Part shown: one piece after another, positions 1 through 34,994 of the stretch
Numbering within the stretch: the first letter of the stretch is position 1
Layout: every line of letters starts with the position of its first letter
IMG/VR virus record: IMGVR_UViG_3300021403_000002
Location: 1 to 34,994 of that record
Direction: 5' to 3' (one strand)
DNA length: 34,994 nt
From: a virus
Made by a program: the position numbers and the translations under genes
Notes under the pieces: model-generated
Told to the model about the DNA's origin: nothing
What the model saw: only the letters and a program-made list of their open reading frames with translations
The model's database searches: none

Positions 1-127
1 GGCACTTAATGATGACTGCATTACCGCATTCGGCTATTTCCAGCAGCAGTTAGCATTACAGTTGCAATTCTGGGATATAGAGCTACAAGAATCGCATTGG
101 GAGCTTGGTGGTGGGGACGTTGCTGGT
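1..127. repeat. Terminal overlap, left copy (contig circularity)
   Basis: These 127 bases are identical to the last 127 bases of the window. An exact overlap of this length at both ends is what a de Bruijn assembler leaves when it walks round a circular or circularly permuted molecule (127 is a common maximum k-mer). The reading frame of the gene at the right end continues without interruption at base 128. I infer an assembly overlap rather than a real terminal repeat. Confidence 0.93.
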
Positions 128-859
128 AACGTAAGACAAGTTATTGCAGGGAATCAGCAAGGATTTGTATATCTTGTCCAATCTGATGTGAGCGTAAATT
201 GTAGTGCCCGACAAATAACCAACATAGTTATCACCGCTGGGGGAAATGGCGCAACATTTACGGTGATTGATCACATGCTAGGCGTTGGAAACTATATTTC
301 ACTGATTGGCATTGTGGGTATAACTAATATGAATGGCAATATCTATAGTGTTGTCACAACTCCTACTGCTAATACATTTACCATTCAAAACACTAACCTT
401 CCATTGACCCTTTGGACTGGGGTGTATCAAGGTGGTGGTACGCTGGCATTTACCTCGAACATTCAGGTTGTTTCAAAACAATGGAACCCTTATGTAACGC
501 AAGATCGCAACATCTTCCTATCCAAGATCGATTTCTCGGTTAAGTCTACTGAGAGTGGACAGGTGACTGTTGATTACCTTGTTGGATCCGGGGAGCAACT
601 TCAAATCAACCAGGCTCGGCAATCTGGGACACTTATAGGAACTGGAGTTCTTGAGACCTTCCCTTATCCATCCGTTCCGAGTGAAACTGGTCAGGATAGG
701 TTATGGCACCCGGTATATTTCCAAGGCGATGCTCAATGTATTCAGATTGTTATCAATATGACTGATGTACAGATACGAAACCCTGATATATCTGAAGAAG
801 ATATACAGATTGAGGCGATGACCTTATATACGATGCCAACCAGTAGCAGGTTAACATAA
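1..859 (+). CDS. Nozzle-like tail protein, C-terminal part (continuation of the gene at 33471)
   Basis: This is the end of the 751-residue protein that begins at 33471; bases 1-127 duplicate the right end, and new sequence starts at 128 (residue 509). An apparent start at 62 is internal. At about residues 535-600 there is an FCCH-like module (an ITxxxxxGxxxTVxDH opening, then NGxxYSVVTTPTANTFTI), a small beta domain found in ubiquitin E1 enzymes and, as inserts, in many phage virion proteins. The C-terminal 120 residues are beta-rich (VKSTESGQVTVDYLV, then a hydrophobic WHPVYF stretch) and look like a blade or a docking domain. The stop codon overlaps the ATG of the next gene by one base, which implies translational coupling. 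Confidence 0.72.
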   Translation, partial: ALNDDCITAFGYFQQQLALQLQFWDIELQESHWELGGGDVAGNVRQVIAGNQQGFVYLVQSDVSVNCSARQITNIVITAGGNGATFTVIDHMLGVGNYISLIGIVGITNMNGNIYSVVTTPTANTFTIQNTNLPLTLWTGVYQGGGTLAFTSNIQVVSKQWNPYVTQDRNIFLSKIDFSVKSTESGQVTVDYLVGSGEQLQINQARQSGTLIGTGVLETFPYPSVPSETGQDRLWHPVYFQGDAQCIQIVINMTDVQIRNPDISEEDIQIEAMTLYTMPTSSRLT

Positions 860-1398
860 TGGCGAACGATGTTGTTTCTGGATCATTTGTACCCACTACT
901 AATGTATGGGATGTAGCCAATATATCTGACATTGATGTTACGAGCCCAGAGTTTAAGGAACTTTTAATAAGACTTTACCAAAACCTTAACCTTATGAGCA
1001 CGGTATTGAATACTAAGGACACTGGGTATTATAACTTGTCTCAGTATAGCTGTGGCCAACTCTTCTTCCCTAACCCTGCAGCCAACTCTACGAACACAAA
1101 TGCCAAGAATTTTAGGCAGGTTCTGAGGAAGGTTATTAACTTTGGAACTCTGCCTAATGCTGCTGTGGCTACGGTGGCGCATGGTATTACTACCACAGCA
1201 TTTACTCAATTCACTCGAATTTATGCGTGCGCAACTGATCCTGCTGATATGGAGTATTTACCGATACCATATGCATCATCAACTGCAGCAAATAACATTG
1301 AGTTGAGTGTCGATAATACCAATGTTACGATAACTACCGGATCAGATAGAACAGCTTTTACGAAGTGCGTTGTAGTTCTTGAGTATCTACAATATTAG
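859..1398 (+). CDS. Tail-associated virion protein (179 aa)
   Basis: Its ATG overlaps the stop of the nozzle-like gene (TAATG). No catalytic motif is visible. The first 60 residues carry a helical stretch (SPEFKELLIRLYQNLNLMS), and the rest is Thr/Asn/Ala-rich and probably beta-structured, with a VxHGITTTAFTQFTRIYA segment typical of small trimeric tip or knob domains. In P22 gene order this slot is occupied by the tail needle gp26 or by gp14, and a helix followed by a beta knob would suit a needle or short fibre. That assignment rests on order and composition only. Membership of the virion operon is clear from tight spacing on both sides. Confidence 0.6.
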   Translation: MANDVVSGSFVPTTNVWDVANISDIDVTSPEFKELLIRLYQNLNLMSTVLNTKDTGYYNLSQYSCGQLFFPNPAANSTNTNAKNFRQVLRKVINFGTLPNAAVATVAHGITTTAFTQFTRIYACATDPADMEYLPIPYASSTAANNIELSVDNTNVTITTGSDRTAFTKCVVVLEYLQY

Positions 1399-1407
1399 GA
1401 GATAGTG

Positions 1408-2124
1408 ATGTCAGAACTATTAGGTGCGTTAACAAATCCAGCCTTGGGCCCAGTAGTCGGCAATGCCCTTACTGGTAGCGGAAAGAGATGTAAAAATTGT
1501 GGTAATGGCGGTTCTCATAATAACCAATCACAACAAGGCCCAGGCATGGCGCCAGTGAGTGTAAATCCACAAGGTTTTGATCAGGCACAGCTTTATGGAA
1601 ATCAGTATGTAAACCAACCAAAGCCTGATAGCTCTTGGTGGTCTGGAACGCCAGGATATAACACAGCAACACCCCTCAAGACGCCTCAACAAACATATGC
1701 TTCTAATATTGCATCTCAAGCAGTAACCGGATTACTACAGCAAGGTATGCAGAATAACTTTGCTCCAGATTATTCTGGATTTGGTCCCATCGCCCAACGA
1801 GCGCGCAGTAACTTTGCTAACGATACTCTGCCGAGCATTGCAACAAGATTTGCTTCTGGCGGAAAAGATTCCAACCTGGAGAGAAGTGGTTACCTTGCTG
1901 AACTTGGTAAGGCTGGAGCAGGATTAAACGAGGGACTTGCTGCCCAAGAATCTCAATGGGGACAAAATCAGCAGCAACTAAGGCAGAACCTTATAGCGCA
2001 GTTATTGAGTGGCGGCGGTACTCAGACATTTGAGAATGTTCACACCGATCCCGTTAATGGATTTAAACAGGATGCGCCACAATTTATCGCGGCATTAATC
2101 AAGGGTCTCGCGACATTAGTTTAA
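1408..2124 (+). CDS. Putative ejection/internal virion protein, P22 gp7 position (238 aa)
   Basis: AGGAG lies six bases before the ATG at 1408; a GTG three bases earlier gives one extra residue and is less likely. The N-terminus has a Gly/Ala-rich amphipathic stretch followed by a CKNCGN pair of cysteines near residue 30. The middle is Gln/Asn/Pro-rich and disordered, and the C-terminal half is predicted helical (NLERSGYLAELGKAGAGL; QQLRQNLIAQLLSG). Length and order match P22 gp7 (229 aa), the first of three proteins ejected into the host with the DNA. No sequence similarity to gp7 can be claimed. The CxxC pair is not a gp7 hallmark that I know of. Confidence 0.5.
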   Translation: MSELLGALTNPALGPVVGNALTGSGKRCKNCGNGGSHNNQSQQGPGMAPVSVNPQGFDQAQLYGNQYVNQPKPDSSWWSGTPGYNTATPLKTPQQTYASNIASQAVTGLLQQGMQNNFAPDYSGFGPIAQRARSNFANDTLPSIATRFASGGKDSNLERSGYLAELGKAGAGLNEGLAAQESQWGQNQQQLRQNLIAQLLSGGGTQTFENVHTDPVNGFKQDAPQFIAALIKGLATLV

Positions 2125-2133
2125 GGAGATATC

Positions 2134-3384
2134 ATGGCAACAAGAGTACCTGGACATCAAACATTTGGCAGTGCATTAGCTCAAGGATTGGGTTCTGGCT
2201 TAGACACGCTAGCCAATATAAAACTCAAAGAAGTCATTGAACGTCAAAAGCAGAAGCGCGATGAAAAAGTTTTACGTGAGGCAAACTTTACTCCTGAAGC
2301 TGCGGCATTCATTTCAACATTGCCATCAGATCAAAGATTGAAATATATCGAGGGTCGGCCAGGATTAATGAACCAACCCGAACAGAATCAACAGTTACAG
2401 CAATTACAACAAGGGTCATATCTACCCCAAGAACAGCAACAACTTGGCCAACAAGATATCTTTGCATCACTCAATCCACGATCTCAAGCCAATCCAGCGC
2501 AGCAACAATTAGAAAGATTACGGGGATCATCAGGCGAAGGATTCCTCAATAGTCTACTTGCTGGACAAGGACAACCTGGAGCACAACCAGGATTGATGCA
2601 GCCACAACAAATGCAACAACCGCAGAAATTACAGCAAGCGCGGCCTCAAGTCTCCCCACAACAAGCACAACGTAGGCAAAGTGTAGCCGAAATATTGACT
2701 GCCCCCGTGGTTTCAGCGGCAGAGCGAAATGCAGAGCTAAAAAGTTCTCAGGCCGAGAGAAATGCACAATTAAAGGATCAACTCAAAATAAATGCTGAGG
2801 GCAGAGAAATAGCAGATAACTTTTCTAAATTTGGTGCAGTTGCTGAAGATATTAAGAAGCAGATTCCAAATTTAAAGAAGATAATTAACAGCGGGCACGG
2901 TGGAAGTAAGACTTGGGCCGGAATTGTTGGTCTTGGTAAAAAGTTGGGACTTGATCTATCATCTCATCTAGCAACTAACGATGCAAAAATAGCCTCAAGC
3001 AGGGCTATATTCTTTCCACTTATAGCATCTATCCTTAAGGAAAACTTCACTGATCAGGAGTTTAAGGCGTTTGAAGAAAAGCTGCCAAAGGAAACTGATT
3101 CAGATGAGATACAACTTTATAAATTAGATAATATCGGATTAATACTTGATGAGGCAAAGAGAAGGGCCCATGCTGCTGAGAGGCTTACGCAGAAGTATGG
3201 AAATAAATTCCCGACTAATTTTAGGCAAGAAGTTTACAAGGAAGCCGATAAGCACTCCGCTAAATCTAAAAACCCTGAGATAGATTTATTACCAAACCCT
3301 GCAACCGAAAGCCCTGATTCCTCGTTTGAGTTATCCAATGGTGAAGTGGCTAAGATAGTTGATGGTGAGTGGAGGATAGTATAA
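2134..3384 (+). CDS. Putative ejection/internal virion protein, Gln-rich (416 aa)
   Basis: A strong AAGGAGATATC site precedes the ATG. Residues 1-60 are helical and charged; residues 80-190 are an unusually glutamine-rich low-complexity region; residues 190-370 are alpha-helical (ERNAELKSSQAERNAQLKD, then a helical segment to KRRAHAAERLTQKYG). The C-terminal tail is short and acidic. The protein follows the gp7-like gene and precedes another large helical protein, as gp20 does in P22 (471 aa). A secreted pore-forming or DNA-escort role is inferred from that order. The gene overlaps the next one by one base (TAATG). No enzyme motif is seen. Confidence 0.5.
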   Translation: MATRVPGHQTFGSALAQGLGSGLDTLANIKLKEVIERQKQKRDEKVLREANFTPEAAAFISTLPSDQRLKYIEGRPGLMNQPEQNQQLQQLQQGSYLPQEQQQLGQQDIFASLNPRSQANPAQQQLERLRGSSGEGFLNSLLAGQGQPGAQPGLMQPQQMQQPQKLQQARPQVSPQQAQRRQSVAEILTAPVVSAAERNAELKSSQAERNAQLKDQLKINAEGREIADNFSKFGAVAEDIKKQIPNLKKIINSGHGGSKTWAGIVGLGKKLGLDLSSHLATNDAKIASSRAIFFPLIASILKENFTDQEFKAFEEKLPKETDSDEIQLYKLDNIGLILDEAKRRAHAAERLTQKYGNKFPTNFRQEVYKEADKHSAKSKNPEIDLLPNPATESPDSSFELSNGEVAKIVDGEWRIV

Positions 3385-4586
3385 TGCCTATAAAGAGATT
3401 GTCTGGATCAACAACTAATCAGGATCTTGGACCTGTTGCTAGAACTATAGGAGGCGGACTTTCGGGTCTGGCACAAAACGCACAATCACTTGCGGGTCAT
3501 GTATTTAGATACGCAATGCCCGGATGGGGATCAGCGGGAGGCGAACTTCTTGACCTATTGCCGAACATTGCACAAACAGGAAGACGGGTTGGTGGCGTAA
3601 CCGAGGAACAGCTCAATCCAAGGGGATTTAGAGAGGAAGTGGCACAGGGCGTACTTAGCCAGGGACCACTTGCTGCACTTACTGGCGGTGGTGGTGTTGT
3701 AAATGCGCTTGGAAGGACTGCCGCTGGAGTTACTGCTGGCGCTGCCGCTAAACATTTAGGTGCGGGAAAGCTTGCCCAGGGCGCCATTCAATTAGGAACA
3801 GAATTATTTGCTCCAGGTCTTTATAATAAAGCAAAGTCTTTAACCGAAAAGGGCTATAAGATATCTAAAATAGCCAAAGAATTACATCCGGCCCAGCAAT
3901 TAAAAAGATCGCTTTATGACCAGGCACAATCATCACTTAGGCCAAATGAGCGCGGCAGCATCAAGGCATGGGAACCCATAAAAGATGCCATTAGGAAGTT
4001 TAACCGAGTTGAGACTGATGATGCGGTTAAAAATGTAGTTAATAAGGCGATGGAGAATATAGAGGGTAACTTCTCGCAAACTACAAAAGATGCGAACATA
4101 TCTGATGTATGGGGTTCTCTAAAGGCACTAAATAAACAGATCTCTTCTCTGCCGTCAAAAAGTGGTGCGCGACCCCACCTCGAGCAAGCTGCTGGTGGTC
4201 TAAGTAATATACTTAAAGATTACCGACCATTTAATGAGCCATTCTGGAAGTTTAGGACTGACGCCAATAAGATTCATACCATTCAACAATGGGCGCCCCT
4301 ATTTAGTCAAATGGGTGAAACGCTAACATCAAAGGGAAGTCTTCTTGGAAAGTTTAAGTGGCCATTTGAGAAGTTCTTAAAGGCGATAGGCGAAGGCCAA
4401 AGAATGCTAGGTTACATAAAAGTTCCAGCTGCTCGACATTATCTTGGTAAGGCTATACATCAAGAATTGAACAGCCACCCGTCTGCAGCGGCAAATTCAC
4501 TGCTTAAGTTCCTCAAGGAGAACGAAAAAACTGATAAGGGTAAACCTTCAGGACCAAAGAGGATTTCTGGAAAAACTATTTCTTGA
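3384..4586 (+). CDS. Putative ejection/internal virion protein with glycine-zipper N-terminus (400 aa)
   Basis: The open frame extends 15 bases upstream to a GTG, but GGAGG sits eight bases before the ATG at 3384, which overlaps the previous stop, so that start is chosen. Residues 10-130 contain repeated small-residue patterns (TIGGGLSGLA, AALTGGGGVVNALGR, AAGVTAGAAAKHLGAG) that resemble glycine-zipper membrane-insertion segments. The remainder is helical and strongly basic, ending in a lysine-rich tail. It takes the place of P22 gp16, a membrane-active ejection protein, although it is shorter (gp16 is 609 aa). I see no lytic transglycosylase motif. The gene ends convergently with a leftward gene, overlapping it by 11 bases. 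Confidence 0.5.
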   Translation: MPIKRLSGSTTNQDLGPVARTIGGGLSGLAQNAQSLAGHVFRYAMPGWGSAGGELLDLLPNIAQTGRRVGGVTEEQLNPRGFREEVAQGVLSQGPLAALTGGGGVVNALGRTAAGVTAGAAAKHLGAGKLAQGAIQLGTELFAPGLYNKAKSLTEKGYKISKIAKELHPAQQLKRSLYDQAQSSLRPNERGSIKAWEPIKDAIRKFNRVETDDAVKNVVNKAMENIEGNFSQTTKDANISDVWGSLKALNKQISSLPSKSGARPHLEQAAGGLSNILKDYRPFNEPFWKFRTDANKIHTIQQWAPLFSQMGETLTSKGSLLGKFKWPFEKFLKAIGEGQRMLGYIKVPAARHYLGKAIHQELNSHPSAAANSLLKFLKENEKTDKGKPSGPKRISGKTIS

Positions 4587-4752
4587 TATCGTGGTGTGAG
4601 TCATCATATCCATAATCACACCCATCGCCATTTATTAGGTATGATATATATCCCCACACCAAGCATGCACCGATCCAAGCCATACCAAATGCTATGCTTA
4701 ATATGCTCATGGCGATGACTGATATAATAATAAATAATATAAGACCTAACAT
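4576..4752 (-). CDS. Small two-helix membrane protein (58 aa)
   Basis: The start at 4752 is preceded by CAGGA with seven bases of spacing; an upstream ATG at 4782 lies inside the neighbouring gene and has no site. Two hydrophobic stretches (LGLILFIIISVIAM and AFGMAWIGACLVWGYISYL) suggest an inner-membrane hairpin, followed by an acidic, histidine-containing tail (DGCDYGYDDSHHDIKK). It is co-oriented with, and one base from, the cysteine-rich gene at 4754, and opposes the flanking virion operon. The topology would suit a superinfection-exclusion protein or a small holin, but nothing in the sequence decides this. Confidence 0.6.
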   Translation of the reverse strand: MLGLILFIIISVIAMSILSIAFGMAWIGACLVWGYISYLINGDGCDYGYDDSHHDIKK

Positions 4753-4753
4753 A

Positions 4754-5026
4754 TTATTTTCCTGGATGCATATATAATGCATTATTTTTAACTTTATAGG
4801 TGCAAGTCATATCGCAATCTATGCTACAACTTGCACAACTATAATCGCAGTCTTTATCGATACATCGCCATCCTATAAACATATCTGCCATCTTATGCAT
4901 ACCAAGATGCATATCTCTCATCTTCTTCTCAAGAATTCCGACATCTCTTCTATTTTGTAACAAATCTCGCTCTACTTCGTTATACACTTGTAGGAATTGT
5001 TGGTTATCCCATATATTATCTAGCAT
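4754..5026 (-). CDS. Cysteine-rich small protein (90 aa), unknown
   Basis: The first 50 residues are charged, helical and probably coiled coil (VERDLLQNRRDVGILEKKM). They are followed by a compact cluster of seven cysteines between residues 54 and 75 (pattern CIDKDC, then CASC, then CDMTC). The spacing allows one or two bound metal ions or disulfides. Together with the downstream membrane protein it forms a two-gene leftward unit, and it is divergent from the gene at 5051. No clear ribosome binding site is visible. I do not recognise the family. A regulatory or membrane-associated accessory role is possible. Confidence 0.6.
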   Translation of the reverse strand: MLDNIWDNQQFLQVYNEVERDLLQNRRDVGILEKKMRDMHLGMHKMADMFIGWRCIDKDCDYSCASCSIDCDMTCTYKVKNNALYMHPGK

Positions 5027-5050
5027 GATGTTTGTACCTAAGGAGTTGAT

Positions 5051-5386
5051 ATGAAGTTATTCGTTGTTGCTCTTATAGTTTCTCTATTCTCATCATCCTC
5101 ATCTTGCCTCGTTAAACTCTCATCCAAGAATAAGTGCGTTGCCTATGAAAATATTATCATCGAGGCGCGCAAGCGAACCATTCACATATTTGTTATTGAC
5201 CGAGACCATAGCCTTGATGAAATAGCTCGTCTCGGATCACCACTTCCCATAAGATCAATAGCCGTTGTCGCCAATCAATACCTTCTAGCCTTCGCTGAAC
5301 TCGGATCCATTCGTCGCATCTATCAGTGGAATATCGATAATCCCGAAAGACCCTATCGTTTGTACCATAAGACGGCTAGTCTCTAG
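5051..5386 (+). CDS. Exported small protein (111 aa), unknown
   Basis: AAGGAG is seven bases before the ATG. The N-terminus is a signal peptide or membrane anchor (basic start, then hydrophobic FVVALIVSLF, then a serine run and a cysteine at residue 19). The cysteine lacks a proper lipobox because serine precedes it at every key position, so lipoprotein processing is doubtful. The mature part is mixed alpha/beta with RTIHIFVIDRDHSLDEIARL and RSIAVVANQYLLAF; no catalytic set is evident. It is the only rightward gene of the accessory island and ends convergently, overlapping the leftward gene at 5383 by four bases. A cell-envelope function such as superinfection exclusion is a guess. Confidence 0.6.
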   Translation: MKLFVVALIVSLFSSSSSCLVKLSSKNKCVAYENIIIEARKRTIHIFVIDRDHSLDEIARLGSPLPIRSIAVVANQYLLAFAELGSIRRIYQWNIDNPERPYRLYHKTASL

Positions 5387-5541
5387 GGATTAAACTTACT
5401 AAAGTATTCATACTCTAAAACATCACCACCTGCTTTTGGTGCATTAGCACTCTGTATAATCATCGAATTTACTGTAGCACATACGACAAATCCAAGCAGG
5501 AACGATACTCCACTTACAGAAAACATTTCAATTCTTGTCAT
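5383..5541 (-). CDS. Small one-helix membrane protein (52 aa)
   Basis: The reading frame starts at ATG 5541, with AGAGTGG upstream as a weak ribosome binding site, and ends at TAG 5383. A single hydrophobic segment occupies residues 11-24 (GVSFLLGFVVCATV), flanked by a short cytoplasmic N-terminus and a polar, tyrosine-containing C-terminus (VLEYEYFSKFNP). Its start lies inside the end of the RHH gene at 5528, with 14 bases of overlap, so the two are likely co-translated from the promoter near 5720. A regulator paired with a membrane peptide recalls antitoxin-toxin or regulator-effector pairs, but this is only an analogy. Confidence 0.55.
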   Translation of the reverse strand: MTRIEMFSVSGVSFLLGFVVCATVNSMIIQSANAPKAGGDVLEYEYFSKFNP

Positions 5542-5686
5542 TATTACCACTCTGCTGTTCTCGTACTAAATGATCCAATAAGATCCTTAGTACATAATCC
5601 TTTACGGACATTCCATTTTCACTAGCCTTGACCTTAACCTTGAGATGTATCTCTTCCGGTATTACTACCATCTTCAACTTAGCCAC
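5528..5686 (-). CDS. Ribbon-helix-helix (Arc/CopG-like) small DNA-binding protein (52 aa)
   Basis: The start is GTG at 5686, five bases after a perfect AGGAG. The sequence begins MAKLKMVVIPEEIHLKVKVK, continues SENGMSVKDYVLRILLDHL and ends in a polar tail. This is the classic ribbon-helix-helix pattern: a beta strand of alternating residues (KLKMVVIP), a first helix, a turn (NGMS), and a second helix (VKDYVLRILLDHL). Such dimers repress their own operons and are common as antitoxins and plasmid regulators. It probably controls this leftward pair, and perhaps the divergent fibre operon, through the AT-rich spacer 5687-5816. The gene is short and easily missed. Confidence 0.75.
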   Translation of the reverse strand: MAKLKMVVIPEEIHLKVKVKASENGMSVKDYVLRILLDHLVREQQSGNNDKN

Positions 5687-5715
5687 ACGATCTCCTTTAA
5701 AACCATATATAAATA

Positions 5716-5744
5716 ATATTATATTTTTATATTAATTATGTCAA
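5716..5744 (-). promoter_or_regulatory. Leftward sigma70-like promoter for the RHH gene
   Basis: On the minus strand there is a perfect TTGACA (5744-5739). Downstream are a TATAAT (5723-5718, spacing 15) and an overlapping TAATAT (5721-5716, spacing 17). The whole spacer up to the GTG at 5686 is very AT-rich. It is the only plausible promoter for the leftward pair 5528/5383, and RHH autoregulation here would be typical. Confidence 0.6.
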
Positions 5745-5816
5745 CTATTAACTTGAATGCATAAACTGGACCGACTATCATCTGCTTTGATATGGATTTA
5801 TTCACTTAGGAGAGAT

Positions 5817-6587
5817 ATGTCAGTTAGTTTAAATCAGCCCAATTTGGCGTATGGGCAATCACAAGGCCTTGTGGGTGTGATGCCATTAGTACAGGAAGTG
5901 TCCTCTATTCCAGGTATAACAACCCGTGGAGTACTTGGCCAGACAGTTATTTATGTTGCTCCTGATGGAACCAGAGCTGCCTATATGTTGATAGGGGTAG
6001 CATTTGGAAACTCGATATGGGTTTCTCTTTCTGGCGGGGATGCATTTTTCCACAACCTGCTTGTTACGGGAACATTAACCGTTGATGGGTTGGCGACTTT
6101 TGATAATAACGTAAATATAGCAGATGGCGGCGCATTGCAATTCTTGGGCGCTGGGGGCATATCATTTGCGGGAACGGCAGCAATTATATTTAATGGTCCT
6201 GCGGGCGGAATAACCATAAACAACGACAGCATAATAAACCTTGATGGAACCACGCCGGGATTATACGCATTAAATATCGGAACCCCGACGGTTTCAATTG
6301 GTGGTGTTATAGGTGGTATTGATGTTGCCCTCGCAACCACTGATGGTGCCATAATAACTGGCGGCGGCATTCTTGGTGGATCGGTGCAGGTTGATAATGA
6401 TTTGTCTGCCGGATTTTCCCCGGGAACAATTCTTGGACTTACTCATACTAGAAATACCACTCAGGGTGTTGGTGATATGACAATATTGTCCACCAATGGC
6501 AACCCAGGAAATAACGCTGGCTATTTCACATTCTATATTGGAAATACGCCTGCATATGTTCCTTATTTCCTTAATATCGCTCCTTAA
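5817..6587 (+). CDS. Tail-fibre or short-fibre protein (256 aa)
   Basis: The frame opens at 5757, but TTAGGAGAGAT lies directly before ATG 5817, which is taken as the start. The N-terminal 90 residues include QTVIYVAPDGTRAAYMLIGV, a small beta domain. Next comes LLVTGTLTVDGLATFDNNV followed by a long run of beta-helix-like repeats rich in Gly/Ile/Asn (ISFAGTAAIIFNGPAGG; VSIGGVIGGIDVALATT). Such gene-encoded TVDGxATFxxNV segments are common in trimeric fibre shafts. The last 55 residues may form the tip. It opens the fibre operon that runs to 11845 and probably helps receptor binding or attaches the adhesins. Confidence 0.65.
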   Translation: MSVSLNQPNLAYGQSQGLVGVMPLVQEVSSIPGITTRGVLGQTVIYVAPDGTRAAYMLIGVAFGNSIWVSLSGGDAFFHNLLVTGTLTVDGLATFDNNVNIADGGALQFLGAGGISFAGTAAIIFNGPAGGITINNDSIINLDGTTPGLYALNIGTPTVSIGGVIGGIDVALATTDGAIITGGGILGGSVQVDNDLSAGFSPGTILGLTHTRNTTQGVGDMTILSTNGNPGNNAGYFTFYIGNTPAYVPYFLNIAP

Positions 6588-6596
6588 TTTCGAAAG

Positions 6597-6809
6597 ATGA
6601 ACATGGATCAAAGATTAATGGTTCTACTTGAGACCGTAAAAGAAAATGGAAAATTCTCTTTCTCGGTTCAATATGGCGTGCCTTTTCAAGCAGCGTACGA
6701 TGCCTTAGATGAATTCAAGGCTGAAATGCAGGCGATGGAGAAGGCAAAGCTCGATAAAGAAGCTGAAATGAAAGCGAAAGCCGAAGCCCAGACTACCGAC
6801 CAGGGGTGA
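6597..6809 (+). CDS. Small coiled-coil protein in the fibre operon (70 aa)
   Basis: This gene lies between two virion genes, with nine bases before it and three after. A second ATG at 6603 is equally likely; the ribosome binding site is weak for both. Residues 1-35 may be globular (VKENGKFSFSVQYGVPFQ), and residues 36-66 form a charged, alanine/lysine-rich coiled coil (MQAMEKAKLDKEAEMKAKAE). Its size resembles small fibre-assembly chaperones or connectors, but nothing specific identifies it. Confidence 0.6.
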   Translation: MNMDQRLMVLLETVKENGKFSFSVQYGVPFQAAYDALDEFKAEMQAMEKAKLDKEAEMKAKAEAQTTDQG

Positions 6810-6812
6810 TGT

Positions 6813-7184
6813 ATGAATTTAAGTGCAATACGAGCACAATTTGAGCCCATGAGGGAGGTTGGATTTGCTGATATAGGAGCTGATTATTTTCCGGTAGGCG
6901 CTCCTTTTGCTAATCCTGCTTATCACGTAGTACTACAGAATCTTACCGACCAACCGGCGATATTCTCATTTCTTCCAGCAGGACAAATACCTCTTGAAGA
7001 TGGAACAGATGACCATATTGTGGTTCAGAGTGAAGTTGCGTATGTATTAGATATAAATACTAACAGAACCAATGTTGCCTCTGGTTATATATTTGCTCAG
7101 GGCACACAGGTATGGGTCGCTGCATTTGCGGGTGCTCCTGCGTCCGGTGAAGTGGTTCTCTCTGTCCTTTATGGCGCTAGTTAG
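6813..7184 (+). CDS. Small beta-rich virion protein (123 aa)
   Basis: ATG 6813 follows GGGGTGAT of the previous stop. The protein is beta-rich and has no signal peptide: FADIGADYFPVGAPFANPAY, then VVLQNLTDQPAIFSFLP, then a closing AGAPASGEVVLSVLYGAS. The VVLQNLTDQPAIFSF pattern resembles an Ig-like or jelly-roll strand pair of the kind seen in head-decoration and fibre-tip proteins. Ten bases separate it from the giant adhesin, so it may be a connector between baseplate and fibre. The function is inferred from context only. Confidence 0.55.
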   Translation: MNLSAIRAQFEPMREVGFADIGADYFPVGAPFANPAYHVVLQNLTDQPAIFSFLPAGQIPLEDGTDDHIVVQSEVAYVLDINTNRTNVASGYIFAQGTQVWVAAFAGAPASGEVVLSVLYGAS

Positions 7185-7193
7185 GAGATTGCT

Positions 7194-10082
7194 ATGAGTT
7201 CATTATTTACCGTCAAACCTGGCGGTGGTGGTGGTAGTGGTATCACAACCATAAACGGAAACGTCGGCCATGTTTCTGGTACAACAGTAACATTTACTGG
7301 CGGAACTAGCGGTGCGGTATTTACGGGCGATAATGCTACGACCATGACTGAGTCGTTCAATTTCCTGTCTCTTCCAGATACCACAACCTCATCCGTTGGA
7401 TATATAAGTATCGGCGGAGAGCCATTCATTCATGGATACCCCGGAGTTGCTGATTCTAATACATTTGTAGGTGCATTCTCAGGTAATTTCACCAATACGG
7501 GCTCAGAAAATACTGCCGTTGGCGCAAATTCTCTTGAGTCGGTTACGACTGCCGAATCTACCTGTTCGTTTGGATTTGATAGTTTAAATGTCCTTGAGTC
7601 GGGCAACTATAATACCGCAATCGGTACACAAGCGCTCTTGCAGTTAGTATCGGGAGCTTTTAATACCGCAGTTGGTCCTCAGGCGGGAATAAACCTTGCT
7701 GGTTCAGAATCTAATAATATATATATAGCTTCTCAGGGAGTAGCTGCCGAAAGCAGAACTATGCGACTTGGGGTTGGTAGCGCAGACCTTGACCCAACAA
7801 AGACCTTTATAGCAGGTATCGCGGGAAACTCTCCTGGTGGTGGTGATCAGGTCGTCTATGTAAATACATCGACTGGTCAAATGTCCTCAGCGGCATCAGC
7901 TGGTGGATCGGTGACCATTAATGGTGATGCTGGTACCCCGATATCAGGATCGACCTTAACCTTTACTGGTGGTACAAGCGGAGCTGTATTCACAGGTGAT
8001 GGTGTCACAACCATGACTGAATCCTTCAACTTCTTAGCCCTTCCGGAAACAACCTCATCATCGGTTGGATATGTATCTATCGGCGCTACGCCATTCATGC
8101 ATGCATTTGGTGCCAACACCGATAATAATACATTTTTAGGATTTGGTGCCGGAAACTTTACACTCACAAGCGGGACCGCAACCGACAATACAGGCATAGG
8201 CCATCAAGCGCTCTCGTCATTAACGACTGGCGCTGTTAATACTGCCATAGGGAACGATGCAGGATCATCGATAGATGCAGGAAGTCAAAACGTAGCCGTA
8301 GGCCAGGTAGCTCTTGTCGGCTGTACTTCTGGTAATCAGAATAGCGCCTTCGGAACAAATGCTCTCGACAATGTGATCACTGGTTCTAATAATATCGGCG
8401 TAGGATTCGCCACAGGAAACGCATTCTCTGGTGCCGAGAGTAACAACATTCTCATAGGTTCCGTTGGTGTTTCTGGTGAGAGCAATGCACTGCGCATCGG
8501 AATCCTTAATGATATTAGTGATGTAACTACCGCATTTATAGGTGGTATCGCAGGCAATACACCTGGCGCTGGTGATCAAGTAGTGTATGTAAATACATCT
8601 ACAGGACAAGTTTCAGCGGCCAGCTTCCTAGCACTGCCGGAAACGACTTCATCATCGGTGGGATACATATCTCTGGGTGGCGTTATCTATTTCCATGCCT
8701 TTGGCCAAGATTCAGATGATAACTTATTTGTGGGCAATGGGGCTGGAAACTTTACCCTTGTAAGTGGTACAGCATCTGGAAATACTGGAGTTGGTGCATT
8801 CGCGCTCTCTGGTCTTACAACAGGATTTGCTAATGCTGCTTTCGGTGTCAATGCAGGAGCTGGTATAACTGGCGGCGTTCAGAATGTGGCAGTTGGGAAT
8901 GGCGCGTTAGCCCTTGGAACCTCAGATAATAATACTGCGGTAGGACAGGATTCATTGTCATCAATCACAACTGGCGTTGAGAATACCGCTCTGGGTATAG
9001 TATCTGGTGCTGCTTATTCGAGTTCCGAGTCATTCAATATCTGTATAGGATCTCCCGGTATCAACGGCGAGAGTAATGCATTGCATATTGGGGATCTGAA
9101 TGGACAACCCACCACCGTGGCATATATTTCTGGTATCGCTGGAAATACTCCTGGTGCATCAGATCAGATCGTCTATGTTAATACCTCAACACAACAACTC
9201 TCATCAGCAAGTAGCAGCTCTACCCTTATCACAACCTATAACGTTGTTGGTGGTGTAGATACGACAGCTACTTGGACCAAGAATGCTCGAACTAAAACAG
9301 TCACTGCTATCGCATGGGCCGCTGGTAATGGTGGTGGATCAGGTCGACAAGGATTAACTACAGCATCTTCTGGCGGTGGTGGTGGATCTCCTGGTGCCGC
9401 ATATTATATGACAGCACCAGCATCGTTCTTTGGAGCTACTGAGACAGTTCATATTGGTGCAGGGGCAGCCGGTGGCGTCGCTCAAGCAGGCGCTAATACT
9501 GATGGTAATGCAGGTTCCGTTGGTGGTGCAAGTGGCATCGGAAACATTCTCACTCCTCAGGGTACATCTGGTGGTGGTGGTGGCACCGTAACTGGTGCTG
9601 CAGGTACGTCGGGCCTCAGTCGAAGCAACTATGCCATATCCATAACCTCTGTTGGTGGTGGTCCTGGTGGCAATGGTGCCGGAGCAAATGGCCAGGTTGT
9701 TACTGAGATAGGCGTTGGCGCTACTGGCGGTGGCGGTGGATCTGGTGCTAACTCAGCCTCAGCTCAACAAGCTGGAAATGGCGCAGCAGTTCCCGCTCTT
9801 AATGGAGGGACAGCACTCGTTGCTGCAGCAGCTGGTGGAATATCATCTGGTACCATCAATGGCGCAGCTGGTGGCAACCAATTAACAACCGGTGGCGTAC
9901 TTACTGGCGGAGCTGGTGGAGGCGGCGGCGGTGGTATGGTCGCAGGTACTGCGGGTACTGGTGGCAAGGGTGGATTCCCTGGCGGCGGCGGAGGCGGAGG
10001 AGGAGGTTCTCTCAATGGAACCAATTCTGGTGCAGGCGGCGCTGGTGGAGATGGTCTCGTTATAATCATCGAACAGTTCTAG
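7194..10082 (+). CDS. Giant fibre adhesin: YadA-head-like repeats plus glycine-rich C-terminal domain (962 aa)
   Basis: TAGGAGATTGCT precedes the ATG. After a glycine-rich start, the protein has two copies of a TFTGGTSGAVFTGD leader, and three copies of a module that starts near LPxTTxSSVGY. Each module runs through repeats of the form NTAVGxxSLxxxTTG and ends in AGIAGNxPGxxDQxVYVNTST, a unit of roughly 200-230 residues. The NTAxGxxAL repeats match the left-handed beta-roll of YadA-type trimeric heads. From about residue 685 the sequence becomes a glycine-rich domain (TATWTKNARTKTVTAIAWAA, many GGGG runs, closing GGDGLVIIIEQF), a family I know from phage and bacterial surface proteins. I infer a trimeric receptor-binding fibre. 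The near-identical modules suggest expansion by internal duplication and recombination. Confidence 0.8.
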   Translation: MSSLFTVKPGGGGGSGITTINGNVGHVSGTTVTFTGGTSGAVFTGDNATTMTESFNFLSLPDTTTSSVGYISIGGEPFIHGYPGVADSNTFVGAFSGNFTNTGSENTAVGANSLESVTTAESTCSFGFDSLNVLESGNYNTAIGTQALLQLVSGAFNTAVGPQAGINLAGSESNNIYIASQGVAAESRTMRLGVGSADLDPTKTFIAGIAGNSPGGGDQVVYVNTSTGQMSSAASAGGSVTINGDAGTPISGSTLTFTGGTSGAVFTGDGVTTMTESFNFLALPETTSSSVGYVSIGATPFMHAFGANTDNNTFLGFGAGNFTLTSGTATDNTGIGHQALSSLTTGAVNTAIGNDAGSSIDAGSQNVAVGQVALVGCTSGNQNSAFGTNALDNVITGSNNIGVGFATGNAFSGAESNNILIGSVGVSGESNALRIGILNDISDVTTAFIGGIAGNTPGAGDQVVYVNTSTGQVSAASFLALPETTSSSVGYISLGGVIYFHAFGQDSDDNLFVGNGAGNFTLVSGTASGNTGVGAFALSGLTTGFANAAFGVNAGAGITGGVQNVAVGNGALALGTSDNNTAVGQDSLSSITTGVENTALGIVSGAAYSSSESFNICIGSPGINGESNALHIGDLNGQPTTVAYISGIAGNTPGASDQIVYVNTSTQQLSSASSSSTLITTYNVVGGVDTTATWTKNARTKTVTAIAWAAGNGGGSGRQGLTTASSGGGGGSPGAAYYMTAPASFFGATETVHIGAGAAGGVAQAGANTDGNAGSVGGASGIGNILTPQGTSGGGGGTVTGAAGTSGLSRSNYAISITSVGGGPGGNGAGANGQVVTEIGVGATGGGGGSGANSASAQQAGNGAAVPALNGGTALVAAAAGGISSGTINGAAGGNQLTTGGVLTGGAGGGGGGGMVAGTAGTGGKGGFPGGGGGGGGGSLNGTNSGAGGAGGDGLVIIIEQF

Positions 10083-10090
10083 GAGACTCA

Positions 10091-11845
10091 ATGGATGGTA
10101 ATTTCGGACAAAACTATACAGGGGTGCGGGCAACCACACCCCCCAACTTCATAAAGAAGTTCGATAGAGCGCCTACAGCTAATGATTTCCAGAACTTCAC
10201 CGTTGGTGATGAATGGGAGTGGTCGACTCCACAAAGGGTGTATAAGCTCACCTCGATTATTTATGTTGAAGCGGCACTATCACTCCAGGCAACCTGGAAA
10301 GAGTTCACCTTTGATGGGACTTCTGCTGCCGATGAATTTGTTACCGATGCAGGTACAGCCATACCTGTATTAGGCGTCATTGATATCCTTGGTGGCGCTA
10401 ACATGAATACTGCTGGAGCAGGTAATGTTGTCACCATAAATCTTGATACCTCGATAGCACAGCCAGCAACAAGTGCTGATGGCACCATGGGACTATATAG
10501 TCTTGGTGGTAGTGATTTCATGCATGACTATGGAACATTTAATACATTTATTGGTGGCAATGCTGGAAATAGAACACTTACGCCAGCTGATGCTGTACGT
10601 AACACTGGAGTAGGATTTACTGCATTACATGCACTTACTATTGCTAGTGATAATACTGCAGTGGGATCTGCTTCTTTATCTAGTGCCACAACTGGATCAC
10701 TTAATACTGCAATTGGTGTAGCGTCATTAACTACTACTACAACGGGTTCTTCTAATACTGCGGTTGGGTATCAGTCGCTTACTAATGCAACTACTGGCAA
10801 TAATAATACCGCGGTTGGTAGGGATTCTTTGGCGGCCCTTACAACTGGTGTTTTTAATGTAGCTATTGGAAACTTTTCTTCTAATTTAGTCACTGTGGGA
10901 TCTGATAATACTGCATTAGGATTTGGATCATTAAGTACTATAACTACCGCTAGCTTTAATACAGCAATAGGGCACAACGCGCTCAATCAGGCAAGTGCAG
11001 GAACTAATACCGCAGTTGGATCTGTCGCGCTCGGCCTTCTTACAACTGGCGATAGTAATACGGCGGTAGGGACATCGGCAGGAGGATTTCTTCTGACTGG
11101 TGGATCTAATATCATCGTCGGTGATCTTTCGGGTCAATCATATGTTGGAGCAGAAAGCAGCAATATTATCATTGGAAACAATGGTGTTGTTACAGAAAAT
11201 AACACTATTCGGATAGGAACCCAGGGGGCAGGGGCAGGCCAACAGAATGCTGCCTATATGGCTGGTGTGTATGGATCGGCTGTCGGTGGAACTAATGCAT
11301 TTGTTGTGGTTGATAATACCGGAAAACTTGGTACGACAGGAGTAACTCCTGGGGCCGCCATACCATTCTTTGGATATTCGGCAGCGACTGCGGCGGATGT
11401 GAGTGGAGCGGGCGTATTGTATCAACTCGGATCGGCTTCAGCATTAACTACTCTATATGATTTTAGTGGTGGATTCTTTCCCGGAGATGGATTGGGAACG
11501 CCAGCATCATTTACGGCGCCGGTTACCGGATATTATTCGCTTTCTATGACGGTAAGCACCTCTTGGGCTGACGGGACAAACGCGTCATCATCATTTTATT
11601 ATATAAGTAGCGGCGCGAATACTTGGTATTTATCTCAACAATCTGGTACTCCTGCATCTCCTCCAGGATCGCCTCCTTATCTCGATACTGCTTCTGGATC
11701 AGCCCTTATCAATATGACTATTGGCGATGTCGCTGTATTTAATGTTGTTATAGGTTCAGTTGGGCTAGGCGCGCAGAATATTTCAGTGACAGGCGCAGCT
11801 GCACCTTTATATGTTACATATGTAAGTGGATCTAGAGTCGCATAG
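10091..11845 (+). CDS. Second fibre adhesin: YadA-head-like repeats with C1q-like tip (584 aa)
   Basis: CTAGGAGACTCA precedes the ATG. Residues 1-90 form an N-terminal domain (FQNFTVGDEWEW, VYKLTSI, LQATWKEFTF) that probably attaches to the tail. The module that follows shares the MGLYSLGGSDFMHDYGTF pattern with the giant adhesin, and residues 165-340 consist of about ten consecutive NTAxGxxSLxxxTTG repeats, the YadA-head beta-roll. After a spacer, residues 430-584 look like a C1q/TNF-type jelly roll (FDFSGG-like strand, FTAPVTGYYSLSMTVS, final LYVTYVSGSRV). This would be a trimeric shaft with a trimeric receptor-binding head. It is the last gene of the rightward virion operon. Host range is likely to depend on it. 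Confidence 0.78.
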   Translation: MDGNFGQNYTGVRATTPPNFIKKFDRAPTANDFQNFTVGDEWEWSTPQRVYKLTSIIYVEAALSLQATWKEFTFDGTSAADEFVTDAGTAIPVLGVIDILGGANMNTAGAGNVVTINLDTSIAQPATSADGTMGLYSLGGSDFMHDYGTFNTFIGGNAGNRTLTPADAVRNTGVGFTALHALTIASDNTAVGSASLSSATTGSLNTAIGVASLTTTTTGSSNTAVGYQSLTNATTGNNNTAVGRDSLAALTTGVFNVAIGNFSSNLVTVGSDNTALGFGSLSTITTASFNTAIGHNALNQASAGTNTAVGSVALGLLTTGDSNTAVGTSAGGFLLTGGSNIIVGDLSGQSYVGAESSNIIIGNNGVVTENNTIRIGTQGAGAGQQNAAYMAGVYGSAVGGTNAFVVVDNTGKLGTTGVTPGAAIPFFGYSAATAADVSGAGVLYQLGSASALTTLYDFSGGFFPGDGLGTPASFTAPVTGYYSLSMTVSTSWADGTNASSSFYYISSGANTWYLSQQSGTPASPPGSPPYLDTASGSALINMTIGDVAVFNVVIGSVGLGAQNISVTGAAAPLYVTYVSGSRVA

Positions 11846-11872
11846 TCTCTATACTAACAATACGTACTCCTT

Positions 11873-11917
11873 GTTCAGCATAGCTTCTTAGATACCCTTC
11901 TTAATGCTGTGCTGAAC
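11873..11917. terminator. Hairpin between convergent operons
   Basis: GTTCAGCATAGC (11873-11884) can pair with GCTGTGCTGAAC (11906-11917) over 12 positions with one G-U pair and a 21-base loop. It lies between the ends of the rightward fibre operon and the leftward early operon, the position of a bidirectional terminator. A long T run is missing, so strength or factor dependence is uncertain. Confidence 0.5.
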
Positions 11918-11929
11918 TTGGGGAAACGT

Positions 11930-12241
11930 TTATTCAGACTTTATGAACTGTATCTTTTCTATCCCTGACTTTTTATTATCCCCCGACTCCTCATATAGCT
12001 TTACGACTTCTTCCACAAACAATGGATCGATGTAGAATCTATAGAATGCCTTAACGAGTATTTCGGGCAGGAGGCGCCAGTCGGGCTGGTCCATGTCTTT
12101 GCTCATCTGGATACTAATAACGTCACCTGATTGATCCTTGACCCTCCAGATGGTCAAGTAGGGCGCTTTGTCGAATTTGGTTGGCATGGTGTACTTAACA
12201 AGATGTGATGATGGTGCCGTCGTCGCTTCATTCTCGATCAT
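11930..12241 (-). CDS. Early protein of unknown function (103 aa)
   Basis: CAGGAG lies six bases before the ATG at 12241. It is the last gene of the leftward early operon. The central part reads KAPYLTIWRVKDQSGDVISI, MDQPDWRLLPEILVKAFYRFY and VEEVVKLYEE, a small alpha/beta protein with an acidic C-terminal helix. No catalytic or metal-binding motif is visible, and I do not recognise the family. Being distal in the recombination operon, it may be an accessory or host-interaction protein. Confidence 0.6.
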   Translation of the reverse strand: MIENEATTAPSSHLVKYTMPTKFDKAPYLTIWRVKDQSGDVISIQMSKDMDQPDWRLLPEILVKAFYRFYIDPLFVEEVVKLYEESGDNKKSGIEKIQFIKSE

Positions 12242-12258
12242 TACTCTCTCCTGTTATA

Positions 12259-12768
12259 TCACTTACAGACTGAGCCCTTATTATCATCAGGATCTTCCAT
12301 TTGATCAACCATGCTGCGCAACTCGTTGGTGGCAAATTCTAGAGTTCTATAGACTGGGCCTTTCTTTTCATAATCGGTTTTTGTTCTCAATAAATCACGC
12401 GCTGATTCAGATAAACGATTTAAATATTGTTGCTGAAATGTGAAGCTTAGTGGGGAAAAGTCTCCACTATTATTACACATAAAGGCAAGCATCACATGAC
12501 CTTCTATTTCTGGTATCCCGCGGAATGAGTTAGAACAATATGTTGCGTCACCATGAACTACCAGCTTGATGCGGTTCTCGCATGATACGTAGGGACTATC
12601 TATTTTGATCGCAACATAACCACACCATGCCCCCGTTCCATCCCTTTTAAGAAAACATCTACGACCTTTATATTCGAACTCTATCAGTTCCATTCCGGGT
12701 TCATTAACCCATGGTCCATCATCCCAATTCTTTGGATCTGACCATTTATTATATTCAGCATCAGTCAT
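12259..12768 (-). CDS. Conserved phage hypothetical protein (169 aa)
   Basis: GAGGGCAAAGAA precedes the ATG at 12768. The sequence has WNDGPW-like and RDGTGAWCGYVAIKIDSPYV segments followed by IKLVVHGDATYC. This resembles a widespread phage hypothetical family with a GxxCGYV... motif and a VHGG(L)TY motif, of which this looks like a divergent member (HGD instead of HGG). The C-terminal half is helical and carries NNSGDFSPLSFT, then a helix-rich segment ending in a short acidic tail. The function of the family is unknown to me. The gene lies in the early leftward operon, ten bases after the stop of the membrane protein upstream. Confidence 0.65.
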   Translation of the reverse strand: MTDAEYNKWSDPKNWDDGPWVNEPGMELIEFEYKGRRCFLKRDGTGAWCGYVAIKIDSPYVSCENRIKLVVHGDATYCSNSFRGIPEIEGHVMLAFMCNNSGDFSPLSFTFQQQYLNRLSESARDLLRTKTDYEKKGPVYRTLEFATNELRSMVDQMEDPDDNKGSVCK

Positions 12769-12782
12769 TTCTTTGCCCTCAG
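12764..12782 (-). repeat. 19-bp direct repeat at a gene start, copy 1
   Basis: GTCATTTCTTTGCCCTCAG (plus strand) holds the start and ribosome binding site of the gene that starts at 12768. An exact copy lies at 12993-13011 in front of the gene that starts at 12997. Confidence 0.8.
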
Positions 12783-12997
12783 CAGCAGCAGCTTGAATAT
12801 AAATGTCTGCTTCTTGATGATCCTATAGCCATTTGAATCATGCACTCTCTAGTCAGTTCTTCATGTGATAAGGCACTTAATCTTTTTCTCTTTGCATCCC
12901 ACTCTAGGCGATCGTGATGAATTGCGGCAAGGAAAAAACCTATTACTAGGACTATTAGGGATCCAAAGAAAATAAATCCTCTTGTATTGTGGGTCAT
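12779..12997 (-). CDS. Small membrane protein with N-terminal anchor (72 aa)
   Basis: The ATG at 12997 overlaps the end of the upstream gene (ATGACC over the TGA), and GAGGG precedes it. Residues 8-26 form one transmembrane helix (FIFFGSLIVLVIGFFLAAI), followed by a charged helix (HHDRLEWDAKRKRLSALSHEELTRE written in part). The reading frame ends with three cysteine codons formed by a TGC repeat. N-terminal anchor plus external helix is the topology of an i-spanin (Rz-like), and the partner upstream is an exported coiled-coil protein. Location in an early operon argues against a lysis function, so the spanin idea is weak. Confidence 0.55.
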   Translation of the reverse strand: MTHNTRGFIFFGSLIVLVIGFFLAAIHHDRLEWDAKRKRLSALSHEELTRECMIQMAIGSSRSRHLYSSCCC

Positions 12998-13011
12998 TTC
13001 TTTGCCCTCAG
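12993..13011 (-). repeat. 19-bp direct repeat at a gene start, copy 2
   Basis: Exact copy of 12764-12782. It contains the ATG of the gene starting at 12997, and at the same time the last codons of the gene at 12994. The repeat bounds the membrane-protein gene 12779-12997 on both sides, as expected of gain or loss by recombination. Confidence 0.8.
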
Positions 13012-13212
13012 TATTTTAAGTTCTTCTTCCCTGATGCTCTCCTCGGCATTTCGTATAGATGAGGCGATTTCTTGCAGGCTACTATTCATTTCTTCTACCT
13101 CTTCGAGGATGAGTTGTAGTATCTCGTCAGATGGCATATCGTCATATGACTTATGAGCATTCATTTGTTGGCATAAGATTAATGCTAGTGCCAATGGTAT
13201 TAGTTTTATCAT
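12994..13212 (-). CDS. Exported coiled-coil protein (72 aa)
   Basis: This reading frame starts at ATG 13212 with only a weak GAGAAAG upstream. Residues 1-19 look like a signal peptide (IKLIPLALALILCQQMNA, probable cleavage after MNA). The cysteine at 14 is not in a good lipobox, since leucine precedes it. The mature part is a single acidic coiled coil (EILQLILEEVEEMNSSLQE and IRNAEESIREEELKILRA). It overlaps the downstream membrane gene by four bases. A periplasmic partner for that protein is plausible, with Rz/Rz1-like organisation as one option. Confidence 0.55.
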   Translation of the reverse strand: MIKLIPLALALILCQQMNAHKSYDDMPSDEILQLILEEVEEMNSSLQEIASSIRNAEESIREEELKILRAKK

Positions 13213-13270
13213 TAATCACTTTCTCGATTTGATCTACCAATGAATACAATGAAATCAACCATTCCGAATT

Positions 13271-13468
13271 TCATATATCGTCCCGCTTAGCCTGTCGTTT
13301 ATAGATCTTCATTCCCAATTCTCGAAAGCTTTGCATTTCATTATGCAATTGCACTATCGTTCTCTCGATGGTGTCCATTCTACGTAATGCATTTTTCACC
13401 TCTTCCCTTAAGTCCTGTATCTCATCTCTCTTTAGGCAAGCTGCACTCTTTTCTTTCCACCAACTCAT
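13271..13468 (-). CDS. Small coiled-coil protein (65 aa)
   Basis: An upstream ATG at 13507 is in frame, but GAGGTGAAGTA immediately precedes the ATG at 13468, which overlaps the stop of the upstream gene (TAATG). The protein begins SWWKEKSAACLKRDE and continues as an uninterrupted heptad-type coiled coil (IQDLREEVKNALRRMDTIE; IVQLHNEMQSFRELGM), ending in a basic tail. It belongs to a series of three consecutive genes in this operon encoding short coiled coils. The role is unknown. Confidence 0.6.
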   Translation of the reverse strand: MSWWKEKSAACLKRDEIQDLREEVKNALRRMDTIERTIVQLHNEMQSFRELGMKIYKRQAKRDDI

Positions 13469-13683
13469 TACTTCACCTCGCCATGAACACAGCCACCTTG
13501 GATACATTTAACATTCTGCTGCAAGCGATAAATGGTATCTTCGAGCTCATTGATCCTTAGGTCCATTTCTTTGAATGACTTCCATACCTCTACATTTTGA
13601 TCGGTTAATTTCTTTGTAACGAACCATAATCGTTCCATGGCCTCTGGGTCATCATGAGATATCTTATTGAATCCGAATATCAT
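13468..13683 (-). CDS. Small coiled-coil protein with C-terminal cysteine pair (71 aa)
   Basis: The ATG at 13683 overlaps the stop of the ERF gene (ATGA). The N-terminus FGFNKISHDDPEAMERLWF is followed by a coiled coil (VTKKLTDQNVEVWKSFKEM; LRINELEDTIYRLQQNV) and then KCIQGGCVHGE, where two cysteines and one histidine could bind metal. Translational coupling to the annealing protein suggests a helper role in recombination or replication, but that is inference from overlap alone. Confidence 0.6.
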   Translation of the reverse strand: MIFGFNKISHDDPEAMERLWFVTKKLTDQNVEVWKSFKEMDLRINELEDTIYRLQQNVKCIQGGCVHGEVK

Positions 13684-14297
13684 ACCTTACCTTCCTTGAC
13701 CCTTTTCAACCTTCTTACCTCTTCAATAACGGCTGAGAACTTCTCATAGGGTATATCTTTGACCTGGTTCCATTTGCCCCGCTCCAGAATGTTTTGTCTG
13801 ATATCGGGCTCATTTCTCAATTCCCAGTCCATCTCGGTTATCATATTCTGATCCAAGACCTTGACCCCATTAACCTTTGATTCCTGTGTATAGCTCTCAC
13901 CGTCGTCATCTTCATCATGAGTTATGACGCCCACCAATGGTTTATATGAGTACCTACAAAGATAGGTTACGGATGATCCAAATGATTGGTCTGGATTTAT
14001 ATTTGTGCCTGCTTTTGGATTTATCTTAACCCAACTCTGTATCCATTGGCCCGAGGAATGGCCCAGGCGGCTTCTTAGGTATGATACGCCATCATCATCG
14101 GTAATAATGTTTTGTATCACTGTAAGGCCATGCTTGTGCAATGCGGGCCTCGTTGCTCGTATAAGGTCATTGATGTCGGAGAATCTTGTTCGTAGGTGGG
14201 GATTGACTGATCCTTTACCAGCTTCTCCCATTTCGCCTTGTGCTTTTGCCATCGCGCTAAATAATAGATCTAATTGTTCTGATTCGTTATTTCTCAT
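13680..14297 (-). CDS. erf: ERF-family single-strand annealing recombinase (205 aa)
   Basis: The protein shows the ERF signature in order: LDLLFSAMAKAQGEM at the N-terminus, NPHLRTRFSDINDLIRATRP, ALHKHGLTVIQ, then GHSSGQWIQSW, then SFGSSVTYLCRYSYKPLVGV with a following acidic EDDDGE. ERF proteins (P22 Erf type) anneal complementary single strands in phage recombination and in circularisation of the infecting genome. ATG at 14297 is seven bases from GAGG; ATG 14300 is an alternative. The gene overlaps neighbours on both sides in the leftward early operon. The C-terminal 60 residues are helical and may bind partners. Together with the RusA-like resolvase at 17081 this gives the phage its own annealing and junction-resolution steps. 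Confidence 0.9.
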   Translation of the reverse strand: MRNNESEQLDLLFSAMAKAQGEMGEAGKGSVNPHLRTRFSDINDLIRATRPALHKHGLTVIQNIITDDDGVSYLRSRLGHSSGQWIQSWVKINPKAGTNINPDQSFGSSVTYLCRYSYKPLVGVITHDEDDDGESYTQESKVNGVKVLDQNMITEMDWELRNEPDIRQNILERGKWNQVKDIPYEKFSAVIEEVRRLKRVKEGKV

Positions 14298-14526
14298 CAT
14301 CGTGCCTCATTTTATCTTCATATATCTGTAATGCTCTATCGATCACATCTTTCTTTTTCAGGTTACCCGCAAGCTGGATCAGTTCCCTTTCTATTGGATC
14401 TAGCTTAGGTTCACTCATCTCACACTCAGCCCGCTCTTGTATGAGTTCGCACATGAGTTTGGCCATTTGTAGCTCTTGAATAATATCCTGCCGTTCTTTG
14501 CTGAGTAGCGCTTTCATCATGTCCAT
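14287..14526 (-). CDS. Small helical early protein (79 aa)
   Basis: GGAGAAGTG precedes ATG 14526, which overlaps the stop of the upstream gene; an in-frame ATG at 14553 lacks a site. The protein is helical throughout: LLSKERQDIIQELQMAKLM, IQERAECEMSEPKLDPIER, ELIQLAGNLKKKDVIDRAL and a charged end. It overlaps the start of the ERF gene by 11 bases. No family is recognised. The tight coupling suggests it acts in the same process as ERF. Confidence 0.6.
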   Translation of the reverse strand: MDMMKALLSKERQDIIQELQMAKLMCELIQERAECEMSEPKLDPIERELIQLAGNLKKKDVIDRALQIYEDKMRHDDEK

Positions 14527-14696
14527 CACTTCTCCTCTAAGCACTCTTTGCATTCACACTTTAAATGTTCCAGGGCAGCATTGACCGTTTCTAACGCCTT
14601 GATGCGTGCCGATTCTTTGTCTTTATGGCCTTTTGAATCAACAATCTTTTTAACATCTTTGATCACCTCGTTCATAATCATCCATTCTTTGGACAC
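14526..14696 (-). CDS. Small early protein with C-terminal cysteine cluster (56 aa)
   Basis: It starts with GTG at 14696, seven bases after a perfect GGAGG, and overlaps the stop of the upstream gene (TAGTG). It ends at TGA 14526, which overlaps the ATG of the next gene (TGATG). The sequence is helical and lysine-rich (EVIKDVKKIVDSKGHKDKE, then IKALETVNAALEHL) and ends in CECKECLEEK. The three clustered cysteines near the end could coordinate metal or support dimerisation. Overlaps on both sides with good initiation signals make this a real gene despite its length. Confidence 0.7.
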   Translation of the reverse strand: MSKEWMIMNEVIKDVKKIVDSKGHKDKESARIKALETVNAALEHLKCECKECLEEK

Positions 14697-15010
14697 TACT
14701 TATCCTCCATCACAATAAGCTCAGGACGGATGATACCTTTCTCCATGAGCTCTTTAGCGCTATCCCACTGTGCTCTCATGACACTCAGCGCTTCTTGTTC
14801 GAACTCGGTCATTTCTGGTGGCGCCTGGAGTACACAGTTGTGTCTCAGGGTGTAGTGTGCTTGTACATACATGACTATCTGTTTCAGGTTAGCTGCAAAT
14901 GGACCAGTACAGTTCACAAAGTCTTCTATATCACCATCAGCTTCTACTATCCTATTTGCTACCTCATTAAGTAGCTCATTTACTGAATATTTCTTAATAT
15001 TTTTACTCAT
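14696..15010 (-). CDS. First gene of the leftward early operon (104 aa), unknown
   Basis: GAGGGTAAGT leads into the ATG at 15010; an earlier in-frame ATG at 15022 lacks a site. The protein is helical: YSVNELLNEVANRIVEADG, then CTGPFAANLKQIVMYVQAH, then an acidic stretch ending in a short amphipathic helix (SAKELMEKGIIRPELIVM). As the promoter-proximal early gene it may be an anti-host or regulatory protein. I do not recognise it. Its expression is expected to respond to the operators at 15046-15082. Confidence 0.6.
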   Translation of the reverse strand: MSKNIKKYSVNELLNEVANRIVEADGDIEDFVNCTGPFAANLKQIVMYVQAHYTLRHNCVLQAPPEMTEFEQEALSVMRAQWDSAKELMEKGIIRPELIVMEDK

Positions 15011-15030
15011 ACTTACCCTCATTGTTGTAA

Positions 15031-15082
15031 TGATACCCTATAGATGATAACATAATTATCAATGTTATCAATGTTGACAATC
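15031..15082. promoter_or_regulatory. Divergent control region with operator repeats and leftward promoter
   Basis: GATAACAT (15046-15053) and ATGTTATC (15062-15069) form a perfect 8-bp inverted repeat with eight bases between, followed by ATGTTGACAATC (15071-15082). Read leftward, the stretch is TTGTCAACA, TTGATAACA, TTGATAATT, a nine-base repeat. A leftward promoter with TTGATA and TATCAT at 16-base spacing overlaps it. It lies between the leftward early operon (15010) and the rightward regulator gene (15105), so a repressor or initiator bound here would control both directions. Confidence 0.65.
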
Positions 15083-15104
15083 AAACTCTGAAAAGAGGCT
15101 ATAG

Positions 15105-15347
15105 ATGATGAAATACCATGCGTGGACACATGAGAATGATGATGAAATGCGGCTAGAACTATGCCAATGGATGGCCAAGACTAACCTGACTACCATAGAC
15201 CTATGCTATAAGATGGGCATTAGGAATAGGATCACGTTGAGGAACTTTTTAGAAGATAAGACAGTGATTGAGGAAAGCACCCGGCGTAAGATAATTCAGT
15301 TCATTGCTGATTGCCGTTATAGGGACCTCAGGAAACTAAATCCTTGA
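15105..15347 (+). CDS. Cro/HTH-like regulator (80 aa)
   Basis: AGAGG lies six bases before ATG 15105. Residues 18-60 fit a lambda-repressor-type helix-turn-helix: LCQWMAKTNLTTIDLCYKM, then GIRNRITLRNFLEDKTVI, then ESTRRKIIQFI. The layout (helix, T-x-x-DLC helix, turn, RxTLRNF recognition-like helix) is the small Cro-like fold. It is divergent from the early leftward operon, and the operator repeats sit directly upstream, so it probably represses one or both promoters. No CI-type C-terminal domain or integrase is present, so a lysogeny switch is not supported. Confidence 0.65.
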   Translation: MMKYHAWTHENDDEMRLELCQWMAKTNLTTIDLCYKMGIRNRITLRNFLEDKTVIEESTRRKIIQFIADCRYRDLRKLNP

Positions 15348-15425
15348 TATCATGCGAGATAGTTTATAGAATGGTTCCCGAAATAGCTCATATCGAGCTA
15401 CAAGTCATTAATCCCTGGTGGATAT

Positions 15426-15719
15426 ATGAAGTACGGAATCGAGCCAATTATATCTGTGCACAAAAAACAAGGACCGGATTTTAACCCAGTCCTTGAATCT
15501 TTTCTTTCTCACTGCAGCAAATGGTCAACTAAGTACATTCACTTGAGAAAAAGAAGTCTTTTTAATATCAACAAAGTTTTATCACTAACATCTAAGCTTA
15601 CCGGCATCAGAGTTATCCACAGTCTTTCTAAATTTATTCCTGTTGTAAGGGAAAACGAGTACGTTAAAGTTCTCGGAAAGAGAAAGAAGGAAAAGGAAAA
15701 GGATGGTTTTATTGTCTAA
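15426..15719 (+). CDS. Doubtful small reading frame upstream of the initiator gene (97 aa)
   Basis: An ATG at 15426 with a weak GGTGG site opens 97 codons that overlap the initiator gene by 17 bases. Against a real gene: the frame contains a terminator-like hairpin near its start and a DnaA box, and the composition is unremarkable with a lysine/arginine-rich end (GKRKKEKEKDG). It could instead be an untranslated origin region, or a leader peptide that controls the initiator by coupled translation. I report it as possible only. Confidence 0.3.
   Translation: MKYGIEPIISVHKKQGPDFNPVLESFLSHCSKWSTKYIHLRKRSLFNINKVLSLTSKLTGIRVIHSLSKFIPVVRENEYVKVLGKRKKEKEKDGFIV
15468..15507 (+). terminator. Rho-independent terminator after the regulator gene
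   Basis: CAAGGAC (15468-15474) pairs with GTCCTTG (15489-15495). The stem continues with two G-C pairs after one mismatch, and the loop is ATTTTAA. The downstream stretch AATCTTTTCTTTC is T-rich. It would end transcripts of the regulator gene before the replication region, and it falls inside the doubtful reading frame 15426-15719. Confidence 0.55.
15613..15621 (+). promoter_or_regulatory. DnaA box
   Basis: TTATCCACA is a perfect match to the consensus DnaA box. It lies 82 bases upstream of the initiator start and about 150 bases from the iteron-like repeats. A chance occurrence in 35 kb on two strands is possible, but the position beside a replication gene supports host DnaA use at this origin. 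Confidence 0.5.
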
Positions 15720-16998
15720 AACCCTTTGTCAGACTCAATATATTCGTTCCCGCCGAAGGAGTCAAGGATCGTTGTCAACATTGACAACATTGATAGCATT
15801 GCACGTTGTCAAAGATCCTGAGGCTTACTTTTTGTCTCTTTCTGAAACCAAGCGTCGGGTATTCAACCAGTTTGTATTCTGGGACAACAAGTTCCGCATT
15901 AATTACTTTAGTCAGACTACTATAGCTCACGCTGTGGGTATCAGTCGTAAGCACCTCAGTGAAATTCTTCTGGAATTTGAGCAACTTGGTCTTATCAAAT
16001 CAATCTATCGTCATCTTAAGACTAACATCTACAAACTTGCGAACATTTTTTACTCCCCAAAATTGCGTTCTCGGCTGGTGAAATTTTGCGCTGCATTTTC
16101 GTTCATTCCGTGGCACATGATTGGGTTCACAAATGGTGTTTGGTCGAAGGTGGTCCAAACCTGCGAGGTTACACAATATAAGAATATTATATCTAAGAGT
16201 TATATAACCAAACCCTTTGACCTTAACACTGACCTTAACCCTGGTTATATAACTCTTACAGGCGCGCGCGCGCGAGGGGAAGGTTATGGAAAGGTTAAAG
16301 TTGGTCAAATAAGTGGGGGAATTAGGGTGGATAGTAATTCGATACCAATTCGTCAGTCGATTCGAGCATTGAAGCAGCTCAACCTGACACTTCAGGGGGA
16401 GATGAAGCTCTCTGTCTTCCCAGACAAAGCGCTTGAGTATGGGATGAGGAAGATGAAAAATATGCACCTTATCTCCGACAAGTTCGCCTATTTTTGGGGA
16501 ATATGTAGCAACTTCTGCAAAGAGAATGGTTTGAAGGTTGAATGGTCGGTTTTTAATAGACTCAAGGATCAGTATCCGGATGTCTATACCGAGGGCTGTG
16601 CTATGACGCACACCCTCACAACCCCTACCTTTGGTGAGAAGCCACAAGATTCGGCTCACGCCTCACCACAAAGCAGAGAATGGGGGGCTGATTATCGAGC
16701 AGCCCGAGTACCATGCCCCCACCTTGATTCCTGTGATCCCCTCTTGCAGAAAGCGCTGTCGGACTGCCAGTGCCTGCACAAGCAATCCTGTGCTTATCTG
16801 AACCATCAATCAGACTCTACCTTTTGCAGGAAGCTCGAGAGACGTGGCCCCACATGGGAGCAGATGACCATAAAGCAGCGCAAGCGTCAGTTGATGGCAA
16901 TCGATCCCACCTGGCGCAAGATATTGATCGATGCCATGTCTAAGGACCCCGTGCGGCAGCAGCAATGCATCGATGCCCTTTGCTCACCCGATGAATAA
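15703..16998 (+). CDS. Replication initiator with winged-helix domain and in-gene origin (431 aa)
   Basis: A purine-rich AAGGAAAAGG precedes the ATG. Residues 69-112 form a winged helix-turn-helix (QTTIAHAVGISRKHLSEIL, then EFEQLGLI, then a basic wing KSIYRHLKTNIYKL). This is the type of DNA-binding domain seen in phage O-like and plasmid initiators. Residues 160-205 are a low-complexity linker encoded by DNA with repeats and a long inverted repeat. The C-terminal half is Lys/Arg- and His/Cys-containing (CPHLDSCDPLL, CQCLHKQSC), which may bind a metal ion or a helicase loader. The plan (N-terminal DNA-binding domain, origin in the middle of the gene, C-terminal partner domain) is that of lambda O. 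The phage has no helicase or polymerase of its own, so host replication proteins must be recruited. Confidence 0.7.
   Translation: MVLLSKTLCQTQYIRSRRRSQGSLSTLTTLIALHVVKDPEAYFLSLSETKRRVFNQFVFWDNKFRINYFSQTTIAHAVGISRKHLSEILLEFEQLGLIKSIYRHLKTNIYKLANIFYSPKLRSRLVKFCAAFSFIPWHMIGFTNGVWSKVVQTCEVTQYKNIISKSYITKPFDLNTDLNPGYITLTGARARGEGYGKVKVGQISGGIRVDSNSIPIRQSIRALKQLNLTLQGEMKLSVFPDKALEYGMRKMKNMHLISDKFAYFWGICSNFCKENGLKVEWSVFNRLKDQYPDVYTEGCAMTHTLTTPTFGEKPQDSAHASPQSREWGADYRAARVPCPHLDSCDPLLQKALSDCQCLHKQSCAYLNHQSDSTFCRKLERRGPTWEQMTIKQRKRQLMAIDPTWRKILIDAMSKDPVRQQQCIDALCSPDE
15772..15814. repeat. Iteron-like 9-base repeats inside the initiator gene
   Basis: TTGTCAACA, TTGACAACA, TTGATAGCA, TTGCACG and TTGTCAAAG follow in sequence, most with exact nine-base spacing, and are bounded by AGGATC and its complement GATCCT. 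The same nine-base unit occurs in reverse orientation in the control region 15054-15082 (23 of 27 positions agree over the best stretch). In the gene they encode codons 24-37. They are likely binding sites for the initiator or the regulator. Confidence 0.6.
16194..16258. repeat. Perfect 17-bp inverted repeat with direct repeats in the loop: candidate origin core
   Basis: TAAGAGTTATATAACCA (16194-16210) and its exact complement (16242-16258) flank 31 bases that hold two copies of TGACCTTAAC at 12-base spacing (16218-16227, 16230-16239). An AT-rich stretch lies just upstream and a GCGCGC run just downstream (16262-16274). The structure falls in the linker-coding part of the initiator gene. Such an arrangement is not needed for coding and matches an origin with initiator sites and an unwinding element. 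Confidence 0.65.
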
Positions 16999-17080
16999 CC
17001 GGTATACTTATATCCTGAGGGCCAACACATAACACCAGCAACCAGGATGCCCCCAGTTAAATTGTTTTAGCGGGGCGAGT

Positions 17081-17524
17081 ATGATTAATACGGTATCCAT
17101 GATTACTTCTCTTATAAACGATTCCTCTCTGAATAAGTATATTCTTCCAGGTAGTCCCATGGCATGGAAGCGGGCCGGGCTCTGTAAGAGTCGATTCTAT
17201 GATCAACAGACGCATGTAAAGATGGCCAAGGGTTGTGAGATGAATCTTCAGCGTAATGGCGCGCCCACCTTAATGAAGCCCATTAGACTTATAGCCATGT
17301 TCTATATGCCAATGCCCAACTCATGGTCACCTAAGAAGCGGGATCTTATGAGAGGTAAGCATTGCCCCACTACTCCCGATAATACTAATATGATGAAGCT
17401 TATAGAGGATATCGCAGTCGAAGTGCAGATCATGAGAGATGATGCACTGATAGCCTCCCACTTTTATGATAAGATCTACGATGATAATCCAAGAACAGAG
17501 TTTATTCTCCAGGAGATCGAGTGA
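17081..17524 (+). CDS. rusA: RusA-like Holliday junction resolvase (147 aa)
   Basis: The order of motifs fits RusA: PGSPMAWKRAGLCKSRFYD near the N-terminus, a strand IRLIAMFYMPMP, SPKKRDLMRGKHCPTTPDN, then NMMKLIEDIAVEVQIMRDD, and a final KIYDDNPRTEFILQEIE. The aspartates in TPDNTN, IEDI and MRDD correspond to the conserved metal-binding acidic residues of the family. RusA cleaves four-way junctions symmetrically. In phages the enzyme resolves branched replication products before packaging, here in concert with ERF. GGGGCGAGT precedes the ATG. A later ATG (at 17099) is possible. The following gene starts in the sequence of its stop codon. Confidence 0.85.
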   Translation: MINTVSMITSLINDSSLNKYILPGSPMAWKRAGLCKSRFYDQQTHVKMAKGCEMNLQRNGAPTLMKPIRLIAMFYMPMPNSWSPKKRDLMRGKHCPTTPDNTNMMKLIEDIAVEVQIMRDDALIASHFYDKIYDDNPRTEFILQEIE

Positions 17525-17877
17525 ACTATTTCATATGGGATAATAGGAACTGGGTACCCATTAATCCGGATCAGTTAGGTCATCAGGTCAAGTCTACTTG
17601 GTCATTGAATGACATAACTCTCATTACTATCACTGACTCTGACCTTCCCTCCAACCATTACATTGGTTGTAAGGTCAATGATCAAGGTGATCGCATTTTC
17701 GCTGAGCAGAAGGATGCTATAAAGGTTGAGCTTTATGATAAGCCTCATTTATATCTCATTCCACCATCTGCATTTCTCGGTACTGATATATCTAATAAAC
17801 TCACTATCATGACACAAGGTCATCCGAAGGAAGAAATACATGGCTATGAAGCCGATGTTAACGATGCCTGTTCCTAG
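17521..17877 (+). CDS. Unknown protein between resolvase and terminase small subunit (118 aa)
   Basis: It starts with GTG, five bases after AGGAG, and overlaps the resolvase stop (GTGA). Secondary structure is mixed: FIWDNRNWVPINPDQLGHQ, then TWSLNDITLITITDSDLP, then KVELYDKPHLYLIPPSAFL. No motif is recognised. It overlaps the TerS candidate by 38 bases. The position suggests late-early expression together with the resolvase. Confidence 0.6.
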   Translation: MNYFIWDNRNWVPINPDQLGHQVKSTWSLNDITLITITDSDLPSNHYIGCKVNDQGDRIFAEQKDAIKVELYDKPHLYLIPPSAFLGTDISNKLTIMTQGHPKEEIHGYEADVNDACS

Positions 17878-18421
17878 GGATCCAGACCCTAACTCTCCTA
17901 AGGATTCTGTACGCGCACGTGTAAGATTAAGGAGGGATGGGAGCCCATGGTCGTATGATCCACCACGCAAGAAGGGTGGTATAGACGCTCCTGTAAAGCT
18001 TAATCCCTTAGCACTGGTGGAAGTACCTACTGATCCTGTCGCTCAGACGAACCTGGCTTCTCAATTGCTTGTCTGGTCTGAAACACCTGAAGCTGAATCC
18101 ATAGAGCAATTCCCCCTCTCCCTTCGCATGAACCCTTATAAGTTCTATAGAATCGCTGACATTAACCCTTACTTCTCTGACTGCCTTGATGCAGCTATGG
18201 CAGCTATAGGTTTTAGAAGAGAGAAGAACGCGCGCACACGCGTGGAGGACTCTGGTACCATCATGAAGATGCAACCCTTATATAATAAGTCCTATAGAGA
18301 GCTCGCTCTTATGAAGGCGAATGCTGAGTCGACCAAAGTAGGTACTATGATACAAGTTATTGAAGGACCGGTTCCAGATTCGGACATGGTGCCAAAGAAG
18401 TTAGAGTCTGATAATAAATAA
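17840..18421 (+). CDS. terS: Terminase small subunit candidate (193 aa)
   Basis: AAGGAAG lies six bases before ATG. The N-terminal 60 residues are Pro/Arg-rich and probably disordered. From about residue 85 the sequence QFPLSLRMNPYKFYRIADI, then NPYFSDCLDAAMAAIGFRR, then YNKSYRELALMKANAE resembles the helix-turn-helix and following helix of phage TerS proteins, in which the order is a FYRWxxEHPEFS-like recognition part and a YNSALAxFxLKN-like helix. TerS recognises the pac site and stimulates TerL. The position 1.6 kb upstream of TerL, with accessory genes between, is acceptable. The similarity is partial, and the assignment remains a proposal. Confidence 0.55.
   Translation: MAMKPMLTMPVPRDPDPNSPKDSVRARVRLRRDGSPWSYDPPRKKGGIDAPVKLNPLALVEVPTDPVAQTNLASQLLVWSETPEAESIEQFPLSLRMNPYKFYRIADINPYFSDCLDAAMAAIGFRREKNARTRVEDSGTIMKMQPLYNKSYRELALMKANAESTKVGTMIQVIEGPVPDSDMVPKKLESDNK
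18406..18421 (+). repeat. 16-bp direct repeat, copy 1
   Basis: GTCTGATAATAAATAA at the end of the TerS candidate gene is repeated exactly at 18568-18583 at the end of the next small gene. Both proteins therefore end in SDNK. Confidence 0.7.
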
Positions 18422-18430
18422 GGTGGTTTC

Positions 18431-18583
18431 ATGACCAAGGTCATTATCGCTCGGCCATTTGCGAGATATATTCCCATTACTGAGCAGGAGTGGGATGCGC
18501 ATCGTAATAATATCGCAAGTAAAAACACTTCGCCCGAACCTGATTTTACCCTTCAGTTGATATCTGTGTCTGATAATAAATAA
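18431..18583 (+). CDS. Small protein after the terminase small subunit candidate (50 aa)
   Basis: AGGTGG lies four bases before ATG. The protein reads TKVIIARPFARYIPITEQE, then WDAHRNNIASKNTSPEPDF, then LQLISVSDNK. The ITEQEWDAHRN part looks like a short helix with an aromatic anchor. No family is recognised. The gene is bounded by two copies of a 16-bp direct repeat and is followed by a weak terminator-like hairpin. Confidence 0.6.
   Translation: MTKVIIARPFARYIPITEQEWDAHRNNIASKNTSPEPDFTLQLISVSDNK
18568..18583 (+). repeat. 16-bp direct repeat, copy 2
   Basis: Exact copy of 18406-18421, again including the stop codon. It may mark insertion of the small gene 18431-18583 by short-repeat recombination. 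Confidence 0.7.
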
Positions 18584-18596
18584 CTATACATCTCAC

Positions 18597-18797
18597 TTAG
18601 TAATCCCAAGACACAAGACTATCTTTGGGTGGGTTTTTCCAGAGGTCGTCATGAAGTGTTCGTGATTTTTCATACGATCCCGATTGTGCCAACAACCAAC
18701 ATAAAGATTTTATTTTACTTAATCGTTGGTTCTTCTTTTTTCTTATCATCGACTTCAGATGATATTTTATTTTATTCTTCATAAGTATCCGATACAT
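18597..18797 (-). CDS. Doubtful leftward reading frame (66 aa)
   Basis: This is the only open frame in the 270-base gap 18584-18853. From ATG 18797 it would encode a very basic protein (MKNKIKYHLKSMIRKKKNQ, ending in DLWKNPPKDSLVSWDY). There is no ribosome binding site, and its start abuts the strong rightward promoter at 18799. The longer version of the frame (to 18953) runs under a well-supported gene. I consider it probably not translated. Confidence 0.2.
   Translation of the reverse strand: MYRILMKNKIKYHLKSMIRKKKNQRLSKIKSLCWLLAQSGSYEKSRTLHDDLWKNPPKDSLVSWDY
18605..18638 (+). terminator. Weak terminator-like hairpin
   Basis: CCCAAG can pair with CTTTGGG with one bulged base, followed by TGGG and a five-T run. 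The stem is short. It would end the transcript that contains the TerS candidate and the 50-aa gene. Confidence 0.35.
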
Positions 18798-18798
18798 T

Positions 18799-18827
18799 TT
18801 TACAGCTTGCTGCATAACTGCTATAAT
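18799..18827 (+). promoter_or_regulatory. Strong sigma70-like promoter for the RHH/cysteine gene cluster
   Basis: TTTACA (18799-18804) and a perfect TATAAT (18822-18827) are separated by exactly 17 bases, and the next gene starts 26 bases downstream with GGGAGTGATTCA before its ATG. It should drive 18854-19968 and possibly the terminase gene. Confidence 0.8.
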
Positions 18828-18853
18828 GCTAATTATACCACGGGAGTGATTCA

Positions 18854-19141
18854 ATGGCGCATTATAGAGACAGAATAACCATAGGGCTTGACCATGATAC
18901 TCATGATGCTCTTGTGAGGGTATGGACTTCTCGGCAGAATGCTCGGCATCCATCGAGGAGTAAGCATGCGATAGTGAGTGAGGCTATCCATTTATTGGCT
19001 TCCAAGGAAGAATCTGACTGCCACTTTTACCCAGACCCTTCTTGTATATCTGATGGCGGACATGTTGCTCGCTGCGATTGCCCTGATCATATAAAGATAA
19101 TCTGTGGTAATGATCCAGGATGTAGAGGATACAAAAGATGA
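18854..19141 (+). CDS. Ribbon-helix-helix protein with C-terminal cysteine/histidine cluster (95 aa)
   Basis: GGGAGTG precedes ATG. The first 55 residues suit an RHH domain: strand DRITIGLDHDTHDALVRVW, then a turn region ARHPSRSKH and helix AIVSEAIHLLASKE. The C-terminal 40 residues carry six cysteines and two histidines (CHFYPDPSC, then HVARCDCPDH, then CGNDPGC), a probable metal-binding module. The combination suggests a metal-stabilised or metal-sensing repressor that may control its own strong promoter. It overlaps the next gene by four bases (ATGA). Antitoxin-like function is possible, but no toxin partner is obvious. Confidence 0.65.
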   Translation: MAHYRDRITIGLDHDTHDALVRVWTSRQNARHPSRSKHAIVSEAIHLLASKEESDCHFYPDPSCISDGGHVARCDCPDHIKIICGNDPGCRGYKR

Positions 19142-19446
19142 AATGTAATCTTCCTGACTGCGCGTTAAAAGTGACCATGGAATATATGTGTTTCGTACCT
19201 GGGTTCTATTCGCTCGATCAAATTACCTCTGTAGAGCAGAGCATCTATTCTTGTGAAGATCATATTAATAGAATCGAATTCGATCTCAAAGAGAGTCGTA
19301 TTTTAGTTGTTTGGGCCAGATTGGGATCTACTAATTATGAGCAAGTACAGCATGATGGCGTAATTAAGCAGATGGATTGCAATAAAGAGCAGGGCGCTAT
19401 ATACCTAGCTCAGAGTGGATGGAAAATTAAAAATGAAATGGATTAG
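19138..19446 (+). CDS. Unknown small protein with cysteine pair (102 aa)
   Basis: The ATG overlaps the stop of the RHH gene (ATGA). The N-terminus MKCNLPDCALKVTMEYMCF together with YSCEDHINRIEF contains cysteines and a histidine in an arrangement that could form a small zinc site (C-x4-C ... C-x2-H). The rest is mixed alpha/beta. It may act together with the upstream regulator. No family is recognised. Confidence 0.55.
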   Translation: MKCNLPDCALKVTMEYMCFVPGFYSLDQITSVEQSIYSCEDHINRIEFDLKESRILVVWARLGSTNYEQVQHDGVIKQMDCNKEQGAIYLAQSGWKIKNEMD

Positions 19447-19463
19447 GGTTACTGGTGTTATAA

Positions 19464-19742
19464 ATGAAGTGGATTAGCATTAATGATCGGCTGCCTCCCG
19501 CTGGCATTAAGACCCGATTGCGGTATGTACGAATTAAGGATGGCGAAATCATACTTGAGGAAGAAGGTATATTGGTCCGACCTCATTGCGACCACAAAAG
19601 TTGTAGGACTGTTTTTAGAGTGCCGGAATATAATGGTTGCATTGATAGATCATTGACCGGAAGGTTTGAATTTCTTGTGTCTGACAAAGAGGCGGGTTTG
19701 TTGGCTAAGGTTACTCATTGGGTTGAAAATGAAGTGGAATAA
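19464..19742 (+). CDS. DUF551-like protein (92 aa)
   Basis: The start MKWISINDRLPPAGIKTRL and the end LLAKVTHWVENEVE match the pattern of the DUF551 family (WIS-x-x-DRLP at the N-terminus, THWxP near the C-terminus), frequent in phages and prophages with unknown function. Internal FEFLVSDKEAG is consistent. Two CxH-type residues (HCDHKSC) are extra. It overlaps the next gene, which looks related, by 14 bases. Confidence 0.65.
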   Translation: MKWISINDRLPPAGIKTRLRYVRIKDGEIILEEEGILVRPHCDHKSCRTVFRVPEYNGCIDRSLTGRFEFLVSDKEAGLLAKVTHWVENEVE

Positions 19743-19968
19743 GTTTAGTGACATTAGGCCCGAACAGCGCGAGACCGTTTTATTTTTTCATTCCAAAACT
19801 GGTATTTTTCTTGGTCGTTATGATTATTATTTCAATGGAACAGTGCGACAGGAATGCTTTGGTGTATTTAATGATGCAGATGCCTTAATATTCTCTTCTG
19901 ATGATAACAAGGTATCTCTTTATTGGTCTCATATAACAAACATTCCATTGCCTAAGGAAGATTCGTAG
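19729..19968 (+). CDS. Second DUF551-like protein (79 aa)
   Basis: The frame opens earlier at 19666, but ATG 19729 gives MKWNKFSDIRPEQRETVLF, which parallels the start of the preceding gene (MKWISINDRLP). The end YWSHITNIPLPKEDS parallels the W-x-PLP end of DUF551 proteins. The middle (GIFLGRYDYYFNGTVRQE) aligns loosely. I infer a diverged tandem duplicate. The ribosome binding site is weak, so coupling to the previous gene is likely. Confidence 0.55.
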   Translation: MKWNKFSDIRPEQRETVLFFHSKTGIFLGRYDYYFNGTVRQECFGVFNDADALIFSSDDNKVSLYWSHITNIPLPKEDS

Positions 19969-20025
19969 GTGTAGGGATGGTTATGGTATAATCTGAATAG
20001 TGCTTATTTACGTTCATCCCTACAC
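19969..20025 (+). promoter_or_regulatory. Extended -10 promoter enclosed by an 11-bp inverted repeat, upstream of terL
   Basis: GTGTAGGGATG (19969-19979) and its exact complement CATCCCTACAC (20015-20025) flank 35 bases that contain TGGTATAAT (TATAAT at 19987-19992), an extended -10 promoter. The right arm ends 13 bases before the TTG start of terL. An operator pair, or a packaging-recognition site, are both possible. No good -35 is visible. Confidence 0.6.
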
Positions 20026-20038
20026 TTGCGGTAATTAA

Positions 20039-21433
20039 TTGATACCAACCGTCGTAAAGCTCGATAAATTCCATCCCCGATCGTATCAGATCCCTATGAT
20101 GGATGCCTTGCTCAACAAGGGATACGATCGAGTTATGGCTATCCTTCCCCGCCGAGCTGGCAAAGACCTTACCGCATTCAACATTTGCATTCGGATGCTT
20201 ATCCGCAAGGTTCAGACCATATACTATGTATTTCCCACCTTCAACGATGGCCGCAATATTTTATGGGACGCATTAACGAATGACGGTTTCCGTGTCCTTG
20301 ATTATCTTCCTTCAGAGCTTGTTGAGTCTCGCAATGAACAGATGATGCGCATCAAGCTTAAGAACGGTTCGGTCTTTCAGGTGATGGGATCCAATAAGCC
20401 AGATAAGATGGTGGGAACTAACCCGTCAGGCATCGTATTTTCTGAATATGCTAAGTGCGATGAGCGTGTCTACCAATTCGCTGGTCCTATACTCAATGGT
20501 AATGGTGGCTGGGCGCTATTCATATCAACGCCGCGCGGCAAGAATCATTTCTGGGATTTATGGAACATATCTCAATCATATCCAGATAAGTGGTTTGGGT
20601 ATCGAATGACCATTGAAGAGACGGGTCATATACCAGTCGCTGTGATTCGGGGGGACGTTGAACGGGGAGAGATCTCAGAGGACATGGCCCAGCAGGAATA
20701 CTTCTGCTCATTTGAACTAGGCGTCGAAGGATCTTACTATGCTAAATACATTGATCGTATGCATTTACAGGAGCAGATAGGTAAGGTTCTGTGGGATCCT
20801 AATAATAAGGTCCATACCGCATGGGACATCGGCTATAATGATGCCACCGCTATCATCTTTTTTCAGGTCTCTTCGACTAATAACGTTCATATCATAGATT
20901 ATCATGAGAAATCTAAGGAAGAGGCGTCCTACCATGCAAAAATCGTCCTTGATAAGCCCTATCAATATGGTCTTCATATAGGGCCTCATGATGTATGGGC
21001 ACATAACTCAACTGGTGACTTTCGGTGGAAGAAATATAATGATCTCGGCATAACCATGACTCGCGACCATAATCAAGGCGAGCATCCAGAGACCATTGAT
21101 AGTGGTATTGAGGCAGTTAAAACAGTTCTATCTAAATGTTATATCGATGAAGTTAAGTGCAAGTCACTCATAAAATCACTTGAGAACTATCGTCAAGAAA
21201 AGAATAGTAAGAAAGAAACTTATGGTCGACCTGTGCACGATAAGCACTCTCATGGTGCAGACGCCATGAGGTATCTTGCGGTGGGTATGAAACGCACTGT
21301 TCCGGGCAAATCAGCCGAAGATCTTCGCCAGCTACACGCAGAGGCTCGCTATGGGGCCTCGAATAACAAGCTGCCTCCAATATTCAATTCCAATAACCCC
21401 ATGACGCCTAATCCTTTTTTCCAGCAGCGCTGA
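20039..21433 (+). CDS. terL: Terminase large subunit (464 aa)
   Basis: This is the packaging motor ATPase and nuclease. The N-terminus FHPRSYQIPMMDALL is the adenine-binding region, and MAILPRRAGKDLTAFN is the Walker A motif (RRAGKD). A Walker-B-like strand with acidic end is GIVFSEYAKCDERVYQF, and FISTPRGKNHFWDLW is the coupling motif. The C-terminal RuvC-like nuclease shows HTAWDIGYNDATAIIFFQ with its first acidic residue, and HDKHSHGADAMRYLAVG near the end. The length is typical of the family. The frame begins right after a TAA, so the start is TTG 20039 (with a weak GCGGT upstream) or ATG 20096; the FHPRSYQ motif favours the TTG. The C-terminus overlaps a leftward gene by 26 bases. Confidence 0.93.
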   Translation: MIPTVVKLDKFHPRSYQIPMMDALLNKGYDRVMAILPRRAGKDLTAFNICIRMLIRKVQTIYYVFPTFNDGRNILWDALTNDGFRVLDYLPSELVESRNEQMMRIKLKNGSVFQVMGSNKPDKMVGTNPSGIVFSEYAKCDERVYQFAGPILNGNGGWALFISTPRGKNHFWDLWNISQSYPDKWFGYRMTIEETGHIPVAVIRGDVERGEISEDMAQQEYFCSFELGVEGSYYAKYIDRMHLQEQIGKVLWDPNNKVHTAWDIGYNDATAIIFFQVSSTNNVHIIDYHEKSKEEASYHAKIVLDKPYQYGLHIGPHDVWAHNSTGDFRWKKYNDLGITMTRDHNQGEHPETIDSGIEAVKTVLSKCYIDEVKCKSLIKSLENYRQEKNSKKETYGRPVHDKHSHGADAMRYLAVGMKRTVPGKSAEDLRQLHAEARYGASNNKLPPIFNSNNPMTPNPFFQQR

Positions 21434-21629
21434 CCCTTTTCAACTGACCCTCAACTGCCGCCTCTCTTGAGTTGCGACGCTTATTGATCTCATCCATAAC
21501 TTCTAAAAATAGATGGCCTGGTTTATATTCTTTTACAGACTTTATGTCCTCTTTAGCATAAAAGGCCTCTATGTCACCAATGCTTGTCGCGCTCGCCTTC
21601 GTCTTATTGTTTCCCTTACTTTTACTCAT
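21408..21629 (-). CDS. Small leftward protein between terL and portal (73 aa)
   Basis: The ATG at 21629 overlaps the stop of the upstream leftward gene (ATGA). It begins SKSKGNNKTKASATSIGD, then EAFYAKEDIKSVKEYKPGH, then LFLEVMDEINKRRNSRE and a basic end. The protein is soluble and mostly helical. Its last nine codons lie on the opposite strand of the end of terL. No function is recognised. It forms a two-gene unit with the membrane protein at 21626. Confidence 0.55.
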   Translation of the reverse strand: MSKSKGNNKTKASATSIGDIEAFYAKEDIKSVKEYKPGHLFLEVMDEINKRRNSREAAVEGQLKRVSAAGKKD

Positions 21630-21913
21630 GCCCGATCTCCCGGAAATAGATCCGCTGGAAACTTCATCGGTGGTAATCCTCTCAAGTGAGGTCGCTCGTA
21701 AACAGAATCACGCCGCAGCGCCAATTCGATAGCCCTCGATATTTCCATTTTCTGGATCTCTTGAGAGCACCATGAGCTAAATAATCCCATCATTCCACAC
21801 ATAATCATAATTGTTATAGCCCATTTCCTATCATCATTATACTTATCGACCCACATTCTCACGCAACACGCGAATGAAAAGTATATAAAGAATATCTCAA
21901 CCGGATTAACCAC
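21626..21913 (-). CDS. Small membrane protein, leftward (about 95 aa)
   Basis: GAGGAG is six bases before a GTG at 21913, taken as the start; ATG 21919 is too close to the site, and ATG 21946 has none. Two hydrophobic stretches (PVEIFFIYFSFACCVRMW and WAITIMIMCGMMGLFSSW) suggest two membrane helices with a short charged loop, followed by a cytoplasmic helical tail (IQKMEISRAIELALRRD) and a proline-rich end. It opposes the virion operon and resembles accessory envelope genes. Superinfection exclusion is one option. Confidence 0.55.
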   Translation of the reverse strand: MVNPVEIFFIYFSFACCVRMWVDKYNDDRKWAITIMIMCGMMGLFSSWCSQEIQKMEISRAIELALRRDSVYERPHLRGLPPMKFPADLFPGDRA

Positions 21914-21950
21914 TCTCATCTCCTCATTATTAACATAACGCAGCATTTTA

Positions 21951-21968
21951 GCATTAATGCATTAATGC
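21951..21968. promoter_or_regulatory. Overlapping palindromes between divergent genes
   Basis: GCATTAATGC occurs twice with a two-base overlap (21951-21960 and 21959-21968), and a related TTTAATGCATGATGC follows at about 21992. They lie between the leftward pair (21913) and the portal gene (22059). A dimeric repressor that controls the leftward accessory pair is the simplest reading. Confidence 0.45.
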
Positions 21969-22058
21969 AGCAATATGCACCTTGAGAAATATCTTTAATG
22001 CATGATGCGTTTGGGGTAGCATCTCCTTTGATGGATACTTCTCCGCAAAGGATTATAG

Positions 22059-24122
22059 ATGATACCACCAGTATTTGGACCCCAGTATTACTCTGAAAAC
22101 AACCAAACGATTAAGAAGCGCATTGATGATTTCTATGCGCAAGCGACAACATTGCACAATGGCTTTTGGGGTGAAGCGTTTATAGATACTCAATATGAGG
22201 CCGGCGATCAGGTCCTTAATTCTAACTCTTATGGCGTGCTCCCTGCATGGGGCCGTAAGCAGTTATCATTTAATCATATTAGGCCCACTGTTAATGTCGT
22301 TGATGGTTATCAGCGTCGCAATAGAAAATCTACCATTGTTGTTCCCGTCGAGAACGGTGACTCAGAAACCGCAGATCAGTTCACGAAGATCTTGATGTGG
22401 ATCAACAGAAATGAGGGAGTTCTTGAAACGATCTCCGATTCATTCCATGGATCATTGGTAACGGGTTTATCATTCCTCCATGTATGGTTAGATTATCGCA
22501 CTGACCCTGTTTCGGGGAACATTCGCGTTGACCATCTTCCCTATAACTCATTTATTATGGATCCTTTTTGGAAGAAGGCCGACCTTTCTGACTGTCGCCA
22601 GATTCTTTATAGACAATATAAGACCAAACGCGACCTTATATCCTATTACCCTGACTTTGAAGAAGCCATTGCACAGATTCCTGAGAATGATGGTTCCAAT
22701 ACCCGTGATGGTCGATTCCAATTCACTCCCGAAGCACAGAACTTCAGCTCCAAGGGCCTTCTTGCCGTTGATGAGTTCTACTATCGTGACTATCGAACCC
22801 AACTCATGCTCGTTGACTCCCTGACTGGTGAGACTATGCCATGGATGGGTAAGTCTGATGAAGGTCTGCAGCAGTTCCTGAAGAACAATAAGATGATCAC
22901 TACGATCGAGCAGATCGTTCCCACCGTCAACCTGGCCGTTAAAGTCCAAGACCTTATCCTTTTTGATGGACCACAACCATCGGGCATCGATGATTACCCG
23001 ATGATACCGGTCTTCTGTTACTACAATCCGCAGATGTCAGACATGTCCCTGCGTATACAAGGTATGGTTCGCGGTATGCGCGATGCTCAGTATCTCTATA
23101 ATCGAAGAAAGATTATCGAGCTCGATATTTTTGAATCTCAGCCGAACTCTGGGTTTATCTATAAAGAGGATTCGCTGGTTGACCCTCTTGATGTCTACCA
23201 ACAACAAGGTCAAGGAAAAGGCATTGCATTGAAGAAAGATGCGCAGATGTCCGATGTCCAACAAATCCAGCCTCCTCGCGTTGACGCTTCTATGTTCACT
23301 GCATCACAGATCCTTTCTGAAGAGATGCCGATCATCTCTGGTGTTACCAAAGAGCTTGCTGGTATGTCTGGTGACGCCAAATCTGGCCTTCAAGAGATGT
23401 GGCGCACTGCTGCGGGCAAGACTGGCCTTGAGATCCTATTTGATCACCTTGACCGAGCGCAGAAGCTTCTTGGTAATCGTATGATCTCCATGATTCAAGC
23501 CAACTTTACTCCCGGCAAGGTTCAGAAGATACTCGAGGGACAAAAACCTGCTGATCAGTTCTATTCCAAAGCATTCGGCATTTATGGGTGTGCGGTTGAG
23601 GAAGGTTTTAATACAACCACTCAGAAACAACTTGAGTTTGCGCAACTTATGCAACTTCGAGAGGCAGGCATTCCCATTCCTGATAAAGATATTCTCGAAG
23701 TTGCCACCTTGCAGGGCAAGAAAACTATTATTCAGGATATGGAGCAGGCTCAACAGCAAAATATGCAGCAATCACAGGAAGCTCATCAGCTTGCTATGGC
23801 TGAGATACAAGCCAAAATCAAAGCCTCTGACGCTCTTGCGGTTGCCAACCAAGGCCTCGGCGTTGAGAGATTATCTCGCGTTGAAGAAAATGAAGCATTG
23901 GCTATTGAGCGTAGAGCTGCTGCAGAGAAAGACCATGACATGGCACTTCTTAATCTTGTTAAGGCTATTAAGGAAGTCGATGGCATTGACATTGAGCATG
24001 TCGCAAAACTATTGTCGTTGTCTCAGTTAATGAAGACACAACAACCAGATACCCAGCTGCAACCAGAAGCTCCAAGCGTTCCTGCGAACGAGTTCCAAGG
24101 ACAGCCAATGACGGGTAGTTAG
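22059..24122 (+). CDS. Portal protein, P22/N4-like (687 aa)
   Basis: AAGGA lies six bases before ATG. The protein forms the dodecameric DNA channel at the capsid vertex. Residues 1-110 hold an N-terminal helical region (TLHNGFWGEAFIDTQYEAG; FNHIRPTVNVVDGYQRRNR). The SGLSFL-like part (GSLVTGLSFLHVWLDYRTD) and VDHLPYNSFIMDPFWKKAD are typical of podovirus portals that predict the clip and wing. Residues 330-450 hold RGMRDAQYLYNRRKIIELD and MPIISGVTKELAGMSG. The C-terminal 170 residues are a long Gln/Ala-rich helix (QQNMQQSQEAHQLAMAEIQ), fitting a P22-like barrel. The length is close to P22 gp1 (725 aa). Portal and TerL are separated only by the leftward pair. Confidence 0.9.
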   Translation: MIPPVFGPQYYSENNQTIKKRIDDFYAQATTLHNGFWGEAFIDTQYEAGDQVLNSNSYGVLPAWGRKQLSFNHIRPTVNVVDGYQRRNRKSTIVVPVENGDSETADQFTKILMWINRNEGVLETISDSFHGSLVTGLSFLHVWLDYRTDPVSGNIRVDHLPYNSFIMDPFWKKADLSDCRQILYRQYKTKRDLISYYPDFEEAIAQIPENDGSNTRDGRFQFTPEAQNFSSKGLLAVDEFYYRDYRTQLMLVDSLTGETMPWMGKSDEGLQQFLKNNKMITTIEQIVPTVNLAVKVQDLILFDGPQPSGIDDYPMIPVFCYYNPQMSDMSLRIQGMVRGMRDAQYLYNRRKIIELDIFESQPNSGFIYKEDSLVDPLDVYQQQGQGKGIALKKDAQMSDVQQIQPPRVDASMFTASQILSEEMPIISGVTKELAGMSGDAKSGLQEMWRTAAGKTGLEILFDHLDRAQKLLGNRMISMIQANFTPGKVQKILEGQKPADQFYSKAFGIYGCAVEEGFNTTTQKQLEFAQLMQLREAGIPIPDKDILEVATLQGKKTIIQDMEQAQQQNMQQSQEAHQLAMAEIQAKIKASDALAVANQGLGVERLSRVEENEALAIERRAAAEKDHDMALLNLVKAIKEVDGIDIEHVAKLLSLSQLMKTQQPDTQLQPEAPSVPANEFQGQPMTGS

Positions 24123-24180
24123 ACGTATCATCGTTGCAGCAGAAATAGATCTCTGGCCTGCAGTAACTAAAGGAGCCGTT

Positions 24181-24540
24181 ATGGCAAAGAAAATGATGAA
24201 AAAACGACACCATTCAGAAATGGAACATGGATACTCTCGCGTTCCTACAAAAGAAGGTGGATATGGTCGTGTTGGTGATGGATCGACATGCATTTATGAA
24301 ACACATACAGCGCCAAGCCGAGCTGAAGGTATGCGCGAAATGGGCATGATGGGCGGAAGAATGATTAATGAAGATCATTCTATGCCATCTAACTTGCCTG
24401 GACATGTTATTCGCCGTGCATATCCTATGACCGGCAATATGCCAGCACCACATCTTAATGATTCTATTACAGGAATCGATGGTCAGATGGATGATGATGC
24501 TCGAAACATTGCACGTCAGTTCAAAACCAGGAAGATCTAA
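24181..24540 (+). CDS. Basic Met/His-rich small protein (119 aa)
   Basis: AAAGGAG is six bases before the ATG. It begins AKKMMKKRHHSEMEHGYSR, continues with glycine and methionine repeats (GMREMGMMGGRMINED) and ends in a short helix with basic residues. It lacks a hydrophobic segment and looks largely disordered. It is the first of five lysine-rich mini-genes that follow the portal gene. A DNA-condensing or capsid-internal role is possible. Confidence 0.6.
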   Translation: MAKKMMKKRHHSEMEHGYSRVPTKEGGYGRVGDGSTCIYETHTAPSRAEGMREMGMMGGRMINEDHSMPSNLPGHVIRRAYPMTGNMPAPHLNDSITGIDGQMDDDARNIARQFKTRKI

Positions 24541-24542
24541 CC

Positions 24543-24695
24543 ATGCCAGCTGCACCGCGTAAAAAAGGCGTAGCGACCAAGGTATTCTTCAAGGTAATGG
24601 GCATTCCTCAGAATATGAGGGATCGCAAGACGCCGAAACAGAAGAAGATTAATAAAGAATTGTTGAACGAAGAGATGATCTACGGTCAACAATGA
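24543..24695 (+). CDS. Lysine-rich mini-protein (50 aa)
   Basis: The start is two bases after the previous stop. The sequence MPAAPRKKGVATKVFFKVM, then MRDRKTPKQKKINKELL, then an acidic end is a single basic helix with tail. The gene ends just before a rho-independent terminator (24706-24739). No family is recognised. Its position in the basic mini-gene cluster suggests binding to nucleic acid. Confidence 0.6.
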   Translation: MPAAPRKKGVATKVFFKVMGIPQNMRDRKTPKQKKINKELLNEEMIYGQQ

Positions 24696-24705
24696 TGTAG
24701 TCCAA

Positions 24706-24739
24706 GGGAGGGTGTGATAACGACATCCTCCCCCTTTTT
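24706..24739 (+). terminator. Rho-independent terminator
   Basis: GGGAGGGTGT (24706-24715) pairs with ACATCCTCCC (24723-24732), ten pairs with one G-U, over the loop GATAACG. CC and five T follow. It lies inside the mini-gene cluster, so the downstream genes depend on read-through or on a promoter that I did not find. Confidence 0.8.
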
Positions 24740-24750
24740 GAGGAGATTAT

Positions 24751-24816
24751 ATGAAAAAAGCATGTAAATGTTCTAAAAAGTCCTGTAAATGTAAGAAGAT
24801 GAATCATGGCAGCTAA
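24751..24816 (+). CDS. 21-residue Cys/Lys peptide, metallothionein-like
   Basis: An ideal AGGAG with five bases of spacing follows the terminator directly, and the ATG opens 21 codons: four cysteines as two C-x-C pairs four residues apart (CKCSKKSCKCKK) and eight lysines, then MNHGS. The C-x-C spacing is the metallothionein and copper-chelator pattern. Overlap with the next gene by 11 bases supports translation. The size is below every normal gene-calling threshold. It may bind a metal ion, RNA or DNA. Confidence 0.6.
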   Translation: MKKACKCSKKSCKCKKMNHGS

Positions 24817-24988
24817 GAACTGGATAGCTGGTGCCATTAAGAAACCAGGAGCCCTTCGCAAAGAACTTCATGTCAAAAAAGGCAAGAAGATCCCAGTGAA
24901 GAAGCTGGAAGTTGCTGCCAAGAAAAAAGGCACTGAAGGCAAACGCGCTCGACTGGCTATTACTCTGAAAAAGCTTCGTAAGAAATGA
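24806..24988 (+). CDS. Conserved phage basic protein (60 aa)
   Basis: The sequence starts AAKNWIAGAIKKPGALRKE and ends GKRARLAITLKKLRKK. The WIxGAIKxPGAL start and the GKRARLAxTL end are patterns I associate with a widespread family of small basic phage proteins found near portal genes; I do not know its function. It overlaps the 21-residue peptide gene and is two bases from the next ATG of the cluster by its ATGA-type junction. Confidence 0.75.
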   Translation: MAAKNWIAGAIKKPGALRKELHVKKGKKIPVKKLEVAAKKKGTEGKRARLAITLKKLRKK

Positions 24989-24996
24989 AGGATGAT

Positions 24997-25158
24997 ATGG
25001 CAAAGCATAAAGCGGCTAAAAAGAAGAAAGTTGCTAAGGTGATCCATGAGTTTGAAGCAGGCGAACTCCATAGTGGATCTAAGAAGGGTCCCCTGGTCAC
25101 TGACAAGAAGCAAGCGATTGCCATAGCTCTTTCTGAAGCGAAACGAAAAAAGAAATAG
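24997..25158 (+). CDS. DUF6496-like basic mini-protein (53 aa)
   Basis: AAGGA is four bases before ATG 24997; ATG 24985, in frame and overlapping the previous stop, is an alternative. The order VAKVIHEFEAGELHSGSKK, then LVTDKKQAIAIALSEAKR fits the small DUF6496 pattern (a KxGxLxSG segment, then KQAIAIALSEA). Such proteins occur in phages and bacteria, and their role is unknown to me. The last 15 bases are followed by a hairpin and a terminator. Confidence 0.7.
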   Translation: MAKHKAAKKKKVAKVIHEFEAGELHSGSKKGPLVTDKKQAIAIALSEAKRKKK

Positions 25159-25190
25159 GTAACACAGGAGGCCCACCAGGCCTTGTTACT
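25159..25190 (+). other. Hairpin just after the basic mini-gene cluster
   Basis: GTAACA pairs with TGTTAC, and AGGCC pairs with GGCCT inside, with an asymmetric internal bulge. It directly precedes the terminator stem at 25196 and may protect the 3' end of the transcript. Confidence 0.4.
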
Positions 25191-25195
25191 CCTAT

Positions 25196-25234
25196 CCCTC
25201 AGCGTCTTAATACCACGCTGGGGGTTTTCTTTTT
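25196..25234 (+). terminator. Rho-independent terminator
   Basis: CCCTCAGCGT (25196-25205) pairs with ACGCTGGGGG (25215-25224) over ten positions with one wobble. The loop is CTTAATACC, and TTTTCTTTTT follows. The stem core CAGCGT/ACGCTGGGG recurs at 27888-27943. Confidence 0.88.
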
Positions 25235-25283
25235 ATTCCATATTCATATACTGTATCTGGGTATATCGATATAAAGGTATTAT

Positions 25284-25805
25284 ATGAAGATTATAGAAGC
25301 ATTAAAGAAGATTAAGGACCTTGCCCGCAAGCAAGATGACATCAAGTCGAAGATAGCAGAGTATTGCTGCGACCTTGATATTGAGACCCCAACCTATCCC
25401 GATCAAAAACGTCAGATATCTGATTGGTTGCAAGCTCATGGTGACATCCTGAAAGAGATGCTACACCTGAAGTTCTCCATCCAGCGAACCAACACCCTGA
25501 CTCCCGTTACCATAACGATCGACGATAGACCGGTAACGAAGAAGATATCTGAGTGGATATTCCGTCGCAAGGAACTAGCAAAGGTTCAAGAGAGCGCATG
25601 GCGTGTCCTCACGACTAAGAACTATCCTGAGGCTGGTTATAAAAATAAACCGACCCCAAACTCTCCCGAGACCATTGTTAAAAGACGACTTTACTTTGAT
25701 CCTGTTGAGCGTGATAAAAAGATAGAACTCTATCGATCAGAGCCTCATATCATTGATAGCACCCTTGAAGTGATTAACGCGACAACCGAGTTAATTGAAT
25801 CATAA
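25284..25805 (+). CDS. DIP1984-like helical protein (173 aa)
   Basis: AAAGG lies six bases before the ATG, and a TATATCGATATA palindrome (25262-25273) lies upstream. The first helix IIEALKKIKDLARKQDDIK, the following long helical hairpin, and the motif SIQRTNTLTPVTI with a later EWIFRRKELAKVQE are reminiscent of the DIP1984/septicolysin-like family (helical with an N-x-T centre). The C-terminal 60 residues (ETIVKRRLYFDPVERDKKI and SEPHIIDSTLEVINATTEL) look unique. It lies alone between a terminator and the non-coding region, in the head-gene block. The function is not known, and the family match is tentative. Confidence 0.6.
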   Translation: MKIIEALKKIKDLARKQDDIKSKIAEYCCDLDIETPTYPDQKRQISDWLQAHGDILKEMLHLKFSIQRTNTLTPVTITIDDRPVTKKISEWIFRRKELAKVQESAWRVLTTKNYPEAGYKNKPTPNSPETIVKRRLYFDPVERDKKIELYRSEPHIIDSTLEVINATTELIES

Positions 25806-25926
25806 GCGAGTTATTTGACTCAATTGGGTCAATTCTTTGAAATATACGACCAACGAACAGACATAAAAATGGAAAAGCTGTTGGGGCGACTATACCCTTA
25901 AGTAGTCATCTCCCGAGCATATTGGG

Positions 25927-25996
25927 AAACATATGGGCAAGTGGGAAGCCGTTGGGTATATGACCCGAAATCACAGGTTCGAATCCTGTTATGTAC
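25927..25996 (+). tRNA. tRNA-like fold with non-canonical anticodon loop
   Basis: From 5' to 3': acceptor AAACATA, U8, D arm GGC/GCC with loop AAGTGGGAA, base 26 G, anticodon arm TTGGG/CCCGA with the seven-base loop TATATGA, a short variable region AATC, T arm ACAGG/CCTGT with the standard loop TTCGAAT, then acceptor TATGTAC. The conserved U8, A14, G15-C48, GG of the D loop, A21 and TTCGA are all present. Position 33 is A rather than U, and the two outermost acceptor pairs (A-C, A-A) fail, and no CCA is encoded. It is probably a degenerate or structural tRNA mimic within the larger RNA rather than a working tRNA. The formal anticodon would be UAU. Confidence 0.5.
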
Positions 25997-26320
25997 GGTC
26001 GGCGGACCTTAAGCGCCAATAATCAAGTGAGCAAGTATCAAGCTTTATAGATAGTAAGTTTCAATTTTCCTAAGTCAGTATGGCTTAAGCCAGCAAGTCA
26101 TCAACCCAGAAACGACTTCTGGGAATGGCCTAAATAAGTTAGTTTGCACAGTTAAGCCCAATTCTTTTTAGGGTTCCTGTTCGGGTGGTCTAAATCTAAT
26201 CCCATTTCATGCTTCATATATGGGATCATTCTAGGGCCAGAGCCATTTCATTTGGCCCTAGATTCTTACAATGCTCGTTTGCGTATGGATATTTACACAT
26301 CCATATTAGCGACACCAACG

Positions 26321-26360
26321 CCTCTCATCTTCCCTATAGGATGGGAGGTATTTCTCTTTT
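26321..26360 (+). terminator. Terminator closing the non-coding region
   Basis: CCTCTCATC (26321-26329) pairs with GATGGGAGG (26340-26348), nine pairs with one G-U, with the loop TTCCCTATAG. TATTTCTCTTTT follows. It would define the 3' end of a non-coding transcript of about 0.5 kb. Confidence 0.6.
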
Positions 26361-26390
26361 CTGGTATTATGGTGCCAGAGGGAGATTCAT

Positions 26391-26990
26391 ATGAAACCAA
26401 AAAAACAGACCGTTGGCTCTGCCTTTGTAGAGCAGGCATCCAAAGAGCCAACTCGCGTTCGAGTTATTGATCTTGTTGCAGCGAATGCTGAAAAGGTGTG
26501 GGAAGATACAAAATCAACAGCTATTGATGATGCCCATTTATATAATGGCGCTACATTTTATGTTGTTATGATCATTCGCATTGAGAAAGCATTTCTTCAA
26601 AGTAAAATCATTCACCCTGTTACTGGTGAAACTGAATGGACGGCGCCCCAAACGCGCACACAGATATTCTCTAAGGCAACCTGTCCCACTCCCGCATATT
26701 CTCAGACTGTGTACCAAGTAGATCCCGACCTTAATATGAAGCTCATATGGACTCTCCCCGATAAACAATCGTGTGAATTCATTCTCGAGATTCAGCATAA
26801 GATGCCAGAGAATGAACACTTTCTGCTCGATTGTGTTCAGAAGTTTTCTCGTGGTTATCTTGGTCGTTTGTGTAATGAACTCAATGGTGAAGTTCCTGGA
26901 TCTGTCATTGGTGAACTCATTAAAAAATCAGATGACGCTGTTGGCGAGTTGAAACAAATTGGAAAGGAATGGCATGTCGTTCAAGATTGA
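26391..26990 (+). CDS. Head-assembly region protein (199 aa), unknown
   Basis: GGGAG lies six bases before ATG. Residues 20-60 are helical (VIDLVAANAEKVWEDTK); residues 55-110 alternate strands (FYVVMIIRIEKAFLQSKII); then CEFILEIQHKMPENEHFLL and a helical C-terminus. No motif is recognised. It precedes and overlaps the scaffold gene by 17 bases, so it may be a small head protein or a head-maturation factor. There is no protease triad in view. Confidence 0.55.
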   Translation: MKPKKQTVGSAFVEQASKEPTRVRVIDLVAANAEKVWEDTKSTAIDDAHLYNGATFYVVMIIRIEKAFLQSKIIHPVTGETEWTAPQTRTQIFSKATCPTPAYSQTVYQVDPDLNMKLIWTLPDKQSCEFILEIQHKMPENEHFLLDCVQKFSRGYLGRLCNELNGEVPGSVIGELIKKSDDAVGELKQIGKEWHVVQD

Positions 26991-27879
26991 ATATGATGCT
27001 CAAGGAAGACTTATTAAACCTGTATTCGAAGAGGTTTCGGCTGGTGAATTCATTCCAGGTGTAGGTATCGTAGATGCGCCACCTGAAGCTACTGCCCAGC
27101 AACAAGTTGCGGCTGCACCCGAAGATAATACCGCTGATCAACCACAAGAGGTAGCCGCTGCTCCTGAAGAAGCCGAAGAAGAAGTGCCCAAGGTTGTTCG
27201 CAAGCCGCGTAGTCCCGCAGGTGAAGAGAACTTCCGTAGAGTTCGTGAGGATAGAGACAAGCTCCAGCAAGAGCGCGATAGATTGAATCAAGAACTTGAA
27301 TCATTGCGTCGCAATCAGTACCAGGTTCCCTACCAGCAACAACAACAATATCATCAGCACATGGCGCCAACTGCCGATGAGGATGTTGATCTGAACTTTG
27401 GCGATGATGATCTCATTGAAGGAAAGACACTTAAAAAGATTGTGTCGAACCTTAGTAATCAACTTAAGGCAACTACTCAGCGATCTCAGCAAGAGATCCA
27501 ACAGGCACAACAATCAGCAGCCCTTGTGGGCCTCAAGGCTCGTTATCCTGATCTTGATAAAGTCGTTAATGATGAGACCCTTAAAGACCTCGCTGCAGCT
27601 GAACCTTTACTGGCTCAGTCTGTCTTCAGTGCACCTACCCTCGAGAGTCGTTATGTGACTGCTTACACCATGATTAAGAACTTGGGCCTTTATGATGAAG
27701 ACCCTTATGTTGAACAGAAAGAACGGGTGAAGAAGAACATGGCTAAGCCTCGGGTTGGTCAGATATCAACACCCGCAAGCCCTCTTGCAACTGCAACCGA
27801 TTACTATAGTGGGCCCATTACTCCCGAGATTGCGGCGCGAGCTCGCAAACAGGTTGAGGATGCTCGTAGAAATAGGTAG
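26974..27879 (+). CDS. Scaffolding protein (301 aa)
   Basis: The frame opens earlier, at 26959, but AAAGGA and five bases of spacing mark ATG 26974. Composition and layout are those of a scaffold: an acidic, Pro/Ala/Glu-rich N-terminal 90 residues (VAAAPEEAEEEVPKVVRKP), then a coiled coil (RRVREDRDKLQQERDRLNQ), a Gln-rich segment (YQQQQQYHQH), an acidic DVDLNFGDDDLIEGKTLK, and a helical C-terminal part that ends in basic residues (ITPEIAARARKQVEDARRN). The length equals P22 gp8 (303 aa) and the gene lies shortly before the capsid gene. It would direct assembly of the procapsid and then leave. Assignment is by architecture and order. Confidence 0.75.
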   Translation: MSFKIEYDAQGRLIKPVFEEVSAGEFIPGVGIVDAPPEATAQQQVAAAPEDNTADQPQEVAAAPEEAEEEVPKVVRKPRSPAGEENFRRVREDRDKLQQERDRLNQELESLRRNQYQVPYQQQQQYHQHMAPTADEDVDLNFGDDDLIEGKTLKKIVSNLSNQLKATTQRSQQEIQQAQQSAALVGLKARYPDLDKVVNDETLKDLAAAEPLLAQSVFSAPTLESRYVTAYTMIKNLGLYDEDPYVEQKERVKKNMAKPRVGQISTPASPLATATDYYSGPITPEIAARARKQVEDARRNR

Positions 27880-27887
27880 ATAAACTC

Positions 27888-27943
27888 ATTCCCCAGCGTA
27901 TGATTGTTGTGGTCACTCTCATATCTCTATCACGCTGGGGAAT
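27888..27943 (+). promoter_or_regulatory. Long 12-bp stem hairpin covering a ribosome binding site
   Basis: ATTCCCCAGCGT (27888-27899) is an exact inverted match of ACGCTGGGGAAT (27932-27943), with 32 bases of loop. The GGGGA of the right arm is the only candidate ribosome binding site for the ATG at 27947. The stem would hide it. The same CAGCGT/ACGCTGGGG core forms the terminator at 25196-25224. No T run follows, so control of translation or mRNA stability is more likely than termination. Confidence 0.5.
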
Positions 27944-27946
27944 GTC

Positions 27947-28471
27947 ATGCTTATATTTTGTGTCTTCCTGTTTATTTTTTTTAGTAGATTACTCAACGCC
28001 GGCAACGTGACTTGTGGTCAGTCTAAAACTAAAAGTCATGTGTATTCTCGTAGTCATTCTGTTGTTAGGGATCAGGCACAAGCTGCTAAAGAATTGGCTG
28101 ACGAAAGGGCCCAAGAGTTAATCCGTTCGGTTAATGCGATGCCAATTCCTCGGGTATTCATGCTCCACCGAAGGGCTGCAACCACTGACTTTAAGAAGTT
28201 TGATCTCGACGAAGTTGAGCAAGCTATATTTCGCAGTGCGTTAGCACGTCGATATGAAGAACATCGTATTGAATTTGAAAGTATGCACGCTGAATCTATA
28301 GAAAGGGCACGCCGAGCTCTTCTTGTAGACCCTGCTCGACAAAAGATGCGTGATCGACGAAAAAGGCGCGCTACGATCGTTATGGGAGCCCCGGTCGTTC
28401 TTATTGGATCATTATCGCCGACTATGACCATCCCTGAACCCATTGAGACCAAAGACCCTATAAGAATTTGA
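27947..28471 (+). CDS. Membrane-anchored or exported protein between scaffold and capsid genes (174 aa)
   Basis: An N-terminal hydrophobic stretch of about 18 residues (LIFCVFLFIFFSRLLNAG) is a signal peptide or anchor. It is followed by a positively charged helical domain (AQAAKELADERAQELIRS; VEQAIFRSALARRYEEHR; ESIERARRALLVDPARQ) and a second hydrophobic segment near residue 148 (ATIVMGAPVVLIGSLS). The topology suggests an envelope protein, unusual between scaffold and capsid genes. A lysis or superinfection-exclusion role is possible. Translation may depend on the opening of the hairpin at 27888-27943. The promoter of the capsid gene overlaps its last codons. Confidence 0.55.
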   Translation: MLIFCVFLFIFFSRLLNAGNVTCGQSKTKSHVYSRSHSVVRDQAQAAKELADERAQELIRSVNAMPIPRVFMLHRRAATTDFKKFDLDEVEQAIFRSALARRYEEHRIEFESMHAESIERARRALLVDPARQKMRDRRKRRATIVMGAPVVLIGSLSPTMTIPEPIETKDPIRI

Positions 28472-28496
28472 TTGCATGATAGGTTTCCACTATAGT
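28468..28496 (+). promoter_or_regulatory. Sigma70-like promoter of the capsid gene
   Basis: TTGATT (28468-28473) and TATAGT (28491-28496) are separated by 17 bases. Transcription would start near 28503, immediately before the repeated-hairpin leader. It gives the most abundant virion protein its own promoter. Confidence 0.65.
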
Positions 28497-28505
28497 CTGG
28501 ATTGA

Positions 28506-28587
28506 ACGCTACTGGGAATTCGTTCTCCCTTGACGCTACTGGGCTTCGTCGACCCTGGACGCTAATGACAAGATTCGTCCTCTTGTG
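28506..28587 (+). repeat. Three tandem hairpin repeats in the capsid-gene leader
   Basis: ACGCTACTGGG (28506), ACGCTACTGGG (28533) and ACGCTAATG (28559) start three units of 26-27 bases. Each carries a TTCG in its loop region, flanked by complementary bases: GGGA/TCCC, GGG/CCC and ACAAGA/TCTTGT. The stems differ while the pairing and the TTCG are kept, a sign of RNA structure. The leader precedes the capsid start at 28640. Confidence 0.6.
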
Positions 28588-28639
28588 AAATTACTTGCGA
28601 CTCACAATCGCAACACTTTTTCATAAGTCAGGTTATTTC

Positions 28640-29593
28640 ATGGCTGTAACTACTATTAATACGCTGCCTTCACCAGTGCAGCAAGCATTTTGCTATGTTC
28701 TTCTGACCGTTCCAGTTCCAAACTTTATCCATAAAATTCCTGCGATGAAGTCGAGAATGGCTCGGAACTCTGGTTATATTCAGCGTTATCGAAGATACAA
28801 TCCACTCGGATTGGCAATGGTCCCATTGTCTACAAATGGCGTAACTCCACCAGCACAATCACTCACAGCAATCGATATCGATGCTCGAATGAACTTGTAT
28901 GGTACTTATATTTACATCAATGAGCGCGTAACACTTCAGAACAATGATCCGGTCCTCAACGAGGCGGCAGAACGTTTAGGCGTATCTCTCCGTCAAACAG
29001 AAGATCAGTTGATTGCTTCTATGTTAGCGTCAACGGCTTCATTTGCTAACTGCACCGGCGGCGGTAACGGCGATACTCCAACCGAGATTACTCGTTCGGA
29101 TATCACCAACACTTGTTCCACCCTTGCAGGAAACAACGCTAATACAATTACGGAAGGCATTCCTGGACGAGACATGTTCGGTACTGCACCTATTCGTAAC
29201 GCGTATTTTGCATTGGGGCATACAGCATTGCGTTCTGACTTGAACAACGTTCAAGGCTTCACGCAAATGAACAACTATCCAGATCCATTCAAAGCACTTG
29301 ATGCTGAATATGGTTCTGCGGATCAGGCTCGTTTCCTGTTGTCATCGATCGGTTCGTTCACTGCTAATGCATCTAATCTCGGACAGAATGTGTACAACAT
29401 ATTCTTCTGCGGTCTCGAAGCTTATGCAACGATTGACCAAGATGGTGGCTCTGCTGAGTTCTTGTACCTACCTCCACAATTCAGTGGTCCGTTGGCTCAG
29501 AACATCAGCGTAGGTTACAAGTTCTGGACAGTCCCTCGAATCCTTAACGATTTGTGGATCGTCAATCTTCGCGCAACCGTTACAGCAGCTTAA
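28640..29593 (+). CDS. Major capsid protein, N4-gp56-like (317 aa)
   Basis: The frame opens at 28595, but CAGG and nine bases of spacing lead to ATG 28640 (MAVTTINTLPSPVQQ). The middle, DARMNLYGTYIYINERVTL, NNDPVLNEAAERLGVSLRQ and EDQLIASMLASTASF, matches the pattern of the N4-gp56 family of HK97-fold capsid proteins (an xYxxINExVxL, then DPVLxEAxxxLGxxLxxxxD). NAYFALGHTALRSDLNNVQ and IFFCGLEAYATIDQDGGSA, then YKFWTVPRILNDLWIVNLR at the end are also typical. It follows the scaffold and has its own promoter and structured leader. An HK97-like fold with no cleaved prohead domain is expected. Confidence 0.85.
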   Translation: MAVTTINTLPSPVQQAFCYVLLTVPVPNFIHKIPAMKSRMARNSGYIQRYRRYNPLGLAMVPLSTNGVTPPAQSLTAIDIDARMNLYGTYIYINERVTLQNNDPVLNEAAERLGVSLRQTEDQLIASMLASTASFANCTGGGNGDTPTEITRSDITNTCSTLAGNNANTITEGIPGRDMFGTAPIRNAYFALGHTALRSDLNNVQGFTQMNNYPDPFKALDAEYGSADQARFLLSSIGSFTANASNLGQNVYNIFFCGLEAYATIDQDGGSAEFLYLPPQFSGPLAQNISVGYKFWTVPRILNDLWIVNLRATVTAA

Positions 29594-29602
29594 GGAGATA
29601 TT

Positions 29603-30601
29603 ATGGCAACTATCATTCAACAAGGTGCCTTCACCTCTGCGGGTACGGCTGTAAATCTTCCAATAGCGTCTGGCGTTGATTGGATTGAAACCTATAACCA
29701 AACGGCCATTGCAGCACAACTTGCAAATGCCGGCGCCATCTTTAAATGTCAATTTATTAATGGCGCACCAATTGGTACCGGTTGGCAGACATTATATAAT
29801 GGAGCTTCAACAGCGGTAAATTTAGCCGTTGCTCCTGCCTTATCATTCTCTCTAGTTGATACTTCTGTAGTTACACAGGGACCTCCTGTGGTATTGACTT
29901 CAATCAGTGCTGCGGGTGTGCCTATTGTTGCTACGGGAACTACAACTGGTTTAGCAAACGGATCTGTAGTTCGCTTGGTTAACGTCACTGGCGTACAACA
30001 ATTTGGTGGAATGACATTCTCGATCGATACGATTGTACCTTCTACATCGTTCCGATTGGCATTTGCTCCCCAAATCGCTGCTGGTACTGGCGGATTCTAT
30101 CGTATTGTGCCTTATGATCCTATTTTCTTCCCTCGTAATCGGTTTATTACGGCTATTACAACAGGTACTACTACCCAAGTAAAAATGAGCGTATTAACAA
30201 CCTATACAGTTGGACAGGAAGTTCGATTAACGGTACCTCCGGCGTATGGTTCTATCTCGCAAAACATTAATGGTTTGCAAGCTGGGATCATCGCAGTCAA
30301 CTTGACGACTAACGTTGTTACGCTTGACCTTAACTCGACTGGATTCGGTACCTTTGTGTTCCCTCTGACTGCAGCTACGCCATTCACACCGGCTCAGATC
30401 GCTCCAGTAGGCGCAGAGCTTCCTGGACCTGTCACTGATCCATCAAATCTCAGCGATGCAACGGATAACAGTGCCTATATTGGTGTTCGCCTTGCTCCTG
30501 GACTAAATGGCCCAGCTGGACAAGCAGCTGACGTGGTTGCATGGATTGCAGGCACTTCAGATGTAACAAATGGCAATGCATTCGGTGCAGTTCCATTTTA
30601 A
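29603..30601 (+). CDS. Virion protein with FCCH-like insert, downstream of the capsid gene (332 aa)
   Basis: AAGGAGATATT precedes the ATG. The whole protein is beta-rich: IIQQGAFTSAGTAVNLPIA at the start, then IFKCQFINGAPIGTGWQTL. Residues 95-157 (TSISAAGVPIVATGTTTGL, NGSVVRLVNVTGVQQFGG, then the SIDTIVPSTSFRLAF end) form an FCCH-like module. A second related stretch (ITTGTTTQVKMSVLTTYT, then EVRLTVPPAYGS) follows. Abundant placement next to the capsid gene and beta modules suggest a head-decoration or head-fibre protein. The terminator-like hairpin at 30616 follows. Confidence 0.65.
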   Translation: MATIIQQGAFTSAGTAVNLPIASGVDWIETYNQTAIAAQLANAGAIFKCQFINGAPIGTGWQTLYNGASTAVNLAVAPALSFSLVDTSVVTQGPPVVLTSISAAGVPIVATGTTTGLANGSVVRLVNVTGVQQFGGMTFSIDTIVPSTSFRLAFAPQIAAGTGGFYRIVPYDPIFFPRNRFITAITTGTTTQVKMSVLTTYTVGQEVRLTVPPAYGSISQNINGLQAGIIAVNLTTNVVTLDLNSTGFGTFVFPLTAATPFTPAQIAPVGAELPGPVTDPSNLSDATDNSAYIGVRLAPGLNGPAGQAADVVAWIAGTSDVTNGNAFGAVPF

Positions 30602-30615
30602 TTGAGACTATTCGT

Positions 30616-30650
30616 GGGGGCTTGGTTCGCCCGGCCCCCTCTCTTCCCTT
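30616..30650 (+). terminator. GC-rich terminator-like hairpin
   Basis: GGGGGC and TGG pair with GGCCCCC and CC around a TTCG tetraloop (30616-30639). TCTCTTCCCTT follows. The stem is strong and the T run is imperfect, so partial termination after the capsid and decoration genes is likely. Confidence 0.6.
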
Positions 30651-30659
30651 AGGAGAACT

Positions 30660-31247
30660 ATGAAACGTAAAGAAGAACAATCAGACATAACCGCATTATC
30701 GGTATCATCTACCGAAGTTATGAATAGCGAACTGGTTCCACAACGCAATGAGATTGATGAACTCAAAGCACAGATTGCTGATCTCAAAACAAGATTCGGA
30801 TCTGAGGTACAAGTTGCTGCACCACGAGACCTTACTAAGAAAAAAGTAGACGTCCCAGCAATCCATGACCAGACCCTTCAGGCTCGTCGTGCTGCAAATA
30901 ATCGCCTTATTAAGGGCGTATTCCGTGACTATGAGATACCTGGTGGCACCGTAGAACTATCACACGGACCCATCTTAAAGGGTGATGTTACTAAAAACTA
31001 TAAGCTCACTGATGGCCAGACATATGAATTACCCGTGAGCCTGATAAAAGAGCTTAATGAGGGCTGCTTTTATGTAGAATATGCTCATAAACCGGACGGT
31101 CAGTTCGTTGCAGCTGTAAATCCTAATTGGGATAGTAACCTCGATATTGGCAGGAAGTTCCATCGATTTGGATTCCAGCCGGTTGACTTCGGGTTCTTCA
31201 CTGAAAGTGGGCCAACGCCAAATATTTATCTAGCAAAAGCTCTGTAA
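30660..31247 (+). CDS. Virion-region protein (195 aa), unknown
   Basis: CTTAGGAGAACT leads directly to ATG. The first 80 residues are a charged coiled coil (NEIDELKAQIADLKTRFGS); the second half is a globular beta domain: RLIKGVFRDYEIPGGTVEL, LPVSLIKELNEGCFYVEYA, HRFGFQPVDFGFF. It may be a head-completion or decoration protein. No family is recognised. The position between capsid and adaptor genes supports a structural role. Confidence 0.6.
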   Translation: MKRKEEQSDITALSVSSTEVMNSELVPQRNEIDELKAQIADLKTRFGSEVQVAAPRDLTKKKVDVPAIHDQTLQARRAANNRLIKGVFRDYEIPGGTVELSHGPILKGDVTKNYKLTDGQTYELPVSLIKELNEGCFYVEYAHKPDGQFVAAVNPNWDSNLDIGRKFHRFGFQPVDFGFFTESGPTPNIYLAKAL

Positions 31248-31261
31248 GGGAGAGTGGGGAT

Positions 31262-31627
31262 ATGCCTCAGTTTTATGCGAATCCACAGCCTATTTATCAG
31301 CCTGCAATGCGCCTCATATCATCAATAACGAATGCGTCTTCTGCGGTAGTTACGACCACTTTCAATCATAACTACCTTACGGGTCTCATAATCCGCCTTG
31401 ATATACCCTCATATATAGGCATGCAGCAAGCTAATCAGGCTATTGTGACTATCACACAAATACTGGGGCTTACCTCATTTATGGTTAATCTGAATACGCT
31501 GTCGTTTGATCCTTTCGCGATCCCCGCTCCGCTCCCAGCGATAGCTTCTACGACAGCGCTTGCAGTGCCGGTAGGTGAAATTAATAGCAAACTTAATCAA
31601 GCAACTAATAACACACTACCTTTTTAG
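31262..31627 (+). CDS. Small FCCH-like virion protein (121 aa)
   Basis: GGGAGAGTGGGGAT precedes ATG. Residues 20-85 follow the FCCH pattern (ISSITNASSAVVTTTFNHN, YLTGLIIRLDIP, then IVTITQILGLTSFMVNLNT). This is a compact beta domain also seen in two other proteins of this genome. The protein lies between the coiled-coil virion gene and the adaptor gene. A minor head or neck component is likely. Confidence 0.6.
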   Translation: MPQFYANPQPIYQPAMRLISSITNASSAVVTTTFNHNYLTGLIIRLDIPSYIGMQQANQAIVTITQILGLTSFMVNLNTLSFDPFAIPAPLPAIASTTALAVPVGEINSKLNQATNNTLPF

Positions 31628-31634
31628 GTGACCC

Positions 31635-32732
31635 ATGCCAGCACCCATAACGACCCTAACCGCAATACGACAAAAAGTTAGACGCATCACCCGCTCGCCA
31701 TCTCTTGCCAGCTTAAGTGATGATGATCTTGACCAGTACATCAACACCTTTGTGGTCTACGACTTTCCCGAACAGCTAAGAACATTCAATCTTAGAAAAG
31801 CGTTTACCTTTGTATGTAATCCGTTTCAGAGTGAATACCGGACAGATGACCAACTTCCTGTGGTAAACCAACTCTTCGACTTCCAGAACCGTTATGTATC
31901 GGTACATCCGCCACTTTATATAGCCGGTTATCAAGGTCAACTGAGCCAGTCTCGTGAGCAGTTCTTTGGGCTATATCCCATTTTTAATAGCATTCAGACC
32001 ATTGGTGTTATGGGTGACGGCGCCACGATGACATTTACGGGTACGATTAATAGCAGTCAAACTATTCCGGGCAATTTAACGCAGCTCATAGCACTGTTGC
32101 AGGGTCAGGTTATGTTCGATTCCATTGGTACGAATGGAGAAGGATTAGCTATGGTCGATGCCCCAGTCATTGATGCTGGAACGGGGTTTAATACAAACAA
32201 TGGAAATCTCTACATCCCTGGAAATCTGCCGGCGATACCGCCTACTGTCGTACTGCCGAACAATACGATCAACTACGTCACCGGAGTCTTTACCGTTACC
32301 TTCCCTACAGCACCCGCTGATCAAGCTCCTATCAACTCACAGACCAGTCCACAGGCGCTCTCAATTCCTCGCTCTATGTTGTACCACAATAATACGATAA
32401 CCATACGACCGGTCCCTGATCAACCATATAGAATCAACTTCGAGGTCTATGCCAATCCTACAGCCCTATTAGACGCTGATGAAAGCCCATCACTCAACGA
32501 ATGGTGGCAGTATATAGCCTATGGTGCATCCAAGAAGATATTTGAAGACAGGATGGATTCTGAGAGTGTTCAGCAGATCATGCCTGAGTTTGAGCAACAG
32601 CGACTCCTTTGTAATCGTAGAACTATAGTTCAGAATGCTAACACTCGAGCTGCGACTATATATTCTCAATATGATCAGGATGGATCGTTTAACCAGCAAT
32701 CATGGTGGGGAGGATGGAATGGACCTTTCTAG
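31635..32732 (+). CDS. Head-tail adaptor protein with inserted beta domain (365 aa)
   Basis: AGGTGACC precedes ATG. Residues 1-60 (AIRQKVRRITRSPSLASLS, then DDLDQYINTFVVYDFPEQL) and the last 90 residues (NEWWQYIAYGASKKIFEDR; QQIMPEFEQQRLLCNRRTI) form the helical adaptor core seen in T7 gp11/P22 gp4-type proteins. Residues 110-260 form an inserted beta domain (MTFTGTINSSQTIPGNLTQ; YVTGVFTVTFPTAP) that makes the protein about twice as long as simple adaptors. It would form the ring under the portal. The end overlaps the start of a small membrane gene by 14 bases. Confidence 0.75.
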   Translation: MPAPITTLTAIRQKVRRITRSPSLASLSDDDLDQYINTFVVYDFPEQLRTFNLRKAFTFVCNPFQSEYRTDDQLPVVNQLFDFQNRYVSVHPPLYIAGYQGQLSQSREQFFGLYPIFNSIQTIGVMGDGATMTFTGTINSSQTIPGNLTQLIALLQGQVMFDSIGTNGEGLAMVDAPVIDAGTGFNTNNGNLYIPGNLPAIPPTVVLPNNTINYVTGVFTVTFPTAPADQAPINSQTSPQALSIPRSMLYHNNTITIRPVPDQPYRINFEVYANPTALLDADESPSLNEWWQYIAYGASKKIFEDRMDSESVQQIMPEFEQQRLLCNRRTIVQNANTRAATIYSQYDQDGSFNQQSWWGGWNGPF

Positions 32733-32865
32733 GATAGCGTGTGAACCAACCAAGTCATTCGAATTAAACAGCATGCTGGATCTCTTTATGAACATTGGCA
32801 TGTGCGTTGTATTTGGGGTGATTATTATAGCGATAATTTCATGGCTCATAAATAGGAAGGATTGA
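32719..32865 (+). CDS. One-helix membrane peptide (48 aa), holin-like
   Basis: GGAGG five bases before ATG 32719 makes this start better than the earlier in-frame ATGs. After a polar N-terminus (DLSRIACEPTKSFELNSML), one hydrophobic helix (MNIGMCVVFGVIIIAIISW) is followed by LINRKD. This is the composition of a small holin or pinholin with a cytoplasmic basic end. It lies in the late operon inside the end of the adaptor gene. No endolysin is nearby, so lysis function is an inference only. Confidence 0.55.
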   Translation: MDLSRIACEPTKSFELNSMLDLFMNIGMCVVFGVIIIAIISWLINRKD

Positions 32866-32866
32866 T

Positions 32867-33469
32867 ATGCCAGCATCCGATTATAATCCAAATATACCCC
32901 AGCCTACTGATACTGGCGCAACCATGCAGCCGGCAGTTCTCCTGAACTTTGGTGCGATACAAGACCTTATAGACGTTGACCATGTCGACTTTGCTGCAAC
33001 GGGAGCCGGTAAGCATTACAAGGTTACATTTCCTGTTCAGACATTAGCGCCGGCATTCATTGTTGGTGAAGTAGGTCTGTTTAACCTTAATAGCCCTGTT
33101 ACTACTATCAATGAGCTCTATATAACCAAGTCATCGGGCGTTACATTCCCAATGTCTGCGTCTATCCTGAGCACAAATCCAGCCCCAGCAAACAATACAC
33201 CAGGGTGGGCGTATCTTCCATCGGGAATGCTCATAAAATGGGGTAATTCTGTCGCAACTGGAAGTACGACAATATTGTTTCCTGTTGCGGCCAATATACC
33301 CGTATTCTCAACGGTGGTTTCTGCTGGAGTAACGACAACCGGAGCTGGCACCGATACATTCGCACAACTCACGACATTCTCCAGTGTAGGGATGGTTGTC
33401 TATGGGTCTCAACGAACAGCCGTAGCTACCGCAGCGACTACATTCCAGTACTATGCTATAGGATATTAA
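32867..33469 (+). CDS. Fibre-tip or head-fibre protein with gp53-like C-terminal domain (200 aa)
   Basis: AGGAAGGATTGAT precedes ATG. The N-terminal 90 residues form an attachment domain. From residue 100 the pattern WAYLPSGMLIKWGNSVATG, then TTILFPVAANIPVFSTVVS, and a closing YYAIGY resembles the receptor-binding tip of short fibres (LPSGxIIQWG at the start of a beta knob). It lies between adaptor and nozzle genes rather than with the large adhesins, so a head fibre or tail-needle knob is likely. Confidence 0.65.
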   Translation: MPASDYNPNIPQPTDTGATMQPAVLLNFGAIQDLIDVDHVDFAATGAGKHYKVTFPVQTLAPAFIVGEVGLFNLNSPVTTINELYITKSSGVTFPMSASILSTNPAPANNTPGWAYLPSGMLIKWGNSVATGSTTILFPVAANIPVFSTVVSAGVTTTGAGTDTFAQLTTFSSVGMVVYGSQRTAVATAATTFQYYAIGY

Positions 33470-33470
33470 G

Positions 33471-34994
33471 ATGGCATACGATAGATTCATGATCGCTCCC
33501 ATCAACACAGGATGGGAAACGGATCTCAAGCCATGGCTCATTCCCGATGATGCATTTCAGCTCCTGCTGAATATGTATGTCTTTCGGGGTCGACTCAGAA
33601 AGCGTTTCGGTTCTCGTTACATGGGTATCCTTGATCAACTATCGTCACGATTTTCTATAAATATTGGAACAACTGATGGAGCGGGGCATTTATCCGTAAC
33701 AGTTCCCGGAGCAACTGTTGCAGGACGCATAGGTCAGATGTTTGCAGTTGGTACTGAGATATTTACAGTATCGGTTGCTGGAACTCCAGGAGTCATGTTA
33801 ACCACGGGCGCTTCCACGGTCCATACGTTTAATACCACAACGGGCGCATTGGTTATAACCGGTGCCGCTGCGACAACCATCGTATATTATTATCCAGCAT
33901 TGCCAGTACAGGGTCTTACGGTTTATGAGAATGGCCCTATAAATAACCAGCCATCCTATGGTTTTGATACCCAGTTCGCTTACACATTTGATGTTTCTTT
34001 AGGAAGATGGGTTCGTACACAAACGGGTGGAGTTCCGTTATTTACAGGTACTAATTCAAACTTCTTCTGGGCAACCACTTCTCGCGGTGCAATTGGCAAT
34101 GAAAAGGTTCTGTTTGTAACCAACTATAAATTTGATTTGGTTACAGCGGGCAATGCAGATCATATGTATTATCTGGTTGCTGGTGCATGGGCAGACTTTT
34201 CTCCATTAACCATATTCCATACGGATGGTTCGTTTGTTCAGACAGCTCGAATAATAATAGGTTTTAATCAGAGGTTATTGCTACTCAACACGGTAGAGCA
34301 ATCGGCTGATGGAACGACTATCCAGCAATTCGTTAATAGGTGTCGCTACTCATTCGCCGGTTCACCATTTGCGGTCAATGCTTGGCTTGAGCCGAATAAT
34401 ACTAATGGTGGTGAGTCATGGGGTGGTGGTGGATTTGTTGATGCTACTACAGCTGAGGCTATTATAGGCGTTGAGTTTATCAAGAATCATCTCATCGTGT
34501 TCTTTGAGAGTTCAACATGGGAAATCGTAGATACCGGTAATCCTAATGATCCTTTTTTATGGCAACGACTCAATGTTGAGTTAGGATCAGAGTCTACATT
34601 CTCAACCGTTGCATTCGATAAAGTTGCCTTAGCAACTGGCGGGACTGGTATTCATGCATGTAACGGTTCAAACGTTGAGCGTATAGATAATAAGATCCCC
34701 GATAAGATATTCGGTATCAATGATTCCTCAACTGGGGTGGCTCGCATTTGGGGCATTAGGGACTATTTCACTGAAATGGTGTATTGGTGCATGCCGGTAA
34801 ACTCGCAGCCATCCAATCAGCCTTATCCATCATCGGTACTTATTTACAACTACAAGAACAATTCTTGGGCACTTAATGATGACTGCATTACCGCATTCGG
34901 CTATTTCCAGCAGCAGTTAGCATTACAGTTGCAATTCTGGGATATAGAGCTACAAGAATCGCATTGGGAGCTTGGTGGTGGGGACGTTGCTGGT
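33471..34994 (+). CDS. Nozzle-like tail protein, N-terminal 508 residues (gene crosses contig ends)
   Basis: This reading frame starts with ATG after an AGGA ribosome binding site, stays open to the last base, and continues in frame at base 128 to a stop at 859. The whole protein is 751 residues. It opens with DRFMIAPINTGWETDLKPW, a start I associate with large tail proteins of many environmental podoviruses. The rest is rich in short beta-strand repeats with W/F-containing blades, which fits the beta-propeller nozzle fold of T7 gp12 and the P22 gp10 hub. It lies just downstream of a head-tail adaptor and a fibre-tip protein and upstream of ejection-protein candidates, the place where the tail hub or nozzle sits in short-tailed phages. 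The nozzle assignment is an inference from position and composition; that it is a virion tail protein is more secure. Confidence 0.72.
   Translation, partial: MAYDRFMIAPINTGWETDLKPWLIPDDAFQLLLNMYVFRGRLRKRFGSRYMGILDQLSSRFSINIGTTDGAGHLSVTVPGATVAGRIGQMFAVGTEIFTVSVAGTPGVMLTTGASTVHTFNTTTGALVITGAAATTIVYYYPALPVQGLTVYENGPINNQPSYGFDTQFAYTFDVSLGRWVRTQTGGVPLFTGTNSNFFWATTSRGAIGNEKVLFVTNYKFDLVTAGNADHMYYLVAGAWADFSPLTIFHTDGSFVQTARIIIGFNQRLLLLNTVEQSADGTTIQQFVNRCRYSFAGSPFAVNAWLEPNNTNGGESWGGGGFVDATTAEAIIGVEFIKNHLIVFFESSTWEIVDTGNPNDPFLWQRLNVELGSESTFSTVAFDKVALATGGTGIHACNGSNVERIDNKIPDKIFGINDSSTGVARIWGIRDYFTEMVYWCMPVNSQPSNQPYPSSVLIYNYKNNSWALNDDCITAFGYFQQQLALQLQFWDIELQESHWELGGGDVAG
34868..34994. repeat. Terminal overlap, right copy
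   Basis: Exact copy of bases 1-127. Joining the two copies gives a circle of 34,867 bp. See the left copy for interpretation. A genuine short direct terminal repeat of 127 bp cannot be excluded from sequence alone, but the matching of the length to an assembly k-mer makes the artefact explanation more likely. Confidence 0.93.

What the first reader, a model, noticed from the sequence alone, without database searches (positions are those of the whole stretch)
25806..26362. Half-kilobase hairpin-rich non-coding region in the head-gene block, possibly a new phage long RNA
Genes elsewhere in the genome overlap or abut, yet here 557 bases have no credible gene. At least seven perfect or near-perfect hairpins, a tRNA-like domain and a terminator-like 3' end occur in one direction. 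Known phage long RNAs (GOLLD, ROOL) share size, location in phages and link with tRNA. I cannot assign it to either, so it may be a distant member or a new class. The promoter of the transcript is not evident.
Basis: partly seen in the sequence, partly recalled or inferred. Interest (0 to 1): 0.75.

Follow-up and report, generated by a model that had tools for sequence, protein, structure and literature searches.

The report
New phage RNA with tRNA-like module
Between two head genes of an uncultured phage lies a roughly 345-base structured RNA of a class not found in the RNA database Rfam; it is conserved in more than twenty other phages, is encoded next to the same small protein, and usually carries a built-in copy of a transfer-RNA shape, sometimes even circularly permuted.

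Summary
Homology defines the RNA as window 25847-26191 (about 345 nt). The eye-catching hairpin train after it (26199-26385) is not part of it: the relatives checked lack it.

The RNA follows, on the same strand, a gene for a 173-aa distant DIP1984/DUF6847-family protein (25284-25805). The pair recurs in more than 20 uncultured phage contigs at different genome positions. A search with an RNA motif alone retrieved the protein beside every full RNA hit (13 of 13 contigs, 7 of them new; against 1 of 107 without).

On 23 divergent members, a closing helix and a 3' helix show 140 compensatory cells (shuffles 39±6). Conserved features: AGAUAAAAACYGG motif, ACGAUA-loop hairpin, AAG repeats every 7-8 nt, and in 18 of 26 members a tRNA-like domain, circularly permuted in three.

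Nothing in Rfam matches except tRNA; GOLLD and ROOL do not, even at E up to 10. Best reading: a phage ribonucleoprotein that presents a tRNA mimic. The RNA and its protein linkage are shown; protein binding and function are inferred.

The parts
25284..25805 (+). Gene of the linked partner protein, 173 aa, distant DIP1984/DUF6847 family
   Evidence: 27-member family A6; DIP1984_fam full length E 5e-6, below curated cut-off; DUF6847 in 20/27 members; AlphaFold pLDDT 91, best fold match 3kdq; next to every full RNA hit of the RNA-only scan
25847..26191 (+). The conserved structured RNA (whole element)
   Evidence: profile-HMM match 25849-26193, E 2e-44 (the window is one of the 17 sequences in the profile); covariation on 23 members
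25847..25860 (+). 5' strand of closing helix P1 (P1a 25847-25852, unpaired A 25853, P1b 25854-25860)
   Evidence: all 13 P1 pairs change on both sides across members; in the window the outermost pair 25847-26191 (G-... column 6/588) is not standard in every member
25860..25876 (+). Conserved motif GACATAAAAATGGAAAA (family consensus GAGAUAAAAACYGGNAAAA)
   Evidence: alignment A5
25883..25897 (+). P2 hairpin GGGGCGACTATACCC, loop like the family's ACGAUA
   Evidence: by inspection of members; not tested statistically
25927..25997 (+). tRNA-like domain (anticodon UAU, A33, 5-bp acceptor, no CCA)
   Evidence: equivalent domain in L199 with the same two acceptor mismatches
26024..26098 (+). Linker with AAG repeats about every 7-8 nt
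   Evidence: spacing of AAG in 26 members against shuffles, z 21-25
26105..26123 (+). P3 hairpin CCCAGAAACGACTTCTGGG
   Evidence: window fold; variable in members
26123..26176 (+). P4 domain: P4a 26123-26125/26174-26176, P4 26129-26134/26167-26172, P4b inside
   Evidence: covariation in P4 (5 pairs changed on both sides), P4a nearly invariant
26177..26191 (+). 3' strand of P1 (P1b 26177-26183, GG, P1a 26186-26191)
26199..26385 (+). Train of five hairpins, one terminator-like (26320-26349), the last over the ribosome-binding site of the gene at 26391; NOT part of the conserved RNA
   Evidence: z -6.1, hairpins listed, terminator scan; absent after the RNA in L232 and L199

Best explanation
It is a phage-encoded structured RNA of a class not described before, which I think acts in trans as a ribonucleoprotein with the DIP1984/DUF6847-like protein encoded directly upstream. 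Helix P1 closes the RNA. The P1/AGAUAAAAACYGG core and the P4 domain form the conserved body, inferred to be the protein-binding part. The single-stranded AAG-repeat linker could wrap an oligomer of the protein. An exchangeable tRNA-like module is displayed as bait or ligand for tRNA-handling enzymes or the ribosome; occupying a host tRNA-targeting factor during infection is my favoured use. Shown: the RNA, its structure and its gene linkage (about 0.97). Inferred: RNP formation (about 0.6). Inferred: tRNA mimicry as working principle rather than a passenger tRNA (about 0.4).
For: Covariation: 27 pairs, 93.9% of cells paired, 140 cells changed on both sides against 39.3±5.8 in shuffles, 0/500; sliding the partner drops pairing to at most 53%. 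Linkage: RNA-only scan of viral contigs, then 13 of 13 full RNA loci also hold the protein, against 1 of 107 others, p 1.6e-16 (seven contigs new). Different genome positions and both relative orientations to the head genes in related phages. tRNA module in 18 of 26 members with varied anticodons; permuted in three, so a mature 3' end cannot be what is kept. Periodic AAG repeats. No Rfam family but tRNA.
Against: No transcript, binding or function has been tested. Eight of 26 members have no tRNA domain that I recognise, so it is not essential. Two or three colinear domains (L240, L315) have near-complete acceptor stems and could be real tRNAs. Bacterial DIP1984 genes have no such RNA beside them. 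The protein shows no known RNA-binding fold.
Confidence: 0.55

Rival explanations
1. Divergent GOLLD or ROOL: an RNA-only nanocage whose linker happens to carry phage tRNAs.
For: [quoted passage not shown] L199 carries the RNA inside a 17-tRNA array.
Against: No Rfam match to either, even at E up to 10 on three members; members are about 250-390 nt while many GOLLD exceed 800 nt; a linked protein gene is constant here, whereas no protein partner is known for ROOL.
Confidence: 0.12
2. The RNA is a cis element: a stable structured 3' untranslated region that controls or protects the mRNA of the upstream protein.
For: It lies directly downstream of the gene on the same strand, often within 7-50 nt.
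Against: In several members other tRNAs or up to 390 nt separate gene and RNA, and in L323 and L249 about 1.4-1.5 kb lie between; in L333 a truncated form lies upstream of the gene; a closed 345-nt fold with a tRNA module is more than stability needs.
Confidence: 0.15
3. Passenger tRNA: the RNA is a leader or spacer from which ordinary phage tRNAs are processed; the tRNA is the product.
For: Isolated tRNAs are common next to the portal in relatives and some members sit in tRNA arrays.
Against: Mismatched acceptor ends in the window and L199, circularly permuted domains, members without a tRNA, and strong covariation outside the tRNA.
Confidence: 0.1
4. The protein-RNA pair is a small mobile element whose RNA guides or templates its own movement.
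For: Different insertion points among related phages.
Against: The partner is a small helical protein without nuclease, transposase or reverse-transcriptase family match; neighbours differ between loci. Insertion ends were not studied systematically.
Confidence: 0.06

Closest known systems
GOLLD RNA
   Same: Phage RNA near tRNA islands; conserved 3' part, less conserved middle; tRNAs can lie in the linker (PMC12286853)
   Different: No sequence or structure match in Rfam; under half the size; constant protein partner; permuted tRNA modules
ROOL RNA
   Same: Phage and prophage RNA often near tRNA islands, unknown function
   Different: No Rfam match; ROOL has no known protein partner
DIP1984 / DUF6847 protein family (PDB 3kdq)
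   Same: Full-length profile match and best fold match
   Different: Below curated cut-offs; the three bacterial members examined have no such RNA beside them
tmRNA
   Same: tRNA-like domain embedded in a longer RNA (own knowledge)
   Different: Here the domain is a whole cloverleaf with anticodon arm in the middle of the RNA; no tmRNA match in Rfam at gathering threshold; a 19-bit permuted-tmRNA hit in L199, far below its 47-bit threshold, falls on a neighbouring tRNA

Membership tests
GOLLD / ROOL RNA | Match to the Rfam covariance models | tested here: not met
   cmscan at gathering and at E up to 10 on window, L199 and L240
GOLLD / ROOL RNA | Phage-encoded, near tRNA genes | tested here: met
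GOLLD / ROOL RNA | Homo-oligomeric RNA nanocage | not testable with these tools
   needs cryo-EM; described for both in PMC12286853
tRNA (canonical, window domain) | Cloverleaf at Rfam gathering score | tested here: met
   42.1 bits against 29
tRNA (canonical, window domain) | Seven paired acceptor positions and U33 | tested here: not met
   pairs 1-72 and 2-71 mismatched; A33
tRNA (canonical, window domain) | Processed and aminoacylated | not testable with these tools
   needs experiment
DIP1984 / DUF6847 protein | Score above the curated cut-off | tested here: not met
   window 26.7 bits, L240 48.3, cut-off 70; DUF6847 window 14.2, cut-off 27
DIP1984 / DUF6847 protein | Same fold as 3kdq | tested here: met
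   Foldseek E 2.5e-4, probability 1.00; VIA Z 12.8 over 149 residues at 7.7 A rmsd, against 8.3 or less for all other chains; helical proteins give middling Z easily
New RNA class defined here | P1 and P4 helices with covariation | tested here: met
New RNA class defined here | Linked DIP1984-like protein gene | tested here: met
   window gene 25284-25805

The most novel reading that the evidence does not exclude
A previously undescribed phage ribonucleoprotein: a roughly 345-nt RNA with an obligate DIP1984-like protein that presents an interchangeable tRNA-shaped module, grafted either through its acceptor stem or, in circularly permuted form, through its anticodon stem, to engage tRNA-handling host factors during infection.
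Probability: 0.45. Interest if true: 0.92.

Novelty: categorically new. Interest (0 to 1): 0.82.

Why it matters
Large structured bacterial and phage RNAs of unknown function are few, and each has been a long-running puzzle. This one comes with what GOLLD and ROOL lack: a single small protein encoded next to it, with a known fold (3kdq, itself of unknown function), and a movable tRNA module that occurs in two topologies. That makes the function directly testable by co-expression and pull-down. It may also give a first clue to the role of the DIP1984/DUF6847 family, and it shows a naturally permuted tRNA fold inside a phage RNA.

Tried and rejected
Syntenic gaps near the portal in 71 relatives: the two with the same position (L033, L034) and high folding scores read as short coding genes on inspection. 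Single-sequence search of those relatives: nothing significant. Scans with the neighbours g26391, MCP and g24806 and the single g25284 protein brought no homologue of the RNA. A covariance model of the 3' hairpin train (R1) was built but not used once those hairpins proved not to be part of the conserved RNA. Cultured phages and plasmids: no match of protein or RNA by BLAST; L199's hits are tRNA only. DIP1984 in 349 genomes of the phylum of G002: three real hits, no RNA beside them. AlphaFold model against PDB: only 3kdq stands out; a weak or missing match there excludes nothing. The idea that the AAG repeats are Shine-Dalgarno decoys was dropped because the window has AAGU rather than AAGG. 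Literature: nothing found on this RNA or DUF6847, one incidental DIP1984 hit. Subscription papers and preprints were largely not searchable.

Full report
What was claimed and what is there. The window is a 34,994-bp virus record with a P22-like portal at 22059-24122, terminase at 20039-21433 and major head protein at 28595-29593. The stretch 25806-26390 holds no credible ORF. It contains a tRNA-like domain and folds better on the + strand than shuffles (z -6.0; minus strand -2.5). Dissection shows that almost all of this excess comes from the five hairpins at 26199-26385 (z -6.1), while 25806-26180 is unremarkable thermodynamically. One of those hairpins (26320-26349) is terminator-like, and the last one covers the ribosome-binding site of the gene at 26391 (sequence).

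Finding relatives. Portal relatives share the gene order portal, 24181, 24543, 24806, 24985, 26391, 26959, MCP, but the gene at 25284 is absent from all 71, and none holds a recognisable homologue of the RNA. A portal alignment brought more phages. One, L199, gave both a DNA match to window 26011-26185 (65% over 179 bases, E 3e-9) and the product of gene 25284 (63% identical) directly before a 17-tRNA array that contains the match, upstream of terminase. The protein alignment of those two then retrieved 21 viral loci, L199's own contig among them, most with the RNA after the gene.

Independent check of the linkage. A scan of viral contigs with an RNA motif only (AGATAAAAACNGGNAAA) returned 120 stretches. 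A profile of 17 RNA cores found the RNA in 13 of them (E < 1e-8), and all 13 also encode the protein. Six are contigs already in hand and seven are new (L261, L275, L279, L285, L300, L315, L323). Of the other 107, one has the protein (L333, with a truncated RNA upstream of the gene). Fisher p = 1.6e-16, with the reservation that the six known contigs are not independent. The 42 loci counted at E < 1e-3 include repeated contigs and partial matches to tRNAs; the non-redundant set used below has 26 members.

Structure. Alignment A5 (23 members, mean column identity 37%) supports a closing helix P1a/P1b with a conserved A x GG internal loop, and a 3' helix P4. Over 27 pairs, 93.9% of cells are paired, and 18 pairs and 140 cells change on both sides (shuffles 13.4 and 39.3±5.8; 0/500 reach either). 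Sliding the 3' partners by one to three columns drops pairing to at most 53%. RNAalifold on a separate MAFFT alignment of 17 members found P1, most of P4 and the tRNA anticodon and T arms unaided. Other features by inspection: motif GAGAUAAAAACYGGNAAAA; a P2 hairpin with loop ACGAUA (window GGGGCGACTATACCC); a variable P3 hairpin; and a purine-rich linker in which AAG recurs every 7-8 nt (59 and 48 pairs at spacings 7 and 8, about 6 and 5 expected; z 21-25, with harmonics at 14-16 and 21-24). No shared reading frame exists: the longest ORF per core is 9 to 74 aa.

The tRNA module. Of 26 non-redundant members, 15 have a colinear tRNA-like domain, 3 have it circularly permuted (L323, L245, L249) and 8 have none that I recognise (several assigned by eye). 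In the window and in L199 the first two acceptor pairs are mismatched, so the module is joined through a short acceptor. In L323 the order is T-arm, acceptor hairpin, D-arm, and the anticodon stem joins it to the rest of the RNA. The natural segment folds to a closed multi-branch structure (-34 kcal/mol); rotated and closed with four synthetic anticodon loops it is called as a tRNA gene by ARAGORN each time, and the L245 rotation in two of four. The identity of the module varies widely, so modules seem to be exchanged. I infer that the tRNA shape is what is kept.

The protein. Family A6 (27 sequences, 25-68% identical to the window's) matches NCBIfam DIP1984_fam over its full length (E 5e-6 for the window, 1e-12 for L240; below the curated cut-off) and Pfam DUF6847 in 20 of 27. 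PHROG 1491, named tail fiber protein, matches 17; I regard that name as unreliable. AlphaFold gives pLDDT 91; the best solved match is 3kdq, a C. diphtheriae protein of unknown function. No defence-system family matched. In cultured phages, profile matches occur in Acinetobacter phage PhT2 and Cronobacter phage vB_CsaP_009. In both an unannotated gap of 312 or 384 nt follows the gene, in PhT2 leading into a tRNA array. The PhT2 gap begins near ATCGCCATGATCAAAAACTG and later has TGGTCATGGCG, which pair in the minimum-energy fold. I consider it a possible remote member, but the profile does not prove it; the Cronobacter gap is undecided.

What it is not. Rfam holds no matching family but tRNA: gathering thresholds in the window and in 14 loci of the protein family, and E up to 10 on the window, L199 and L240 regions, where only chance-level hits appeared. 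GOLLD and ROOL profiles come from Rfam, both are known from phages near tRNA islands, and tRNAs sometimes lie in GOLLD's linker (PMC12286853). The resemblance in arrangement is real; membership is not supported.

How it most likely works. Shown: a conserved structured RNA on the coding strand, tied to one protein gene, with an exchangeable tRNA-like module. Inferred with moderate confidence: RNA and protein form a particle, the core binding the protein and the periodic linker perhaps wrapping an oligomer. Inferred with less confidence: the tRNA module engages a tRNA-handling host factor (a decoy for tRNA-targeting defence, or a ligand of the ribosome or of a tRNA enzyme). The members without a tRNA module show that the core has a function of its own or that the module is optional.

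Limits. There are no transcript data and the host is unknown (one portal relative lies in a contig binned as Methylococcaceae). The alignment was made by sequence, and shuffles do not preserve phylogeny, but the size of the effect and the slide control leave little doubt. Papers outside the open library could describe this RNA, so the novelty claim rests on Rfam 15 and the searches listed.

Noticed in passing
26199-26385: Five strong hairpins in a row between the RNA and the next gene; one terminator-like, the last covering the ribosome-binding site of the gene at 26391. The most stable stretch of the gap, but without counterpart in the relatives checked.
   Followed up: partly
L323 (minus strand, profile match 6819-6501), L245:5537-5888, L249:2303-2601: Circularly permuted tRNA-like domain inside the RNA (T-arm and acceptor 3' strand before acceptor 5' strand and D-arm).
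   Followed up: partly
L031:197-737 (nearly identical to L070:7628-8167): About 540 nt without an ORF upstream of terminase, strongly structured on the + strand (z about -7), many long hairpins, no Rfam match. Possibly another unrelated phage RNA.
   Followed up: no
L389:1865-2176 (MN864865.1, 134664-134975): Unannotated 312-nt gap between a DUF6847-like gene and a tRNA array in the cultured Acinetobacter phage PhT2, with a long closing helix; possible remote member of the RNA class.
   Followed up: partly
L333:5670-5785: Truncated form of the RNA (P1, the AGATAAAAACTGG motif and the AGGCTTCC end, about 110 nt) lying upstream instead of downstream of the partner gene.
   Followed up: partly
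24806-24988: 60-aa basic protein with at least 541 relatives in viral contigs but no Pfam match.
   Followed up: no
L002:3861-3934, L019:1071-1229, L023:7695-7770, L069:4337-4408: Isolated tRNA genes near the portal gene in several relatives of this phage.
   Followed up: no
7194-11845: Two long proteins (962 and 584 aa) with repeats of the NTAVG...SL..TTG type and no Pfam match.
   Followed up: no
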